From Dulcicalothrix desertica PCC 7102 (GTDB taxonomy: Bacteria; Cyanobacteriota; Cyanobacteriia; Cyanobacteriales; Nostocaceae): DNA of 64,000 bases. The stretch is from assembly GCF_003991905.1 (NCBI RefSeq), contig NZ_RSCL01000016.1:186001-250000 (forward strand). The letters run 5' to 3'. Below the pieces are notes generated by a model. That model was not told where the DNA came from, made no database searches, and saw only the letters and a program-made list of their open reading frames with translations. Shown here piece after piece: positions 1 through 64,000 of the stretch (position 1 is its first letter; each line of letters begins with the position of its first letter). The translations under genes and the position numbers were made by a program.

Positions 1-1
1 A

Positions 2-1231
2 GAGAAAATAAAAAGTCTTAAAACTCAAGTTGACGTACTCACCCTTTCAGCAACACCTATTCCCCGGACGTTATATATGTCACTTTCGGGAATTCGGGAA
101 ATGAGTTTGATTACCACTCCACCACCTTCTCGGCGCCCAATTAAAACCCACTTGGCGCCACGTACCGCTGAATCAGTACGTGCTGCTATTCGTCAAGAAC
201 TTGACAGAGGCGGACAAATATTCTACGTAGTTCCACGAGTAGAAGGAATTGAAGAAACCGCTATTTCTCTACGCGAAATGGCAGGAGGCGCCAGAATAGC
301 CATAGCTCACGGACAAATGGACGAAAGCGATTTAGAATCAACGATGCTGACATTTAGCAACGGTGAAGCTGATATTCTGGTTTGTACCACTATTATTGAG
401 TCGGGGTTAGATATTCCGCGCGTTAATACAATTTTGATAGAAGATGCCCACCGTTTTGGTTTAGCACAGCTTTATCAATTACGTGGACGGGTAGGACGTG
501 CGGGTATCCAAGCACACGCATGGCTATTTTATCCACAGCAACGTGTATTGTCAGATGCAGCACGGCAAAGACTACGCGCTATCCAAGAATTTACACAGCT
601 AGGTTCTGGGTATCAATTGGCGATGCGTGATATGGAAATTCGCGGTGTTGGAAATTTATTAGGCGCCGAACAGTCAGGACAAATGGATGTAATAGGCTTC
701 GATTTATACATGGAAATGCTCGAAGAAGCCATCCGTGAAATACGCGGTCAAGAAATACCCAAAGTTGAAGACACACAAATTGACCTTAACCTCACTGCGT
801 TTATTCCTGCTGACTACATAACCGACCTCGACCAAAAGATGAGCGCATACCGCTTTGTTGCATCAGCAAAATCAAAATACGAACTCACACAAATTGCTGC
901 TGAATGGAACGACCGTTACGGTACTATTCCCAAACCAGCTTTGCAGTTACTAAAGGTAATGGAACTTAAACAACTAGCTAAAAATCTTGGCTTTAGTCGC
1001 ATTAAACCCGAAAATAAACAGCACGTTGTTCTCGAAACCCCTATGGAAGAACCTGCATGGAACTTATTAGCAGCTAATTTAGCTGAGAATTTACGAACTC
1101 GCTTCGTTTATTCCCCAGGTAAAGTCACCGTGCGCGGTTTAGCAACAATGAAAGCTGACCAACAACTCCAAACTCTAATAGATGCTTTCGACAAAATGCA
1201 AGGCGCCGTCCCCGAAGCAGCAGTTGTATAA
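2..1231 (+). CDS. mfd: Transcription-repair coupling factor Mfd, C-terminal part (cut by window start)
   Basis: Mfd is an ATP-driven DNA translocase that removes stalled RNA polymerase from lesions and recruits UvrA. The frame is open from base 2, and the ATG at 77 is internal, because the codons before it read [20 protein letters not shown], a conserved Mfd helicase stretch. What is seen is the second RecA-like helicase lobe, with [20 protein letters not shown] and QLRGRVGR, then [18 protein letters not shown] and the C-terminal TRCF domain (roughly the last 130 residues). About 410 codons of an expected 1150 or so are present. The gene ends in AAGCAGCAGTTGTATAA, followed directly by a small inverted repeat at 1238-1258 that may act as a terminator. 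Confidence 0.95.
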
Positions 1232-1237
1232 GTTGTA

Positions 1238-1258
1238 GCACAGGCTTCTAGCCTGTGC
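1238..1258. repeat. Short inverted repeat GCACAGGCT-TCT-AGCCTGTGC, copy 1
   Basis: The two 9-base arms are perfect complements around a 3-base loop, and the site starts 6 bases after the mfd stop codon. An identical copy lies at 2308-2328. It could end transcription of mfd as a simple hairpin, but no T-run follows, so its main identity is a dispersed repeat. Confidence 0.8.
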
Positions 1259-1280
1259 AGTCATCATAAAGCTAGACTCA

Positions 1281-1430
1281 TGTCATGCTGAGGAACGAAG
1301 CATCTCCAACTGTCATGCCCAGGAACGAAGCATCTCAAACTGTCATGCTAAGGAACGAAGCATCTCCAACTGTCATGCTGAAGAACGAAACATCTCAAAC
1401 TGTCATGCCCAGGAACGAAGCATCTACAAG
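1281..1430. repeat. Five tandem copies of a 30-bp repeat
   Basis: Five consecutive 30-base units begin at 1281, 1311, 1341, 1371 and 1401. Each has the form TGTCATGCTGAGGAACGAAG followed by CATCTCCAAC, with one to four changes (for example CTG to CCC or CTA). Single copies occur at 45940-45965 and, partly rearranged, at 54613-54657. The unit looks like a dispersed intergenic element that has expanded in tandem only here. Confidence 0.9.
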
Positions 1431-1554
1431 ATTTTCACGTAATTTCATAGTAAATTTTTAAATCGTTTTAAGTATAAGTATCGTTAGTTATGACAGTCAA
1501 GAAAAATTAACCGCTAATATCATGTCCGGGTACATAACCATAATAAAATCCTCC

Positions 1555-1580
1555 TAGAGACGCGATTAATCGCGTCTCTA
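1555..1580. repeat. Palindromic dispersed repeat (GAGACGCGATTAATCGCGTC type), copy 1
   Basis: This is a perfect 26-base palindrome, read identically on both strands, centred on ATTAAT. Related copies are at 32452-32479 (28 bases, perfect) and 62871-62898 (CGCG changed to CGTG/CACG and one arm mismatch). All three lie outside or at the very end of genes. Confidence 0.9.
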
Positions 1581-1619
1581 CAATTTAAATTATGATAACT
1601 GTAACGCACCATCAACAGA

Positions 1620-2021
1620 CTACACAACAAGATTTGGCGCCAAATAAGGTTTGACAAAAGTAAAAGATTCAGGTGAGTCACCATGCAAAGCAAGATATTC
1701 TAGCTTTGCCTTTCCCTCTTCCACTGTTGGCAAATAACCAGCAGGAACCCACCACATACAAAAATGCTCCCCTTGGTATCTTTCAAACCATTTACGACGT
1801 TGAATAAAAAACTCACCATGTAAGCTTTGATAGACATATGCTTTGAGCGACTCTAAACTTTGCCAAACAGATAAATTCACAAGCATTCTAGAGTCAGGGT
1901 AAGCTCGAATATCAGTCGCGTTGCCTGAAGATGTTTGTAACCTCCAAACAAAACCTGGACTCTTATCAGCAATTGAGTTTACTTCATCAAGTGCAGTAGC
2001 AAACTCAGCCATTAGTGTCAA
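1620..2021 (-). CDS. DUF3291 family protein, probably missing its N-terminus
   Basis: The 133-residue product matches the DUF3291 family as I know it: SPGFVWRLQT near residue 22, LVNLSVWQSLESLKAYVY, then WWVPAGYLPTVEEGKAKLEY and an ending with ESFTFV. The function is unknown; the fold is a dimeric alpha/beta barrel like that of small monooxygenases. Family members usually begin about 20 residues earlier with a stretch like YxLAQxNIA. Here the only starts are a TTG (2021) or an ATG (2012), and upstream the frame runs into the GGCAACGGAT-type repeat at 2043-2141 and stops. The 5' end therefore looks replaced by repeat DNA, and the gene may be non-functional. Confidence 0.65.
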   Translation of the reverse strand: MTLMAEFATALDEVNSIADKSPGFVWRLQTSSGNATDIRAYPDSRMLVNLSVWQSLESLKAYVYQSLHGEFFIQRRKWFERYQGEHFCMWWVPAGYLPTVEEGKAKLEYLALHGDSPESFTFVKPYLAPNLVV

Positions 2022-2042
2022 AAGTTTTGGTGGGTAGGGAGC

Positions 2043-2141
2043 GCAACGGATACAACGGATTTAACGGATGAGTTATTCGTCAAAAATATAGATTTTGTTA
2101 TCTAAAATTACTTATCCGTTACATCCGTTAACATCCGTTGC
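2043..2141. repeat. GCAACGGAT inverted-repeat element, copy 1
   Basis: The left half is a run of AACGGAT-type units (2043-2072) and the right half is its inverse, ending CATCCGTTGC (2112-2141), with an AT-rich middle. It could fold as one long hairpin. Related elements are at 3633-3661, 34178-34265, 45802-45898 and 47645-47710, with a forward half inside ureC at 59902-59934. Confidence 0.8.
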
Positions 2142-2307
2142 TAATATTTCTACCAACCAAAATTAATGACACGAACCACTATTGGTCTATGTGAAAAGTT
2201 TTGGTGTGTTATTTTTTCTTACCTCTTTCTTTGTGTACTTTGTGTCTTTGTGGTTCGTTCCTCTCTCCGTGTACTCTGTGCCTCTGTGGTAAAAAGAATA
2301 AGTGACT

Positions 2308-2328
2308 GCACAGGCTTCTAGCCTGTGC
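2308..2328. repeat. Short inverted repeat GCACAGGCT-TCT-AGCCTGTGC, copy 2
   Basis: It is identical over 21 bases to the copy at 1238-1258 and lies 31 bases beyond the 3' end of the monooxygenase gene. Confidence 0.8.
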
Positions 2329-2359
2329 TACAAATTATAAAAATTAATGACACTAAGCA

Positions 2360-3544
2360 CTATATAGTTGGTGGTTGGTAGCTCAAAATCCAATCTTGAA
2401 ATTCTTCGTTGCTCATTTGTAACTGTTGCAGTACAAGAGAAGGAGATTTTTCTTCCTGAGTTTTATAGTTATCCATTTCAGCCTCAGCGCTACGGTTTTG
2501 AATAATTCGCGTGCGGTCGATACGGCGCCGTTCATAATTATTAAAAGCTTCAGATATATTTTTATATTGAGCGAAACACCAAGCAAGTTCACAAACATCT
2601 TCAAAGGTAGTATTTGTTCCTTGTGCCAAAGCAGGCGCCATTGGATGTGCAGCATCACCTAATAAAGTAACTCGACCATTACTCCAAGTATCTAAAGGTG
2701 GTCTGTCATAAATGGGTGCTTCCAAAATTCTTTCAGAAGGTGTCATTTCTACAAGTTGTTGTAATGGTTTTCCCCAATGAGCAATTTTACTCAAAACCTC
2801 AGATTTCGCTACATCTAAATTTGGAGAAAGAAAAAAATTTGGTAATAGCTGCCGATACAACCAAGAAAAATAACCATTACCTAAGTTTAGCAAGAACATA
2901 AATTCTCTACTACTTCTGACAACTCCAAGTTCACCTGGGTTTAATAACTGTTGGTCGCATTTAATAACCGCGCGCCAAGACATACTACCTAAGTAACGAG
3001 CTTTACCGTCCTTAAAAAGAGTTTCTCTAACAGCAGAGTTTATACCATCGGCGCCTATTAACAAATCGGCACGTACTTTCTTATCATCATCAAAATATAT
3101 ATCTACACCATTATCATCCTGTGTAAAACCGATACAACGATGATTGAGATGAATATTATTCTCTGGAACTTTTGATACCAAAACTTGCTGTAGATGCCAC
3201 CACCAAACAGTTATCAGTGGTAAACCGTATTTATCTTGATATCTAGCGGTTTTATTTGTTCTTATTGTTTCACCCTGATTATTTTTTAAAACACTTTGAC
3301 TAACCTCACAACCAGAGTTTTTAATTAAAGACACAATTCCCGGTTCTATTGCATCAAGGCATTTTAAGCCATTTGGCAGCAAACCAAAACCACCACCAAC
3401 TGGACGAAAATCTTTAGCTTTCTCATAAACTTGCACATCATATCCAAGTTTTCTCAGGGCAATAGCACAAGCCAAACCCCCAAGACCGGCACCAACAATC
3501 GCAATTTTGTTAACTTGGATTGCTTCTTGCGTATTTGTATACAT
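2360..3544 (-). CDS. FAD-dependent monooxygenase (salicylate hydroxylase/zeaxanthin epoxidase-like)
   Basis: This is a 394-residue class A flavoprotein monooxygenase, which uses NAD(P)H and O2 to hydroxylate or epoxidise a substrate that cannot be predicted from sequence. The N-terminal Rossmann motif is IAIVGAGLGGLACAIALRKL (about residues 14-33), followed by YEKAKDFRPVGGGFGLLPNG. The DG motif is LLIGADGINSAVRE (about 162-175), and the second FAD motif GDAAHPMAPALAQGTNTTFED is near residue 296. Length and motif spacing are normal for the family. The ATG at 3544 fits, with the Rossmann fold starting after a 13-residue leader. It stands alone between repeat-rich spacers, so the context gives no pathway clue. 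Confidence 0.9.
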   Translation of the reverse strand: MYTNTQEAIQVNKIAIVGAGLGGLACAIALRKLGYDVQVYEKAKDFRPVGGGFGLLPNGLKCLDAIEPGIVSLIKNSGCEVSQSVLKNNQGETIRTNKTARYQDKYGLPLITVWWWHLQQVLVSKVPENNIHLNHRCIGFTQDDNGVDIYFDDDKKVRADLLIGADGINSAVRETLFKDGKARYLGSMSWRAVIKCDQQLLNPGELGVVRSSREFMFLLNLGNGYFSWLYRQLLPNFFLSPNLDVAKSEVLSKIAHWGKPLQQLVEMTPSERILEAPIYDRPPLDTWSNGRVTLLGDAAHPMAPALAQGTNTTFEDVCELAWCFAQYKNISEAFNNYERRRIDRTRIIQNRSAEAEMDNYKTQEEKSPSLVLQQLQMSNEEFQDWILSYQPPTI

Positions 3545-4287
3545 ATTTATATTATTTGTTGATTGAAATCAACTTTTTTTATGCTCAAGCCATTTTAGCA
3601 GCATAGATGCTAATACCGCACGATAAAAAACTCATCCGTTACATCCGTTACATCCGTTGCCAACTCTACCCTCAAGCAGAAGACTCTCAACACATCTACC
3701 GTTAGAGCAGTTAATTTTACCAAATTAATAAATTAATTTTATATTGTTCAATTTAACCCTTTCATCAAGAAGATAAATAACTATATTCACCTGTAGTTAT
3801 TTCTTTTCCCTTAGACTTCGTATTAGCTAATCTAAATTATTACAAAATGTAACTAGCGATACATTTTATCTAAAAATTTATCACATATAATCAATTTCCG
3901 TCAAAGAGCTTATCCCCAAGATATACCCGCAGTATGGGACATACGGCTCTAATGGTCGGGTAAATACTACCATAAGATATTGTTGATTTTATAACAGCAT
4001 GGCTAAACTTGAGATATGGCAGAACTATAAGATATATCAGTAATAAATAATCAAAGTAATGACATTTGTGAAGTTTTTTTGTTATTTTGTATTAAGCGGG
4101 ACAGTTCATGTCCTGAAGCTCAGATTAAATTACTGTTAATTCACAAATTTCAAACGAATTCCATATATTTAGTTTGCTTTGCATCGGTGCCTATATTGCT
4201 TGTTAATCAAACTAATATTGAGAAGAACTAAAGTTAAAATGCGTGGATTGAATAACCGCAAACCCAGACCAGGAGAAAGTCGCTACT
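3545..4287. other. 743-bp intergenic region with one repeat
   Basis: The only recognised element is a GGCAACGGAT-type half element (inverted orientation) at 3633-3661. The rest is AT-rich and lies between two divergently transcribed genes, so it should contain both promoters. A small hairpin GGGACAGTTCATGTCC occurs near 4099. No open frame or known RNA was found. Confidence 0.6.
3633..3661. repeat. CATCCGTTACATCCGTTGCC repeat, single half
   Basis: Three tandem ATCCGTT units end in GCC. This is the inverse half of the GGCAACGGAT element described at 2043-2141. Confidence 0.75.
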
Positions 4288-4647
4288 ATGATTACAACTA
4301 ACAAAACCCATATTATCGTTCCTGCTTTTGTCGAAGGTGTTACAGAAGCAAAGCAATCTATTAAAAAACAATTATTCGCGACAAAGAAAATTGATTTGTT
4401 ACAACCACTGCGTAACAAGCTTGATTCATTAGAAATTGAAAACCGCAAATTTGCCAAACTAATCGCTAAACTAATTCCCGCACAATGTCCATTCGAGCGT
4501 GACATTACCCTTTTTGGTCGTAAGATAGCTCATATTCCCCCAATGTGCAAGTTGAATCCTTTGTACGACCAGTTCGTAGGTTTGCGCTTCCGTGCTTTAT
4601 GCTATCTAGTAGACAAGTGTGGAGAGGATATTCAATCATACTGCTAA
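4288..4647 (+). CDS. Mo-dependent nitrogenase C-terminal domain protein (Mo-nitro_C)
   Basis: This 119-residue protein ends with the conserved block recognised as the Mo-nitro_C domain: ITLFGRKIAHIPPMCKLNPLYDQFVGLRFRALCYLVDKCGED, here residues 73-115. Such small proteins are widespread in cyanobacteria. Despite the name they are not nitrogenase subunits, and their function is unknown. The N-terminal third is charged and probably helical (EAKQSIKKQLF and DSLEIENRKFAKLIAKL). AGGAGA precedes the ATG by about 12 bases, longer than ideal. It is followed 79 bases later by the creatininase-family gene in the same direction, so the two may be co-transcribed. Confidence 0.85.
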   Translation: MITTNKTHIIVPAFVEGVTEAKQSIKKQLFATKKIDLLQPLRNKLDSLEIENRKFAKLIAKLIPAQCPFERDITLFGRKIAHIPPMCKLNPLYDQFVGLRFRALCYLVDKCGEDIQSYC

Positions 4648-4726
4648 AATTCAATTAAAGCTTTGTAGCGTGCATAATCGTGATAGAGATACCCAAAAGC
4701 AATAGTCACGAGGATGCTGATATAAA

Positions 4727-5470
4727 ATGTTGCTACATTTAAGTACATGGCAAGAAGTTGAAGCTTATTTACAGCAGTCACAAGGCATTATCTTACCCAT
4801 AGGTTCTACCGAACAACATGGACCGACAGGATTAATTGGTACCGATGCAATATGTGCTGAAGCAATATCTAAGGGTGTTGGTGAAGCAACTCACGCACTA
4901 GTGGCGCCGACAATAAATGTAGGCATGGCACTACATCACACTGCTTTTCCAGGTACAATTAGCCTGCGTCCAAGTACAATCATTCAAGTCATACGTGATT
5001 ATGTAACTTGCTTGGCAAAAGCTGGTTTTCGCAAATTCTATTTTATTAATGGGCATGGTGGCAACATCGCCACACTCAAGGCGGCATTTTCAGAGACTTA
5101 CGTCTATTTAGAAGAATTACAAAACGGTCATGCAAGTCTAGTTCAGTGCCAAGTTGCAAACTGGTTTATGTGTCGCGAGGTATTGAAATTAGCGCACGAA
5201 TTATACGGGGATCAAGAAGGTTCCCACGCAACGCCCAGCGAAGTTGCACTCACACAATATATTTACCCAGAAGCAATAAAAGTGGTGCCGTTATCTGAAG
5301 AAGTAGGTAAAGGACATAAAATCTATGGTGCTACAGATTTTCGGCGCCGTTACCCAGATGGACGCATGGGTTCCAACCCTGCTCTCGCAACACCCGAACA
5401 CGGTCAGCAGTTTTACGAAGCTGCTGTCAAAGAACTTAGTAACAGCTATTTAGAATTTGTTAATAGTTAA
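4727..5470 (+). CDS. Creatininase family amidohydrolase
   Basis: A 247-residue metal-dependent amidohydrolase. It carries the family's metal-binding motif PIGSTEQHGP (Glu and His near residues 30-33), an Asp in LIGTDAICAE, and NGHGGNIAT near residue 108. Creatininase-fold enzymes open cyclic amides such as creatinine, and relatives act in riboflavin/F420-type and mycofactocin pathways, so the substrate is open. Length is normal for the family (240-260 residues). The typical late motif is altered to QEGSHATPSEVALTQY, which keeps His and Glu. No partner pathway genes are adjacent. Confidence 0.88.
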   Translation: MLLHLSTWQEVEAYLQQSQGIILPIGSTEQHGPTGLIGTDAICAEAISKGVGEATHALVAPTINVGMALHHTAFPGTISLRPSTIIQVIRDYVTCLAKAGFRKFYFINGHGGNIATLKAAFSETYVYLEELQNGHASLVQCQVANWFMCREVLKLAHELYGDQEGSHATPSEVALTQYIYPEAIKVVPLSEEVGKGHKIYGATDFRRRYPDGRMGSNPALATPEHGQQFYEAAVKELSNSYLEFVNS

Positions 5471-5480
5471 AAGTTGTAGG

Positions 5481-5496
5481 GTGGCATAAGCCACCT
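5481..5496. repeat. GGTGGC-ATAA-GCCACC hairpin repeat
   Basis: Perfect 6-base arms lie 10 bases after the creatininase stop. Similar GTAGGGTGGC...GCCACCTTAC sequences are at 17040-17059 and inside 17455-17480, so this is a dispersed element that may serve as a hairpin terminator. Confidence 0.6.
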
Positions 5497-5526
5497 TACT
5501 CATTAGTGCAAGAACTGTAACAAGAG

Positions 5527-5733
5527 TTGAGCAAGAAGTTTATGAAGAAGGCTAATGAGGAAATGGATGATGAGCTTCGGGCAGAATATGACTTAAAAAG
5601 TCTACGAGTTAGGAAATCTGGTAGTGGACGAAAAAATGTTGGCGATGTAACCGTTGGTTTGGAACCTGATGTTGCTAAAATCTTTCCTAACTCATGTACG
5701 GGCGGGTTTACCTATACCTTGCTAAGTATGTAA
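5527..5733 (+). CDS. Small protein with antitoxin-like core, C-terminus replaced by repeat sequence
   Basis: The 68-residue frame opens with TTG; an ATG at 5542 is the more likely start. Residues 11-50, containing DELRAEYDLKSLRVRKSG and GDVTVGLEPDVAKIFPNS, resemble a cyanobacterial small-protein family related to BrnA-type antitoxins, whose normal ending runs on as a helix (xAVNEALRFLIRI). Here homology stops at FPNS, and the last 13 codons read from an intergenic GGGCGGGTTTACCT inverted repeat (5698-5756). The gene therefore appears truncated by repeat invasion. No toxin gene is adjacent. Assignment to the antitoxin-like family is from memory of the family pattern. Confidence 0.5.
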   Translation: MSKKFMKKANEEMDDELRAEYDLKSLRVRKSGSGRKNVGDVTVGLEPDVAKIFPNSCTGGFTYTLLSM

Positions 5734-5756
5734 AATTTAGGTGAACCCGCCCCTAC
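5698..5756. repeat. GGGCGGGTTTACCT / AGGTGAACCCGCCC inverted repeat
   Basis: The left arm at about 5699-5713 and the right arm at 5739-5752 pair over roughly 12 bases with one mismatch, around a 25-base loop. The left arm is read as the end of the preceding small gene. A related element (AACCCGCTCC...GGAGCGGGTT) is at 42946-42981. Confidence 0.7.
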
Positions 5757-5758
5757 TA

Positions 5759-7150
5759 TTAACTTCTTGCAATTCCTTCATTGCGTGCCGCGCGCTGAAC
5801 TGCTGCTGCAACGGCGCCTGCTACACGTTCGTCAAAAACAGATGGTACTATATGTTCTTTACTCAGGTCTTTGGGGTTGACTAAAGAAGCTATAGCGTTT
5901 GCTGCTTCTAAATACATTGATGTTGTGATTGATTTTGCGCGACAATCTAAGGCGCCGCGAAATACTCCTGGGAATGCCAAAACGTTATTAATTTGGTTGG
6001 GGTAGTCGCTGCGTCCTGTTGCCATTACCGCTACATCTGAACTCACTAATTCAGGCTGAATTTCGGGGATGGGGTTTGCCATTGCAAAAACAATTGAGTC
6101 TTTAGCCATTGAACGTACCATTTCTGGAGTTAAAACACCGGGTGCGCTAACTCCTATAAATACATCTGCTCCTTGAATGGCGCCTGCGAGTGTTCCTTGG
6201 GCTTTTACAGCAAACTCGCGTTTTTCTTCGTTTAAGTCAGTGCGATTTACTGAAAGGATTCCTTTAGAGTCACACATTAATATAGTTTCGGCGCCTGCTT
6301 TTTTAAGTAAGCGGGCAATTGCTACACCTGCGGCGCCTGCACCATTTATTACAATGCGGATTTTCTCCATCGGCTTTTGCACTAATTTTAAAGCGTTAAA
6401 TAGTGCAGCTAAAGTTACAATCGCTGTACCATGCTGGTCATCGTGAAAAACCGGAATATCTAATTCTTCACGTAATATGCGCTCAATCTCGAAACAACGG
6501 GGAGCAGCAATATCCTCTAAATTTACACCTCCAAAAACAGGGGCTAAATTTTTAACTGTACGGATAATTTCATCGGTATCCTGTGTTGCCAAGCATATGG
6601 GGAAAGCATCAATACCAGCAAATTCTTTAAAGAGCATTGCTTTACCTTCCATTACAGGTAAAGATGCTTCTGCACCTAAATTACCTAACCCTAATACGGC
6701 ACTTCCATCTGTAACAATGGCAACAGTATTTCGTTTAATGGTAAAGTTGTAAACATCATCGGGATTTTCAGCGATAGCACGGCAAACTCTCCCAACTCCA
6801 GGAGTATAAGCCATTGCTAAATCGGATACACTTTTAAGCTGAATTCGGCTGGTAATGCTAATTTTGCCACCACGATGCAGATTAAACGTGCGGTCATACA
6901 CATCAATAACTTTAATGTCGGGCAAAGCTTTTACCGCTTGTACTATCGTTTCTGCATGTTCGGTAGATGCTGCATCAACGGTAATATCACGAGTCGTGAC
7001 GCTGCGTGTTTGCTCAATTAAATCAATTTGCCCAAAATTACCACCGCTTGTAGCAATTGCTTTTGTAACGGTAGCAAGCATTCCCACGCGGTTGGGAATT
7101 TCTAGCCGAATCGTTAAACTAAAACTCGAATTAGGTGTGAGGTGCAGCAT
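5759..7150 (-). CDS. NAD-dependent malic enzyme with N-terminal ACT domain
   Basis: The enzyme decarboxylates malate to pyruvate with reduction of NAD(P)+. Residues 10-85 form an ACT regulatory domain (LTIRLEIPNRVGMLATVTKA, GGNFGQIDL). The catalytic domain follows, with AMAYTPGVG (Tyr), LPVMEGKAMLFKEFAGIDAF (Lys), the metal-binding acid cluster around NLEDIAAPRCFEIE and FHDDQHGT, and the NAD motif INGAGAAGVAIARLLKKAG. The length of 463 is normal for ACT-malic enzymes of cyanobacteria. The start ATG is set by the ACT domain. The upstream region ends at the IS607 element, so the insertion lies just 112 bases before this start and may affect the promoter. Five GGCGCC hexamers lie within the gene. 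Confidence 0.95.
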   Translation of the reverse strand: MLHLTPNSSFSLTIRLEIPNRVGMLATVTKAIATSGGNFGQIDLIEQTRSVTTRDITVDAASTEHAETIVQAVKALPDIKVIDVYDRTFNLHRGGKISITSRIQLKSVSDLAMAYTPGVGRVCRAIAENPDDVYNFTIKRNTVAIVTDGSAVLGLGNLGAEASLPVMEGKAMLFKEFAGIDAFPICLATQDTDEIIRTVKNLAPVFGGVNLEDIAAPRCFEIERILREELDIPVFHDDQHGTAIVTLAALFNALKLVQKPMEKIRIVINGAGAAGVAIARLLKKAGAETILMCDSKGILSVNRTDLNEEKREFAVKAQGTLAGAIQGADVFIGVSAPGVLTPEMVRSMAKDSIVFAMANPIPEIQPELVSSDVAVMATGRSDYPNQINNVLAFPGVFRGALDCRAKSITTSMYLEAANAIASLVNPKDLSKEHIVPSVFDERVAGAVAAAVQRAARNEGIARS

Positions 7151-7169
7151 TTAAACTTAACATTCTTCA

Positions 7170-7290
7170 CAGAATTGTTAAATTATAACATTATAGGGAA
7201 AGGTACTAACCATAGACAGTGGTTTCCCATCTCCATAAAGGTTGCTGCCAACAAAGCCGGGATTACCCAGCGCAGGAAATAACTAATTTG
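7170..7290 (-). ncRNA. Predicted TnpB omega-RNA at the element's 3' end
   Basis: In IS200/IS605 and IS607 elements the 3' end of tnpB and the DNA just beyond it encode the guide RNA. Here the stretch has short complementary segments (for example GGGAAACCACTG and TAGTACCTTTCCC on the minus strand) and an unusual GC content for a spacer. This is inference from position; exact ends and guide are unknown. Confidence 0.35.
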
Positions 7291-8495
7291 TTATCCTGAA
7301 TTTCAAAAGCTAAATTAGCTACTGGCTTGATAAGGTTATTAATTGCCCCTACCCAGTCACGAGGTAAAGTAAATTTACAGTGTGGACAAGTAAAAGTTTT
7401 GTTACTTCCTAATTTGGAATGAACTGTACCGCATTTGGGACAACTTTTCGAGGTATAAGCTTCATTAGTTCTGACGAGCAAAACACCATGTCGGTTACAT
7501 GACTGTTCTAAAGTAAGCGCGAACCGACCAAATGACCAAGTAAGCATGGAACGGACAGACTTACGGTTAATTTTCCTTTTTGCCTTTAAAACCATCTGTG
7601 AGGTTTCATAAGTTGGGAGAAAAATCACTTTATAATTCTGTACTAACAAACTTGATACTTTGTGATGCATATCGTTTATCAAGTTCTTAATCCTTATCCT
7701 TACCCGTTTAATTGCTTGCCCTAACTTATACCGAAACTTTTTATTTTCCTTACCACTGGCTTTAATCTTCCGACCAATTAGTTTGTCAAGATGAAGGCAT
7801 AATCTAATGACTCGCCCTATATCTTTCTTGCCAAACTCTAAGATAGTTTCGCCATCAAAACCAGTTAAAAAGGTACGGACACCTGGGTCAAATGCAATCA
7901 CTTTTTGACTTGATGATATTTCTGGTTCCTTATACTCTGGAAATATCGCAAACCATTGATAACCGTTTTGGGAACGTTGATAAGCTAGCTCAGTTCCATA
8001 AACACATTCAGTGGGCAATTCGTATCCACTAGCTGTGCAAAATAGCAACCCTTTAACCTTAGAAACAAACCAAGTTCCACCTTTAAAAGCATCATTCTTG
8101 AATTGAATTACTTGTGAGTTATCTCGGCAAGAACGAAACCTTATTGTTACAGTAGTACGTTCGATTTTGGGTTTTCGAGTCATTGCTTTTCTCGCTTGTC
8201 TAAAAGCAGATTGCGCTTCACAAACCGCTTCTTGACGGGTCTTACCTAAACACGCAGTCCATACCGAACCTTTTTCTTTTTGCAGGTTTTGAATATGCTG
8301 GTCAAGACTGACATTTTTTGGTAGTTTCTCTCCACTATTAAAAAATGCAACGCACTGATTATAAACCCATCTATAAGCTGCTAGCCATTGCTTCCAAATT
8401 AGATGTAATTCCTTACAAGGAAATACCGGAATCTTGACACTCAAGTTTGGAGGAATGTTTTGCGACTTCTTGAAAGGATTCTGTCCGTAATTCAA
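7263..8495 (-). CDS. tnpB: IS607-type TnpB, RNA-guided nuclease of the transposon
   Basis: TnpB is the transposon-encoded ancestor of Cas12 and cuts DNA under guidance of an omega-RNA. The RuvC-like active site is complete: VIAFDPGVRTFLTGF (Asp), VIFLPTYETSQM (Glu), a zinc finger with CPKCG and CPHC (18 residues apart), and RDWVGAINN (Asp). The N-terminal region has the usual WLAAYRWVYNQCV. The open frame extends to 9086, but that upstream part is only the other frame of tnpA. The TTG at 8495, inside the end of tnpA, gives a 410-residue protein of normal length, so tnpA and tnpB overlap by about 80 bases. No frameshift or stop is present, so it may be active. Confidence 0.85.
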   Translation of the reverse strand: MNYGQNPFKKSQNIPPNLSVKIPVFPCKELHLIWKQWLAAYRWVYNQCVAFFNSGEKLPKNVSLDQHIQNLQKEKGSVWTACLGKTRQEAVCEAQSAFRQARKAMTRKPKIERTTVTIRFRSCRDNSQVIQFKNDAFKGGTWFVSKVKGLLFCTASGYELPTECVYGTELAYQRSQNGYQWFAIFPEYKEPEISSSQKVIAFDPGVRTFLTGFDGETILEFGKKDIGRVIRLCLHLDKLIGRKIKASGKENKKFRYKLGQAIKRVRIRIKNLINDMHHKVSSLLVQNYKVIFLPTYETSQMVLKAKRKINRKSVRSMLTWSFGRFALTLEQSCNRHGVLLVRTNEAYTSKSCPKCGTVHSKLGSNKTFTCPHCKFTLPRDWVGAINNLIKPVANLAFEIQDNKLVISCAG

Positions 8496-9072
8496 GAGCG
8501 AGTTGTTTTCGGTATTTTCGCAATCCGTATAACCTTGAACTGAAACAATCGACGATGGAGAGCATATCGTTAATGAGTTCCTCTTGGGGGCTGAGTTTGC
8601 GGTTATCGAGAACCACGAGTTCGCAATCAAATTCTGTACACAGCCATTCAATAAGGTCGAAGCCGAATCTACAAAGCCTGTCTGGATGGGCAACAACAAG
8701 GCGTTGAATATCTCCTGACACAACTCGTTTGAGTATGGTAATAAACTTGTGCCTCCTAAAATTGAGTCCTGACCCAATTTCTGAAATAATTTCTGCCTCT
8801 GGGTATCTTGTGCCCAAGAAATCAATCTGTCTATCCAAGTCGTCTCGTTGTCCATTGGTTGAAACTCTCCCGTAGCAGACAGTTCGCTTTTGAACAGTGA
8901 GAGTTGCAAGCCCTGTAAACTGCTCGACTTCTGAGCGTTTAAATCTTCTTTGCCCTCCTGGTGTCCGGTAAGCTTTGATTTTCCCTTCTTTTTCCCATCG
9001 ACGGATTGATTGAGCGTGACATCCAATAAGGTTAGCTGCTTGTGATGAGTTGAGCCATTCCGAATTTTCCAT
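8413..9072 (-). CDS. tnpA: IS607-type serine recombinase TnpA
   Basis: TnpA catalyses excision and insertion of the element through a covalent serine-DNA link. Residues 7-50 form a MerR-like helix-turn-helix (SSQAANLIGCHAQSIRRWEK, then YRTPGGQRRFKRSEV). The resolvase domain follows, with the catalytic serine in VCYGRVSTNGQRDDLDRQ (about residue 71) and the conserved arginine region HPDRLCRFGFDLIEWL. The 219-residue length is slightly above the usual 190-210. The gene is followed by tnpB with overlapping ends, as in other IS607 members. Confidence 0.92.
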   Translation of the reverse strand: MENSEWLNSSQAANLIGCHAQSIRRWEKEGKIKAYRTPGGQRRFKRSEVEQFTGLATLTVQKRTVCYGRVSTNGQRDDLDRQIDFLGTRYPEAEIISEIGSGLNFRRHKFITILKRVVSGDIQRLVVAHPDRLCRFGFDLIEWLCTEFDCELVVLDNRKLSPQEELINDMLSIVDCFSSRLYGLRKYRKQLALELRTESFQEVAKHSSKLECQDSGISL

Positions 9073-9365
9073 TCATGTTTATCCATATAATTGTTGCTTA
9101 ATACACAATCATCTTATAAGCTTTGTGAGTTTTTATCAATATTGTTAATAAAATTGTTACTAGTGGGAAGCTCTGCCATGCTCTCTGTTAGATTTTAATA
9201 TTCAATATTAGAATGGTGAAGGTAACATTTTCTAGTAATGCTTCAAAAACATCGGCTTAATGGTTCCGAAAAAACTTTCACTCAATAAAAATCTGTGTAA
9301 CAATCGAAATCGAACGTAGGATTGACAACTGCGAGCAAAACGTCTCCGATGCAAGGGTTTATTCG
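9073..9365. other. Upstream region of the Ser/Thr kinase, containing the left end of the IS element
   Basis: The 293-base AT-rich spacer lies between the divergent tnpA and kinase genes. The left end of IS607 must lie in the first part, and the kinase promoter in the rest. I could not identify either precisely. Confidence 0.5.
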
Positions 9366-10778
9366 ATGTTGGAAACAAAGCTCCGAGGACGCTACCAAAT
9401 TATCCGGGACTTAGGTAAAGGAGGATTTAGCGAGACTTATCTGGCTCTTGATATGGATTTACCTGGGAATCCTCATTGTGTTGTCAAGCTGCTAAAGCCT
9501 ATATTTACAGATTCTGAGTCTTTAGAAATTGCCGCGCGTTTGTTTGAGCGTGAAGCTCAAGTACTATATAGAGTCGGTACTCACGACCAAATTCCACGAC
9601 TTTTAGCGCATTTTGAGGAAAATCAAGAATTTTACCTAGTTCAAGAGTATATTCCCGGAACTCTCCTTAGTAAAGAATTAGCCAAAGGGCAAAAATGGAG
9701 TGAGGAGCAAGCTATTAATTTTTTAAAAGATTTGTTACAGATATTGGAGTTTGTTCACACAGAGCAAGTTATTCACCGTGATGTTAAGCCAGCAAATCTA
9801 ATTCGACGCAGGTCTGATAATAAAATTACTTTAATTGATTTCGGCGCCGTTAAAGAAATCACTGCGGTAATGGAAACAAGTCAGGGTATTACAGTAATTG
9901 GTACCCCTGGTTATACACCAGTGGAACAGCGGGATGGTAATCCGAAGTTTAATAGCGATATTTATGCTGTGGGAATGACTTGTATTCAGGGATTAACGGG
10001 TATAAATCCTGATACACTACAAAAAAAACCCGAAGTTGTCTGGAATAAGCAGGACGTTAATCCTCAATTAGCAACAATTATAGATAAAATGGTTTGCCGT
10101 GACCATCGGCGCCGTTACCAGTCAGTTCCAGAAGTTTTACAAGCACTGTCAAAGCTTGAACAACCCACACTATTAGAGTCGCTATGGAACACTAAGAAAA
10201 AAGTCGCATCAGTATCTGTGATTACTATATTAATAATTTCAGTAGCTGTTTTACCAGTGACGCATAAAATAATACAGCAATTAATTACTGCTCCACTGTT
10301 ATTGTTTCCTGTTAATTTTTCTGTTTACGAAAATTTAAATTACGCAATCAAAATTAAATATCCTCAAAATTGGGTGAAAAACGAAGTTGAAGATAAAACC
10401 ACAGGTGAACTAGTTCGATTTTCCCCTTATGACAGAAATAATTCAGATACAGGCGCCGAGGTAATATTTGAAGTACAGCCTTTGAAGCGACCGCTTGTAT
10501 TATCAGAATATACAAATTTAAAAGTAAACGAAATAATCCAGTTTTTCCCTGAAGCAAAAATACACGAATCACGGTCTATCACGTTACCAAATATACCACT
10601 GCCAACTCATGAAGTAGTGTATTCTGGCAAAGATAATAAACTAGGTATTAAAAGAAAAGCTGTTTGGACTGTTAAAGATAATACTGCGTATATAGTCACT
10701 TATTCTGCCACCGAAAGCGAATACGATAAATACTTAAGTACTGCGACTACAATGATTAATTCCTTAGAATTATTGTAG
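9366..10778 (+). CDS. Membrane-anchored Ser/Thr protein kinase with PsbP-like extracytoplasmic domain
   Basis: A Hanks-type kinase of 470 residues. The kinase domain spans residues 9-265 with glycine loop LGKGGFSETY, lysine VVKLL, catalytic loop IHRDVKPANL, DFGAVKE and GTPGYTPVEQ. A transmembrane helix follows (about 281-303, VASVSVITILIISVAVLPVT). The C-terminal 150 residues (YENLNYAIKIKYPQNWVKNE and onward) look like the PsbP/DUF1795-type ligand or sensor domain often fused to cyanobacterial kinases. The gene is convergent with the multi-REC regulator, and their 3' ends overlap by 9 bases. Targets are unknown. Confidence 0.92.
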   Translation: MLETKLRGRYQIIRDLGKGGFSETYLALDMDLPGNPHCVVKLLKPIFTDSESLEIAARLFEREAQVLYRVGTHDQIPRLLAHFEENQEFYLVQEYIPGTLLSKELAKGQKWSEEQAINFLKDLLQILEFVHTEQVIHRDVKPANLIRRRSDNKITLIDFGAVKEITAVMETSQGITVIGTPGYTPVEQRDGNPKFNSDIYAVGMTCIQGLTGINPDTLQKKPEVVWNKQDVNPQLATIIDKMVCRDHRRRYQSVPEVLQALSKLEQPTLLESLWNTKKKVASVSVITILIISVAVLPVTHKIIQQLITAPLLLFPVNFSVYENLNYAIKIKYPQNWVKNEVEDKTTGELVRFSPYDRNNSDTGAEVIFEVQPLKRPLVLSEYTNLKVNEIIQFFPEAKIHESRSITLPNIPLPTHEVVYSGKDNKLGIKRKAVWTVKDNTAYIVTYSATESEYDKYLSTATTMINSLELL

Positions 10779-12665
10779 ACGCAGCCGTTCGAGCCGATTT
10801 AGTATGCGAGTAATTAATTCTGGTTCTACAATTGGCTTACTCAGGTAATCATCTGCACCTGCCATAAATAGCTGATTCACTGTTTGTGCATCTTTACGAT
10901 TAGATAAAAATAGTACTGGTAAATGATTCCAATATGGGTCATTTCGCACTACTTGACATAAATCTATACCATTAATGCTACTTAATGACATTTCTGTATC
11001 TAAAATTAGCAAGTCGGGATGAAAAGCATTTAATGTGTCCCAAAACCGTTGGGAATTATCGAGCAGAGTTAACTGGAATCCCCAAGTTGAGAGTAAAGTG
11101 TGTAAATTATCTAACACTTGCGAGTCATTGTCCACAACCATAATTTTGGCGCCAGTGACATCAGCACGCTGTAGTACTTGAATAACTGCTGCCATTACTA
11201 AGGCAGGAGCTACAGGTTTATGTAAAAAAATTTGTGCCCCTAAACGAGCGACTTTTAGCCGATAAGTAAAATCTTCAACTTCCGTAAATACTAGCACGGG
11301 TAAAGCCAAATTTTTACTCGTTAGTTCTGCTAATAGTTGTAAGCTACTTTCAACTGAGTTAGAAAAGTGTAAGTCAACTAGTACGACATCTGGTGTATTT
11401 TGTGCGATTACGTCTTTAGCATCAGTTAGTGGCGCCACAAAAGCTTCAATTCCACACAATGCAGCTTCCTCTATCAACTGCTGACAAAACAAGGCATCAT
11501 TATCCATGATTAACAACCGGGGTTGTTGTTTCATATTAGCGAAACGCTGCCTTTGGCAGCGTTTCGCTACCGTAATTGGGGGTTCTAATACATTTGCTCG
11601 TTCGAGTTCTTGCCGTAACGCGACGACAAGTTGCGAGAGACGTTCAAGTTGAGCAATACTTTGTTGTATTCCATCTCGAAAAATTTTTTCAATTTCACGA
11701 GATAGACACGAAGCTTCAGTAAAACCAAAGCTAGCCAAAGACCCAATTAACATGTGTGCTTGTGCCTGTGCTTGTTGCGCGACTTCTTCAGTTTGCGTAC
11801 CGACAAGCAGCGCCGTAATACTTTGTTCTAAACTTGTAATCTGTTCACTGTACCTGGGCTTAAATCGTTTCCAAATATCAGCCAGTGCCGAAGAAAATTG
11901 TGATTTATATTGTGGTTTATACTGATTTACTATAGTAGTATCAATTTCTGTAGGTAGATTTGTGTCTGCCGCAGTTGTAAGCTTCATTTGATCTAGCTTT
12001 GAGTTTAGCCGATACCCAAATCTGTGAACTGTCTCAATTAAATCATCCGCCTCTGCAAGCTTAAGTTTCCGCCGTAAAGCCTTGATATGCGCTCTGACAG
12101 TATTTACTAAAGGCATTTCTTCAGATGACCACAAATAATCAAGCAGCATTTCTTGAGTAAATATCCGGTTACTGTTACGCAAAAATAGTTCTAGTAGAGC
12201 GTATTCCTTTGCAGTTAGATGCAAAAGTTCCCCATTGCAGATAACTTTAGAGCTGCTGGTATCAAGTCTAACATTTCCTGCCTGGATTATTGAGGAGCGA
12301 GATGGAGTTTTGCGACGCATCAAAGCGCGTATCCGAGCTAACAACTCATTCGTGTCAAAAGGCTTAATGACATAATCATCCGCTCCTGCATCTAACCCAA
12401 TAACTTTGCTTGTACTGCTGTCTAAAGCCGTCAATAGCAAAACCGAGGTATCATTTTTTTGAGCGCGTAGCTGTCTGCAAAACATTAGACCATCTAGCTT
12501 TGGCAAGATAATATCTAACAACACCAAGTCATATAAAAACATTTGGGCAAGCGATAGTCCAGTCTCACCATCAAAAGCCAAATCGACTGTGTAATGCTGA
12601 TGTGTAAGAATATTTTTCAACACAAGAGCGGCGCCTTCATCGTCCTCTACTAACAAAATTTTCAT
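10770..12665 (-). CDS. OmpR-type response regulator fused to Hpt and two further receiver domains
   Basis: A 631-residue regulator. REC1 is residues 1-115 (VEDDE acidic pocket, phospho-Asp about 51 in LLDIILPKLDG), then an OmpR/PhoB winged-helix DNA-binding domain (about 125-225, LTAKEYALLELFLRN, VRAHIKALRRKLK). An Hpt-like helical segment follows (260-355). REC2 (about 380-495) and REC3 (505-625, LLILDTEMSLSSINGIDLCQ) complete it. This matches a cyanobacterial class of multi-receiver regulators. The linker before REC2 (residues about 366-377, VAKRCQRQRFAN) is encoded by a perfect 15-base inverted repeat at 11537-11569, apparently inserted in frame. Divergently upstream, beyond 412 bases, is a CheR methyltransferase gene. 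Confidence 0.9.
   Translation of the reverse strand: MKILLVEDDEGAALVLKNILTHQHYTVDLAFDGETGLSLAQMFLYDLVLLDIILPKLDGLMFCRQLRAQKNDTSVLLLTALDSSTSKVIGLDAGADDYVIKPFDTNELLARIRALMRRKTPSRSSIIQAGNVRLDTSSSKVICNGELLHLTAKEYALLELFLRNSNRIFTQEMLLDYLWSSEEMPLVNTVRAHIKALRRKLKLAEADDLIETVHRFGYRLNSKLDQMKLTTAADTNLPTEIDTTIVNQYKPQYKSQFSSALADIWKRFKPRYSEQITSLEQSITALLVGTQTEEVAQQAQAQAHMLIGSLASFGFTEASCLSREIEKIFRDGIQQSIAQLERLSQLVVALRQELERANVLEPPITVAKRCQRQRFANMKQQPRLLIMDNDALFCQQLIEEAALCGIEAFVAPLTDAKDVIAQNTPDVVLVDLHFSNSVESSLQLLAELTSKNLALPVLVFTEVEDFTYRLKVARLGAQIFLHKPVAPALVMAAVIQVLQRADVTGAKIMVVDNDSQVLDNLHTLLSTWGFQLTLLDNSQRFWDTLNAFHPDLLILDTEMSLSSINGIDLCQVVRNDPYWNHLPVLFLSNRKDAQTVNQLFMAGADDYLSKPIVEPELITRILNRLERLRLQ
11537..11569. 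repeat. Perfect inverted repeat inside a coding region
   Basis: Arms TAGCGAAACGCTGCC (11537-11551) and GGCAGCGTTTCGCTA (11555-11569) are exact complements around TTT. It sits in frame in the linker of the triple-REC regulator and looks like a REP/palindromic element rather than selected coding sequence. Confidence 0.85.
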
Positions 12666-13077
12666 ACAGGTAAAGAATTGGCTTTATTATTGCATCTACC
12701 GTAAGGAGTATCTATTATTTGGAATGAGTTATAAAAAGGCTAATTTTTGTTACTCACTACAGTTAGCACAATCTTTTTATATTATTTACTGATTAGTTCA
12801 CAAAATATTCACTTAAATCTTTTAAATTTAGAGAAACCGCGAATATCATCAATACCCGCCCCGGTTTATTTTAATAATACTTTTTCCAACTCAACTTGTA
12901 CTTTTTTTTACCAATATATTATTAATCACTAGGTAATAAAGGTATTATTTATTACCAAAGGTCAGAAAAAAAATAACAAAGAGAACTATAGGAATCCGGT
13001 TTAATTTTTGAGCGCGCACACGTAAGTGGGGCTATGCCCTACCTACGTATATTAAGGTAATTACACATAATTGTAAT
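12666..13077. other. Divergent upstream region of regulator and CheR genes, with repeats
   Basis: The AT-rich 412-base region contains TTCACAAAATATTCACTTAAAT near 12797, which recurs near 17551 upstream of the 117-residue coiled-coil gene. Both copies are followed by similar tracts ending in CAACTTGT, suggesting a duplicated promoter region. At 12989-13050 lies an ATAGGAATCCGGTTT element shared with 17006-17060, 17412-17512 and 23780-23806. A 61-codon frame at 12747-12932 has no coding character. Confidence 0.6.
12989..13050. repeat. ATAGGAATCCGGTTTAATTTTTGA dispersed repeat
   Basis: It shares the ATAGGAATCC...TTTGATTTTTGA core with 17006-17034 and, inverted, with 17488-17511 and 23780-23806. 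The following GTAAGTGGGGCTATGCCCTACCTACGTA resembles sequence within 17422-17480. Confidence 0.65.
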
Positions 13078-14505
13078 ATGAGTCAATTAAAGTCTAAACA
13101 AGAATTTGAAGCTTTGTTAAATTATCTTAACGAAGACCTTGGTTGCGATTTGACTGTTTATAAGCGCCCTAGTTTGGTGCGTCGGTTTGAGCATCGTATG
13201 CAGGAGTTAGAAATTGGTGATTACACAGATTACTTAGAGTATTTAAAGAATCATCCCCAAGAGTGTGTTCCTTTATTAAATACAATCTTAATTAACTTTT
13301 CTAGCTTTTTTCGCGACCGCGATAGCTGGGATTATCTGGCAAACGCAATTATTCCTGAAATTATTACAAGTAAGCAACCAGGAGAGCAAATTAGAGTATG
13401 GAGCGCTGGCTGTGCATCTGGGCAAGAAACTTACACAATTGCTATATTACTAGCAGAAATGCTGGGTATTGATCAATATTTAGAGCGAGTTCAAATATTT
13501 GCTACGGATGTAGATAAAGATGCGCTACTCCAAGCGCACCGAGGTTCTTATAATGAACTAGAAATAGTAGGTATCGATGATAAAATATTGTCTAAATACT
13601 TTGATAAAAAGTTTGAGAACAATGAACAACGCTATATTATTAACTCCAAACTGCGTCGCAAAATTATCTTTGGGCGCCATGACTTGGCTTTAGATGCGCC
13701 GATGTCCAAAATTGACTTGCTTGTATGTCGTAATGTACTTATATACTTAAATTCTGAAATTCAAGCAGGAGTTATAGTTCGCTTCCATTTTGCTTTAAAT
13801 GATAATGGTGTTCTTTTTTTGGGTAGTGCGGAAAGCTTGCTCAACAGCCAAAATATTTTCAATCTCATTAGTATAAAGCATCGTATTTTTGCTAAAGCCT
13901 ATAATTTAACGTTGCAGCAACATCTGTTAATTCGACCGACTACTCGACAAAAAAAGAAAGCAATGATGAATACTTTAACAGACGAAACCCAAATTTGGAA
14001 AACAGCCTTTCTAGCTAGTGCATTCCCTCAAATAGCTGTTGATTGTAAGAGTCGTCTGCTTTTGGCTAACGAACAAGCGCAAACGCTATTTGGTTTGAAC
14101 AACAGCGACCTCTTAAAACGAGTACAAGAGTTAAAAATTGGGCGCCTTTTACTTTTAATCAATTTTTGGAGTTTTAACGAGCTAAAATGCAACCCTCGTT
14201 CTACTAGTTTTAAGCCTGTAGAGTGGGTAACTGACGGTAACAAAATTTATTTCGACATTTATATTACGCCTATATTAACACAAAGTGGTGCTATATTAGG
14301 AGCGAACCTTACTTTTATAAATGTTACAAGCTATACAGAGCTTCAACATGAAATAAAATGCTCAAACTCAGAAATCACTAAGCTTACTCAGAAACTACAA
14401 TTAGTAAAAGTAGTATTAAATACAACAATTAATCAACTAGAATCTACCCAACAAGAGTTAGACAGTGCGTATCAAGAAATTGATTTTAGAAATGAGCTTC
14501 TGTAA
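13078..14505 (+). CDS. CheR-type protein methyltransferase with PAS-like and coiled-coil C-terminus
   Basis: A 475-residue SAM-dependent glutamate methyltransferase of the chemoreceptor-modifying type. The N-terminal CheR helical domain is residues 5-75 (YLNEDLGCDLTVYKRPSLVRR). The SAM-binding domain (about 80-280) has RVWSAGCASGQETYTIA, IFATDVDKDALLQA and DLLVCRNVLIYL, all intact. Residues 305-415 look like a PAS domain, and the last 55 residues form a coiled coil ending in SAYQEIDFRNELL. It is not in a full che operon. It may work in place of the CheR domain missing from the hybrid at 20065-23670, which is inference. Confidence 0.9.
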   Translation: MSQLKSKQEFEALLNYLNEDLGCDLTVYKRPSLVRRFEHRMQELEIGDYTDYLEYLKNHPQECVPLLNTILINFSSFFRDRDSWDYLANAIIPEIITSKQPGEQIRVWSAGCASGQETYTIAILLAEMLGIDQYLERVQIFATDVDKDALLQAHRGSYNELEIVGIDDKILSKYFDKKFENNEQRYIINSKLRRKIIFGRHDLALDAPMSKIDLLVCRNVLIYLNSEIQAGVIVRFHFALNDNGVLFLGSAESLLNSQNIFNLISIKHRIFAKAYNLTLQQHLLIRPTTRQKKKAMMNTLTDETQIWKTAFLASAFPQIAVDCKSRLLLANEQAQTLFGLNNSDLLKRVQELKIGRLLLLINFWSFNELKCNPRSTSFKPVEWVTDGNKIYFDIYITPILTQSGAILGANLTFINVTSYTELQHEIKCSNSEITKLTQKLQLVKVVLNTTINQLESTQQELDSAYQEIDFRNELL

Positions 14506-14832
14506 TTAACAATAAGTATTATTAAGTTTATATGTATCTATCATAACATCGTATTTTGAGTATTAATGTCTAAGTCAACTTTAAAATTTATTTTTTTGTA
14601 TTAATAAACACAATATATATTAATATTATAATCAATCTGTAGATAGAATAGATTACTTAAGCGCTAGTAGTAATTTGAAGGTGTAAAAGAAAAATATAAG
14701 GAGTGGCGCCAAAAATTTATACTAAAACTTCTAGTACAGGCAATGAGAATACCAATACCTGCACTTTAAACTCGTAAAGAGATAAAACGGGCTGAAGATA
14801 ATAAAAGCTGACAACTAAAAGAGGAAGTGGAT
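14506..14832. other. Intergenic region with coding-like stretch upstream of the small gene
   Basis: Mostly AT-rich. The segment 14770-14808 is in the same frame as the following small gene and would encode a charged helix (RKEIKRAEDNKS) but is closed by TGA at 14809-14811, and a TAA lies at 14767-14769. It may be the decayed 5' part of that gene. Confidence 0.5.
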
Positions 14833-15015
14833 ATGTTGAAATCAGAGATAGAAAGTGAGATATCTTCTCTCATAAATTTTATTTTGATAAATATTGATAA
14901 TGTTGATGATGTATCTGAAAAATTAGTACTGTTCGATAATCTAATCAATAATGTTACTAGTAAATTATTAGATGTTATTTCTATTTCTAAGCATTCAGCA
15001 ACGGATTTAAGATAA
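14833..15015 (+). CDS. Small helical protein related to the 17765-18103 protein
   Basis: About 60 residues with no family I can name. The frame is open from a GTG at 14827, but GAGGAA at 14821-14826 is well spaced only for the ATG at 14833, which I choose. Residues LINFILINIDNVDDVSEKLVLFDNL, then TSKLLDVISISKHSA, align with the C-terminal 50 residues of the 117-residue protein at 17765 (NLILLILLNSDN, LSKSLVELDK, NDLLDVCHNSKYSA), so the two are paralogues. Both lie just upstream of, or between, signalling genes and are rich in Ile, Leu and Asp. The copy here lacks the N-terminal coiled coil or has it split off by TGA at 14809. Confidence 0.6.
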   Translation: MLKSEIESEISSLINFILINIDNVDDVSEKLVLFDNLINNVTSKLLDVISISKHSATDLR

Positions 15016-15138
15016 ATATTGAAGTATTAACTATGTTAGCTAACACAAACATCACCTCCTTAATTAAGGATAAGCACAATGCTTTAATTTGGGGATTCGC
15101 AAATAAAACGTCTCAAACTATAAGGATTTGTAATTGCA

Positions 15139-17001
15139 ATGCCAATTAAAGAACAACGAACTCCCACTCCTTCGCGCGTAATCGGTAACATTCTTCTGGC
15201 TATATCAGCTTTGTTTCTAATTACAAATTTTATATTGCCTTTTGTCTTAGGTCCTCAAATTCCCGGTGTTCCTTATAGCCTGTTCATCCATCAAGTTGAG
15301 GCAGGGGAAGTTGAGCGGGTGCAAGTTGGTCAAAATCAGATTAAATTTCAATTGAAAACGGTCGATAACGAGCCTGGGACTGTGTTTTCGACTACACCCA
15401 TATTTGATTTGGGATTACCCAAGTTGTTAGAAGAGAAGGGTGTTGAATTTGCCGCTGCTCCTCCACCTAAGAATGCATGGTTTACCAGTCTTTTGGGCTG
15501 GGTAATTCCACCTTTAATTTTTGTGGCAATCTGGCAGTTTTTTCTCAGACGGGGCGGTGGTGGTGGACCCCAAGGTGTTCTCTCGATTGGTAAGAGCAAA
15601 GCCAAAGTTTATGTGGAGGGAGAATCTGCTAAGACGACCTTTGCCGATGTGGCTGGGGTACAGGAAGCGAAAGCCGAGTTGGTTGAGATTGTAGATTTTC
15701 TCAAAACTCCAGGACGCTACACCGAGATTGGCGCCCGGATTCCCAAGGGAGTACTGCTAGTAGGGCCACCGGGAACTGGTAAAACGTTGTTGGCTAAAGC
15801 GGTGGCAGGAGAAGCTGGTGTGCCGTTCTTTAGTATCTCTGGCTCTGAGTTTGTGGAACTTTTTGTTGGCGTAGGTTCTTCACGAGTTCGTGATCTGTTT
15901 GAGCAGGCAAAGAAACAAGCTCCCTGCATTGTGTTTATTGATGAATTGGACGCAATCGGCAAATCTCGCAGCAGTGGTGGGTTTTACGGCGGCAATGATG
16001 AGCGCGAACAAACACTCAACCAGTTGTTAGCAGAAATGGATGGATTTAGTGCAGAAGGTGCAACAGTGATTGTATTGGCAGCCACAAATCGCCCTGAAGT
16101 ACTAGACCCCGCTCTCTTGCGTCCTGGTCGATTTGACCGTCAAGTTTTGGTAGATCGCCCAGATTTGTCGGGACGAGAAGCAATTCTTAAAATCCATGCT
16201 CAGAAAGTAAAACTGGGTGAGGACGTTAATCTTAAAGCAATTGCAACTCGCACCCCCGGTTTTGCTGGGGCAGACCTAGCAAACCTGGTGAATGAAGCGG
16301 CTTTATTAGCAGCCCGCAATCAACGCTCCAACGTTGCTCAAGAAGACTTTGCAGAAGCGATTGAGCGGGTGGTGGCAGGTCTTGAAAAGAAAAGCCGTGT
16401 CCTCAACGACAAGGAAAAGAAAATTGTTGCTTACCACGAAGTCGGTCATGCCCTGGTCGGTTCTTTAATGGGTGGAAGTGGTCGAGTTGAGAAAATTTCT
16501 ATCGTTCCTAGGGGTATGGCAGCACTGGGTTATACGCTGCAACTGCCAACAGAAGATAGGTTCCTTATGGACGAAGCAGAACTCCGAGGTCAAATTGCCA
16601 CCTTGCTTGGTGGACGTTCAGCCGAAGAAATTGTGTTTAACAGTATTACTACTGGTGCAACTAATGATTTGCAGCGGGCGACAGATTTGGCGGAGCGGAT
16701 GGTGACTACTTACGGGATGAGCAAAGTCTTAGGTCCGTTGGCTTACCAGCAGGGACAGCAGGCTATGTTTCTGGATAATGGGGCGCCTAATCCCCGCCGA
16801 ATCGGAAGTGAAGAAACCGCACAGGCAATTGATCGTGAGGTGAAGGAAATTGTGGAAACGGCTCATCAGCAAGCTTTAGATACACTCAAGCTCAACCGAG
16901 ATTTACTAGAGGAGATTGCTACTCAACTTTTAGAAACAGAAGTTATTGAGGGTGAGAAATTGCACAGTTTGCTAAAGCAGGTTCAAACTGTAAACAATTG
17001 A
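15139..17001 (+). CDS. ftsH: ATP-dependent zinc metalloprotease FtsH
   Basis: FtsH is a membrane-anchored AAA protease; in cyanobacteria it degrades damaged photosystem proteins and regulators. The 620 residues contain two transmembrane helices (about 14-36 and 112-134) around a lumenal/periplasmic domain, the AAA module with Walker [15 protein letters not shown] and Walker [13 protein letters not shown], the second region of homology [20 protein letters not shown], and the zinc site HEVGH near residue 436. Length and architecture are normal. Which of the several cyanobacterial FtsH paralogues it is cannot be settled here. It stands between the two small coiled-coil genes. Confidence 0.95.
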
Positions 17002-17154
17002 ACTGTAGGATTCCTGTTTGATTTTTGAACACTACGTAAGGTGGCAAAGCCACCCTACTATAAATAAAGAAAAATTTTAATTTTTATATAGCATTCCTAC
17101 GTCATAAAATTGTACTTAAAAAATTATAAAAAATCACATAATTATCAAATTATT

Positions 17155-17286
17155 CTGACTCTAAAATCTCTATCTCCTGTCCCAGAGGGGGCAAAATCTG
17201 CTGCACTGCCAATCACTTCTTTAAATTGGACATACGTTTTATTTTTCGGCGCCTTTCATGATTAGCATGTCCAGGCGCCGTTTTTT
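17155..17286 (+). ncRNA. Candidate small RNA ending in a rho-independent terminator
   Basis: The tract 17165-17246 is distinctly less AT-rich than its surroundings (for example CTCCTGTCCCAGAGGGGGCA) and ends in the hairpin/T-run terminator at 17247-17286, more than 240 bases beyond the ftsH stop. A free-standing terminator this far from a gene suggests a small RNA, but a long ftsH 3' UTR would explain it equally well. No known family recognised. Confidence 0.25.
17247..17286 (+). terminator. Rho-independent terminator
   Basis: CGGCGCC at 17247-17253 pairs with GGCGCCG at 17274-17280, followed at once by TTTTTT (17281-17286). The inner stem can extend with CATG...CATG. The direction of the T-run fits + strand transcription. 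Confidence 0.75.
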
Positions 17287-17411
17287 ATTTTGATCAGGAT
17301 TAATTATATTGATAATACACTATTACATATTACATCTATCTTAATGAATATTTTTGAATTAAGATTAGTGATAATAAGCTTAATTCTCATTACTTAATAT
17401 TGTGAACATGA

Positions 17412-17512
17412 TATAGGAATCAGTAAGTAGGGCTATGCCTTACAAGACTTTGATATGGTGGGCGGTGCCCACCTTACGTAGTATTTTAAAAATCAAACAA
17501 GAATCCTATATT
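17412..17512. repeat. Composite element bounded by ATAGGAATC and its inverse
   Basis: It starts ATATAGGAATCAGTAAGTAGGG and ends AAATCAAACAAGAATCCTATA, with internal GGTGGGCGGTGCCCACC hairpin and GCTATGCCTTAC. Pieces of the same set are found at 12989-13050, 17006-17060 and 23780-23806, suggesting a non-autonomous mobile or REP-like element of roughly 100 bases. Confidence 0.6.
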
Positions 17513-17764
17513 TTGGGGTTATTTTTGCACTATTTAGTAATTTATTCACAAAATATTCACTTAAATATTTTAACTTAATAATTAAACCAAATAACACTTT
17601 TTGTAAAGTTCAACTTGTGTCTGATTTTACAAAAATATTTCAAGCTATTACTTAAGTAAAAAGTGTAATAGTTTACCTGTGTTTATTTGATTTGGAAAAG
17701 CCTAAGTTTTTTAAGTGTCTGGTTTACTTAGTTACAGTTCGGTAGTTAGATGAGGTTTAACAAA

Positions 17765-18103
17765 ATGACTTACAAGATACGTCGTGCAAAGAGTCATGTA
17801 CAAGTACCTAGAGATATTGAAACTAATCAAAACTGGCAACATCAAAAGGTAATAGATAATTTGAAGTCAAAAATAGAAAAATTAAATTTAGAATTGCGCT
17901 GCAAAAATTACGAGATACAATGTCTAAAGTCTTCGATAAATGTAGAAAACAAGGTATATAATCTAATTCTATTAATATTACTAAATAGTGATAATGACCA
18001 TGAATTATCTAAAAGCTTGGTAGAGTTAGATAAGGTGATGAGTGATCTGATAAATGATTTATTAGATGTTTGTCATAACTCTAAGTATTCAGCAGAACCA
18101 TAA
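17765..18103 (+). CDS. Small coiled-coil protein upstream of a PAS histidine kinase
   Basis: About 112 residues, not matching a family I can name. The frame is open from an ATG at 17750, but GAGG at 17752-17755 is placed correctly for the ATG at 17765 (MTYKIRRAKS). Residues about 30-65 form a coiled coil (KVIDNLKSKIEKLNLELRC), followed by a hydrophobic helical stretch (NLILLILLN) and an acidic helix ending DLLDVCHNSKYSA. It is a paralogue of the protein at 14833-15015. The gene lies 38 bases before the sensor kinase in the same direction and probably shares its transcript, which suggests a role as an accessory to that kinase. Confidence 0.7.
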   Translation: MTYKIRRAKSHVQVPRDIETNQNWQHQKVIDNLKSKIEKLNLELRCKNYEIQCLKSSINVENKVYNLILLILLNSDNDHELSKSLVELDKVMSDLINDLLDVCHNSKYSAEP

Positions 18104-18141
18104 CAGTATAAGTAGGTAGGGAAAAAGGATAAAAGAAGACT

Positions 18142-20091
18142 ATGACCATTGATAACTATACGTTTATTGAGTCTAATTCTAAATTATTTTTACCAACAGA
18201 AGAATCAAATTTTGCTCAACTCCTAATAAATCGGACTACAGAAGCTGCATTTTGTTTAGAAGCAAATGGGAAATTTACTTACGTAAATGATGCAATCTGC
18301 GTTCTTAGTGGGTATTCCCGTGAGGAATTACTATCCATGACGGTAGATGAGATAGACATAGATTTTTCACCACAACTTTGGTCAGAATTATGGCAAGCAT
18401 TGAAATCGCATTCACTAAGCTTTGAATCTGGCTTTCGGACAAAGACAGGTGAAATAATAAAAGTAAAAGTAACTATCAGCTATGCAGAAGATAAAGGTCA
18501 GGAATTTTGCTGTGCTTTTGCTCGTGAAAAAAATGAACAAGTAGTATTGAACGTACAACAATACACAAATCAGTCAGAATCAAAGCAAGATTTACAGTCA
18601 GAATCTAAAACTTCACTTTCTTTACTTGAATCCACTCTCGAATCTATTGCCAGTGGCATAATTGCAGTAAACAACAAGGGAGAAATTACTTATTACAACC
18701 AAAAGTTTCTGGACATGTGGCAAGTACCAAAAACGGTAAATATATCTAAAAAATATAACCGCAGCAAAGCCTTTTTTGAGGCACAAGTTAAAGATTTAAA
18801 AGTTTATCGCTCGTGCGTTTGGGAAATATCCAATCGAGACGATGGTGAGAGATACGACTTGGTAGAATTGAAGGATGGGAGAATTTTTGCACATTACTCA
18901 CAACCGCAGCGATTGGGTGAAAAAATTATCGGTAGAGTCTGGAGCATTTGGGACGTTACAGAATCAAAACGAATTGAGGAAACACTCAGGCTAAATGAAG
19001 CGCGATTTCGGACTTTAGCAGAAACCACCGAAGCTAGTATTTTTTTAATTCAAGAAAAAAACATTTGTTACGCTAATCCAGCAGCGGAGATACTGACTGG
19101 CTACACAATCCAAGAATTAGTAACTAATTTCAATCTAGACAAACTCATTTTAGGCAAAAAATTTACGCAGGTAAACAAGCAAGATGGAATAGCTTTATGT
19201 GAATATCAAGAGATGCAGATTCTCACAAAAAATGGTAATCAGCGTTGGCTAGCTTGCACAGTCGCACTGCTGGATGGAATGTTTGATTTTGCTGGTAAGC
19301 CAGTTGAACTGATTACAGCCATTGATATCACCAATTACAAACAGGCAGAATTAGAGCTTTGCCAAGCTTTAGAACAAGCAAAACAACTTGGCGAACAGAA
19401 AGAGCGTTTTGTTTCTATGCTTTGCCATCAATTTCGCACTCCATTAAATGTTGCGTCATTTTCTGCTGATTTACTCAAACGTCATAGTCACCAATGGACT
19501 GAGGAAAAGAAATGCTCGTATTTCGGTTTAATTCAACTTGGTATTAAACAAATTAGTGAATTGTTGGACGAAATTTTGCTGTTTGGTAAGGCAGAAGGTG
19601 CAAAATTAGAGTTTCAGCCAAGAGAAATAGAATTAAATCTGTTTTGCAATGAGATTATTTTTCAGGTAGAGCTTGCGAATAGCAACCAAATATCAATCAA
19701 TTTTATTAGTCAAAATAATTCTATAACTGCTGATTTTGACCCAAAAATGCTACAGCTTATTTTAACGAATTTGCTCTCGAATGCCATCAAGTATTCACCT
19801 GAAAATAATAGCGTGACGTTGGAACTATCCTGTGAAGATAAAAATATAATTTTTAAAATTAAAGATACAGGTATTGGTATTCCTGAAAAGGATAGAGAAC
19901 GAATATTTGAGCCATTTTATCGCGGCAGCAATATTGATAGTATTCCCGGTACTGGTTTAGGGCTATCGATTGTTAAAACTATTGTCGATTTACAAGGTGG
20001 TGAAATTTTTCTAGAAAGTCAAGTTGATGTGGGCACTACATTTACCCTAAGATTCCGACAACTTTTACGAAGTCGGGAATCTGCAAGCTAA
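18142..20091 (+). CDS. Three-PAS sensor histidine kinase
   Basis: A soluble histidine kinase of 649 residues with no transmembrane segment. PAS domains lie near residues 25-140 (YVNDAICVLSGYSREEL), 160-285 (ESIASGIIAVNNKGEITYYN) and 285-410 (CYANPAAEILTGYTIQELV). HisKA follows with the phospho-accepting His near 429 in SMLCHQFRTPLNVASF, and HATPase_c with NLLSNAIKYSP, DTGIGIPEKD and GTGLGLSIVK. The gene follows the small coiled-coil gene closely, and its last 27 bases overlap the 3' end of the opposite-strand CheB-CheR hybrid, so the two transcripts would be antisense at their ends. Confidence 0.93.
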   Translation: MTIDNYTFIESNSKLFLPTEESNFAQLLINRTTEAAFCLEANGKFTYVNDAICVLSGYSREELLSMTVDEIDIDFSPQLWSELWQALKSHSLSFESGFRTKTGEIIKVKVTISYAEDKGQEFCCAFAREKNEQVVLNVQQYTNQSESKQDLQSESKTSLSLLESTLESIASGIIAVNNKGEITYYNQKFLDMWQVPKTVNISKKYNRSKAFFEAQVKDLKVYRSCVWEISNRDDGERYDLVELKDGRIFAHYSQPQRLGEKIIGRVWSIWDVTESKRIEETLRLNEARFRTLAETTEASIFLIQEKNICYANPAAEILTGYTIQELVTNFNLDKLILGKKFTQVNKQDGIALCEYQEMQILTKNGNQRWLACTVALLDGMFDFAGKPVELITAIDITNYKQAELELCQALEQAKQLGEQKERFVSMLCHQFRTPLNVASFSADLLKRHSHQWTEEKKCSYFGLIQLGIKQISELLDEILLFGKAEGAKLEFQPREIELNLFCNEIIFQVELANSNQISINFISQNNSITADFDPKMLQLILTNLLSNAIKYSPENNSVTLELSCEDKNIIFKIKDTGIGIPEKDRERIFEPFYRGSNIDSIPGTGLGLSIVKTIVDLQGGEIFLESQVDVGTTFTLRFRQLLRSRESAS

Positions 20092-23000
20092 ATTTGCAAC
20101 TGCAAATGCTAATCGATCTGGAGGTACAGGTTTAGTCAAGTGCATTTGAAAACCTGCTGTAATTGCAGCCACAGAATCTTCGCTACGTGCATTCGCTGTT
20201 AGCGCTGCGGCAGGTATTTGTCCCCCTAATTCGGCGCCTAATTGTCGAACTCGGCGAATAAATGTATAACCGTCTTCTCCTGGCATACTGATATCAGAGA
20301 GTAACACGTCATACCCATTGGGGTTGGCAATTAGGGATTGTATGGCATTCTCAGGTGTAGCAACTGTTGTAACGTCGGCGCCATATCCTTCAAGTACCAC
20401 TGTAAATAACTCACGCACATCAGGCGAATCATCCAAAATTAATACTCGCACACCCGCTAAAGTTGTAATATCTTCAACTGGCATGGAGATGTTAACGGCG
20501 CCTAATAGTATGGCAGGCTTTGAAATTTGAGTTTGCTTAGGCAGTCTAACAGTAAATGTCGCTCCGTGTTCTTCACCCAAACTATCAGCGCTAACTGTGC
20601 CACCATGAAGTTCAACAAGGTGACTGACAATTGCTAGCCCAAGCCCAATTCCAGGATTCGCTCGACTCTGAGAACTATCCGCTTGACGAAAGCGCTCAAA
20701 AACATAAGGCAAAAATTCCGCGTTGATGCCTTTACCAGTATCGCTAACTTGAATTTGGGCTGTGGAGTCAATATATTCTAATTTAATTTCCACTCGTCCA
20801 GTTGGGGGAGTAAATTTAATCGCGTTAGTAAGTAAATTCCAGATAATTTGCTGTAAGCGAACTGGGTCGCCAAGTATTTGTTCGGAAGCAGCATCAAGCG
20901 TAGAGACAAGTTGAATTTGTTTCGCATCCGCACTAACCCTAACTACCTCAATCGCTGTTTCTATTATTGGAGCAAGTTCAATTAAACGGGCATCCAAACG
21001 CATCTTGCCAGAGGTAATGCGGGAAATGTCTAACAAATCCTCAATTAGTTGAGTTTGGATTTTAGCGCTGTTTTCGATTGCCTCAAGCCCACGAGCAAGC
21101 TTACTTGCATCGACTTTCTGCCTACGGAGCAACTGCGCCCATCCTAGTAGAGAATTAAGTGGATTTCTCAACTCGTGCGAGAGGATGGATAAAAACTCAT
21201 CTTTGCTGCGATTAGCTGCCTCCGCCGCTGCGCGAGAGGACTGTTCAAGCTCCAAAAGTTGGCTGCGCTCACGCCGTAACTGTTCTTGCTGCGTAATATC
21301 ATCAATTGCCAAAAGTATCATGTCCTGATGGTTTGGTTGAGACATTCTACGGGCATTTAGCATCATGGTTTTGCGTCCAATTTGCTCAAACTCATGCTCA
21401 ACCACCAAGTTTTGAAACTCAGATAGCTGGTTATTGCTGGGAACAATTTGTTCTAGAAGCTCACGCAAATCGGGAATATTCCATTGTCCATTTCCTAATT
21501 CAAAAAGCGGGCGCCCTTCGACTTGAGTTGTTGTAACCTCAAAAGTCTCATAAAAAGCTCGATTTGCGGTGATGACTTTTAAGCTGGTATCTAGTACCAC
21601 TAAAGGTTCCCGCATTGTCTCCACAATCGCCTCGGCATAATTACGCGATTCTGTCAATTGTTCGGAAGACCGTTTGAGCGCGTCAATATCCACCAATATC
21701 ATTACCGCACCATCGATCTTATTATCAATTGTTCGGTAGGGACGAATTCGCAAGTCATACCAATGCCCTTTCTGATCTTGCACTTCTTGCTCTTTAACAC
21801 TAAAAGTATTAATCACCGACAAAATTTCTTGCTCTAAGCCTGGGATATTAAGATTATGATTAATGTCCCGTAACGGGCGCCCCACATCAGTAGGAATCAA
21901 GTTGAGGATTTGTTGTGCTAAGGGAGTAAAGCGGCGGATACGGACATCGGCGCCTAACATAACAATTGGAATGTTAGTACTACTAAGTAAATTCTCTAAA
22001 TCGTTACTAAGGTGGTTTAATTCGAGATTGCGCCGATACAGTTCGTCGTTAACGGTGTTTAATTCTTCATTTGTCGCTTGAATTTCTTCTTTAGCGGTTT
22101 CGAGTTCCTCATTCGTGCTTTGCAATTCCTCATTGCTAGAGAGAATTTCCTCGTTGGCAGCTCTCAAATCCTGATTTGAGGCTTCCTGTTCTTCAATAAC
22201 CGATTGCAAATGCTCTTTGGTAGCTTTTAATTCCTGTTGGAGCCTTTGAATTTCTGGATCAATTTTTGGCTTTCTACCACCAGTCTTAGTACTAGTTTCT
22301 GGTTGAAGTGTCGCAGTCGCATCCTCAAACAAAATCAAAAAGTAGCGTTCTTCTAACGTCCGAGCTTTGAAGGGAATAATGTTAATAGTTACCAACCGTG
22401 CCTGCTCGTTTTCCCAGATTTGCAACCCCTCTTTTGTAACAGGCGCATCCAGCTTCTTTGCCTGCCCAACGGCGGTGCGGACTTCTAGCCGCAAGTCTTC
22501 TCGAACCATTTTGAGCAGATTTAAGCTCGCCCTTCCCGGAGTCGGTTCGAGATAGCGACTCGTTTGTCCCCGAAATTGCAAAATCTCCAAATCAAAGTTT
22601 GTTACCACGCCAGCTGGGGCATAGCGATTTAATACTATTCGATCTGCTTCTTTCTGCAAATCAAGGTCGGTAGCTATCCGTGCCGATTTATCTTTCGTAA
22701 TTATCGGAAATACTTCAGTTTTTAAGGCTTCAAAAGCTTCTTTGTCACGCATAAAACTGGTGACATTAATCAAAACATCTTCGTACAGTGCCTGTACTTC
22801 TACAGGATTATTTTGGAGAAATGTTACATAATCCTCCAATTGCAGTATCTGGTACAGCATCATCCGCCGATAAATTCGCCGCTGCAAGGTAGTGTGTTTG
22901 TAAGAGCTAAAGTCAACTCCCGTAGCAACCCGCAGCAATACAAAGATGGTTTGTAAGGCATTTTTGCCTTCTATTAGTTCCTCTGGCGAAGCGACTTCTA

Positions 23001-23670
23001 CCAAAGTGGTATCGGCAACGTAGGGATGACGGCTGATTTTTGCTAACTCAGCAGCAATCTCGCTCGGTGTTAAAATGAAGTCTACATGCCCAGTAGCGAC
23101 GGCGGTATTCGGCATACTGCTAACTTGTGCCGTGTCTTCACATTGAGCAAAAGTAATTCCCCCCGCTGCTTTAATTGCCTTTGCTCCCAAGGCGCCATCA
23201 CTATCACCCCCTGATAATACGATTGCGAGGGCTTTGTTACCCCGATCCGACGCTAGCGAAAAAAAGAAAGTATCAACGGTCATCGCTAGTCCGCGAATCT
23301 TCTCACGCGGCATCAGTTTTAGTACCCCTTCAGAAATGACCATCTGCTTACCAGGGGGAATCACATAAAGTTGGTTCGGTTCTACGGTAGTATTATCAAC
23401 CACTTCATGCACTGGCATCTCGGTTGCACGGGAAAGAATCTCTCTCAACAAGCTTTTATGATCTGGTGATAAATGTTGCACCAGCACAAATCCCATGCCA
23501 GTATTAGTCGGTAGATGCTGCAACAATTGTGTGAATGCTTCTAATCCACCCGCAGATGCTCCAATCCCAACAATGGGAAATATATTCGAGTTCCCTTGCT
23601 GCTCTCCATTAGGCGCCGACTTTTCAGTACGTCGAGATTGAGATTTCTTCTTCGGTGGTCGCCTATTCAT
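20065..23670 (-). CDS. CheB-CheR-PAS-histidine kinase-REC hybrid lacking the methyltransferase core
   Basis: A 1201-residue hybrid. CheB methylesterase domain: residues 30-210, with Ser in VGIGASAGG, His in VLVQHLSPDH and Asp in LSGGDSDGALG. The CheR helical domain follows (235-325, SYKHTTLQRRIYRRM, INVTSFMRDKEAF). At residue about 329, FPIITKDKS jumps directly to ARIATDLDLQKEADRIVLNR, so the SAM-binding half of CheR seen in relatives (with AGCSTGEE-type and CRNVLIYL motifs, roughly 200 residues) is absent without loss of frame. Then come a long coiled coil (480-560), PAS domains, HisKA (His near 832 in LSHELRNPLN), HATPase_c and a C-terminal REC (LLSDISMPGEDG). It can no longer methylate but may still sense and phosphorylate. 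Confidence 0.92.
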   Translation of the reverse strand: MNRRPPKKKSQSRRTEKSAPNGEQQGNSNIFPIVGIGASAGGLEAFTQLLQHLPTNTGMGFVLVQHLSPDHKSLLREILSRATEMPVHEVVDNTTVEPNQLYVIPPGKQMVISEGVLKLMPREKIRGLAMTVDTFFFSLASDRGNKALAIVLSGGDSDGALGAKAIKAAGGITFAQCEDTAQVSSMPNTAVATGHVDFILTPSEIAAELAKISRHPYVADTTLVEVASPEELIEGKNALQTIFVLLRVATGVDFSSYKHTTLQRRIYRRMMLYQILQLEDYVTFLQNNPVEVQALYEDVLINVTSFMRDKEAFEALKTEVFPIITKDKSARIATDLDLQKEADRIVLNRYAPAGVVTNFDLEILQFRGQTSRYLEPTPGRASLNLLKMVREDLRLEVRTAVGQAKKLDAPVTKEGLQIWENEQARLVTINIIPFKARTLEERYFLILFEDATATLQPETSTKTGGRKPKIDPEIQRLQQELKATKEHLQSVIEEQEASNQDLRAANEEILSSNEELQSTNEELETAKEEIQATNEELNTVNDELYRRNLELNHLSNDLENLLSSTNIPIVMLGADVRIRRFTPLAQQILNLIPTDVGRPLRDINHNLNIPGLEQEILSVINTFSVKEQEVQDQKGHWYDLRIRPYRTIDNKIDGAVMILVDIDALKRSSEQLTESRNYAEAIVETMREPLVVLDTSLKVITANRAFYETFEVTTTQVEGRPLFELGNGQWNIPDLRELLEQIVPSNNQLSEFQNLVVEHEFEQIGRKTMMLNARRMSQPNHQDMILLAIDDITQQEQLRRERSQLLELEQSSRAAAEAANRSKDEFLSILSHELRNPLNSLLGWAQLLRRQKVDASKLARGLEAIENSAKIQTQLIEDLLDISRITSGKMRLDARLIELAPIIETAIEVVRVSADAKQIQLVSTLDAASEQILGDPVRLQQIIWNLLTNAIKFTPPTGRVEIKLEYIDSTAQIQVSDTGKGINAEFLPYVFERFRQADSSQSRANPGIGLGLAIVSHLVELHGGTVSADSLGEEHGATFTVRLPKQTQISKPAILLGAVNISMPVEDITTLAGVRVLILDDSPDVRELFTVVLEGYGADVTTVATPENAIQSLIANPNGYDVLLSDISMPGEDGYTFIRRVRQLGAELGGQIPAAALTANARSEDSVAAITAGFQMHLTKPVPPDRLAFAVANLACRFPTS

Positions 23671-23779
23671 TAATACGTGTCGCTTTCAGAAAAGGTAAAA
23701 AATGAATCAATATTACTTAATTAAGGTAAAACATAGTTATCACTCTACACTTAACTATCTTACTACTAACGTAAGCTTT

Positions 23780-23820
23780 CATTTAAAAATCAAACCGGAT
23801 TCCTATATATATATATATAT
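23780..23820. repeat. Inverted copy of ATAGGAATCCGGTTTGATTTTTAAA plus AT dinucleotide run
   Basis: AAAAATCAAACCGGATTCCTAT (23784-23805) is the reverse complement of the element at 12990-13011, and is followed by about eight TA repeats just beyond the protease gene's 3' end. Confidence 0.7.
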
Positions 23821-24507
23821 TTAACGATTGCGCCAAACTGCATGGCTACGCGCGCTTAAAAAAGTATTGATGGGAATAGCAAACCTTAAAATTTCCAAAC
23901 GCTTGCCTTGCTTTTCAATTTCTCTAGCAATACCGTTAATACCTATTAAATTTCCTTGTTCGTCTAATACAGCACCCCCGCTCATTCCGGGTACGGCTCG
24001 ATTATCGTACACTAAGGTATAACCCTTTTCACCATTTTCCAAGCGACTGCGAATATTACCTTGAGTAAATTGGTAATTACGTTCTTCTGTAACTCCAGGT
24101 ATACTTGAAGCCCATCCAGCTACATAAACAGGCATTCCTTCATATGCGTTATCAGAATTTCCCGCACTGGCGACGTTATAATTTTGTACGCTGCTAAATT
24201 CTAATATTGCTAAATCTAACCCTAATAATTCTCTAATACGCTTTACCGAATAACGGGCGCCGTCATATGTTTTAATTTCATAATTACCATCATCCGCAAC
24301 TACATGCTGATTAGTCAAAACGTAATAAGTATTTCCTTTACGCTCAATAACCACTCCAGAACCGACGCCTGAACCACCAACAACAACCGTAAACTGTTTA
24401 GCGATAGCATTAATTTGTAACGGTGACAACCCAAAAGCCACTTGCGGTTGAATTACAACAACCGCAGCACCGAACAGCAATGCTGGGAGATTATCTATAA
24501 ATTTCAT
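23821..24507 (-). CDS. Secreted trypsin-like serine protease (S1/DegP type)
   Basis: The 228-residue protein (from the ATG at 24507; the frame is open to a TTG at 24540) begins with a signal peptide, MKFIDNLPALLFGAAVVVIQ, likely cut near VAFG. The catalytic triad is visible: His in VLTNQHVV, Asp in LGLDLAILEF and Ser in VPGMSGGAV. No PDZ domain is present. I choose 24507 because the signal peptide starts there, although no good ribosome site is visible. The stop codon of the next upstream protease gene lies just before it, so 24542-25327 and this gene form a tight operon with COP23. Confidence 0.85.
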   Translation of the reverse strand: MKFIDNLPALLFGAAVVVIQPQVAFGLSPLQINAIAKQFTVVVGGSGVGSGVVIERKGNTYYVLTNQHVVADDGNYEIKTYDGARYSVKRIRELLGLDLAILEFSSVQNYNVASAGNSDNAYEGMPVYVAGWASSIPGVTEERNYQFTQGNIRSRLENGEKGYTLVYDNRAVPGMSGGAVLDEQGNLIGINGIAREIEKQGKRLEILRFAIPINTFLSARSHAVWRNR

Positions 24508-24541
24508 ACATAGCGCCGATTTTTGAAATCGGGAAGTCAAT

Positions 24542-25327
24542 TTATGGAAATAACAACTTGAGATAATTTTCTAATGGTATTCCCCAGCTATATTGTTGCA
24601 TTTGTTTTTGCTCTAGCAGTGCTGGTTCTGTTCCGTCTTGGTATATATAAGGATTGCCCCAAAGAGGTTCAGCGTGCATACCGTTAATGGCGATAACCTC
24701 ACCTGCATGATTTAATACAGGCCCACCACTCATACCTTTTTGGATATCGTTAGTGTAAGCAATTTGATACCCACCTTCTAATGCTTTACTAAGAACGAGG
24801 GAAACTCGACCACTTTTGATTACAAATCCTTTATCTCTCGAAGCTTGTGTATCTCCTGGAAACCCTGCTGCATAAACTTTGTTACCTTTCTTCAGCTTTG
24901 ACGTTGAACCAAGCTTCGCTTGAGGGTAACGTTGATCAACGCTTTGAAATTGCAATAACGCTAAATCAGCTTTTTGTAGAGATGTTGAATGTGGAGATAC
25001 TACATTTAACTTCTCTACTGGTGTTGCTGAATATAATCGACCATTGTTAGTTTGAATTTGATAAGGTGGTTTACCTGCCCGAAGTACATGAGCATTTGTT
25101 ACCACAGTATAAACTTGTCCCTGATTTTTAATTAATATCCCTGACCCCAAAAAATCACCTGCCAGGATTTTAACTGTAATTGACGAGGCAATGTGTTGGA
25201 GTTGCGGTTGGGATTTTATAGATGGTTGCTCAAGCGCAACCATAGAATACGGCACTTTGGGCACCGGCAATAATGATAAACCGCTCAAACTGGCAATAAT
25301 GATAATAAAACTTTGGCGCCAATTCAT
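24542..25327 (-). CDS. Secreted trypsin-like serine protease, second copy
   Basis: A 261-residue exported protease with a hydrophobic N-terminus (SFIIIIASLSGLSLLPVP). Triad residues: His in VVTNAHVLRAG, Asp in LQKADLALLQF, Ser in IQKGMSGGPVLN. It is related to, but clearly different from, the neighbour at 23821-24507 and has a longer C-terminal part. Order in the probable operon is COP23, this protease, then the second protease, all on the minus strand with gaps under 40 bases. Such protease/COP23 groups recur in cyanobacteria in my knowledge of these genomes; substrates are unknown. Confidence 0.87.
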   Translation of the reverse strand: MNWRQSFIIIIASLSGLSLLPVPKVPYSMVALEQPSIKSQPQLQHIASSITVKILAGDFLGSGILIKNQGQVYTVVTNAHVLRAGKPPYQIQTNNGRLYSATPVEKLNVVSPHSTSLQKADLALLQFQSVDQRYPQAKLGSTSKLKKGNKVYAAGFPGDTQASRDKGFVIKSGRVSLVLSKALEGGYQIAYTNDIQKGMSGGPVLNHAGEVIAINGMHAEPLWGNPYIYQDGTEPALLEQKQMQQYSWGIPLENYLKLLFP

Positions 25328-25350
25328 CGATTACACTTAAAACTCATCAA

Positions 25351-25929
25351 CTACTCTTGATTCGTAACACTACCAACTTGCTCAGACTCACTCCTATCAT
25401 CAATGATTTTCTGAATATCAAAATAATCAGCATCATCGATAGTCAAATAATCTAAGCTCTTATTACCCTCATTAAGTAATATAGAGCCATCGCTGCTACT
25501 TCCAGCACGATTATCGAGTAGTTTTTGCATAACTTGGCGAGGGTTTGCATTACTTTTAAGAGTTACTAACACCCCACTTGGTAAACAAGGGCCTCCCTTA
25601 TAACTGGCAACACACAATACAGGTTGCCCGTTAAACTTGCCAGCACGTAAAAAGTTAAGCGTACCATTACTAAAAAACCTTTGGAAACGCGCGGAAATAT
25701 CCTCACACCGTCTGACAGGTGTCCAAGGAGCAGGAAAAGCTGTATCAACCCAGCGAATCATTGGTTTATTACCCCGTGGTGTACGAACTAGAGTTGCTGG
25801 TACACCCCTACTGACCCCGCAATAAAACTTATTAATTTGGGCATTGGTGGGTTCGCTTATGGTACTGGTTATAGTGAGCGCAATCGCTGTTACGCTCAGG
25901 ATTTGAAAAAACGCACCGAGCTTCATCAT
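25351..25929 (-). CDS. COP23 domain protein (circadian oscillating polypeptide family)
   Basis: About 192 residues from the ATG at 25929; the frame extends to 26007, but the segment before MMKLGAFFQILSVTAIALTI has no export character, while the chosen start gives a typical signal peptide. After cleavage near TNAQ the mature part has the COP23 pattern: FYCGVSRGVPATLVRTPRGN, RWVDTAFPAPWTPVRRCEDISARF, and four or more cysteines (FYCG, RRCED, VLCVAS, GPCLPSG). The founding family member was described as a clock-controlled membrane-associated protein. The gene leads the two-protease operon. Confidence 0.85.
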   Translation of the reverse strand: MMKLGAFFQILSVTAIALTITSTISEPTNAQINKFYCGVSRGVPATLVRTPRGNKPMIRWVDTAFPAPWTPVRRCEDISARFQRFFSNGTLNFLRAGKFNGQPVLCVASYKGGPCLPSGVLVTLKSNANPRQVMQKLLDNRAGSSSDGSILLNEGNKSLDYLTIDDADYFDIQKIIDDRSESEQVGSVTNQE

Positions 25930-26256
25930 ATCGAGTAAGCCATTTACAAAGTAGAATCTCCCGGATTTTATAGCTGTCCAAGTATTGGCGCCATAAGTCC
26001 GTTCCATAGCCGCTAACCTGATTTTTACGTTTAAAGCTAATTGCTCTAAAAAATACTCAATTCAACTTCAGTTTATCGGATTCTCCATAAATTACAATAC
26101 GATTTCAAACTTCAAATTATGCAACACAGGTAATATTTAAGTAGTAATATTCTTTTTGACGTAATTTGCATCACAAAGTACAATCCCAAAGATAAAACTA
26201 ACACCATTAATTATGCTTATATATAATGTTTAATTTGTTACTCACTATCAAACATA

Positions 26257-26736
26257 ATGAGAAAATATCAGTCTCAAGACCAAGAAGCAATAATAAAAAT
26301 GATTGATTACATATATCGTGAGTATGGCGACAAAATTTACTTAGAAGGCGCCGATAGTGATTTACTAGATATAGAAGCAAATTATCTACAAGATGGAGAA
26401 TTTTGGGTAGAACAAGCTTCGACAGGGCAGATAATAGCTTGTATAGCTGTAAAAAAATCTACACAAAATAGTTCCAATCCACTTATCGCCTCATTAAAAC
26501 GATTTTATCTACTGCCAGAATATCGAGGTTCGGGACTCGCGCAGCAAATGCACAACACTGTTATCGAATGGTGTAAACAAAATCACGTTGCTCAAATATA
26601 TCTTTGGTCAGATACAAGATTTACCCGCGCGCACTCCTTCTATCGTAAGCACGGATATGAACAAAAAGGTATTCGCGACATGAACGACGGCGCCATGCCA
26701 TATCAAGAGTATTATTTTATAAAGAATATAATGTAA
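26257..26736 (+). CDS. GNAT family N-acetyltransferase
   Basis: A 159-residue acetyl-CoA-dependent acyltransferase. The acetyl-CoA-binding motif A is seen as LKRFYLLPEYRGSGLAQQMHNTVIEWC (about residues 82-108), and motif B as YLWSDTRFTRAHSFYRKHGYEQKG. Full length for the family. The substrate is unknown. The start ATG at 26257 has a weak ribosome site. The 3' end is followed at 26770-26800 by an AACAGGCATCCCTGCCTGTT repeat. Confidence 0.88.
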   Translation: MRKYQSQDQEAIIKMIDYIYREYGDKIYLEGADSDLLDIEANYLQDGEFWVEQASTGQIIACIAVKKSTQNSSNPLIASLKRFYLLPEYRGSGLAQQMHNTVIEWCKQNHVAQIYLWSDTRFTRAHSFYRKHGYEQKGIRDMNDGAMPYQEYYFIKNIM

Positions 26737-26768
26737 CTGGAGTGTTTAAAAATTCTCCAATTGTGGAA

Positions 26769-26799
26769 ATCAAATTGTGGAACAGGCATCCCTGCCTGT
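26769..26799. repeat. GTGGAACAGGCA-TCCC-TGCCTGTTC inverted repeat
   Basis: Arms GAACAGGCA and TGCCTGTTC are exact complements. The related sequence GAACAGGCAAGGATGCCCGTTC occurs at 58544-58565 upstream of ureC. Confidence 0.75.
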
Positions 26800-26813
26800 T
26801 CGGAGGATGTATA

Positions 26814-27125
26814 ATGTTAAGCTGGAACTATCGTGTCTTTTGCGAAGATAATGGTGATTATATCATTCGTGAAGTCTTTTATGCGGAAGACGGTTCTATT
26901 GTTAGCTGTACAGAAAATCCCGTTGAACCGTTTAGAAGAACACTTGAAGAATTAGCTAATGATATTGACTTTTTTAAACAAGCTTTGACATTGCCTGTAT
27001 TGACTCTATCTGATATTCCTATTGGTGAAGTGAAACAGCGAACCTCAAAAGGAGATACTAAAAATATTTCTCACGACGACTTGTTATTGAAACTTGGTTT
27101 AAGTCAACCTTCAAAAGCAAATTAG
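26814..27125 (+). CDS. Conserved small hypothetical protein
   Basis: The frame is open from 26742, but GGAGG at 26802-26806 decides for the ATG at 26814, giving about 103 residues starting MLSWNYRVFCEDNGDYIIRE. The product has an N-terminal beta-rich part (VFYAEDGSIVSCTENPVEPF) and a helical middle (LEELANDIDFFKQAL). It resembles small uncharacterised cyanobacterial proteins with the WNYRV...YxIxEVYY pattern; the function is unknown. Its 3' end overlaps the remnant of a protease gene on the other strand. Confidence 0.75.
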   Translation: MLSWNYRVFCEDNGDYIIREVFYAEDGSIVSCTENPVEPFRRTLEELANDIDFFKQALTLPVLTLSDIPIGEVKQRTSKGDTKNISHDDLLLKLGLSQPSKAN

Positions 27126-27327
27126 CAAGATGCCTTATTTTGTTACTGAGCGTGATTCCTTTTTTACCTGATTTAACTACGTGTTGAACTGTGAGAGCAG
27201 TATACGTATTACCTGTTTGCTTGATAATTAATCCTGAAACTGAGTTTGTAAAGTTTTGAGTATCAACTATTTGTACTGTAATCTCTCTGGCTATTTGTTC
27301 TATTTGCTCAACTGAAAGCGCACACAA
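27058..27327 (-). pseudogene. Trypsin-like protease remnant (N-terminal part only)
   Basis: The 89-codon frame starts like many cyanobacterial protease-TPR proteins (LSVEQIEQIAREITVQIV), then SVSGLIIKQTGNTYTALTVQHVVKSGKKG, which matches the region around the catalytic His. After GITLSNK the match is lost, and no Asp or Ser part follows. It probably derives from a gene of the same type as those at 23821-25327, and possibly belonged with the TPR gene at 27812-29512. Confidence 0.6.
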
Positions 27328-27811
27328 CTTGCAATTAAACTATGACTATTTGGGTGCCGATTAATACAGATGACATTATGTATCATTTCATATTTACAAT
27401 AGAAGTTATGTTCAGCCTTTGGTCGGTTCATAATTGATCCCCCCAACCCCCCTTAATAAGCTATCCATTACCCGGATCTTTCTCAACATTCATGAGAGTG
27501 TTCACTCACATCCCTCTAACCCTTATGGCGCCGTTTTTTATTCTCAATAAAAACCGTTTTTTAGCGATAAGATGAAAGCGAAATTGTCAAGTATGTTTGA
27601 CACCTCAGTCTTCAAGACGCTTTTATAATAAGGGTTTTAAGATTGTTAAGAAAGATGTGACTAATGCATAGCTTAATAAGGGGGGCTAAGAATTTACTTA
27701 TTTTCACCCTTAATAAAGAGGAGTTTAAATCCAGTTCCCCCCTTATTAAGGGGGGTTAGGGGGAATTAGCTATCGTCAAAACCTACGCAGTATTTGGTAT
27801 TAGTTTACAAT
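27328..27811. other. Intergenic region with CCCCCCTTATTAAGGGGGG repeats
   Basis: G/C-run elements occur at 27440-27461 (CCCCCCAACCCCCCTTAATAAG), 27671-27690 and 27737-27771 (CCCCCCTTATTAAGGGGGG then GTTAGGGGGAATT). The rest shows no gene. It separates the protease remnant from the TPR gene. Confidence 0.7.
27737..27771. repeat. CCCCCCTTATTAAGGGGGG element
   Basis: Perfect palindrome with a GTTAGGGGGAATT tail. Same family as 60452-60578 and the partial copies at 27440-27461 and 27671-27690. Confidence 0.8.
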
Positions 27812-29512
27812 CTATTTCTTCATATTAGTAGTTATAAACGTTTGAATTTCTGGTGATGTCAAAAGCGGCTTTGCATCATTAAGTATGATGTTTGACCATA
27901 GTCGCTCTTTCTTGAGATAATCTACATTTGCCAGACGAGGTTCTAAACGCAGTGCTTCTTTTGCCAGTTCCAAACTTTGTTGAGGTTTATCTTTATATAA
28001 TGCTACTGCCAATGCGAATAGAGACTCATCACTTTGTCTATTAATAGCAATAGCATCCTGCCAATGCTTGATTGCGGCTTGAGTATTACGCTGGTCGTAC
28101 TCAATGAATGCAAGATTGCTAATTACTATGGAGTTTTTTGGTTCTAATTCGATTGCTTTTTTATAGTTAGCTATTGAATCAGGTATTTTTCCTTGGGAGT
28201 AATACAAAACACCTAAACCGTTGTAGCCAGCAGCATTATTAGGATTAATGTTAATCGCTTGATTGTAATCAGAAATAGCTCCTTGATTGTCACCTAAGTC
28301 GTTACGGACTCCACCTCGACCAACATAAGCAAGCAAATAATTGGAATTAATCCTAATTGCTTCGTCAAAATCAGCAATAGCTCCTTGCTTATCTCCCAAG
28401 TCGCGACGAAGTAAACCTCTATCTACATAAATATCAGCATTATTTGGATTAATATGGATGGCTTTTGTGTAATCTCTAATTGCCCCTTGTTTGTCGCGTA
28501 AATTTGAGCGTGCCTTACCGCGATTAAATAAAGCTATGGCATTATTAGGATTACTCTTGATGTCTTGGGTGTAATAAGCAATAGCTTGATTATAGTCAGC
28601 GTCTGCTCTTTTGTCGTCTCCTAAATCTCTAAAAACATTGCCTCGGTCTAGGTAAACATTGGAATTAATCGGATTAATCTTGAGAGATTGAGTATAATCA
28701 TCAATTGCCCGCTTCTTATCCTCTAGATTTAAGTAGGCATTAACTCGGCGATAGAAAGCATCGGCATTGTTGGGACTATCCTTGATATCTTGGGTATAAT
28801 AAGCAATAGCTTGATTGTTATCAGCGTTAGCTTTTTGTTTATCTCCCAAATTTTTGTAAATATAACCTCGATTTAGATAAGCATTAGAATAAATTGGTTC
28901 TATTTTGATGGCTTGGGTGTAATCATCAATTGCTTGCTTATTATATCCTAAGTCTGAGTACACAATAGCGCGACTATAGTAAGCATCGGCATAATTTTGC
29001 TTAAACTTAATAGCTTGTGTGTAGTCATTTATTGCTTGTTTTTTATCCCCTAGGTCTGAGTATATACCACCGCGAGAATAATAGACATCGGCGTTATTTG
29101 GCTTGAGACTGATAGCTCTATTATAATCAATAATTGCTTGCTTTTGATTTCCTAAACGAGAATAAACATTGCCTCGTTTGTAGTAAGTATCTGCATCCTT
29201 TGGGTAACTATTAATATCTTGGGTGTAATAAACAAGTGCTTTATTATAATCATCATCTGCTCTTTGCCTATCTCCCAATTCTTTATAAGCGCTAGCTCTT
29301 ATAAAGTAAGTCCAGCCGGAATCCGGTTTAAGTTCAAGCGCTTTGGTATAATCGCTAATTGCCCCTTTATAATCGCCTAATCTGTAATAAGCAGTACCTC
29401 GATTAAAATAAGAAACTTCATAATCTGGTTCAATTATAATTGCTTGGTTAAAATCTTGAATTCCCTCAGTAGCTCTACTAATATAAATACCTATGACTGT
29501 AAGCTTTGACAA
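27812..29512 (-). CDS. TPR-repeat protein, probably missing its original 5' part
   Basis: About 14 consecutive 34-residue tetratricopeptide repeats make up almost all of the 566 residues (for example AISDYTKALELKPDSGWTYFIRASAYKELGD). Such proteins form helical scaffolds for partners. There is no ATG anywhere in the frame before the last residues. The only upstream start is a TTG at 29512, which overlaps the start of the opposite-strand FHA gene by 20 bases, and there is no signal peptide or protease domain as in many cyanobacterial relatives. The 5' end has probably been lost by rearrangement next to the FHA gene. Confidence 0.72.
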   Translation of the reverse strand: MSKLTVIGIYISRATEGIQDFNQAIIIEPDYEVSYFNRGTAYYRLGDYKGAISDYTKALELKPDSGWTYFIRASAYKELGDRQRADDDYNKALVYYTQDINSYPKDADTYYKRGNVYSRLGNQKQAIIDYNRAISLKPNNADVYYSRGGIYSDLGDKKQAINDYTQAIKFKQNYADAYYSRAIVYSDLGYNKQAIDDYTQAIKIEPIYSNAYLNRGYIYKNLGDKQKANADNNQAIAYYTQDIKDSPNNADAFYRRVNAYLNLEDKKRAIDDYTQSLKINPINSNVYLDRGNVFRDLGDDKRADADYNQAIAYYTQDIKSNPNNAIALFNRGKARSNLRDKQGAIRDYTKAIHINPNNADIYVDRGLLRRDLGDKQGAIADFDEAIRINSNYLLAYVGRGGVRNDLGDNQGAISDYNQAININPNNAAGYNGLGVLYYSQGKIPDSIANYKKAIELEPKNSIVISNLAFIEYDQRNTQAAIKHWQDAIAINRQSDESLFALAVALYKDKPQQSLELAKEALRLEPRLANVDYLKKERLWSNIILNDAKPLLTSPEIQTFITTNMKK

Positions 29513-30227
29513 ACCTACAGTTTTTGATTCACCAGCTTTTATTGAACTTGGTAATAAAGGTGAAATTTTACGCTTGTATCTTGAAAAAGACCAGCATAAA
29601 CTTGGAAGAGACCCAGAATGGGCAGATTTGAAAGTACCCGTTGATTGGGGTTTGGTATCACGTCGTCAAGCAATATTTGTACGTGAAGGTAATTTATATC
29701 GTATTTTTGATGGAGATGGTACTAAGAGTAGTACCCACGGCATTTTTGTAAATGGAACGCGCGTTTCGGCATCAAGTGGCTATCTTCTCACGAGTGGAGC
29801 GCAGTTAGAAATTGCTAAATCTAGCGACCACATTCTATTGACTTACTCAAACGCAGTAATATCGAAACCTCCTGAAAACATCGTTTTACCAAGCAACAGA
29901 CGTTTGGTGTTAAAAGGAATAAAAGAATTTCCGATTAAACTTGGACGCGCTCCTAATTCTGATGTTTACTCATCAATGCAACTTGACGCACCAACGGTTT
30001 CCCGTCTCCATGCAAAAATCTATACCAATGGAAACGGCGCCTATGGTTCTTTAGTAGATGTCAATACATTAATTCCTGCTAATACCCCAACCGAAATTAT
30101 TAAAACATCTTTTGTATATAGCGCCACTTGGAAAAACCTAGGCTTAAACTGGGGAGTTTTGATTATTCATATATCAGTTTGTATAGGTGTCTCATTGTGG
30201 CTGCAAAAACGTAAAGATATTGTTTAG
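29493..30227 (+). CDS. FHA-domain protein, internal-deletion derivative of an FHA-ABC transporter
   Basis: The 244 residues contain two FHA phosphothreonine-binding domains: residues 28-115 (KLGRDPEWADL, VSRRQAIF, THGIFVNG) and 137-184 (KLGRAPNSDVYSSM, VSRLHAKI). The second stops early, and from residue about 185 the sequence is LVDVNTLIPANTPTEIIKTS, then NLGLNWGVLIIHISVCIGVSLWLQKRKDIV, with one membrane helix. That tail resembles the extreme C-terminus of cyanobacterial FHA-FHA-ATPase-permease proteins. The ATPase and permease parts, several hundred residues, are absent while the frame is kept. A GGCGCC hexamer (30036-30041) sits at the apparent joint. Confidence 0.82.
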   Translation: MTVSFDKPTVFDSPAFIELGNKGEILRLYLEKDQHKLGRDPEWADLKVPVDWGLVSRRQAIFVREGNLYRIFDGDGTKSSTHGIFVNGTRVSASSGYLLTSGAQLEIAKSSDHILLTYSNAVISKPPENIVLPSNRRLVLKGIKEFPIKLGRAPNSDVYSSMQLDAPTVSRLHAKIYTNGNGAYGSLVDVNTLIPANTPTEIIKTSFVYSATWKNLGLNWGVLIIHISVCIGVSLWLQKRKDIV

Positions 30228-30772
30228 GCTTTGATATATGTGGCAGAAACATTGGATAGAAAATTAGTAATATCAGCTATGATTGGATGCTGCCGTACTT
30301 GGCTTAACTCCTCAGCGTTCATATTCTCAAATATTGTTTGGATGTATTGTGACTTATCACCTAAGAATCTAGACAAAAATCGCTTTGGATGACAGCAAGC
30401 AAACTCCCACTCCAAATCAGTAAAATGTTGTCCAATCAGTTTTTCAATCAAATCACGATTTTGTAATAAAACAACTTCAATTTCCGGAACAGCCATAATA
30501 ATTTTATATGGAACACCTGGAGAAGATTGACGCATTAAAAAATTTATATCATTAAATTTCTCTACGACTATATCTTTATCATCTGCACGCGTGTTTACTA
30601 TTAAAACTACAGGTATTCTATCAGACCCAAGAATTGTCGTCGCCATTGAATGAGCAGCATACTGACCCGAACCTGCGAAATGTTTTGTATTTTCAAGCAG
30701 TTTATTAGATAATATTTTTTTGATAATATCTAAATCGGAATTAAATTCTGTTATAATATAAGCCTGAATCAT
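30224..30772 (-). CDS. TOPRIM-like protein, second gene of a nuclease operon
   Basis: The 182-residue protein has no family name I can give with certainty. The pattern AYIITEFNSDLDIIKKIL near the start, GSGQYAAHSMATTIL, then VVLIVNTRADDKDIVVEKF and a late AVPEIEVVLLQNRDLIEKL resembles TOPRIM-type proteins, in which a Glu and a DxD motif bind metal. Here the expected DAD/DTD is NTRADD, so metal binding may be altered. The ATG overlaps the stop of the upstream Mrr-like nuclease gene (4-base ATGA), which implies translational coupling and a shared function. The FHA gene converges on its 3' end with a 4-base overlap. Confidence 0.7.
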   Translation of the reverse strand: MIQAYIITEFNSDLDIIKKILSNKLLENTKHFAGSGQYAAHSMATTILGSDRIPVVLIVNTRADDKDIVVEKFNDINFLMRQSSPGVPYKIIMAVPEIEVVLLQNRDLIEKLIGQHFTDLEWEFACCHPKRFLSRFLGDKSQYIQTIFENMNAEELSQVRQHPIIADITNFLSNVSATYIKA

Positions 30773-31317
30773 GGTAATCTCCTATTAATATAGTAATTTG
30801 GAACACCTTGTTCAACACAGTATCGATATTTTTTGAGAAGCGCTAGTCGCATAAATTGATTTTGCAAACAATAATATATTTCTCCCTGTTCCCACAGAAG
30901 AATAGTTTGAGGAGCTATATATTTGGCTAAAGTAGCAGCAGCATCTGTGAAACCATTACGACTAAAGACGCAACCAATCGCTGCTACGGGTCTGCGTAGC
31001 AATTGGTTTCTAAGTTTGGCAATTGGTTCAACATTCACTTTTGCACTTGTGTCTTTACATTCTACAAGACAGTTCAGACCATCAGAATAAATAGCTCCGT
31101 CAATTTGCTCAAGTTCCTCCTCCTCATCTATCCGCACACTATATGGATAGAGGACTTCGGCGCCTTCAAGTTGAAATGCTCTTATAATTAAATATTCTAG
31201 AGCTTTTCCTGCATCCCAATCAGGAGTATCTCCTGCCTGTATCTGAGACCAAAGTCTAATTAAATCGTCCAAATTATAAGTTTTTATCCTGGCTTCGTAT
31301 TCTGCACCAGTAGGCAT
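30769..31317 (-). CDS. Mrr-like PD-(D/E)XK endonuclease
   Basis: A 182-residue protein with the restriction-endonuclease fold pattern: Glu in ALEYLIIRAFQLEGAEVLYP (about 41), Asp in EQIDGAIYSDGLNCLVECKD (about 73), with Glu-x-Lys at 86-88. It continues with IGCVFSRNGFTDAAATLAKY, which corresponds to the Mrr-type helix after the core, and ILLWEQGEI. No specificity or methyltransferase gene is adjacent, so this is not a standard restriction system. It is coupled to the TOPRIM-like gene by a 4-base overlap. The ATG at 31317 fits, though no strong ribosome site is visible. Confidence 0.78.
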   Translation of the reverse strand: MPTGAEYEARIKTYNLDDLIRLWSQIQAGDTPDWDAGKALEYLIIRAFQLEGAEVLYPYSVRIDEEEELEQIDGAIYSDGLNCLVECKDTSAKVNVEPIAKLRNQLLRRPVAAIGCVFSRNGFTDAAATLAKYIAPQTILLWEQGEIYYCLQNQFMRLALLKKYRYCVEQGVPNYYINRRLP

Positions 31318-31488
31318 GTAATTATTATATCCTGTAACGAACTATATTAATACAAACTAAATATAACTCGTTGAGCTTATCATTTGTACTAGCGTCACTG
31401 AATATTAATAAAAACTTTGATTGAACTTTAAATTCTAAATATCTGTTGGTTTATTCTTGACCAGTTACTGAGGTTATAAACAAGAATG

Positions 31489-31836
31489 TTATTGCTGCAA
31501 GGCTTTTAACTCACCTAAATTTGTAATAATTCTAAATAGTCTGTCACTAAAATATACAACCTGATAATCAGGCGCCAGTTCTGTTTGCAGTTGCTTCCAT
31601 AAACTAATTCCTTCTTTTTCAAAAGCAACTTTAGCTTCTAAACTAGGAAAACCTGGAGAGTCAGTAGGGTCTTCCCAATTTAAGGTAGCATCATAAGCCT
31701 TTGCCCATTTATGTAAACGTTCAATTGTATTATTACTCAAAGGTAAACTTTCAGGCTCTATATCTCCCACTTCATCATCATCCCACCATAATGGATCACA
31801 TCCATAATCTGTCATTAGCTTAATTTTTCTAGGCAT
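31489..31836 (-). CDS. Conserved hypothetical protein, copy A of a tandem pair
   Basis: A 115-residue acidic protein (MPRKIKLMTDYGCDPLWW, DVGDIEPESLPLSNNTIERL) with a C-terminal part FEKEGISLWKQLQTELAPDY followed by VVYFSDRLFRII. I do not recognise a named family, although such proteins are known as uncharacterised in cyanobacteria and proteobacteria, perhaps as immunity-type proteins. The next 370 bases hold a second, frameshifted copy, so this is the intact member of a tandem duplication. Confidence 0.75.
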   Translation of the reverse strand: MPRKIKLMTDYGCDPLWWDDDEVGDIEPESLPLSNNTIERLHKWAKAYDATLNWEDPTDSPGFPSLEAKVAFEKEGISLWKQLQTELAPDYQVVYFSDRLFRIITNLGELKALQQ

Positions 31837-31935
31837 ATAAATCCAATCAAAAAAATTCTAGCATTTACCCTGTTATTGAGTGCCTACGTCCTACAGTTCC
31901 CCTTTGCTGCTAATAAATCAAGTTCAATGATTGGT

Positions 31936-32308
31936 TCAAACTATATAACTGAACGGAGCTATTATCGTAGAGCTTCGCGCTTCAGCTAAATTGGCTACAA
32001 CTTTATGTAATCTGTTACTAAAATATACAACTTCATAATCTGGCGCCAGTTCTTTTTGTAGCTGCTTCCATAAACTAATTCCTTCTTCTTCAAAAGCTGA
32101 AGAAGCTTCTAAACTAGGAAAATAGGATGCGGCTGGGTCATCTTGATTTAATGCGCGCATCGTAAATATCTGCCCATTTTTCCAAACGTTCGACAGTAGC
32201 ATTACTTAAGGGCAGGCTGCTTGGGTCAATGTCACCAGCCTGAGTAGAATTTGTCCACCAGAGTGGATAGCATCCATAATCAGCCATTAGCTTAATTTTT
32301 TTTGCCAT
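31936..32308 (-). pseudogene. Frameshifted paralogue of the 31489-31836 gene
   Basis: From an ATG at 32308 the frame reads MAKKIKLMADYGCYPLWW, then DIDPSSLPLSNATVERLEKW and ADIYDA, closely matching copy A. The match then switches to another frame (ALNQDDPAA, FPSLEA, EEEGISLWKQLQKELAPDYE, VVYFSNRLHKVVANL). The switch needs one extra base in the run GCGCGC at about 32153-32159. Without it the gene would be about 120 codons. Unless a sequencing error is present, the copy is broken. Confidence 0.8.
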
Positions 32309-32377
32309 AGCTACTTTACCGTATTACCTAAAGTTCTATTAAATCTGTATAGGTTGGCAACGCTTGACCGAAACCCA

Positions 32378-32500
32378 AGATATTGCTTGCTGATGTTGGG
32401 TTGCCGCGTCGCGTAACCCAACCTACAAATCTCTTTCCTAATATTGTCTCTGTAGAGACGCGATTAATCGCGTCTCTACTGTGTCTCTGTGGTAAAAAAT
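32378..32500. repeat. Cluster of dispersed repeats downstream of chlB
   Basis: It contains GTTGGGTTGCCGCGTCGCGTAACCCAACCTAC (32395-32426; related to 61174-61205), the palindrome at 32452-32479, and CTCTGTGTCTCTGTGGTAAAAA-type sequence (32478-32498) shared with 2275-2295. The 69-codon frame across it (32328-32537) is not coding. Confidence 0.7.
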
Positions 32501-32551
32501 ATCGGTTGGTTTGCGTCTCGCCTTTTGGACTGCACATCTGAGACAGATGTG

Positions 32552-34078
32552 CTACGCGCCTACTGCTTCTTTCGCTGCGTAAAGAACTTCTGCGCTAATG
32601 TTGCCAATACCGCGTTCGCGCGCAAATTTTTCTGTGTTACGCTTCACTTTACCGCGTACAAAACCTGGTATTTTGTTGAGTTCTGCTAAACCGTCTTTTG
32701 TCCAGTTTAAGTCAGATTCGGCGGAGATTCCTTTGGTAATAACTTCTTTAGTGTCGTGTCCACCAAATATTTCTAATAGGTGGTCTTCCATTCCCAAAGT
32801 AAAGGAGTTATATACTAAGTCGGCTACTTGGTTTGTTCCTTCGTAACCCATGAATGGTTTGTAACCTATTGGGAAATTCTGAATATGGATAGGCGCCGCT
32901 ATTACACCACAAGGAATATCTAACCGTTTACCAACGTGACGTTCCATTTGTGTGCCGAATATAGCTGAAGGTTCAACGCGCGCTATCGCATCTCCAATGG
33001 CGCCGTGGTCTTCGGTTATTATTACTTCATCACAATATTCACTAACTTGTTCACGGAACCAGTCAGCATCATATTTACAATAAGTACCTGCCCAAACAAC
33101 GTGAATTCCCATTTCGCGCGATAAAATCTTGGTCATTGCTGCTGCGTGGGTAGAGTCACCAAACACTACAGCTTTTTTACCAGTTAAGTTTTGGCAGTCG
33201 ATGGAACGCGAGAACCAAGCAGCTTGTGATACATACAATGTTTGATTATTAATAAACTCTTCATAATCAACATTGGCGCCACTCGCGTTGATAACTTGCT
33301 GAATTTTTCGGATACAACGCGCTGTTTCTACTACACCCATCGGCGTAATATCTACACATGGTGTTCCAAATTGTTCTTCGAGATACTTCGCTGTTGCTAA
33401 ACCGAGTTCGCGGTATGGACACAAATTAAACCATGCACGGGGTAAATTTTTTAACTCGTGAACTGAGGCGCCTTCTGGTATTACAGCATTAACTTCGATA
33501 CCTAAGTCAGCCATTAACCGCTTTAACTCGGTGCAGTCGTGCTGGTTATGAAACCCTAAAGTGGAAATACCAATGATGTTAACTGAGGGTTTTTCGGTTT
33601 TACCTTCTGGTAACTCACCTTTTTTACGTGCTTTTTCAATGTAAAACTGGACGATTTGTTGTAATGTTCGGTCTGCTGCTTGTAACTCGTTGACGCGGTA
33701 GTGGTTAACGTCCGCTAGCATCACGTCACCTTTGGCATCGAGTTGCGCGCGTTCTACAAAGTTTTGTAAATCTTCTTGCAAAATGCTCGATGTACAGGTA
33801 GGAGTCAAAATAATTAAGTCGGGGTGTTCTTCTTGGTCTTTACGGGTGATGTTATCTACCACCTTTTCTTGTGAACCCCGTGCTAATACATGACGGTCTA
33901 CAACACTCGCTGTAACTGGGGTAAAATTTCGCTCTCTCTCTAGCATCGAGCGCATTACGTTAAAATAATCATCCCCTAAAGGAGCGTGCATTATGGCATG
34001 AACGTTTTTAAAAGAACTGGCTATTCGTAGCGTACCAATATGAGCAGGGCCTGCGTACATCCAATAAGCCAACTTCAT
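32552..34078 (-). CDS. chlB: Light-independent protochlorophyllide reductase subunit B
   Basis: ChlB pairs with ChlN, and with ChlL as electron donor reduces ring D of protochlorophyllide in the dark, allowing chlorophyll synthesis without light. The 508 residues start [20 protein letters not shown] and contain the nitrogenase-like core: [45 protein letters not shown], and the C-terminal domain [20 protein letters not shown]. Length is typical. GGGAGA stands 7 bases before the ATG. chlL and chlN are not in the window. The upstream spacer contains a GGCAACGGAT element (34178-34265). Confidence 0.97.
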
Positions 34079-34177
34079 ATATGTTCTCCCTTAGCATTTC
34101 TTTTTTATTAACGTTTTTGATTGTCGCAAAACTTTTGGCGCCTTTATGCCTTAGAGAAATGAAAGTTATTATTTGCT

Positions 34178-34265
34178 GGCAACAGATCATAAACGGATGT
34201 AACAGATGTAGCTCTAAGTTATAAACAAAATAAACCATCCGTTACATCCGCTCTTATCCGTTGCC
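34178..34265. repeat. Complete GGCAAC...GTTGCC inverted-repeat element
   Basis: The left end GGCAACAGATCATAAACGGATG and right end CATCCGCTCTTATCCGTTGCC are complementary over about 20 bases with some mismatches, around an AT-rich middle, for a total of 88 bases. It looks like a MITE-type element and lies within the chlB upstream region. Confidence 0.8.
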
Positions 34266-34344
34266 AGTAGTTGTCCGAAATGATTGTATAACTGCGTGTA
34301 GCTATTTTTAGAATTAACATACCTTATAAATACGTATATACATC

Positions 34345-35019
34345 ATGTTTCTCAATTCTAAAATTGCTATCGCTACATTGAGTCTACTAGCTATTACAAG
34401 CATTTCAGGGTTTGCGGCTAATGCAATACTGCCTCAAAAAAAACAGCCTGTGATTACTGCTCAAGCAAGTAAAGTAACAAAAAACACTATTATTCCTGGT
34501 AAGCAGGTAGGCGCCATTACTAGAAAAACGAAGCGTGCGGATTTGGTAAAGTTATTTGGCGCCTCTAAGCTAAAGGATGAGACAACAAGATTTTTTGGTG
34601 GGGAAGCAGAGTTTCCCGGTACGGTAATAAATTTGGGTAAAGATAGAGGGTTGACTGTTCTTTGGAAAGATAAAACCCGTACTCAAGTTAGAGGTGTCAT
34701 GGTATATGACTCACAGTGGAAGACTCCTGAAGGTATTGGAGTGGGAACTACTGTTAGTCAGTTGCAGCAAAAAATAGGTAAGTTTAAAATGAGTGGCTTG
34801 GGTTGGGATTATGGTGGTATTCCACAACTTCAGGGGACTAAAATAGCGAATTATCAGGCTAAACTTGTTTTGCGGATGAGTGTAGATGAAAAGCTTGCTC
34901 AGAAGTATGAGAAAGAGTCGCTAGCAATTTCAGGTGACGGTGTTACATTGTCTTCGAGTAATCCTAGTTTGAACCGTTTGGGTGTTAATGTTAGGCAAAT
35001 GATTGTGTTTTTTGATTAA
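34345..35019 (+). CDS. Secreted hypothetical protein
   Basis: A 224-residue protein with a signal peptide (FLNSKIAIATLSLLAITSIS, cleavage likely near FAANA or a little later). The mature part has no domain I recognise; it carries the motif ITRKTKRADLVKLFGASKLK and a glycine-rich beta segment (TPEGIGVGTTVSQLQQKIG) that repeats a similar fold theme. This pattern of a short helix then strand is seen in uncharacterised exported cyanobacterial proteins. It lies between chlB (divergent) and the M50 gene (convergent). Confidence 0.8.
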   Translation: MFLNSKIAIATLSLLAITSISGFAANAILPQKKQPVITAQASKVTKNTIIPGKQVGAITRKTKRADLVKLFGASKLKDETTRFFGGEAEFPGTVINLGKDRGLTVLWKDKTRTQVRGVMVYDSQWKTPEGIGVGTTVSQLQQKIGKFKMSGLGWDYGGIPQLQGTKIANYQAKLVLRMSVDEKLAQKYEKESLAISGDGVTLSSSNPSLNRLGVNVRQMIVFFD

Positions 35020-35024
35020 TTCGT

Positions 35025-35080
35025 AATAATCACTCGTACTAATCACTTTAGTGATTATGGTAATCACTGAAGTGATTATT
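35025..35080. repeat. AATCACT...AGTGATTA repeated hairpins
   Basis: TAATCACT and AGTGATTA units alternate (AATCACTTTAGTGATTATGG, then AATCACTGAAGTGATTATTA), forming two small hairpins between the convergent secreted-protein and M50 genes. It could act as a bidirectional terminator. Confidence 0.6.
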
Positions 35081-35097
35081 ACGACGGGGGTTGGGCA

Positions 35098-35841
35098 TCA
35101 TGTGCGGTAGGCTACGCGCAGGCTTTGTATCAAGATAATTAATGATGCAACTGCCATTCCGGCGCCCCAAACCCAGTATGGTAACAGTAATTGCTGTTGA
35201 ATTTGGGCGGTATCAGAAAGTCCTAATGGTCCTGCTGTATAACTAAATAAATAATCTAATTGGTGATAAGTACTTATGCAGGCTTGGACTCCTAGAAATT
35301 GCACGGCAAAACCTTGTACCCAACGACTAGCTTTGAGTCCAACCGCCAGAATTGTTACACCAAGTAAGGGTATTAATACAAATCCAAAGGGTGAACGAAC
35401 CCATATTAAGGTTGATATTAATAGACTTATTCCTAATATTTTTAAACTTAATGATGCTGTTTTAAAGCTGCGTGATGCGATAATTAAACCGGCGCCTGCT
35501 ATTGGTGGTCCCATTGGTCCTGCGGCAGCAACTAGTGCGCGACGTATAGGATCCCAAGATGAGGGAAATGAAAATGTAGCAACCCCAGAACCGTTAGAGA
35601 ATATTTGTAACTGCTCAAAATTTCCTCCCAGTAGCGCTGCTGTTAAACCATGCGCCATTTCGTGAAACCAAGTTGCCAAAATTGTAAACGGATAAAGAAT
35701 ATAGTCACCACCAGGAATTTGCCATAGCACCGCTGTTGCAATGGCTGCTGCTATCAACCATTTAAGCCCCATGCGGTTTATAACCGCTGGGGCCTCCTCT
35801 TTTGCGAGCAAAGGTTCGTTATATTTCCACTGTTCGCTCAT
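35098..35841 (-). CDS. M50 family membrane zinc metallopeptidase
   Basis: A 247-residue integral membrane protein with the zinc motif HEMAHG near residue 60 (ILATWFHEMAHGLTAALL) and about five transmembrane helices. The second conserved patch is AAAGPMGPPIAGAG near 111. M50B members of this size include putative site-2-type proteases and peptidases of unknown role. The start ATG at 35841 is followed by a hydrophilic leader before the first helix (WLIAAAIATAVLWQ). It is followed, on the same strand upstream, by two FHA genes. Confidence 0.87.
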   Translation of the reverse strand: MSEQWKYNEPLLAKEEAPAVINRMGLKWLIAAAIATAVLWQIPGGDYILYPFTILATWFHEMAHGLTAALLGGNFEQLQIFSNGSGVATFSFPSSWDPIRRALVAAAGPMGPPIAGAGLIIASRSFKTASLSLKILGISLLISTLIWVRSPFGFVLIPLLGVTILAVGLKASRWVQGFAVQFLGVQACISTYHQLDYLFSYTAGPLGLSDTAQIQQQLLLPYWVWGAGMAVASLIILIQSLRVAYRT

Positions 35842-35913
35842 ACTACATCCACTTATACACTTGACTCTATCGTAACTAGACTGAACTGGGTTTGTGGGAT
35901 GTTGCCCAAATAT

Positions 35914-36237
35914 CTAGTTGATTGGCGCCAATGTATTTGTTTCCAAATGAATCTGAATTTGCGGACCAGAGCGTGCTAAACGAAAAATAACTCCATCGCT
36001 GACTCCGGATTGCAAAATTTTCTCGCCATTTATATATGTTCCATTTGCTCCCAGACTTACGATTTCCCAACCGGGAGTTACACGTCGTACTTCTACGTGG
36101 TGGCGAGAAACCACAGCACTATAAAGAACAACATGATTATCGCTCGCTCGTCCAATACGGATTATAGATTCGCCCTCAAAAGTCCAACTTTGAGGTGGAA
36201 GAGATTCTAGTGGGTGTATGAGGGTAAGTGTTATCAC
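35914..36237 (-). CDS. Small FHA-domain protein
   Basis: The 107 residues consist of almost nothing but one FHA domain: IIRIGRASDNHVVL (phosphothreonine loop), VSRHHVEVRRV and GANGTYINGEKI. FHA domains bind phosphothreonine, often on Ser/Thr kinase targets. The gene starts 14 bases after the stop of the longer FHA protein, so both are in one operon. Confidence 0.87.
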   Translation of the reverse strand: MITLTLIHPLESLPPQSWTFEGESIIRIGRASDNHVVLYSAVVSRHHVEVRRVTPGWEIVSLGANGTYINGEKILQSGVSDGVIFRLARSGPQIQIHLETNTLAPIN

Positions 36238-36251
36238 GCGCCGAATTGGTA

Positions 36252-37193
36252 TTAAATTTCTACTGTTTGAAACAGAAATGTTACCAAATCACCCTTGCCT
36301 AAACCAATGCGGTCGCCTGGTCGAAGCCTGTGTCTATTGCCGGGTAGCAATGGTAAGTTATTAATGTAAGTGCCGTTTGAACTACCTACATCTTCTATAT
36401 AGTATGCGTCAGCTTCGACGCGAATATCGGCGTGAATCCGCGAGACAATTTCCGAGTTCGAGAAACCCGATACATCGATATCTGGCGGGATACGGTCATT
36501 CGGTTTACCAATATGAATTACCGGAATATTTTGCGGTAGTTCTATGGTTTGTTCCGACTGCACGTGAACAAGCCGTGAGGTTATTTGCTGTAGCTGGGTT
36601 CTAGCTGGCGATGGTGCAGGCGCCGGAGTCTCTGGTTCCGCTTGTGTAACAGGTTCAGGAATAAATGCTACAGGCTCTGGTTCCGGTGGTGCTACAGGCT
36701 CTGGTTCCCGTGGTGCTACAGGCTCTGGTTCCGGCACTATAGTTGGGGGTGGTACAACGATTGGTGGCGAAGTTGCAATTGGCGGAGCTGTAACGGTAGG
36801 TGCAGGAAAATTTGCAGGAGCAGGTGTGTATTGTGGTCTTTCATTGACAACGACAGCTGTCGGTGGAAGAGGTTCTGGGTCTGGAACTAAAAGCGGAGCA
36901 GGAGGCGCCGTCACCACAATTGGTTGTGGTACTACTGTTTCAGGTGGTGGAACTTCTTGTGGCACTTCTACAGGTGTTTCAAAGGCAACTGTAGGTGGTG
37001 CTACCGTGGGATAAGGAGTACCAACAGCAGCAGCCCGCAAATTAAAGCCGCACTGACCGCAGAACGATGCATCTGCCTGCACGGTTGCCCCACAGCTTGG
37101 ACAGCTAACTGTAGCTGGTAATGGGGTGTAGCAAGCTTCACACTGAACGGCACCGTCTGGGTTAGGGTGATTACAGTTAGGGCAGACGATCAT
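36252..37193 (-). CDS. Zinc-ribbon protein with proline-rich linker and C-terminal FHA domain
   Basis: A 313-residue protein. The N-terminus has two zinc ribbons (CPNCNHPNPDGAVQCEAC, then CPSCGATVQADASFCGQCG; residues 4-52). Residues 60-215 are rich in Pro, Val, Thr and Glu with repeats such as PEPEPVAP. The FHA domain is 225-305: IHIGKPNDRIPPDID, VSRIHADIRV and SSNGTYINNLPL. Cyanobacterial proteins of this build are presumed scaffolds for phospho-signalling. The DNA encoding the linker is GC-richer and repetitive, giving long false frames on the other strand. Confidence 0.9.
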   Translation of the reverse strand: MIVCPNCNHPNPDGAVQCEACYTPLPATVSCPSCGATVQADASFCGQCGFNLRAAAVGTPYPTVAPPTVAFETPVEVPQEVPPPETVVPQPIVVTAPPAPLLVPDPEPLPPTAVVVNERPQYTPAPANFPAPTVTAPPIATSPPIVVPPPTIVPEPEPVAPREPEPVAPPEPEPVAFIPEPVTQAEPETPAPAPSPARTQLQQITSRLVHVQSEQTIELPQNIPVIHIGKPNDRIPPDIDVSGFSNSEIVSRIHADIRVEADAYYIEDVGSSNGTYINNLPLLPGNRHRLRPGDRIGLGKGDLVTFLFQTVEI

Positions 37194-37383
37194 GGAGATA
37201 AGCCTTTGTTCTAGGTCATCTAATGGTTATTGTAAAAAGCAAAGAATTTGCTCTCACTTTTAATTATTTACTTTGGCGCAAGACAAGTTAGTTGCTAGCA
37301 GCACAAAAGAATAAGCGTGTTTCAGTTTTGGGTTTTTAGATATACTGAAAGTATACCCATACCTTTATCTGCCATATTATCTG

Positions 37384-38115
37384 TTATACAGACGCAGCCG
37401 CTAACTCGTCACCCGCAGCCGCATCTAACAGCCACAAAAGCTCTCCTTGCGGTTTAATCAAGCGAGATGGGTAAGTAAAGTTGTCAGCAGCAGGTGCAAA
37501 CACTTGCGCTAAAGATGGTTTTTTATTAGCACCAGCCACTACAAACATAACGCACCGAGCCGCGTTAATAAATGGGTATGTGAAAGTTATGCGCTGACTA
37601 TCTCCTTTATTACCAACGGTAACAAGCTTATCAGTAACTTTTAAAGCATCGGTATGAGGGAACAATGAAGCCGTATGAGCATCGTCACCCATACCAAGTA
37701 AAATTACATCCAATGCTGGGAATTCTAAGGCTTTGACTTGAAAGAATTCTTGGAGTTCTTTTTCGTGTTTTGCTGCTGATACTGCTGGGTTGCCATCAAG
37801 AGTTGGCATCGCGTGAATATTTTGTGGGGGAATATTAACTTTGTTCAACCACGCTTGACGTGCCATCAGTTCATTACTATCTGGATGGTTAGGTGGAACG
37901 TAACGTTCATCACCCCAAAACACGTGTATTTTCTCCCAAGGTAGATTTTGAGCGGCAATCGCCTCATATAATGGTTTAGGCGTACTACCTCCCGATAAAG
38001 CAATTGTAAACTGTCCGCGTGCTTCGATAGCTTCAGAGAGCTTCGACAAGATTATAGACAGCGAGCGTTCAATTAGTGCAGGCAAATCAGGCAAAACTTC
38101 TACTTTCCGATTCAT
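37384..38115 (-). CDS. pgl: 6-phosphogluconolactonase
   Basis: Pgl hydrolyses 6-phosphogluconolactone in the oxidative pentose phosphate pathway. The protein has IALSGGSTPKPLYEAI (phosphate loop), WGDERYVPPNHPDSNELMAR and ILLGMGDDAHTASLFPHT. The frame is open to 38145, but the ATG at 38115 (MNRKVEVLPDLPALIERSL) matches the usual family start and gives 243 residues. The neighbours rph and adk, on the same strand, are separate genes with gaps of about 75-100 bases. Confidence 0.95.
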   Translation of the reverse strand: MNRKVEVLPDLPALIERSLSIILSKLSEAIEARGQFTIALSGGSTPKPLYEAIAAQNLPWEKIHVFWGDERYVPPNHPDSNELMARQAWLNKVNIPPQNIHAMPTLDGNPAVSAAKHEKELQEFFQVKALEFPALDVILLGMGDDAHTASLFPHTDALKVTDKLVTVGNKGDSQRITFTYPFINAARCVMFVVAGANKKPSLAQVFAPAADNFTYPSRLIKPQGELLWLLDAAAGDELAAASV

Positions 38116-38189
38116 GTCATCACCACGTTGCTGACTTATCAGCAATTACAATAGCGAAAATATTCGCTTTCCTTTGTGATCACTTATAT

Positions 38190-38909
38190 TTAATTAACGA
38201 GAATTGTATCCCGCTGTGCTGTTAATAGCTGTGTAATGCCCTTTTCGGCAAAATCCATTAACTGATTTAACTGAGTTCGGCTAAAACTTCCTTCTTCAGC
38301 AGTTCCCTGAACTTCGATAATTCCAAGATTTTGATTCATCACCACATTAAAGTCTACTGTTGCCGCGACATCTTCAACGTAGTTCAAATCTAAAAAAGGT
38401 TCGCCTTCTAACAATCCCACTGATACTGCCGCGACTTGTCCTACTAACGCAGAGCGTTCTAACACACCTTGTTGCAGTAATTTATTTAAGGCGCCAGCGA
38501 CAGCTATAAAACCACCAGTTATGGCTGTTGTTCGCGTTCCTGCATCAGCTTGTAAAACATCAGCATCAACAGTTATCGTCCGTTCGCCCAATGCCTCAAA
38601 ATCAATTGTCGCTCGTAGCGAACGACCAATCAATCTTTGAATCTCTTGTGTCCGTCCCGATAACTTTAAAAATTCGCGTTCATGTCGCTGTTGCGTAGCC
38701 GATGGTAGCATTCGATACTCAGCAGTCAGCCAGCCTTTACCTGTTCCTTCAAGAAACCTAGGAACACCATTACTTATACTTGCCGTGCATAGAACCTTGG
38801 TTTCGCCGCAAGATGCAAGTACAGAACCAGCAGCATAGCGAGTAAAGTTTTGCTGAAAGCTGACTTTCCGCAGTTCAAAGGGTTGCCGACCATCGGGACG
38901 CTGCCACAT
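38190..38909 (-). CDS. rph: Ribonuclease PH
   Basis: RNase PH trims the 3' ends of tRNA precursors by phosphorolysis. The 239 residues begin [18 protein letters not shown] and include [53 protein letters not shown] and [19 protein letters not shown], all as expected. Length is normal. Confidence 0.96.
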
Positions 38910-39007
38910 ATGTAAATTGCCTCAAATTTATAATAAAAGAGGATACATTCCCTTTATGCAATACTGTTAAATTAATCTAATTGATTTTATATAACTGAGG
39001 TAAGACA

Positions 39008-39556
39008 TCAACCGATAAGTGAAATTATATCTTCAAGGACTTTATTAGGTGGCTGGTCGCCATTAACTGTAATTAAACGGCGCCTGCGGTCGTAATACTC
39101 TAAAATTGGAATAGTCCGGTCATAGAACAACTCAACGCGACGTTGAACAATCTCTGGATGGTCGTCGGGTAAAGAACGTCCCAGAGAACGACTTACCATT
39201 ACAGCTTCAGAGACTTGTAAGTATACAGCAAACGACAGCTTTTGTCTTAATTCATCGAGTAAAAAATCTAACTCCTCAGCTTGGAAAGCAGTACGAGGAT
39301 AACCTTCTAATATCCACCCACGTTCGACATCTATATTTTTAAAACGTACACGAACAAACTCAATCATCAATTCGTCAGGGACAAGCTCACCAAGCTTTAT
39401 ATAAGGCATTGCAAGACAACCTAACTTTAATGAACTTGCTACAGCTTCACGTAAAACCTCACCCGTGGAAATCAGACAAATATCAAAGTGCGTACAAAGA
39501 CTTTGAGCTTGCGTACTCTTCCCTGAACCTGAACCTCCTAAAATCACTAGTCTCAC
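39008..39556 (-). CDS. adk: Adenylate kinase family nucleotide kinase
   Basis: A 182-residue P-loop kinase for AMP plus ATP. The phosphate loop is LGGSGSGKSTQAQSL, followed by ISTGEVLREAV, the NMP domain, WILEGYPRTAFQAEELDFLL and a short LID (RSLGRSLPDDHPEIVQRR). GGSGSGKST deviates slightly from the canonical GxPGxGKGT, and cyanobacteria often have more than one Adk-like gene, so this may be the non-ribosomal-operon paralogue. Confidence 0.88.
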   Translation of the reverse strand: MRLVILGGSGSGKSTQAQSLCTHFDICLISTGEVLREAVASSLKLGCLAMPYIKLGELVPDELMIEFVRVRFKNIDVERGWILEGYPRTAFQAEELDFLLDELRQKLSFAVYLQVSEAVMVSRSLGRSLPDDHPEIVQRRVELFYDRTIPILEYYDRRRRLITVNGDQPPNKVLEDIISLIG

Positions 39557-39899
39557 GACAAAACACTCCTAATGTAGTCAAAAATAAAACTGTCTAAATT
39601 TGTTGTGCCCAAACAAACGGCAAATGTAACATAGATAGACTGCTCCCAAGGCTTTGATTTTTGAATCAATTTCTGTATCGTGAATGCTGGTTCTCATTTT
39701 TACGACATCTAATGTGAGTAAGCGTGTAAATATAAATTTTAATTCCACTTGACTTAAAGGCAAACCAAATGATTGACTAGGAATGCCACTTACTTGCCCA
39801 CACTAAATTAAAAAAAATCCTGGCTATAGAGAAAAAAAGATTCAAATTCAACATCCGCAAATTCTCTCAAACTCATTGTTCCTTTTTAAACATTAAATT
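39557..39899. other. Intergenic region with one doubtful small frame
   Basis: A 61-codon frame on the minus strand (39578-39763, MPLSQVELKFIFTRLLTLDV) has no recognisable family or ribosome site. The rest is AT-rich and should contain the promoters of the two divergent genes. Confidence 0.45.
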
Positions 39900-40436
39900 A
39901 TGGTTGTTCAGTTAGAAACCCCAAGCACAAATCAGACTCTAAGATTACCATATACAGTTGAGGGTTTAATACAAGTTTTTACTACATCGCATCGTAACTT
40001 TTTTACCACAGTTATGGCAGAAGCACTTAGAATAGCAGGTCAAGGAACTCCTGTACTAGTAGTGCAATTTCTTAAAGGTGGTATTCATCAAGGGTGCTCT
40101 AAACCAGTAAAGCTAGGGCAAAAACTAGATTGGATTCGTTGTGATTTACCGCGATGTATTGATACACCCCATCTTGAAGACAGCGAAAACGAATCGCTAC
40201 AGGAATTGTGGCAACATACACAAAAAGTAGTATCTTCTCTTAAGTATTCTCTCGTTGTACTAGATGAGTTAAGCTTGGCAATAAATCTTGGCTTAATACC
40301 CGAAGCTGATGTATTAAGCTTTTTGGCAAGGCGCCCTCCCAACATAGATATCATTCTCACAGGTCCAGAAATGCCCAAATCCATTTTGGACATAGCAGAC
40401 CAGATAACAGAAATTCGCTGTAGTCACAGACCGTAA
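39900..40436 (+). CDS. CobO-like P-loop protein with degenerate Walker A
   Basis: The 178 residues resemble the CobO/BtuR cob(I)yrinic acid adenosyltransferase family (VLVVQFLKGG, VVLDELSLAINLGLI, PPNIDIILTGPEMPKSILDI). The Walker A region, normally GNGKGKTTAA, reads TTSHRNFFTTVM, with no Gly-Lys-Thr. It is therefore unlikely to bind ATP in the normal way, and cobalamin adenosylation is doubtful. Located 34 bases before dcd in the same direction, an arrangement I know from other cyanobacteria. Confidence 0.8.
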   Translation: MVVQLETPSTNQTLRLPYTVEGLIQVFTTSHRNFFTTVMAEALRIAGQGTPVLVVQFLKGGIHQGCSKPVKLGQKLDWIRCDLPRCIDTPHLEDSENESLQELWQHTQKVVSSLKYSLVVLDELSLAINLGLIPEADVLSFLARRPPNIDIILTGPEMPKSILDIADQITEIRCSHRP

Positions 40437-40469
40437 AGTATTTTATAAATCCGCTCCCCCATTAACACC

Positions 40470-41069
40470 GTGATTAAAAACGACATTTGGATTCAACAAA
40501 TGGCTCAACAGGGAATGATATCTCCCTTTGAACCAAGCTTAATTCGTCAGTTAAAATACGATGATGCATCATCACCACGTCACGTTATTAGCTACGGACT
40601 ATCTTCTTACGGTTACGATATCCGCTTATCTCCTGTAGAGTTCCGCATTTTCCGTCATATTCCCGGAACCGTAATAGACCCCAAAAACTTTAACCCACAA
40701 AACTTAGAATCTACCCAACTTCATACAGATGAAACAGGAAGTTACTTTATACTTCCTGCTCACTCATACGGTTTAGGCGTAGCCCTAGAAAAATTACAAG
40801 TTCCAGATTACATCACAGTAATTTGTATCGGTAAATCTACTTATGCACGCTGTGGAATTATTGCCAACTTAACACCAGCAGAAGCTGCTTGGCGTGGTCA
40901 TCTAACTTTGGAATTTTCCAACTCTTCAAGCGCTGATTGCCGTATCTACGCATCCGAAGGTGTAGTACAGCTATTATTCCTAGAAGGAGAACCTTGTGCA
41001 ATTAGTTACGATGCTCGACAAGGTAAATACCAAGACCAAGCCGAAAAAGTTACCTTAGCAAAAGTCTAA
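40470..41069 (+). CDS. dcd: dCTP deaminase
   Basis: Converts dCTP to dUTP, feeding thymidylate synthesis; the flavin-dependent thymidylate synthase thyX is the next gene, convergent. The 199 residues include SSYGYDIRLSPVEFRIF, IGKSTYARCGIIANLTPAEA and AWRGHLTLEFSNSS (catalytic Glu). The start is GTG at 40470. Length is normal. Confidence 0.95.
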   Translation: MIKNDIWIQQMAQQGMISPFEPSLIRQLKYDDASSPRHVISYGLSSYGYDIRLSPVEFRIFRHIPGTVIDPKNFNPQNLESTQLHTDETGSYFILPAHSYGLGVALEKLQVPDYITVICIGKSTYARCGIIANLTPAEAAWRGHLTLEFSNSSSADCRIYASEGVVQLLFLEGEPCAISYDARQGKYQDQAEKVTLAKV

Positions 41070-41070
41070 T

Positions 41071-41144
41071 TGAGTGCTGAGTGCTGAGTGCTGAGTGCTG
41101 AGTGGTCATTCCTAACTCCTAACTATACTCAGCACTCAGCACTT
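41071..41144. repeat. Heptamer tandem repeats (GAGTGCT)n and an inverted copy
   Basis: Four to five GAGTGCT heptamers lie at 41071-41105, and an inverted tract ACTCAGCACTCAGCACTT at 41127-41144. The two can pair into one hairpin between the convergent dcd and thyX genes. The same heptamer is found inside ureD at 57662-57694. It belongs to the class of short tandemly repeated sequences known from heterocystous cyanobacteria. Confidence 0.88.
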
Positions 41145-41160
41145 TTAACTCATAACTTTT

Positions 41161-42492
41161 TTAAGGCGCCAATCTTCCTTTACCTAGTCGAGTAGACTTA
41201 TACCATGTTGCAATTGCAGGCGCCCATTCTTCAAGATGAGGAAACATCATTTCACACAACTTCTGAATTTCTAGCTGCGCGTCTTTTTTGTAACGCAAAT
41301 CAAGAAAATGCAGAAGCGAACGTAAATTAAAACTAACGACAAAGTGCTGTCGATAATCAAACGGAACCTTTCCACGTGCGTGTTCCTCAGACATTCCAGA
41401 TTCAAAATCAGCTTTATATCGCTTTGCGGCTTCTAAACACCACTGTAAATCCGCCTCTCTTTTTTCAGGCGAGTAGTAATATTTTTTACCTTGACGGTCG
41501 CTATAATATCCAACTGGACGTAAGTAAAAAACATCTTCCACTTCTTTCTTACCTTCGAGTACGTCAATAAATTGATTACCTGTATAGCGAAATGAGTTGT
41601 GGACAACTATACTGTTGGCAACAAAATTATGCCACGCACCCTCAACTTCCAAGTCATAAGTCATTTGTTCGCCTAAATACTCAACATTTTTTATCTTGAC
41701 AGGATGCGTTTTTAAAGTTTTTTGTACAGATAACTCATTTAAAATTTGGGATTCTAAGCAAGCTTTATTTTTGTAAAGAGCATTCTCGTATGTTATTACT
41801 CCATTACACATTACATAACACTGCTCAGTCATACGAATGACACGACCATCGTTATCAGTGACTAATCCAACGGAGTCCCCCATTGTTTTCCATCCTTCAG
41901 ATGTAAATAAACGATGATTTACAGTGCAGTCTAAAGTCTTGCCATCTTCCAACGTAACTCGGTAAATAGGCTGAATTCCGCTACACATAACATCTTTTAT
42001 ATGTCCAGCTTCAAAAAACCCTGATTCTTCATTTAAAACGCGCAAGCGCATATTACGAATTCGCTGTTTACAGTCACGTCTATATTTACCTGGTTGCTCT
42101 CCATTAGTCCAGAGTTCGTATAGTTCGCCAATCGTTTTCCTTAATTTCCGATTAGTTTGGTTATTGCAATCAACAAAAGTAATTTCTGTATTTGCTGCCA
42201 AACACTGAACATCAAATGATACACCGACTCTGTGAGTACGTGCCTGCTGCATAACACTGTGAGGAAAATAACCACAGTTAAAAACTATCTGTGGATGCTC
42301 CATTGGCCCAAAATGTCCTCTGTCACCAGCTAGCAAGCGTTTGATTATCAACTCTCCACAAGCTTCTTCGCTAGGAAATGTATCACGCTCGTCGTACACG
42401 AACGCTTCTGTGTAGTCTTGGTGCATTGCAGCGTAAATGACCTGTTGGGGATTTGGGGTTTTGGCTAAAACCTCTACGCGGAATCGATCCAT
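41161..42492 (-). CDS. thyX: Flavin-dependent thymidylate synthase ThyX, interrupted by an intein
   Basis: ThyX methylates dUMP using methylenetetrahydrofolate, FAD and NADPH. The host protein is residues 1-96 plus 300-443, about 240 residues, the normal size. N-terminal HPQIVFNCGYFPHSVMQQAR; the ThyX motif is split as RTHRVGVSFDVQ then SFRYTGNQF; later YYYSPEKREADLQW and the C-terminal FNLRSLLHFLDLRYKKDAQ. The precursor must splice to be active, since the insertion lies at the end of the flavin/dUMP-binding signature. It is convergent with dcd, which supplies the pathway upstream. Confidence 0.95.
   Translation of the reverse strand: MDRFRVEVLAKTPNPQQVIYAAMHQDYTEAFVYDERDTFPSEEACGELIIKRLLAGDRGHFGPMEHPQIVFNCGYFPHSVMQQARTHRVGVSFDVQCLAANTEITFVDCNNQTNRKLRKTIGELYELWTNGEQPGKYRRDCKQRIRNMRLRVLNEESGFFEAGHIKDVMCSGIQPIYRVTLEDGKTLDCTVNHRLFTSEGWKTMGDSVGLVTDNDGRVIRMTEQCYVMCNGVITYENALYKNKACLESQILNELSVQKTLKTHPVKIKNVEYLGEQMTYDLEVEGAWHNFVANSIVVHNSFRYTGNQFIDVLEGKKEVEDVFYLRPVGYYSDRQGKKYYYSPEKREADLQWCLEAAKRYKADFESGMSEEHARGKVPFDYRQHFVVSFNLRSLLHFLDLRYKKDAQLEIQKLCEMMFPHLEEWAPAIATWYKSTRLGKGRLAP
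41596..42204 (-). other. ThyX mini-intein (about 203 residues)
   Basis: The intein spans residues 97-299 of the precursor. It begins with Cys (CLAANTEITF) and ends AWHNFVANSIVVHN with penultimate His and terminal Asn; the next host residue is Ser. Block B is DGKTLDCTVNHRLFTSEGW. No LAGLIDADG or clear HNH motif lies in the middle 80 residues, so it looks like a mini-intein that has lost its homing nuclease. The conserved splicing residues are all present, so splicing is expected. Confidence 0.9.
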
Positions 42493-42621
42493 GAGCGGGA
42501 CTTACGGTAAGTTTCTACAATATGAAGGCTGTGTAGCCCAGAGAGTCATCATATAATGCAACGCTTCAGGATACATATTTAACAAAATTGCTTAACACTC
42601 TTTACATAAATTAATATTGCG

Positions 42622-42639
42622 TTTACAATTGTTTACAAA
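42622..42639 (+). promoter_or_regulatory. HLR1 element (RpaB-binding site)
   Basis: TTTACAATTGTTTACAAA matches the HLR1 consensus (G/T)TTACA(T/A)(T/A)nn(G/T)TTACA(T/A)(T/A) at every position. It lies 28 bases before the start of the Hlip gene. HLR1 is bound by the response regulator RpaB, and controls high-light genes including hli genes, so this strongly predicts light-dependent regulation. Confidence 0.85.
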
Positions 42640-42667
42640 TCCAGTAATAAATATTTAGGAAAATCCC

Positions 42668-42883
42668 ATGACATACAAAGGTGCTATCGTAGACGAACAG
42701 GGTAAAATGAACAATTTTGCTCTTGAGCCAAAGGTATATGTAGATGAACAAGGCGACCGTACTGGTTTCACTCCTTATGCTGAATTACTCAATGGTCGTT
42801 TAGCGATGATTGGTTTTATTTCGTTGATTGCGTTGGAAGTATTTACTGGACACGGTATTTTTGGTTTCTTGCAAAATCTCTAA
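42668..42883 (+). CDS. High-light-inducible protein (chlorophyll-binding one-helix protein)
   Basis: A 71-residue thylakoid protein with one membrane helix and the chlorophyll-binding motif ELLNGRLAMIGFISLIALEV (about residues 39-58). Hlips protect the photosystems under light stress and assist chlorophyll recycling. AGGA precedes the ATG by about 8 bases, and an HLR1 site is upstream at 42622-42639. The N-terminal 36 residues are hydrophilic, as usual. Confidence 0.95.
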   Translation: MTYKGAIVDEQGKMNNFALEPKVYVDEQGDRTGFTPYAELLNGRLAMIGFISLIALEVFTGHGIFGFLQNL

Positions 42884-42945
42884 ATGTGAAAGTATTTAAC
42901 TAAGTAAAAATAGTCGTAGTAATTGTGATTCGACGATATTTAATA

Positions 42946-42981
42946 AACCCGCTCCTACATGTCGATGTGTTGGAGCGGGTT
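42946..42981. repeat. AACCCGCTCC...GGAGCGGGTT inverted repeat
   Basis: Arms AACCCGCTCC and GGAGCGGGTT flank a short loop between the Hlip and peroxiredoxin-like genes. It may terminate the Hlip transcript (TTTATTA follows), and it resembles the element at 5698-5756. Confidence 0.65.
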
Positions 42982-43018
42982 TATTATGGTTTTAGGCACT
43001 ACACAAAAAGGTTTTTAT

Positions 43019-43597
43019 ATGGCTTTGACAGCATCTACAATGGTAAATCTTGGTACACAGGCGCCTGAATTTTCACTACCAGATGTAGTATCAGGAAAAA
43101 CTATCTCACTATCTAATTATGAAGGGAAGCCGTTGCTGGTAATGTTTATATGTCAACATTGTCCATTTGTAAAGCATATCAAAGGCGAACTGGCTCTTTT
43201 AGGCAAAGATTATTTAAATACTGATTTGGGTATTGTAGCGATTAGTGCTAATGATGCAGAAAAATATCCTGATGATGCGCCTGAATCTTTAAAAGCAATG
43301 GCAATGGAATTAGATTTCAAATATCCAGTTTGTTACGATGAAAATCAAGAAGTGGCAAAAGCTTATACGGCTGCGTGTACACCAGATTACTTTTTATTTG
43401 ATGCAAAACATAAATTAATTTACCGTGGGCAATTAGATGATAGTCGCCCCAGTAATGGTGAAGCAGTAACAGGAAAAGACTTGCGCGCGGCGATAGATTC
43501 AGTCTTAACAGGCAAAGAAGTTATCGGGGATCAAAAACCAAGCATAGGATGCAACATAAAATGGAAACCAGGTAACGAGCCAAATTACTTTGGGTAA
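43019..43597 (+). CDS. AhpC/TSA-family thioredoxin-like (peroxiredoxin-like) protein
   Basis: From the ATG at 43019 (AAGG seven bases upstream) 192 residues; the frame is open to 42959, but the extra part is read from the inverted repeat. Thioredoxin fold: APEFSLPDVVSGKTISLSNY, then MFICQHCPFVKHIKGEL with a CxxC pair, and CTPDYFLFDAKHKLIYRGQL. Such proteins are annotated as thioredoxin family or alkyl hydroperoxide reductase-like; likely a disulfide reductase with an undefined substrate. Confidence 0.9.
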   Translation: MALTASTMVNLGTQAPEFSLPDVVSGKTISLSNYEGKPLLVMFICQHCPFVKHIKGELALLGKDYLNTDLGIVAISANDAEKYPDDAPESLKAMAMELDFKYPVCYDENQEVAKAYTAACTPDYFLFDAKHKLIYRGQLDDSRPSNGEAVTGKDLRAAIDSVLTGKEVIGDQKPSIGCNIKWKPGNEPNYFG

Positions 43598-43734
43598 TGT
43601 TGGGTAAATGTAAATTAGGAAATAGTTAGTAGTACAGACATTTAACTGAAATAATTCCTCACTCACAAATAAAACTACTAACCATTACCTGAATTGGTCA
43701 TCCATTAGTACAAGGGTGATAATCACACCTTTTA

Positions 43735-44238
43735 CTAATGTTTAATCTCCAAATTTAAAATATAAGTCCCTAATTGAACTTTCCCCGACCATAATTCATA
43801 CTCAACTCGTAAATGTTCGGGTAACGGATGTCCGTTAAGAATAAGACTACGAGTGTAATTACGGAGACGAATTGGTTCATGAGGTTGAAATGATTCGCTG
43901 GGTAGCCAATACCTACTTACACCACACACACCCTGTTCCCAGAAGTGGCGGTAACTCAGCTGTGCATTTCCTTGCATTGTCATAGTGACGCGATAAGGCG
44001 ATATTTCCAGCCATATAATTCTAGGACTACCAGGGGTAGGAATGTTACAGCTTGGATACATTTCCTCGTGCGTTCGGCGAACAGATTCACTATTTTTTTG
44101 GTGCGGCGCCGTCAAGAGTAGATGGAATCTATCGCTGTCTTTTTGATACAATGTTGCCGCAGTTTCGACGACAGACCACACGGGAAGGTCTGTAGAAATG
44201 AGCGACAGGCATACGGGCTTGCGTTGGTGTGTCAGCAT
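43735..44238 (-). CDS. Hypothetical protein, conserved in cyanobacteria
   Basis: The frame is open from a TTG at 44343, but an ATG at 44238 (MLTHQRKPVCLSLISTDLPV) is the likelier start, giving 167 residues. No domain is recognised. The strands and aromatic pattern (WLEISPYRVTMTM, SYRHFWEQGVCGVSRYWLP) look like a beta-rich protein. It lies between the peroxiredoxin-like gene (convergent) and aroA (divergent). No ribosome site decides the start. Confidence 0.6.
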   Translation of the reverse strand: MLTHQRKPVCLSLISTDLPVWSVVETAATLYQKDSDRFHLLLTAPHQKNSESVRRTHEEMYPSCNIPTPGSPRIIWLEISPYRVTMTMQGNAQLSYRHFWEQGVCGVSRYWLPSESFQPHEPIRLRNYTRSLILNGHPLPEHLRVEYELWSGKVQLGTYILNLEIKH

Positions 44239-44416
44239 GGGAGCGATACCGGCAATTAAGTTCCAATTAAGAAAAAAAACAAAACACGGACTAGTGGTCA
44301 ATACCTGATAAGAGCGAGCATCCTGATAAAATGGGCAATGCAAAACAACCGTAAAACTAAAGCAAAAATAAATTCAAGCGAGATAGAGCAGCCCGACCAT
44401 AGAAAGCGGTAGGATA

Positions 44417-45799
44417 ATGTTCGCAGTCACACGCCAGTTTATCCTAATGTCGCCTTCTGTTATAACCGTAGAAACAAAAGAAGACGTTTCGCTTTCTTTA
44501 GTTATTAACCAGATAAGTTCTGGTATCTCCTTACAGGGTCGCATACTCGTACCAGGTGATAAGTCTATATCTCATCGTGCCCTAATGTTGGGTGCTTTGG
44601 CACAAGGAGAAACGAAAATTCAAGGTTTACTTCTCGGAGAAGACCCTCGCAGCACTGCGAGTTGCTTTCAAGCGATGGGGGCAAAAATTTCTCCGCTTAA
44701 TAGTGAGATGGTAACAGTAACAGGTATTGGGCTTGGTAACTTGCTTGAACCCATTGATATTCTCAATGCTGGCAACTCAGGTACGACGTTACGATTGATG
44801 CTGGGCATTCTAGCTTCGCACCCAGCCCGATTTTTTACTGTTACTGGCGATAGCTCACTACGTGTACGTCCCATGTCGCGCGTTGTTAAACCTTTGCAAC
44901 AAATGGAGGCGCAAATTTGGGGACGAAAAGATAATTCGCTTGCTCCCCTGGCTATACAAGGAAAGGTACTCAAACCAATTCACTATCATTCGCCAATTGC
45001 CAGTGCCCAAGTCAAATCCTGCATTTTATTAGCTGGATTAATGACAGATGGCAAAACAACCGTTACTGAACCCGCAATCTCGCGTGACCACAGCGAACGG
45101 ATGTTACGTGCCTTCGGCGCCGACTTAGAAGTTGACCCTGATTCTAAAAGTGTAACTGTCACAGGCGGAAAATCGCTACATGGTCAAAACGTAATTGTAC
45201 CAGGTGATATTAGTTCAGCGGCTTTTTGGCTCGTCGCTGGAGCCATTGTTCCTAATTCCGAATTGGTAATTGAAAACGTCGGTGTGAATCCAACTCGTAC
45301 AGGAGTATTAGAAGCATTAGAAATGATGGGCGCCGACATTGAGTTACAAAACCAACGTGAAGTGGCAGGGGAACCAGTAGCCGATTTGCGCGTGCGTACT
45401 AGTAAATTAAAGAGTTGTACTATCTCAGGAGATATAATTCCTCGGTTGATTGACGAAATTCCAATTTTAGCAGTAGCAGCCGTATTTGCTGAAGGTACAA
45501 CAATAATAAAAGACGCGGAAGAACTGCGAGTCAAAGAAAGCGACCGTATCGCTGTAATGGCACAGCAATTAACTAAAATGGGCGCCAAAGTTACAGAACT
45601 TCCCGACGGTATGGAAATAACTGGTGGAACACCATTAACAGGGTCAGATGTAGATAGTCATACAGACCACCGCATCGCCATGAGTTTAGCAATAGCTGCA
45701 CTCAACGCCAAAGGAACTACAACAGTAAACCGTGCGGAAGCTGCAAGTATTTCGTACCCTGACTTTACGAATACCCTGCAAAAAATCATAGTCAGCTAA
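44417..45799 (+). CDS. aroA: 3-phosphoshikimate 1-carboxyvinyltransferase (EPSP synthase)
   Basis: Step six of the shikimate pathway: shikimate-3-phosphate plus PEP to EPSP. The 460 residues contain [20 protein letters not shown] near 43-62, [47 protein letters not shown] and [14 protein letters not shown]. The LMLG pattern resembles class II EPSP synthases. An internal ATG at 44447 is an alternative start; 44417 is preceded by AGGA at short distance. The stop codon stands 3 bases before a GGCAACGGAT element. Confidence 0.95.
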
Positions 45800-45801
45800 C
45801 T

Positions 45802-45898
45802 GGCAACGGATTATGAACGGATGTAACGGATAATTAATGTAACGGATAATTAATGTAACGGATAATTCGTTTATTGTTACAACGTCTTTCATCATTTA
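45802..45898. repeat. GGCAACGGAT element with internal GTAACGGATAATTAAT tandem
   Basis: It begins GGCAACGGATTATGAACGG, contains two to three copies of the 16-base unit GTAACGGATAATTAAT, and ends TTGTTACAACGTCTTTCATC. The copy at 47645-47710 has the same start and end. Both begin at, or just after, a gene's stop codon. Confidence 0.85.
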
Positions 45899-45939
45899 TA
45901 CTCCAAAATTTATACTGCAAACGGGTAAAATATGGACTT

Positions 45940-45965
45940 ATGTCATGCTGAGGAACGAAGCATCT
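45940..45965. repeat. Single copy of the TGTCATGCTGAGGAACGAAG repeat
   Basis: TGTCATGCTGAGGAACGAAG followed by CATCT, matching the units at 1281-1430. Confidence 0.8.
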
Positions 45966-45973
45966 AAAAAATC

Positions 45974-47659
45974 TTGACTTTGTTTAAAAGTAAAGTTCTA
46001 ACCCGTTTTGAGTATAACGTCACAAATACAGTGATAAAAATGTTACCCAAATTGCATAATAATCCTGGTTTACGTTTAGCCAGTGGTGCAGCACTCACAT
46101 TTTTCATAATTTGTTCAATATTAAACTTACACCGTTACTGGAGTTATTACGCTTCATTTGACCAAGGATTATTTAATCAATTATTTTGGAACAGCGTTCA
46201 CGGGAATTTCTTTGAAAGTTCACTATCATCAACACTTTCAACCAACGTCGTTCATGCTCAAAAGGCGCCTGAAGTATTTTACAGTCATTTCGGACAACAT
46301 TTTAATCCGATTTTTGTACTATGGATGCCAATTTATGCAGTATTTCCTTGCAATGAAACATTAATTATTTTACAAGTTTTATTTGTAACAATTGCGGGCT
46401 TAGTATTATACGCATTAGCGCGACACTATTTACAACCAATGCTCGCAGCAATGATAACGGTAAGCTTTTATTGTACAACCACTGTAAACGCTCCCATCTT
46501 AGCCAACTTTCATGATATCAGCGCGGCGCCGTTATTACTATTTGCTGTCTTATTGGCAATGGAAAAGCAGAAATGGCGGTTATTTTTTATATGTGCCATT
46601 TTACTACTCGCAGTTCGCCAAGATGTAGGGATATCCTTATTTAGTATTGGTTTTTATATGCTTGTGAGCAGACGCTTTCCCCGTATGGGTTTAGTAATAT
46701 GTTTTCTTAGTATTGGTTATATACTGCTAGTCACCCAATATATCATGCCACAATTTTCTGCTGATGTTGCTCGAAGAATGACAATAGAAAGATTTGGGCA
46801 ATTTACTACAAATGCAGAAGCATCTACAGTAGATATAATTTTGGCTATTTTAACTAACCCAATGCGATTATTAGGAGAACTATTTCGTGGTTTTCCAAGT
46901 AAATTGGGCTATATAGTTGTTCATAGTTTAGCTTTAGGCATAATACCAGCTTTATCAAGTGCTACTTGGGCAACCGCAGGTTTTCCTTTACTTTACTTAT
47001 TTTTGCAGCGAGCGAGTAACGCTTTAAAAATTTCGATTCGCTACGCCATGCCTGTTGTACCAGGCATATTCTACGGAGCAATTATTTGGTGGTCAACAAG
47101 GCAAAATTTATATAAACAAGCCAAAATTCGGCGCTTGTGGAAAACTTGCATTATTTTATCATTAATAGTATCAATATTAGGAAATCAAAACAGCGTTTTT
47201 TATTTTCTAATCCCAGATTCAATTAGCCCATTAGTATACATATCAATTCCAGAACAATGGAATCACATCCATCAGTTCCAACCTTTGCTTAAGCAAATAC
47301 CCGCAAACGCTAGTGTATCAGCTACTACTGAACTTATTCCCAAACTATCCAACCGTCGAGAAATCGTCCGTTTATCAGAATTACGATTAATCAACGACGC
47401 ACGACAAACCATTACAGTAGAGTACATCATTGCTGACATTTGGAGGCGCCAAAAATATCAAATCGCAAAAAAACGCCCATTATTAGAAGATTTTTTCCAA
47501 TTCATCGACGAGGTTACTAATAATCAACAATATGGAATAATTGGTTTTGCTTCGGGAGTGATTCTACTTAAAAAATCCACTATCTCCAATCCCCAAGCAA
47601 CTAGCGCTTGGTTGAATTTTCGTAAGAAGTCAGAAGTGGTTAGTGGCAACGGATTATGA
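45974..47659 (+). CDS. DUF2079 family polytopic membrane protein
   Basis: About 561 residues with roughly ten transmembrane helices. N-terminal signature HRYWSYYASFDQGLFNQLFW is typical of DUF2079, which is related to GT-C type glycosyltransferases; the function is unproven. TTG at 45974 is the first start, and the ATG at 46040 (MLPKLHNNPGLRLAS) is the alternative I consider at least as likely. The last four codons (GNGL) and the TGA stop come from the GGCAACGGATTATGA repeat, so the C-terminus has been altered by the element. Confidence 0.85.
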   Translation: MTLFKSKVLTRFEYNVTNTVIKMLPKLHNNPGLRLASGAALTFFIICSILNLHRYWSYYASFDQGLFNQLFWNSVHGNFFESSLSSTLSTNVVHAQKAPEVFYSHFGQHFNPIFVLWMPIYAVFPCNETLIILQVLFVTIAGLVLYALARHYLQPMLAAMITVSFYCTTTVNAPILANFHDISAAPLLLFAVLLAMEKQKWRLFFICAILLLAVRQDVGISLFSIGFYMLVSRRFPRMGLVICFLSIGYILLVTQYIMPQFSADVARRMTIERFGQFTTNAEASTVDIILAILTNPMRLLGELFRGFPSKLGYIVVHSLALGIIPALSSATWATAGFPLLYLFLQRASNALKISIRYAMPVVPGIFYGAIIWWSTRQNLYKQAKIRRLWKTCIILSLIVSILGNQNSVFYFLIPDSISPLVYISIPEQWNHIHQFQPLLKQIPANASVSATTELIPKLSNRREIVRLSELRLINDARQTITVEYIIADIWRRQKYQIAKKRPLLEDFFQFIDEVTNNQQYGIIGFASGVILLKKSTISNPQATSAWLNFRKKSEVVSGNGL

Positions 47660-47710
47660 ACGGATGTAACGGATAGTTAATTTCTTGTTACAAAATTTTT
47701 CATCTTTCAA
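47645..47710. repeat. GGCAACGGAT element overlapping the end of the DUF2079 gene
   Basis: GGCAACGGATTATGAACGG begins inside the coding region, and the element's TGA (47657-47659) is the stop codon. It ends with TTGTTACAAAATTTTTCATC, as in the 45802-45898 copy. Confidence 0.85.
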
Positions 47711-47751
47711 CGTGACGTGGCTTGATATCTCTGATGGAACTTTGCTCATAG

Positions 47752-48357
47752 TTAAAAGCGGTAATTACGATTTTTTACCCACAAGCTAAGTGGAATTGCG
47801 TTACCTTGGGTATCAACTTTTGCTTCTACTACAAAAGGTTGTGGTTGTCCTGGTTTTACTTGTTGCGCTTGAGTTATATCTTTGTTGATTTTGTCTCGTT
47901 GGTCTTCGGGTAGGTAGTAGGTTTCTAGGTTGTAATTGACTGAGTTGTATTGAGAAAAGCCTTTAATGGCTACTTGGTTCGGCGCCAATGATGTAGGTTT
48001 TTCTGTACTAATACGTATAGGTTTCCAGGGTGAAGGCGCCGCTTGTTGTGATAGTTTTTGCTCTTGCAATGTTAAGTAAATAGTTGTGTTTTGGGCAATT
48101 GGAGCATATTTTTTGTCTTGACCAGGTGCTTTTTTAACTACTTCATCCCAACCTGGAAGTTTCTTTAAATTGTCTTGACGGGAAATATCGTAACTAAGGG
48201 TTTGTGAATAACCACGTAGTAGGTCGTAGGGGTCTACTGGTAAGGTTTGTAATACTACCGTTTTACCTGTTATGTGAGTGTATACTGCTTGTGCTGGGAT
48301 GGAGAGGATAAAGGCTGTTTGGATAAGAAGGGGTACTGCAAATCGCCAAATTTTCAT
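47752..48357 (-). CDS. GDYXXLXY domain protein
   Basis: A 201-residue exported or membrane-anchored protein with an N-terminal hydrophobic segment (FAVPLLIQTAFILSIPAQAV). The family motif appears as VDPYDLLRGYSQTLSYDIS near residue 42; the rest is beta-rich. The start lies 6 bases beyond the stop of the DUF2157 gene upstream, a pairing known in bacteria where both genes form one operon. Function is unknown. Confidence 0.88.
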   Translation of the reverse strand: MKIWRFAVPLLIQTAFILSIPAQAVYTHITGKTVVLQTLPVDPYDLLRGYSQTLSYDISRQDNLKKLPGWDEVVKKAPGQDKKYAPIAQNTTIYLTLQEQKLSQQAAPSPWKPIRISTEKPTSLAPNQVAIKGFSQYNSVNYNLETYYLPEDQRDKINKDITQAQQVKPGQPQPFVVEAKVDTQGNAIPLSLWVKNRNYRF

Positions 48358-48363
48358 AATGTG

Positions 48364-49776
48364 TTACGGATTGGGGTTTTGTGTAATATTGCTTGTGCGA
48401 CGTTCAAACCAAATTCCGGCGCCAATTACTGCGACACCACATAAAATAAATACAAATGATTTAAATAGTAATTGAGTATCGTACTCTAACATGCGGCTAA
48501 TAATTTGCAATGTTAGTAATATAATTCCACCCCAATAGGCGCCTCTTTTTCCTAATTCCAGTGCTTCCTTAATTAAACAACAAGCTAATACAGCTAAAAG
48601 CAGATTGAAAGTAAAAATAGAAATTGCAGGAGCTATAACGCGGAAGTGATGTAAAACAATAACTGTACTACTTAAAAGAATGAAGCAGCCAACAAAAATA
48701 TTAGTAGCTTCAATTCGAGTATTTTGTCTAGGACGTAATAAGTTCCACCACTGGCATATTGCAATGAGCGTAAAAATAACTACATCGATTACAGGGAACC
48801 AAGCTTGTATAGAGTTAGAGGCATTAGCTTGATAATTGGACTCCCATTGCCAGCGGAAGGAGTAGATATAGAAATTGATAGCAAAAAATACAAAAGTTAA
48901 CGTGCGTGCGGTTGGTTGAAATCGTGGTGAGTTTGAATTTAAGAAAGAAAATGGAGAGTCGCTGTAACTCCACAATAATGCAGGTGGTATGGCTAGTGCA
49001 GCTAATCCAGCCCAAAACGGTATATTTGAATAGATTAAGTCAAATGAACGTAGATTAAATTGTAAGTTTATAACTATCGCAATTACACTTAATCTAAAAA
49101 TCCATCGTGAACGGCATAAATAAGCCAAAGGTACAAATACCATAGCTAAAATCAGGGGCATGTGTCGTATCATTACATGTCCCCAACTTTGATATTTTTC
49201 CCAATAGTAGACTTCGGAAAGTCCTGTCCAGTAACCAATTTGTAATAGTATTAGGGCAAGTACGGCAAGCGTTGTGATATGTAAGCTACACGCCATCAGT
49301 ACAACGGCTAAACCCCAAGCTAAATAAAGCTGATATGGAGAACCACCAATGTGGAACATTTGCGCTAGTAGTCCCATATTGGCGCCTATTAGCAAGTTAC
49401 CCAAAAGTATCAAACCTGTCCCGAATGTACGCTTGCGTCGTTGGGTTCTTCTTGCTGTAATAGAAGTGGGCAACGGTTGGCGCCACAAGTAGAAACCAGA
49501 AATATTGGTAGCTAAAAATAAAGTTAGTAATAATACTAATTTGATTTCGCGCGATAAAACTTGCCAATTAGCAGCTACAAAGGTAATTACACCCAAAGCA
49601 AGTAATACGGCGCCTAAACCAATTAGTATAAAAACGAAACTGTCGCGTCCCTCAGCTTCGAGATTATTAAATTCATACCTGGTAGCAAGTTGTTCGTGTA
49701 AATGCTCGTCAATCAACCCTTCATCACGCCAAAGCTGCGCTTCCGCACGCAACTTACGCTTAAAATTATCAATCAT
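48364..49776 (-). CDS. DUF2157 multi-pass membrane protein
   Basis: A 470-residue membrane protein. The N-terminal cytosolic part carries the DUF2157 pattern (RAEAQLWRDEGLIDEHLHEQL), followed by about 12 transmembrane helices beginning with FVFILIGLGAVLLALGVITF. It forms an operon with the GDYXXLXY gene downstream. Confidence 0.9.
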   Translation of the reverse strand: MIDNFKRKLRAEAQLWRDEGLIDEHLHEQLATRYEFNNLEAEGRDSFVFILIGLGAVLLALGVITFVAANWQVLSREIKLVLLLTLFLATNISGFYLWRQPLPTSITARRTQRRKRTFGTGLILLGNLLIGANMGLLAQMFHIGGSPYQLYLAWGLAVVLMACSLHITTLAVLALILLQIGYWTGLSEVYYWEKYQSWGHVMIRHMPLILAMVFVPLAYLCRSRWIFRLSVIAIVINLQFNLRSFDLIYSNIPFWAGLAALAIPPALLWSYSDSPFSFLNSNSPRFQPTARTLTFVFFAINFYIYSFRWQWESNYQANASNSIQAWFPVIDVVIFTLIAICQWWNLLRPRQNTRIEATNIFVGCFILLSSTVIVLHHFRVIAPAISIFTFNLLLAVLACCLIKEALELGKRGAYWGGIILLTLQIISRMLEYDTQLLFKSFVFILCGVAVIGAGIWFERRTSNITQNPNP

Positions 49777-49895
49777 GCTAGCTTCACTCCAACGCTGTTG
49801 AAAAATTTAACAGCTTATATTTGACAGTATGAAGCCTGCTAGATTTTTAACCAAGCTGTAATGTGACAGTTTAAATTGTTAGTTGAATTTATAAA

Positions 49896-51950
49896 TTAAT
49901 TTGCTGCTGCTTCTTGATAGATAATTTCTTGGAATTGAATTACGTCTTTTTGTGGGTCAGATAAGCTAACCTTGACAAGTAACTCTTCTCCCAAAGTCAC
50001 TGGACGCTTGAAGAACATTGGTAACTGTAGACCTAAATCTTCAATTAAAATCAGTGCTAAACCGCTATCTTCGCGTAACCACATTAATACAGTAACTTCC
50101 CAAATTTCATCTGGGTTACGGCGTAAATACTCAAGTGCCCAGTAGCGATTGGTTTGCCGCTCTACCATTGTGACTTCTTGAGTAATTGTAGTCACCATTA
50201 TCATTACTTCTCTAAGCTGGTCTGCGGTGAAAGGCAATACTTCCCCGCGTAAATGCGCTTTTAATTGGAAGTGGGTAAGTAAATCACTATAACGGCGAAT
50301 TGGAGAAGTTGCTTGTGTGTAAGTATCTAAACCTAGACCTGCGTGACGAACTGGGGTAATACTCATTTCACTTTTAGGCATACACCGACGCATTGCACAA
50401 GCGCGCACAAACCCCGCAGGCAATAATATTAATTCTTCTTCTGGTGGTAATTCTGGCTGAGGCTGACCACGGAAAGGTAAAGGTATATTATTTTCTTTTC
50501 CATATCGAGCGGCTACTTCCCCAGCAACAATCATCATTTCAGCAACAAGCCGACGCGAGGGAGAATCATCTAATAAATCGATGCTAACTTCATCTCCTTT
50601 CACTTTAATCATCGCTTCGGGCATATTAATACTTATTGCCCCTTGAGCATAACGCCATGCTTTGCGTTTCTCTGCTGCATCAGCTATGTCTTTAATTTCC
50701 GGTTCTGCTTGAACGCCTAATTGCAACATTTCGTCAACATCTTCGTAGGTAAGACGATATGTTGGCTTAATCAAGCTAGCGTGAATACAGTAATCTACAA
50801 CGGCGCCTGCTTCATCCAAAATAATTCCAAAGCTCAAAGCGCAACATTCTCTACCTTGAACCAAACTCATTGGTCCAGTGGCTAATAATTCGGGGAACAT
50901 TGGCACCATCCCCGTAGGTAAATATACGGTGCTGCCACGCCTGCGTGCTTCTAAATCTAACTCATCTTCTGGCATCAACCAGCGTGTTGGGTCAGCAATG
51001 TGAACCCAAACACGTTCACGTCCGTCTGGTAATCGTTCCCAACTCAAACCATCATCAATCTCGGTGGTACTCTCATCATCAATGGTGTACACCTTCAGAT
51101 GCGTTAAATTCAGACGGTCGATATCTTTATCTGGTGGGATAAAATCCAAACGCTGCTGCGCCACTTCTATTACCTTTGTAGGGAACTGGATTGGAATTGA
51201 CGAACGACGCAAAAATAGGTTCTCATGGGGACTCCATAAACCTAGGTCGATAAGAAGTTGAAAAGCTGCTTGGGGTGTAGCAGGGCGCCCCAATAAATTC
51301 ATTGTTTCTAATACTGGCGCACTAGGAGGATAAGCGCGCGCAACAGTTTCATAAGTTACACCTGCTTTAGTAGTGTCAGCAAGTAGCGCTGCGTATTTTT
51401 CTAAAGCTTCAATACGATGACGGTCATGTCGCTGCCACTCAACAGGTTCTTTGTTAAGTGCTTTATCAACTCGGTCTAAAAATTCTTGCTGTCCTCTAAC
51501 TTTGAGAGCTTCTACTTCCAATTGATGCTTACGCTCTGCTACCTGTGTAGTAGTTCGAGGTTCATAGGCATCTCCTTTCTGCTTAAAGTAAGTTTTGTCG
51601 TCCGACAATAACCAATAAGCAGCATAACATTGAGAAGGTAAAGATTCTGAAAACAGCAGTTCCGCCATTTGAAGAGGGGTAACAACTTCGCCATCTTCAA
51701 CGAGTAGTTCCCAAGCGACCTCAAGACTTGATGGGTCTAAGTAACCATTAACTTCTTGTAAAAACTTTGGTATTTGTGACGGTTGAAAAGTTTCCCCAGT
51801 CACTGTATAAGTAATTTGCCGAGGGGCAAGGCTGTGGGGTTGACCTCGTTCGTCGATTACAAAAACACGGGTTTTACCATCTGGTCGGTCAACCACCCCC
51901 AGACGTCGTTCTGCTCCAACCCGAAATTCTACTAGCGTCCCCTTCTCCAC
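49896..51950 (-). CDS. RNase II/RNase R family 3'-5' exoribonuclease
   Basis: A 684-residue exoribonuclease that degrades RNA from the 3' end. N-terminal cold-shock-like part (VEFRVGAERRLGVVDRPDGK), then the RNB catalytic domain with the acidic cluster TIDDESTTEIDDGLSWE and VWVHIADPTRWLMPEDELD, YLPTGMVPMFPELL, and near the end SPIRRYSDLLTHFQLKAHL. The C-terminal S1 region is short. The ATG at 51950 is followed by MEKGTLVEFRVG, a usual start. It lies downstream of rpsR and rpmG, as in other cyanobacteria. Confidence 0.93.
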   Translation of the reverse strand: MEKGTLVEFRVGAERRLGVVDRPDGKTRVFVIDERGQPHSLAPRQITYTVTGETFQPSQIPKFLQEVNGYLDPSSLEVAWELLVEDGEVVTPLQMAELLFSESLPSQCYAAYWLLSDDKTYFKQKGDAYEPRTTTQVAERKHQLEVEALKVRGQQEFLDRVDKALNKEPVEWQRHDRHRIEALEKYAALLADTTKAGVTYETVARAYPPSAPVLETMNLLGRPATPQAAFQLLIDLGLWSPHENLFLRRSSIPIQFPTKVIEVAQQRLDFIPPDKDIDRLNLTHLKVYTIDDESTTEIDDGLSWERLPDGRERVWVHIADPTRWLMPEDELDLEARRRGSTVYLPTGMVPMFPELLATGPMSLVQGRECCALSFGIILDEAGAVVDYCIHASLIKPTYRLTYEDVDEMLQLGVQAEPEIKDIADAAEKRKAWRYAQGAISINMPEAMIKVKGDEVSIDLLDDSPSRRLVAEMMIVAGEVAARYGKENNIPLPFRGQPQPELPPEEELILLPAGFVRACAMRRCMPKSEMSITPVRHAGLGLDTYTQATSPIRRYSDLLTHFQLKAHLRGEVLPFTADQLREVMIMVTTITQEVTMVERQTNRYWALEYLRRNPDEIWEVTVLMWLREDSGLALILIEDLGLQLPMFFKRPVTLGEELLVKVSLSDPQKDVIQFQEIIYQEAAAN

Positions 51951-51959
51951 AAGCCTTAT

Positions 51960-52203
51960 AAATTTTAGATTTTAGATTTTAAGATTTTAGATTGGATTTT
52001 TGGATTATATAGCCTGTATGTAATTCAAAAATTCCATTCATATTTTTTCAGATTTTAACTTTTCAGGTATAAAATATGCCTGAATCTTGACGCTCGATTA
52101 TAGATTTTGGAATTGTTTCAGATTTTTGGGTGTATTTAAAATCCATTCATTGTCGGAGACAAATTCATCCATTGTCGAAGACAAATCCAAAATCCAAAAT
52201 CCA
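51960..52203. repeat. ATTTTAGATTTTAGATT and TCCATTCATTGTCGGAGACA direct repeats
   Basis: Tandem ATTTTAGATTTTAAGATTTTAGATT units at 51963-51990, and at 52143-52203 two copies of ATCCATTCATTGTCG(G/A)GACAAAT-type units followed by CCAAAATCCAAAATCC. No gene is present in the spacer between rpsR and the RNase gene. Confidence 0.75.
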
Positions 52204-52204
52204 T

Positions 52205-52420
52205 TTAGCCTTCTGCGTTAATGAACGGCAATAAAGCCATAATTCGCGCGCGTTTGATAGATAACGTCAAATCACGCTGCTGTTTTGCAGTCAGTCCAGT
52301 TATACGACGTGGAAGGATTTTGCCACGCTCGGTAACAAACTTACGTAGCAAATCAACATCTTTATAATCGATTGGTTCACCGGGTTTAATCGGTGACAGA
52401 CGGCGACGATAGTAACTCAT
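52205..52420 (-). CDS. rpsR: 30S ribosomal protein S18
   Basis: 71 residues starting [20 protein letters not shown], then [20 protein letters not shown] and [20 protein letters not shown]. Component of the small ribosomal subunit platform, bound with S6. The gene lies 16 bases after rpmG on the same strand, forming the usual rpmG-rpsR operon. Confidence 0.98.
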
Positions 52421-52436
52421 TCCTACAAAATGTCCT

Positions 52437-52631
52437 CTACTTAATCTCTTTGTGAGTCGTGTGCTTGTTACAGTGCGTACAGAACTTACTTAGTTCTAGA
52501 CGGTTGGTTGTATTGCGACGATTTTTGGTCGTAGTATAACGCGATACACCAGGGGAACGTTTGTCAGAATTTGACCTACATTCAGTACATTCGAGTGTCA
52601 CTACAATACGGACACCTTTGCTCTTAGCCAT
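52437..52631 (-). CDS. rpmG: 50S ribosomal protein L33
   Basis: 64 residues, [37 protein letters not shown] and [14 protein letters not shown]. It has two CxxC pairs, the zinc-binding form of L33. First gene of the operon with rpsR. Confidence 0.98.
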
Positions 52632-52679
52632 AATTGTTCATTCCCTAGGTAAAGCTTGAAGAGAATTTAACACAAACTC

Positions 52680-53240
52680 CTATAATCGCACATTGCGCCG
52701 CGTTTTTTCAACTAGTCGCTTTAATTTTAAGTCAAGCGAATAGCCGCGACGCGACGAGACAACCATAGTACTAGCATAGCGGTCATGCAGTGCTTGTTGC
52801 CATTGAGTATCCGAAAACGCCGTACAGCAATCAATAGCCAGAGGAATTACTAGCAGTATAGCAGTCGGATTCCGAATAATATTACCCAAAGCAATCGACA
52901 CTAAAAGGGCGCCCAAGCCAATAATAGCTTCGCGTTTAAATAAAGATAGTAAATCAGGAATAATAGGTTTTCCCAATTCGAGTACCTTCAAGTCAAAAGC
53001 CCAGCGCCCTAAACTTTGACCTTTATTGTTGTAAACTACAACGACCCGTAAAATCAACCAAGCGAGAACAAAAACCAATATTTGAACAACTTGAACACCA
53101 ACATCACCACTACCAAACACCGAACTAACCAGCCAAGCACCCAGAAAATCAACGCTTAAAGCCATTGCGCGTCTAGCATAACCAGCTTTAGGGAAATATG
53201 GCTCGTCGTCATTAGGCTTGGAATACTTTGTAATGGTCAT
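52680..53240 (-). CDS. RDD family membrane protein
   Basis: 186 residues with three or four transmembrane helices. RDD pattern: RRAMALSVDFLGAWLVSSVF (Arg, Asp, Asp-type signature residues), and GQSLGRWAFDLKVLEL in the loop. RDD proteins are thought to be transport-related; no specific role is known. The gene is divergent from moeA. Confidence 0.88.
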   Translation of the reverse strand: MTITKYSKPNDDEPYFPKAGYARRAMALSVDFLGAWLVSSVFGSGDVGVQVVQILVFVLAWLILRVVVVYNNKGQSLGRWAFDLKVLELGKPIIPDLLSLFKREAIIGLGALLVSIALGNIIRNPTAILLVIPLAIDCCTAFSDTQWQQALHDRYASTMVVSSRRGYSLDLKLKRLVEKTRRNVRL

Positions 53241-53313
53241 AATAAAGGGAAAGGTAAAAATAGTGAAATAGTTATAGTTAGCTTGTTTATTTTATTTGAT
53301 TGAATTAATCGCC

Positions 53314-54561
53314 ATGCAGTCAGTCAACGAAGCCGAAGCAATTATATACAGCTTAGTGCAGCCTCTCGATAGTCAATTAGATACAGAAACTGTTGACTTA
53401 CTTGGAGCAACTGGACGCATTCTAGCAAAACCCATTACCAGTCCGAACGACTTCCCCCATTGGGATAATTCGGCGATGGACGGTTACGCAGTACGCTACG
53501 AGGATGTTTCTGACTGTAATGCTCTTAACCCTGCTGTACTCTCCATTATCGAAGAAATACCTGCTGGCTATCAACCCAAATCAACATTACAACCAGGACA
53601 AGCCGCGCGTATTTTTACAGGCGCCGTCATTCCACCAGGCACCGATACAATAGTCATGCAGGAAGTTACACAGCGTGAAAACAACCAAGTTTTCATCTTT
53701 GCGGCGCCTAAACCTAAAGAATTCATTAGAAAAAAAGCATCATATTATCAAGCAGGGAATGAATTATTACCCGCAGGAATAGTACTCAATGCCCCAGAAA
53801 TAGCTGTATTAGCTGCCGCGCAATGCAACCAGCTATGTGTTTACCGTAAAGTAAAAGTAGCGATATTATCAACTGGAGATGAATTAGTCACAGTAGATAA
53901 AACTTTACAACCAGGTCAAATAGTTGATTCCAACAACTACGCATTAATAGCTAACGTACAACAACTAGGCGCCGAAGCAATATCATATGGCATCGTGCCC
54001 GATGATGAAGAAATATTAAAAGCGACTATCGAAAAAGCCGTTAGTAAGAGTTCTGGTGGCGCCGATATTATCATCTCATCAGGTGGAGTATCAGTAGGCG
54101 AATACGACTATGTAGAAAAAATTTTAGAATTACTAGGTGGAAAACTTCACATTCGCAGCGTCGCAATGAAACCAGGTAAACCCCTAACAGTCGCAGCATT
54201 CCCTAACAATAAAATATACTTCGGCTTACCAGGAAACCCCGCATCAGCACTAGTAACATTTTGGCGATTTGTCCAACCAGTATTAAAAAAACTCTCTGGA
54301 CTCTCAGAAAATTGGCAACCCGCAATTATAAAAGCAAAAGCATCAACCGAACTACGTTCCGACGGCAAACGCGAAACATATATTTGGGGAAAATTAAAAC
54401 TTATAAATGGAGAATACGAATTTGAAATAGCAGGAGGCAACCAAGTCTCAGGAAACTTAATTAACCTAGCACAAACCAACGCTCTAGCAATTATACCAGA
54501 AGCAACAAAATCAATTTTGCCAGGACAACAAGTAAACGTATTAATCGTAGGAGCAAGTTAA
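53314..54561 (+). CDS. moeA: Molybdopterin molybdenumtransferase
   Basis: MoeA inserts molybdenum into adenylylated molybdopterin for molybdoenzymes such as nitrate reductase. From the ATG at 53314 (MQSVNEAEAIIYSLVQPL), 415 residues; a TTG at 53296 would add six. Motifs: PHWDNSAMDGYAVRYEDV, RIFTGAVIPPGTDTIVMQE, VAILSTGDELV, SSGGVSVGEYDYVEKIL and FGLPGNPASALVTFWRF. Length is normal. Confidence 0.95.
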   Translation: MQSVNEAEAIIYSLVQPLDSQLDTETVDLLGATGRILAKPITSPNDFPHWDNSAMDGYAVRYEDVSDCNALNPAVLSIIEEIPAGYQPKSTLQPGQAARIFTGAVIPPGTDTIVMQEVTQRENNQVFIFAAPKPKEFIRKKASYYQAGNELLPAGIVLNAPEIAVLAAAQCNQLCVYRKVKVAILSTGDELVTVDKTLQPGQIVDSNNYALIANVQQLGAEAISYGIVPDDEEILKATIEKAVSKSSGGADIIISSGGVSVGEYDYVEKILELLGGKLHIRSVAMKPGKPLTVAAFPNNKIYFGLPGNPASALVTFWRFVQPVLKKLSGLSENWQPAIIKAKASTELRSDGKRETYIWGKLKLINGEYEFEIAGGNQVSGNLINLAQTNALAIIPEATKSILPGQQVNVLIVGAS

Positions 54562-55060
54562 CCAATAACCATCAATAATTTATAACACAAACGATTAAAA
54601 TCTGAACCTCTGTCATGCTGAGGTACGTTAACGAAGTTTTCCCGCAGGGTAGCATCTAAATACGTTCTGAAGTTTTTGAGCTTATAAAGCGCAATCCAAG
54701 TTTAATTGATTTGCGTGTAGAGCGTGTCAACCAACCGCCTACACCACTCCAGTTTCGACTGCTGTGTAATATAACAACCCAGTGTAAAGACGACTTTCGC
54801 CCCTTTTCTAGTCAAGAATATCAACCTCTTATTGAGTCCAGTGTTGCAACGGCGCCTCGTTAGAAGCGGTGCAGTAAGTGTGATAATTGGTTATAACAAG
54901 GGAGGTTTGGAGAGGTGCCTTTTGAGAGTAAGCCTTTTTAGTAGTTAATCGAGTTATAATCTAGACAGCAATGCCATCCAAAACCGAACTTTCAATTTCC
55001 ATTTTGTGGCCAACATCTATATATATTATATTATTGTTAAGAATAACACACGCTTTCCTT
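54562..55060. other. Intergenic region with an altered TGTCATGCTGAGG repeat
   Basis: A TGTCATGCTGAGGTACG copy (54613-54629) is separated from its AGCATCTAAA end by 20 bases. The rest holds no recognisable gene; a short GC-richer stretch around 54840-54875 (CAACGGCGCCTCGTTAGAAG) may be a gene remnant. Confidence 0.5.
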
Positions 55061-55405
55061 ATGTCTCAACAAGTGCAATACGTTACAAACCCAGCAGGAG
55101 AACGACTAGGTGTATTGTTAGATTTAGAAACCTATCAAAACCTAGTAAACTTAGTGCCAAATGATGAAGAAATTTTAACTGGCATGAGTGTTGAAGAGCT
55201 ACAAGCATTAGCAGAAAGTGAGCTATCTATAAAAGCACAAAACAAATTAAATGATTTGCTCGTGCGGAACAAGGAAAACGAGCTATCTTTGGAAGAAACT
55301 ACTAGTCTAGACAATTTACTTGTACAGATTGACCAACTTAATATTATCAAAACTAGAGCTAGGTATACTTTACATAAACTTCAAAATAAAATAAAAGCAT
55401 CGTGA
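55061..55405 (+). CDS. Antitoxin-like (Phd/RelB-type) small protein
   Basis: From the ATG at 55061, 114 residues; the open frame to 54971 adds an unlikely hydrophobic leader. The start MSQQVQYVTNPAGERLGVLL, then DLETYQNLVNLVPNDEEIL, resembles the N-terminal part of Phd/YefM-type antitoxins; the remainder is helical (VEELQALAESELSIKAQNKL, then NDLLVRNKENELSLEETTSL). Its stop overlaps the start of the HNH nuclease gene (GTGA), so translation is coupled. It may be a regulator of that nuclease; assignment rests on pattern only. Confidence 0.6.
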   Translation: MSQQVQYVTNPAGERLGVLLDLETYQNLVNLVPNDEEILTGMSVEELQALAESELSIKAQNKLNDLLVRNKENELSLEETTSLDNLLVQIDQLNIIKTRARYTLHKLQNKIKAS

Positions 55406-55827
55406 GCGCGTATATTGCAGTTGAGTTACAAAAAGAAGTTAGAGCCAAGTTCTGCGACTGTTGCGCTTATTGCCGAACTGCGGAATTCTTAATAGCTACA
55501 ACATTTGAATTTGAGCATATCAGACCTCGTTCTGCTGGTGGGGAAACAAATTTTAATAATATTTGCTTGGCTTGCCCTTCTTGTAATCGTTATAAAGCTT
55601 CACGTCAAACAGGTCTTGATATAGAACAAGGGCAAGAAGCCGCTTTATTTCATCCGCAACAACAATTATGGGAGGAACATTTTGCTTGGAATGAAGATTG
55701 CACAGAAATTATAGGGATTACAGAGATTGGTCGAGCAACAATTTCCGTATTAAAAATGAACCGTCCACAATTGATACGTATACGTAAAATGTGGGTGGAA
55801 ATGGGAGAACATCCTCCAAATATCTAA
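55402..55827 (+). CDS. HNH endonuclease
   Basis: 141 residues with an HNH/zinc-finger core: CDCCAYC, FEFEHIRPRSAGGETNFNNI, CLACPSCNRYKASRQTG. This pattern (two CxxC pairs and EHIxPxSxGG) is a typical HNH nuclease of unknown target. The start is GTG overlapping the antitoxin-like gene by 4 bases. Confidence 0.88.
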   Translation: MSAYIAVELQKEVRAKFCDCCAYCRTAEFLIATTFEFEHIRPRSAGGETNFNNICLACPSCNRYKASRQTGLDIEQGQEAALFHPQQQLWEEHFAWNEDCTEIIGITEIGRATISVLKMNRPQLIRIRKMWVEMGEHPPNI

Positions 55828-55983
55828 AGGTTAGTTATACCTTTGAATATCTGTTATATGCCCAATTATACCACGATTACGACCATCAACAAAATGTTGG
55901 GTGCCAATTTATATAAGAAAGCGTGTGACTGAATTTGCGACACTAAAGCATATTAATATATCTTTCCTAACAGCTTAATGGAA

Positions 55984-56847
55984 TTACCAAAAAATCGAAG
56001 GGAGAAAGGCGCCTTTTGGTTCGTTATATAATCCAACAGTCATCAAATTCATTGGTTCTACCACTCGCAAACCTTTCTCTAGACACCAGCGAAATAGATC
56101 ACTATTGCGTGTTGGTAAGATAAATCCTGGTCTAGCAAAACTTGTTGCAGCAGCTATAAGCGCTTTTAAATCTTCGTTACTTTTGCCAACAGCATATCCA
56201 TAAAATCCTACCATGCTCGCATATCCCGTGATTTTACCGTCATGAACAACTACAGTTGCCGTGAGTCGTTGTACTGCTTCTATAAGTTCTTGTTGGCGGT
56301 CGCAACCGTGAACCTTAAAACAAAGCTGGTTACACGCATTGATATCATCTTGAGTGCAAGAGCGAACCTGATATCCTGAAATTTCTAAATTTAGAGCATT
56401 ACCTTGTATAACTACAAGCGGTTCTTGTATATTAAATCCAAGCTTAATGTAGAGAGCCAAAGAGCGATTGTGATAACCTGCTTGCACGAGTCGAACACTT
56501 ACAGAGCCTTTCTGTTTGGCATACTCTAATACATTTTCCATTAGTTGCCGACCAACCGAGTCATTCTGTACACTTGGAGCAACTGTAACAGGCCCAACAC
56601 CCGCAATTTTCCCCCTTATCTTTAAAAAATTGCTCCCAACAATTTGTCCATCTATTTCCGCAATTACCGAATATATATTTTGATTTTTGAATATGCCTAA
56701 AAACCAATCTATAACCTCCTGTAGAGAAGTAAAATATCTTGGAAAGTTATGTTTGTCAGCGATATTATTAAAAGCCTCATAGCAAATTAAAGCACAGGGA
56801 TGAGCGTCAAGAGGTCTACCTTGCCGTAATGTTATTTTACTTTCCAT
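55984..56847 (-). CDS. Protein with two GNAT acetyltransferase domains
   Basis: 287 residues. The first GNAT domain (residues 5-140) has VGPVTVAPSVQNDSVGRQLM (acetyl-CoA loop) and LALYIKLGFNIQEPL. The second (155-287) begins VRSCTQDDINACNQLCFKVH and has ITGYASMVGFYGYAVGKSN, with a less clear acetyl-CoA loop. It resembles members of the GNAT family with tandem domains in cyanobacteria. It is divergent from ureD across 136 bases. Confidence 0.88.
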   Translation of the reverse strand: MESKITLRQGRPLDAHPCALICYEAFNNIADKHNFPRYFTSLQEVIDWFLGIFKNQNIYSVIAEIDGQIVGSNFLKIRGKIAGVGPVTVAPSVQNDSVGRQLMENVLEYAKQKGSVSVRLVQAGYHNRSLALYIKLGFNIQEPLVVIQGNALNLEISGYQVRSCTQDDINACNQLCFKVHGCDRQQELIEAVQRLTATVVVHDGKITGYASMVGFYGYAVGKSNEDLKALIAAATSFARPGFILPTRNSDLFRWCLEKGLRVVEPMNLMTVGLYNEPKGAFLPSIFW

Positions 56848-56983
56848 CTATACTCAATTTATCTTATAAATATAGTACCTCTAAGTAACACAATATATCT
56901 AAATAATCTCTTATTTCGCCCAATATATTAATTTTTACAACAAAAAGTTATTTCACTCTCTTAATCTTGATTAAGTATAAAAA

Positions 56984-57847
56984 ATGGTTCAAAATATATC
57001 AGCAACACTTACATCAAATAGCTGGCATGGCAAACTAGACTTGTTATATGCAAATCGCCAAGGTACAACTCAATTAATTCAGGCTCATCATACTGCACCG
57101 TTAAAAGTGCAACGTCCGTTTTACCCAGAAGGAAAAGCCGTTTGCCACAGCGTGATTTTACATACTGCTGGAGGTGTTGTTGGTGGTGATAAATTATCTT
57201 GTAAGTTCCAACTTCACCCAGAATCGCAAGTATTAATTACAACAGCGGCAGCAGGTAAAATTTATCGTAGTAACGGGCGCCAAGCCACACAAAATATTGA
57301 TATAGAAGTAAGTACAGGTGCCACATTAGAATGGCTACCACAAGAAACAATCATATTTGACGGCGCCATATACCGCCAAGACACACGTATAGATTTGGCA
57401 GAAAATGCTACATTGATAGGCTGGGAAATTACGAGATTTGGACGTAGCGCGCGCGGTGAGAAATTTTTACAGGGTAATTGGAAAAGTAACACAGAAGTTT
57501 GGCAGCAAGGTAAACCGTTATGGGTTGATAGGCAATGGTTGCCCGGTAGTGAAGAAGTATTTCATAGTCCCCATGCATTAAATGGACAACCCGTTGTAGG
57601 TACTTTAGTTTTTGTCGGTCAAGCAGTCCCACCAGAAATCATCGAAAAAGCTCGTTCCTATACTCAGCACTCAACACTCAGCACTCAGCACTCATTCGGG
57701 GTTACTCGGTTAGAACATGGATTTTTGTGTAGATATCGTGGTAGTTCTACCAGTGAGGTGAGAAACTGGTTTACGGCAGTGTGGCAGTTATTACGGCAAT
57801 CATTATTGGGACGTTCCGACTGCATACCGCGTGTTTGGCAAATATAA
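56984..57847 (+). CDS. ureD: Urease accessory protein UreD
   Basis: UreD forms the GTP-dependent nickel-insertion scaffold with UreF and UreG. Seen: KLDLLYANRQGTTQLIQAHH, FYPEGKAVCHSVILHTAGGVVGGDKLS, TTAAAGKIYRSNGRQATQNI and the ending CRYRGSSTSEVRNWFTAVWQ. In between, residues about 227-237 (TQHSTLSTQHS) are encoded by ACTCAGC heptamer tandem repeats at 57662-57694, apparently inserted or expanded in frame before FGVTRLEHG. First gene of the ureDABC operon. Confidence 0.95.
   Translation: MVQNISATLTSNSWHGKLDLLYANRQGTTQLIQAHHTAPLKVQRPFYPEGKAVCHSVILHTAGGVVGGDKLSCKFQLHPESQVLITTAAAGKIYRSNGRQATQNIDIEVSTGATLEWLPQETIIFDGAIYRQDTRIDLAENATLIGWEITRFGRSARGEKFLQGNWKSNTEVWQQGKPLWVDRQWLPGSEEVFHSPHALNGQPVVGTLVFVGQAVPPEIIEKARSYTQHSTLSTQHSFGVTRLEHGFLCRYRGSSTSEVRNWFTAVWQLLRQSLLGRSDCIPRVWQI
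57662..57694. repeat. Heptamer tandem repeat (ACTCAGC)n inside ureD
   Basis: Units ACTCAGC, ACTCAAC, ACTCAGC, ACTCAGC and a partial ACTCATT are read in frame as part of UreD. It is the same heptamer, inverted, as in 41071-41144. Confidence 0.85.
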
Positions 57848-57858
57848 AGGGGTAGTAA

Positions 57859-58161
57859 ATGCAGCTAACGCCGCAGGAAAAAGATAAATTACTAATTTTT
57901 ACTGCTGCTTTATTGGCAGAAAGACGTAAAGACCGAGGTTTAAAGTTAAATTACCCAGAAGCAGTTGCTTTTATTACTGCTGCAATATTAGAAGGCGCCA
58001 GAGATGGACGTACTGTAGCTGAGTTAATGAGTTATGGTACAACATTATTAAAACGTGACGACGTAATGGAAGGTGTACCAGAAATGGTACACGAAGTACA
58101 AGTAGAAGCAACATTTCCAGACGGTACTAAGCTTGTCACTGTACATAATCCAATTCAATAA
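57859..58161 (+). CDS. ureA: Urease subunit gamma
   Basis: 100 residues: [60 protein letters not shown] and [18 protein letters not shown]. Normal length. A purine-rich AAGGGG stretch precedes the ATG by 6-7 bases. Part of the UreABC enzyme that hydrolyses urea to ammonia and CO2. Confidence 0.98.
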
Positions 58162-58167
58162 ATAATT

Positions 58168-58473
58168 ATGATACCAGGGGAAATTATTACGCCAGACGGC
58201 GAAATTGAATTAAACGCAGGACGTGAAACAGTAAGACTACAAGTAGCGAACACAGGAGATAGACCAATTCAAGTAGGTTCACACTTTCATTTTTTTGAAG
58301 TCAACACAGCATTACACTTTAATAGAGAACAAGCGCGCGGGATGCGTCTAGATATCCCCGCAGGTACAGCAGTACGATTTGAACCTGGTGATGAGAAAGA
58401 GATTGTTTTAGTACCGTTAGTCGGAAGGCGCCAAGTATACGGATTCAACGGATTGATAAACGGAAACCTGTAG
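58168..58473 (+). CDS. ureB: Urease subunit beta
   Basis: 101 residues: [59 protein letters not shown] and [15 protein letters not shown]. Six bases after ureA. Normal length. The following 263 bases before ureC hold repeats. Confidence 0.98.
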
Positions 58474-58475
58474 GG

Positions 58476-58720
58476 GCAGGTTAACCAACAATCCACACCA
58501 AAAACGAAAAATCCACTAAACCTGCCCCCCAACCATCCAAAAGGAACAGGCAAGGATGCCCGTTCCACAAGATGCAAGACTTTGATGATTTTTATACATG
58601 CAATAAAATTCTTTCAGCTTACTTTACTCAAATTACAGAATTCATAAATATTGAAAATTGTACAATTAACTGTTTAAGCCTCTCCCCGTCACGGGGAGAG
58701 GTTTGGAGAGGGGTTCCACA
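58476..58720. repeat. Repeat cluster between ureB and ureC
   Basis: AGGGGCAGGTTAACCAACAA (58472 on) with inverted AAACCTGCCCCCC (58519-58531), GAACAGGCAAGGATGCCCGTTC (58544-58565), and a CTCTCCCCGTCACGGGGAGAG palindrome (58681-58701) followed by GTTTGGAGAGGGG. This spacer is much longer than usual in a ure operon, and the hairpins could reduce read-through into ureC. Confidence 0.7.
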
Positions 58721-58736
58721 TCCAGGGAGTGCAATA

Positions 58737-60452
58737 ATGAGCTATCGAATGTCGCGCCGCGCGTATGCGGAAACTTTTGGCCCTACAGTTGGCGATAAAG
58801 TCCGTCTTGCTGACACAGAATTATTTATCGAAGTCGAACGTGACTTTACTATATATGGCGATGAAGTAAAGTTTGGCGGCGGTAAAGTTATTCGTGATGG
58901 CATGGGTCAGGCACCTATCTCAAACCAAGACGGCGCCGTTGATGTTGTAATTACCAATGCTTTAATTCTTGACTGGTGGGGTATTGTTAAAGCTGATATT
59001 GGGATTAAAGACGGGAAGATATACAAAATAGGTAAAGCTGGAAATCCTTATATTCAAGACAATGTAGATATAATTATTGGGCCGGGAACGGAAGCGATAG
59101 CAGGAGAAGGAATGATTCTCACTGCTGGTGGTATTGATACTCACATACATTTTATTTGCCCGCAGCAGATAGAAGTCGCCATAGCATCGGGTATTACAAC
59201 AATGATAGGTGGTGGAACTGGGCCTGCTGCGGGTACAAATGCTACTACTTGTACGCCGGGGCCTTGGAATATTTACCGGATGCTACAAGCTGCTGATGCG
59301 TTTCCAATGAATTTAGGATTTATGGGGAAGGGCAATGCTAGTCAACCTCAAGGACTTGTTGAACAAATTGAAGCGGGTGCTATGGGGTTGAAGTTACACG
59401 AAGATTGGGGTACTACACCTGCTGCTATCGATACTTGTTTAAGCGTTGCGGATGATTATGATGTGCAGGTGGCAATACATACTGATACTCTCAACGAAGC
59501 TGGTTTTGTTGAAGATACTATTGCCGCTTTCAAGAACCGTGTTATCCATACTTACCATACCGAAGGCGCCGGAGGAGGACATGCACCCGACATTATTAAA
59601 GTATGTGGAGAAGCGAATGTTCTGCCATCTTCTACTAACCCAACTCGTCCTTATACTGTAAATACTCTTGATGAACACCTTGATATGTTAATGGTATGTC
59701 ATCACCTTGATGCGGATATTCCCGAAGATGTGGCTTTTGCTGAGTCGCGTATTCGTCGCGAAACTATTGCCGCTGAAGATATTTTGCACGATTTAGGCGC
59801 CTTTAGTATGATTTCCTCTGACTCGCAGGCAATGGGACGAGTAGGTGAGGTGATTATTCGTACTTGGCAAACGGGACATAAAATGAAAGTGCAGCGTGGT
59901 GGCAACGGATTACCAACGGATGTAGCGGATAATGATAACTTTCGGGCGAAGCGGTATGTGGCGAAGTATACGATAAATCCGGCGATTACGCATGGGATAG
60001 CTCAGTATGTGGGTTCTGTGGAAGAAGGTAAAATTGCTGATTTGTGTTTGTGGCGCCCTGCTTTTTTTGGTGTGAAGCCAGAGATGGTTATTAAAGGGGG
60101 AATGATTGCTTGGGCGCAGATGGGTGATGCAAATGCTAGTATTCCTACACCTCAACCTGTGCATATGCGTCCAATGTTTGGCAGTTTTGGCGGCGCCGTA
60201 GGTGCGACTTCATTAACTTTTGTGTCTCAAGAAGCTTTAAAACGAGATATACCTAACCAGCTAAAATTAAAAAAACAAGTCGTTGCAGTTTCAGGTATTC
60301 GTAATTTAAGCAAGCGGGATATGAAATTAAACGATGCTATGCCACATATCGAAGTTGACCCAGAAACTTATGAAGTACGCGCGGATGGTGAGTTACTAAC
60401 ATGTGAACCCGCAACAATTTTACCTATGGCACAAAGATATTTCTTGTTTTAA
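58737..60452 (+). CDS. ureC: Urease subunit alpha
   Basis: The catalytic nickel subunit. The frame is open to 58572, but GGGAG eight bases before the ATG at 58737 and the normal start [20 protein letters not shown] decide for 571 residues. Active-site residues are all seen: HIHFICPQQ (His pair), GLKLHEDWG (carbamylated Lys), [10 protein letters not shown] and GHAPDIIKV (His), and [11 protein letters not shown] (Asp). Residues of [14 protein letters not shown] (codons at 59899-59940) are encoded by a half copy of the GGCAACGGAT repeat and are about two residues longer than in relatives I recall. ureEFG are not in the window. Confidence 0.97.
59902..59934. repeat. GGCAACGGAT half element inside ureC
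   Basis: GGCAACGGATTACCAACGGATG, then TAGCGGATAAT, agrees at about 30 of 33 positions with the intergenic copies at 45802 and 47645, and is read in frame. Confidence 0.85.
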
Positions 60453-60578
60453 CCCCCCTAGAATCCCCCCTAGCCCCCCTTAATAAGGGGGGAATAAGAG
60501 GGTATTAAAGCCCCTTAATAAGGCGGAAAAAGAGTGGTTAAAGCCCCCCTTATCAAGGGGGGTTGGGGGGATCAATTC
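60452..60578. repeat. CCCCCCTTAATAAGGGGGG repeat cluster
   Basis: Three C/G-run elements: CCCCCCTTAATAAGGGGGG (60472-60491), CCCCTTAATAAGGCGG (60510-60525) and CCCCCCTTATCAAGGGGGG with a TTGGGGGGATC tail (60545-60573). They separate ureC from the truncated AAA gene, with which the last copy is in direct contact. Confidence 0.8.
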
Positions 60579-60588
60579 CCTTCAGCTT

Positions 60589-61128
60589 CTAAATACTCAA
60601 AGTTAGGATATTCAAAAATAGGACCATGAACTTCTTTAAAACTAAATCAACTTCATCCAAACCTAAAACGAGTGGTTGATTAATTTCTTTTAAAAGATAC
60701 TCTTCAAAATAATCAGTGCAGTTATCTTTACTGCCAAAAATCTCGTCCCAGTAATCAACTAATTTGTTGGGTAGCTCAAGTTTTTTTGCCACTCTGAGAC
60801 AAAACCAACGGAGAAACTTATCTAAATCAGTAAAAACCTTACCATCTGCAAGTTGAAAGCTTAAAGGTACAGTGAGACAACCATTCTGAGAAGCATGATG
60901 AAGAATCCGTGCCATAAGTGACGTTTTACCCATTTGTCGAGGCGCCTTAATACGTATTAATGAGCCTGGTTTCACTATTGCTTCGTAGCAACGTAGCTCA
61001 ACTGGAGGACGTTCGATATAAAAAGCTGAAGCTAACTCTACTTGTCCTTCTGGTAATTCCGGCTCCGCAACGGGCAAAGGAGGACTATTTTGACCTTGGT
61101 AAAATTTAGATTTGTTGTTTTTGGTCAA
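60589..61128 (-). pseudogene. AAA-like ATPase gene, truncated
   Basis: The 179-codon frame matches the AAA-like (PF14516-type) family: VELASAFYIERPPVELRCYE, then IKAPRQMGKTSLMARILHHA (Walker A) and QPLVLGLDEVDL (Walker B). Right after Walker B homology is lost (VLKKFMVLFLNI) and the frame ends. Family members run on for at least 150 residues, usually with further domains. The break lies next to the GGGGGGTTGGGGGG repeat end at 60545-60578. It stands next to the Trypco1 gene and probably shared its transcript. Confidence 0.7.
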
Positions 61129-61207
61129 GATGCTTCACGTAGTGAGGATGACACAAAATGAACTTTATAGAAATGTTGGGTTTCGCAAAGCCGTAACCCA
61201 ACCTACG

Positions 61208-61591
61208 CTACTGTTGTTCTTCTGGTTGTGAGGGTTGTGGGGGTGGTAATTTGTTTACGTCTGGCGCCAAATTCCAGGTTATTTTTACTTTTAGTGATGC
61301 TTGTCCGGTAGATTCGACGACGTAGACGGAACCTTTAGCTGTAAAGTTTATACCAAACTCAGCTTCGGCAAATGCAGGTTGTGATTCTTTTTGTAAAGCT
61401 TTAAATGCCTGTGTAATGGGACGGCAACCACGTATAATCAAGTCTCGAACGGCATCAAAACTCCGGTCTACTTTTTCTATGGCTATATCACTTGGTGCAG
61501 CTACACGTCCTACTGACACTTCTGGTACTTCTACTGCTACTAGGATAGTTTCACCATTGCCTGTGTCGAGTTCGATGATTTTACGTGCCAT
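61208..61591 (-). CDS. Trypco1/CU044_2847 family protein
   Basis: 127 residues with the pattern of the trypsin-co-occurring domain 1 (CU044_2847) family: MARKIIELDTGNGETILVAV, then DRSFDAVRDLIIRGCRPITQ and EAEFGINFTAKGSVYVVEST with SLKVKITWNL. Members occur with trypsin-like proteases and NTPases in predicted conflict or signalling systems. Here the partner is the truncated AAA gene 79 bases downstream. The protein ends in a Pro/Gln-rich tail (PPPQPSQPEEQQ). Confidence 0.78.
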   Translation of the reverse strand: MARKIIELDTGNGETILVAVEVPEVSVGRVAAPSDIAIEKVDRSFDAVRDLIIRGCRPITQAFKALQKESQPAFAEAEFGINFTAKGSVYVVESTGQASLKVKITWNLAPDVNKLPPPQPSQPEEQQ

Positions 61592-61779
61592 GATTTTGTT
61601 GATAAGTAATTATGTTGAATAAACTAGGCGCCAAATAGTATATACAGTAACTTGATAATTGCTTTCTGACAAAGAATCATTCTTAGGCATGAGGCAAAAT
61701 CCAAGAACTATACCAAAATAGGGATATAAATAAAACTTATTTCTATCTTTTGGTTGTTAACTTCATAATTCCTTAATAT

Positions 61780-62874
61780 ATGACTTATTCTGCTGCTCGG
61801 TCAGACAAAATCCTTATTGTTGATGATTCCCCTGATAATGTATTTCTGATTGGAACCATTTTAGAAGAAGACGGTTATATCGTTAGTACGGCTGAAAATG
61901 GTGCCACTGCGTTGGCAAAAATCGAGGAATCTAGTTTCGATTTGGTGTTGCTTGATTTAATGATGCCCGGTATGGATGGTTACGAGGTTACACGCCGTAT
62001 CCGTGCAAATAAGGAACTGCGGTTTATGCCGATTCTCTTAATTACGGCACATGATTCTCCAAATGTAGCTCAGGGTTTAGATTTAGGCGCCGATGATTTT
62101 ATTCGTAAGCCCGTGACTGTTGATGAACTTCTTGCGCGCGTGCGTTCTTTGTTACGTCTAAAACACAGTATTGATGAACGTGATGAAATCGCTCGGCAAA
62201 GAGAGGATTTTGTATCGCGTCTTACTCATGACTTACGCACACCGTTGGTTGCTGCTGAACGGATGCTCGAATTATTATTGCAGGGCGCCGTTGGTGAACT
62301 ATCGCCACAAATGAACGAAATTATCACCATTATGGGACGCAGTAATACTAATTTACTGGAGATGGTGAATACTTTACTTGAAGTTTATCGGTTTGAAGCA
62401 GGACGTAAAGCGCTGGCTTTTTTTCCGGTAGATATAAATAAGTTGCTTCAAGAAATAGCCGGGGAGTTGGCGCCTATTGCACAACCTAAAGGACTAACAA
62501 TAAATTTGGAAGCAAAATTAGACCAAGTTACCGTTATGGGTGACCGCTTGGAACTTCATCGACTGTTTACTAACTTAGTAGGTAATGCAATCAAGTTTAC
62601 CGATAAAGGTGGAGTCACTATTCGTCTTACGAAAGCAAGTGATACAGATGAAAGCATTGTGGTGGAAGTAGTTGATACAGGGATGGGTATTCCACTAGAA
62701 GAACAAACAACTTTATTTGAAAGGTTTCGTCAAGGTAGTCACAAGCGTTCAGGTAGCGGTTTAGGCTTATATCTTTCGCGTCGTATTGTTGAAGCACATC
62801 AAGGAACTATTCATGTTAGTTCTCTTGTTGGGAAAGGAAGCATATTTACTGTTTGTTTGCCAATGAAACAGTAG
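61780..62874 (+). CDS. Response regulator-histidine kinase hybrid (REC-HisKA-HATPase)
   Basis: 364 residues. REC domain 10-125 (ILIVDDSPDNVFLIGTILEE, phospho-Asp in VLLDLMMPGMDGYE, then AHDSPNVAQGLDLGADDFIRKP). HisKA 145-210 with His in SRLTHDLRTPLVAAERMLE. HATPase_c 255-360 with NLVGNAIKFTDKGG, DTGMGIPLEEQ and GSGLGLYLSRRIVE. The protein has no transmembrane or PAS segment, so signals must arrive through REC. The stop TAG is part of the palindromic repeat at 62871-62898. Confidence 0.94.
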   Translation: MTYSAARSDKILIVDDSPDNVFLIGTILEEDGYIVSTAENGATALAKIEESSFDLVLLDLMMPGMDGYEVTRRIRANKELRFMPILLITAHDSPNVAQGLDLGADDFIRKPVTVDELLARVRSLLRLKHSIDERDEIARQREDFVSRLTHDLRTPLVAAERMLELLLQGAVGELSPQMNEIITIMGRSNTNLLEMVNTLLEVYRFEAGRKALAFFPVDINKLLQEIAGELAPIAQPKGLTINLEAKLDQVTVMGDRLELHRLFTNLVGNAIKFTDKGGVTIRLTKASDTDESIVVEVVDTGMGIPLEEQTTLFERFRQGSHKRSGSGLGLYLSRRIVEAHQGTIHVSSLVGKGSIFTVCLPMKQ

Positions 62875-62898
62875 AGACGTGATTAATCACGTCTCCAC
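62871..62898. repeat. Palindromic dispersed repeat, copy 3, overlapping a stop codon
   Basis: GTAGAGACGTGATT / AATCACGTCTCCAC pair with one mismatch. TAG at 62872-62874 is the stop of the hybrid kinase gene, so the element begins inside the gene's end. Confidence 0.8.
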
Positions 62899-63179
62899 AT
62901 CATGGTAAAGCAAGTTTTGACACTTTTTCACATTATAAAAGTGTGTTAAATAGACCTGTATTTTTTGATTTTAAGTTATTGTATGCTCCGGCGCGCTAAT
63001 TTATGAATGATTATATTATGCAGGCGCCAACTTTATTGTTTCAAGATAAAGTCCGAGAGTTAGAAAATATATATATAGGAGAAATGAATGTTTCTGAAAT
63101 TAACTTGGTGACATGTAACGCAGTTTGTCACCCTAAAAGTCGAAAAATTATTGGCGCCTACAAATTAGATTGAGAATAC
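62899..63179. other. Intergenic region with a small frame
   Basis: AT-rich, with a 56-codon frame at 63003-63173 listed separately. GGTGAC...GTCACC (63107-63133) could form a hairpin within it. Confidence 0.5.
63003..63173 (+). CDS. Small frame, possibly the C-terminal remnant of a sortase-like gene
   Basis: 56 residues from ATG at 63003 to TGA (MNDYIMQAPTLLFQDKVREL). AGGAGA precedes an internal ATG at 63088 rather than the first. The ending EINLVTCNAVCHPKSRKIIG has a TC-plus-downstream-Arg arrangement vaguely like the active-site end of sortases, but the match is weak. It may be a gene remnant rather than a functional gene. Confidence 0.3.
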   Translation: MNDYIMQAPTLLFQDKVRELENIYIGEMNVSEINLVTCNAVCHPKSRKIIGAYKLD

Positions 63180-63991
63180 CTAACCTACGTGGGGAATCCG
63201 AATTACAAAAGTAGCATCATTCCCTGGTGAGGAAATGCACTCTAAACTACCACTATGTTTTTCAGTCACAATTTGATAGCTTATAGATAATCCCAAACCC
63301 GTACCTTTACCTTCTGGTTTAGTAGTAAAGAAAGCTTTAAATAATTTCTGTCTTACTTCCTCACTCATACCCATACCATTGTCACCGACTCAAATAAATA
63401 ATTTAGAATCAGCTTGTGCAAATGCAACGCATAAAGTCCATACCCATCTTCGTATTTTTGGTAATTAGCAAGAGACTGTACCTCGTCATAAACATCACCC
63501 GTGAGTCGGCAAGGATAAATCGAATGTCCCATGAGGTTGAGAACGACTTGGTGTATCATCTCGGTATGGCTTAACTGAACTTCTTGCCGAGAGGAGCGAA
63601 TTGTTTCTATATGGAATGCGATTTGAGATTCAAGAGAAGAAAGTGTTTGCCCAGTCCAATAAGAATAATTAATTCTAATTCTGGAATTGCATCAATAATG
63701 ATTTGGGCATTGTTCCTCAAAGCATTTAAAAAAATCTTTTTCCAATATTGTAAACGTTCCTGACTTTCTGTTAGTAGCTGACTAATTAACCCGCGATAAG
63801 CTTGTAATGGCGCCGATAAAGGAATGTTACGTTTAAACTGGTCAAATTTACCAGAGGTCAAATAACCTTTTCGTCTGGTTAAATTTCTGATAATTTCATT
63901 AATTAATGCTGTTTTACCAAATAATGGTGTTTATGCCTTCATAAACTATCTCGGTAATCTCATAGCTTGTTATTATAAAATTTGACGGCAT
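63180..63991 (-). pseudogene. Collapsed giant Ser/Thr kinase-AAA-histidine kinase gene
   Basis: Fragments of one large gene occur in order on the minus strand. An ATG at 63991 starts SEIMPSNFIITSYEITEIVY, the usual N-terminus before the Ser/Thr kinase. After a frame change comes the AAA ATPase segment (63607-63870: SGKFDQFKRNIPLSAPLQAY and QLLTESQERLQYWKKIFL). Next a middle segment (63365-63559, VVLNLMGHSIYPCRLTGDVY), then the end of a histidine kinase ATPase domain (63180-63374, MGMSEEVRQKLFKAFFTTKP, KGTGLGLSISYQIV). Intact relatives have about 1800-2000 codons; only about 270 remain, with several deletions and frame breaks. Confidence 0.85.
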
Positions 63992-64000
63992 AATTTCACT

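What the first reader, a model, noticed from the sequence alone, without database searches (positions are those of the whole stretch)
30224..31317. Coupled Mrr-like nuclease and TOPRIM-like protein: candidate two-gene defence or DNA-processing module
Seen: two minus-strand genes of 182 codons each, overlapping by ATGA. The first has E...D...ExK spacing of a PD-(D/E)XK nuclease with an Mrr-type NGFTDAAATLAKY helix. The second has a TEFNSD start, a VVLIVNTRADD strand and a VPEIE motif that look like a TOPRIM fold with the usual DxD altered. There is no methyltransferase or specificity gene, and the setting is accessory, amid remnants and repeats. Known: PD-(D/E)XK and TOPRIM proteins are common parts of anti-phage and DNA-repair modules. 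Inferred: the pair acts together, perhaps as an abortive or foreign-DNA nuclease with the TOPRIM partner as a sensor.
Basis: partly seen in the sequence, partly recalled or inferred. Interest (0 to 1): 0.72.

Follow-up and report, generated by a model that had tools for sequence, protein, structure and literature searches.

The report
Paired DNA cutter and TOPRIM partner
Two overlapping genes in a cyanobacterium encode a DNA-cutting enzyme of the Mrr type and a small TOPRIM-fold partner; in the relatives examined the cutter's gene was never found intact without a partner gene, which suggests that the partner keeps a dangerous enzyme in check.

Summary
At 30224-31317 (minus strand) two 182-codon genes overlap by ATGA. 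The first is an Mrr-type PD-(D/E)XK nuclease (Pfam Mrr_cat above cut-off; E41, D73, E86xK88 invariant in 34 of 34 homologues scored intact) without Mrr's usual N-terminal domain. The second folds, by AlphaFold2, like the catalytic end (TOPRIM plus helical domain) of OLD/GajA nucleases, but stands alone without an ATPase. Most relatives carry the TOPRIM metal ligands; the window's copy has lost both aspartates of DxD.

The pair is a real module: in 217 genomes of the window's family it is co-directional and usually ATGA-overlapping, and it occurs in other cyanobacterial orders, on Leptolyngbya plasmids and on a Rhizobium plasmid. Decay is one-sided: of 60 assessable loci of the family, 33 have both genes intact, 21 an intact TOPRIM gene with a broken or missing nuclease, 6 both broken, none the reverse. 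A small second sample agrees; the Rhizobium pair, with a shortened TOPRIM protein, is the one partial exception. I read it as a toxin-antitoxin-like or guarded-nuclease module: Mrr is the destructive effector and the TOPRIM protein restrains or licenses it. No experiment tests this. My literature searches listed no description of such a pair.

The parts
30769..31317 (-). mrr-like gene, 182 codons: short PD-(D/E)XK nuclease; E41 at 31195-31197, D73 at 31099-31101, E86 at 31060-31062, K88 at 31054-31056
   Evidence: ORF; Pfam Mrr_cat above cut-off; invariant residues; dN/dS 0.032/0.193 against Calothrix sp. NIES-4105
30224..30772 (-). topr gene, 182 codons: stand-alone OLD/GajA-type TOPRIM plus helical domain; E9 at 30746-30748, D13 at 30734-30736, E99 at 30476-30478 kept; DxD replaced by N60 (30593-30595) and R62 (30587-30589)
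   Evidence: ORF; homologue alignment; predicted fold; structural matches; dN/dS 0.066/0.258
30769..30772 (-). ATGA overlap of the nuclease stop with the TOPRIM start (translational coupling inferred)
   Evidence: the same 4-base overlap in 26 of 32 other intact loci of the family (29-base gap in 5, 1-base overlap in 1)

Best explanation
A two-gene Mrr-TOPRIM module that works like a toxin-antitoxin pair or a guarded nuclease. The Mrr-type protein is a DNase effector; lacking the usual N-terminal DNA-binding domain, it would cut host DNA if loose (inferred). The co-translated stand-alone OLD-type TOPRIM protein binds it, or binds DNA with it, and holds it inactive or directs it until a trigger such as foreign DNA or loss of the partner (inferred). 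The partner's own metal-dependent catalysis seems not essential: the window's copy has lost DxD yet both genes still show purifying selection. Shown: gene identities, coupling, conservation, presence on plasmids, and that in the family's 217 genomes no intact nuclease gene was found without an intact partner. Inferred: toxicity, binding, trigger and benefit.
For: One-sided decay in the window's family: of 60 assessable loci (59 fetched plus the window; a 60th fetched locus, L140, is cut by a contig end and dropped) 33 both intact, 21 TOPRIM intact with nuclease broken (16) or absent (5), 6 both broken, 0 the reverse; the two genes are equally long. The broken/intact label needs 17 changes on the TOPRIM tree, at least 11 forced by well supported branches (the method cannot tell loss from gain); 0 of 11 has chance 5e-4 under equal loss. 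In 15 of the 21 part or all of the nuclease gene is not detectable, in 6 it is split by a stop or frameshift; no N runs, at least 2.2 kb of sequence on the nuclease side. Second order, 42 genomes, same scoring: 6 of 6 intact nucleases have a TOPRIM gene (2 of the short kind); 3 broken nucleases beside a TOPRIM gene, all in one genome; 0 the reverse. Nuclease active site 34 of 34, TOPRIM second D of DxD 23 of 34 in intact pairs. Overlap and co-divergence. PIN, ParE and HicA toxin genes among near neighbours.
Against: No toxicity, binding or phenotype data. The Rhizobium pair is a partial exception: its nuclease frame is open over profile positions 3-177 while the TOPRIM protein ends early (positions 3-119 of 183, helical part missing). 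One-sided loss would also follow if the TOPRIM protein has a useful job of its own and the nuclease is merely dispensable. DxD is kept about as often in TOPRIM genes without a working nuclease (second D 15 of 21) as with one (23 of 34), and these evolve at median dN/dS 0.31 against 0.26. Six of 21 lesions are single stops or frameshifts that could be sequencing errors. No TOPRIM-fold antitoxin is known to me (recalled). The neighbour comparison is qualitative.
Confidence: 0.47

Rival explanations
1. A two-nuclease anti-foreign-DNA system: Mrr and an active OLD-type TOPRIM nuclease form a complex that nicks and cuts incoming DNA, like Gabija without its ATPase and helicase.
For: Fold of the OLD/GajA catalytic region; E9, D13, DxD and E99, which I match by position to the OLD metal ligands E400, E404, D455/D457 and E508 (passages of PMC6755086), are present in most homologues; presence on plasmids; PADLOC families more varied near than far.
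Against: DxD altered in the window and at one or both positions in several other intact pairs; loss should then hit either gene about equally, which it does not in this family; no PADLOC match of the window's proteins.
Confidence: 0.26
2. The TOPRIM protein has its own useful role and the nuclease is an optional add-on that is often lost without consequence.
For: 21 of 54 intact TOPRIM genes lack an intact nuclease and stay constrained, DxD kept in most of them.
Against: 49 of 54 intact TOPRIM genes have an intact nuclease or a remnant of it beside or near them; ATGA coupling in 26 of 32; both genes are absent from about three quarters of the family's genomes, so neither is housekeeping.
Confidence: 0.19
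3. In the window the module is already inactive: the TOPRIM active site is gone and close relatives have deleted the locus.
For: N60 and R62 replace DxD; Calothrix sp. PCC 7716 lacks 30554-32481 and another same-genus genome keeps only a TOPRIM tail.
Against: Both ORFs open; dN/dS 0.17 (nuclease) and 0.26 (TOPRIM) against NIES-4105, whose copy also lacks the second aspartate; nuclease active site complete.
Confidence: 0.08

Closest known systems
Mrr type IV restriction endonuclease (Pfam Mrr_cat)
   Same: Mrr_cat domain with E, D, ExK active site
   Different: 182 aa; no match to an N-terminal DNA-binding domain; TOPRIM gene directly downstream
OLD family nucleases and Gabija GajA
   Different: No ATPase domain, no GajB-like helicase seen next door; Mrr partner instead; DxD lost in the window
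DUF3226 / PH0156 (PDB 2p62; that 2p62 is a DUF3226 protein is recalled)
   Different: Matches under the Pfam cut-off where shown; longer protein; no Mrr partner known to me
PARIS (AriA + AriB)
   Same: Small operon with a TOPRIM protein of defence type
   Different: PARIS pairs its TOPRIM protein with an ATPase (recalled); here the partner is a nuclease; no PADLOC match
Type II toxin-antitoxin modules and restriction-modification pairs
   Same: Two overlapping genes; destructive member found only with the protective one; protective member often survives alone (general pattern recalled)
   Different: No methyltransferase seen; TOPRIM fold instead of known antitoxin folds; nuclease gene first

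Membership tests
Mrr restriction endonucleases | Mrr_cat domain above Pfam cut-off | tested here: met
   35.1 bits against 21; also the Rhizobium, L020 and L146 homologues
Mrr restriction endonucleases | PD-(D/E)XK residues E, D, ExK | tested here: met
   34 of 34 homologues scored intact
Mrr restriction endonucleases | N-terminal winged-helix domain of E. coli Mrr (feature recalled) | tested here: not met
   only 36 residues precede the Mrr_cat match; no other family above cut-off
Mrr restriction endonucleases | cuts modified DNA (recalled) | not testable with these tools
   needs biochemistry
OLD/Gabija nucleases | TOPRIM plus helical domain fold | tested here: met
OLD/Gabija nucleases | metal ligands E, D/E, DxD, E | tested here: not met
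   window keeps E9, D13, E99, loses both D of DxD; most homologues keep them
OLD/Gabija nucleases | N-terminal ATPase domain | tested here: not met
   182 aa beginning at the first TOPRIM strand
OLD/Gabija nucleases | adjacent helicase gene (GajB) | tested here: not met
   none seen on reading neighbouring ORF translations, (not family-scanned)
Type II toxin-antitoxin | small co-directional coupled gene pair | tested here: met
Type II toxin-antitoxin | toxin gene not found intact without antitoxin gene | tested here: met
   33 of 33 assessable intact nucleases in the family; 6 of 6 in a second order; Rhizobium has a shortened partner
Type II toxin-antitoxin | toxicity alone, neutralisation by partner | not testable with these tools
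   needs an expression test
PARIS | AriA ATPase plus AriB | tested here: not met
   no PADLOC match of the window's two proteins at E up to 1
Restriction-modification | cognate methyltransferase gene nearby | tested here: not met
   none seen on reading ORF translations of 24-38 kb, (not family-scanned)

The most novel reading that the evidence does not exclude
An undescribed toxin-antitoxin-like or guarded defence system in which an Mrr-type DNase is kept in check by a stand-alone OLD/Gabija-type TOPRIM protein whose own catalysis is dispensable: a nuclease fold turned into an antidote or licensing subunit, carried by chromosomes and plasmids of cyanobacteria and reaching Rhizobium.
Probability: 0.33. 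Interest if true: 0.75.

Novelty: new variant of a known kind. Interest (0 to 1): 0.55.

Why it matters
TOPRIM domains of the OLD/Gabija kind are known as nuclease domains joined to an ATPase. Here the domain stands alone and, in the family's genomes searched, its gene is intact beside every assessable intact nuclease gene, while its catalytic DxD is lost in the window and varies elsewhere. If it restrains the nuclease, TOPRIM proteins can act as antidotes, and other small uncharacterised TOPRIM genes deserve re-reading as keepers of a neighbour. Two small genes make it directly testable.

Tried and rejected
Sensor role of the TOPRIM protein: no evidence either way. Phage origin: no relative of the nuclease in phage records or viral contigs, none of a TOPRIM homologue in phage records; the viral-contig scan with the TOPRIM alignment could not run. 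Structure of the nuclease: pLDDT 45 with three rows, not used further. PDB sequence searches gave nothing meaningful for either protein. PHROGs gave only weak unnamed matches. Defence-island test: among 150 near and 150 farther neighbour representatives PADLOC matched 116 against 24 families and Pfam listed PIN 5, PIN_3 2, ParE 3, HicA 2 near against PIN 3 far; only the first 25 families are printed in three of the four scans and several models can hit one protein, so I use it as context only. Shared mobile element: apart from the pair, no neighbour family recurs in more than 20 of the 65 stretches compared; many loci share a few chromosomal sites (20 beside a transketolase-like gene, name recalled), so part of the spread is vertical. 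Dispersed repeat at 32328-32537: 76 matches in the genome, not specific to the module. The small duplicated genes at 31489-32202 are not counted as part of the pair: they do not appear among the recurrent neighbour families.

Rows dropped or weak: L140 (contig end). Three TOPRIM fragment places (G494, G531, G532:C1124) were not fetched. In the second order three further places with partial nucleases (G560, G581:C54, G569:C156) run into contig ends and were dropped; G564 has two shortened TOPRIM genes, one beside a shortened nuclease and one alone; G569:C34 has a nuclease fragment without TOPRIM gene; G577 and G580 keep TOPRIM tails. G578 of that order has the Leptolyngbya plasmid copies at the same coordinates, so they are counted once. 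For L105 only the first 34 codons of the nuclease are undetected. L139 stands near a contig start, but its nuclease frame has stops. Alignment A3 for the fold held 4 rows, one (L026) a truncated ORF with an unrelated start.

Full report
What is there. The first product (P0002) matches Pfam Mrr_cat over residues 37-147 at E 1.6e-8, above the curated cut-off; the TOPRIM-like product (P0001) matches nothing in Pfam, NCBIfam or PADLOC by itself at E up to 1. I call the window's family (code f1) Nostocaceae by recall only. The genome holds the pair once and three other Mrr_cat proteins elsewhere.

The family of pairs. In a sample of 386 genomes of the phylum, 21 carry the TOPRIM gene. 22 match the nuclease: 18 with close matches or fragments, all among the 21 TOPRIM genomes, and 4 with only weak matches (E 1.7e-6 to 2.5e-5) in longer frames of 309-326 aa; one of those 4 also carries the TOPRIM gene. 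In the 217 genomes held of the family, 57 have the TOPRIM gene and 50 the nuclease; the two nuclease genomes outside the 57 have short fragments only. Plasmid records add three copies in Leptolyngbya sp. NIES-3755 and one in Rhizobium beringeri on a conjugative plasmid, with both genes or their pieces side by side. Neither protein has a relative in the phage records, nor the nuclease in viral contigs.

The nuclease. E41, D73, E86 and K88 are the same in 34 of 34 homologues scored intact. Its structure prediction failed for lack of rows (pLDDT 45.2), so its fold rests on Pfam and the motif.

Coupling and selection. The 4-base ATGA overlap is found in 26 of 32 other intact loci, a 29-base gap in 5 and a 1-base overlap in 1. 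Distances of the two proteins correlate (Mantel r 0.907, 0 of 2000 permutations as high, n 33). Window against NIES-4105: nuclease dN 0.032, dS 0.193; TOPRIM dN 0.066, dS 0.258; medians over pairs with dS 0.05-1.2 are 0.23 and 0.26, and 0.31 for TOPRIM genes whose nuclease is broken or absent.

One-sided decay. I fetched 60 loci and scored both genes by profile on open frames. Dropping L140, whose contig ends inside the TOPRIM gene, and adding the window: 33 both intact; 21 TOPRIM intact with nuclease broken (16) or absent (5); 6 both broken; 0 nuclease intact with TOPRIM broken or absent. No N runs lie near the 27 non-intact loci, and the 21 have at least 2.2 kb of sequence on the nuclease side. 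In 15 of the 21 part or all of the nuclease gene is undetectable; in six it is split by a stop or frameshift. On the TOPRIM tree the label changes at least 17 times, 11 forced by well supported branches, no more clustered than shuffled labels, so the lesions are largely independent, though the count cannot tell loss from gain. Starting from the nuclease gives the same: 34 places without an internal break, of which 33 can be checked and have the partner.

Other lineages. In a second order (42 genomes) scored the same way, 6 of 6 intact nucleases have a TOPRIM gene directly downstream, 2 of them of a shorter kind; 3 broken nucleases sit beside a TOPRIM gene, all in one genome; none is the reverse; further partial places are listed under Tried and rejected. 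A third small order (6 genomes) has one intact pair and one broken nuclease with an intact partner. Three other cyanobacterial loci (L018, L019, L027) are intact pairs. Against the pattern: in Rhizobium the nuclease frame is open over positions 3-177 (its early part before the annotated start, with GTG or TTG starts only), while the TOPRIM frame matches only positions 3-119.

The window's locus. It sits between a conserved gene (chlB-like, recalled) and an FHA-domain gene (recalled). In PCC 7716 the same site lacks window bases 30554-32481, and a further same-genus genome keeps only the TOPRIM tail. So the module was present at this site in relatives of the genus and has been lost at least twice.

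Reading. Loss of the nuclease first and of the partner later, not the reverse, is what an effector with a keeper would leave behind, as in toxin-antitoxin or restriction-modification pairs (recalled pattern). A nuclease with an invariant active site beside a TOPRIM protein with a looser one suggests which member is the catalyst. Neighbouring toxin genes fit but do not prove it. That TOPRIM is a second active nuclease remains open for homologues with full DxD.

Novelty. Searches for Mrr or TOPRIM with defence, operon, antitoxin, two-gene or stand-alone terms listed no paper whose title or abstract start describes such a pair; in the passages of PMC3710099 I saw only a domain, HEPN/Toprim-NTD1, that is fused to TOPRIM and to an Mrr-like domain. 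The held library lacks most subscription papers.

Noticed in passing
window 31489-31836 and 31936-32202 (-): Two tandem copies of a small gene family (KLM.DYG..PLWW) without Pfam match, next to the pair; Calothrix sp. NIES-4105 has two full copies upstream (L025 3525-4284), further similar stretches, and a PBECR1-like nuclease gene before them (L025 3106-3507, E 0.0067, below cut-off): possible immunity genes.
   Followed up: partly
window 32328-32537: Dispersed repeat with a core of about 28 bases matched on both strands; 76 matches in the genome; the right edge of the PCC 7716 deletion (32481/32482) falls inside it.
   Followed up: partly
L145-L148, L144; loci of G578 and G581: A shorter TOPRIM subtype (about 145-173 aa) lacking the profile's middle part after the TOPRIM fold, paired with the same nuclease.
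   Followed up: no
L057 8434-8880: Rhizobium beringeri TOPRIM protein without the C-terminal helical part, beside a nuclease frame that is open almost throughout: worth asking whether the TOPRIM core alone suffices.
   Followed up: partly
L130 8881-9546: Deletion fusing the first 45 codons of the nuclease in frame to the TOPRIM gene.
   Followed up: no
window 27812-29512 (-): TPR-repeat protein with many tandem repeats (by reading); related repeat DNA lies near the pair in NIES-4105 too.
   Followed up: no
window 23821-25327 (-): Two adjacent trypsin-like serine protease genes (by reading the translations).
   Followed up: no
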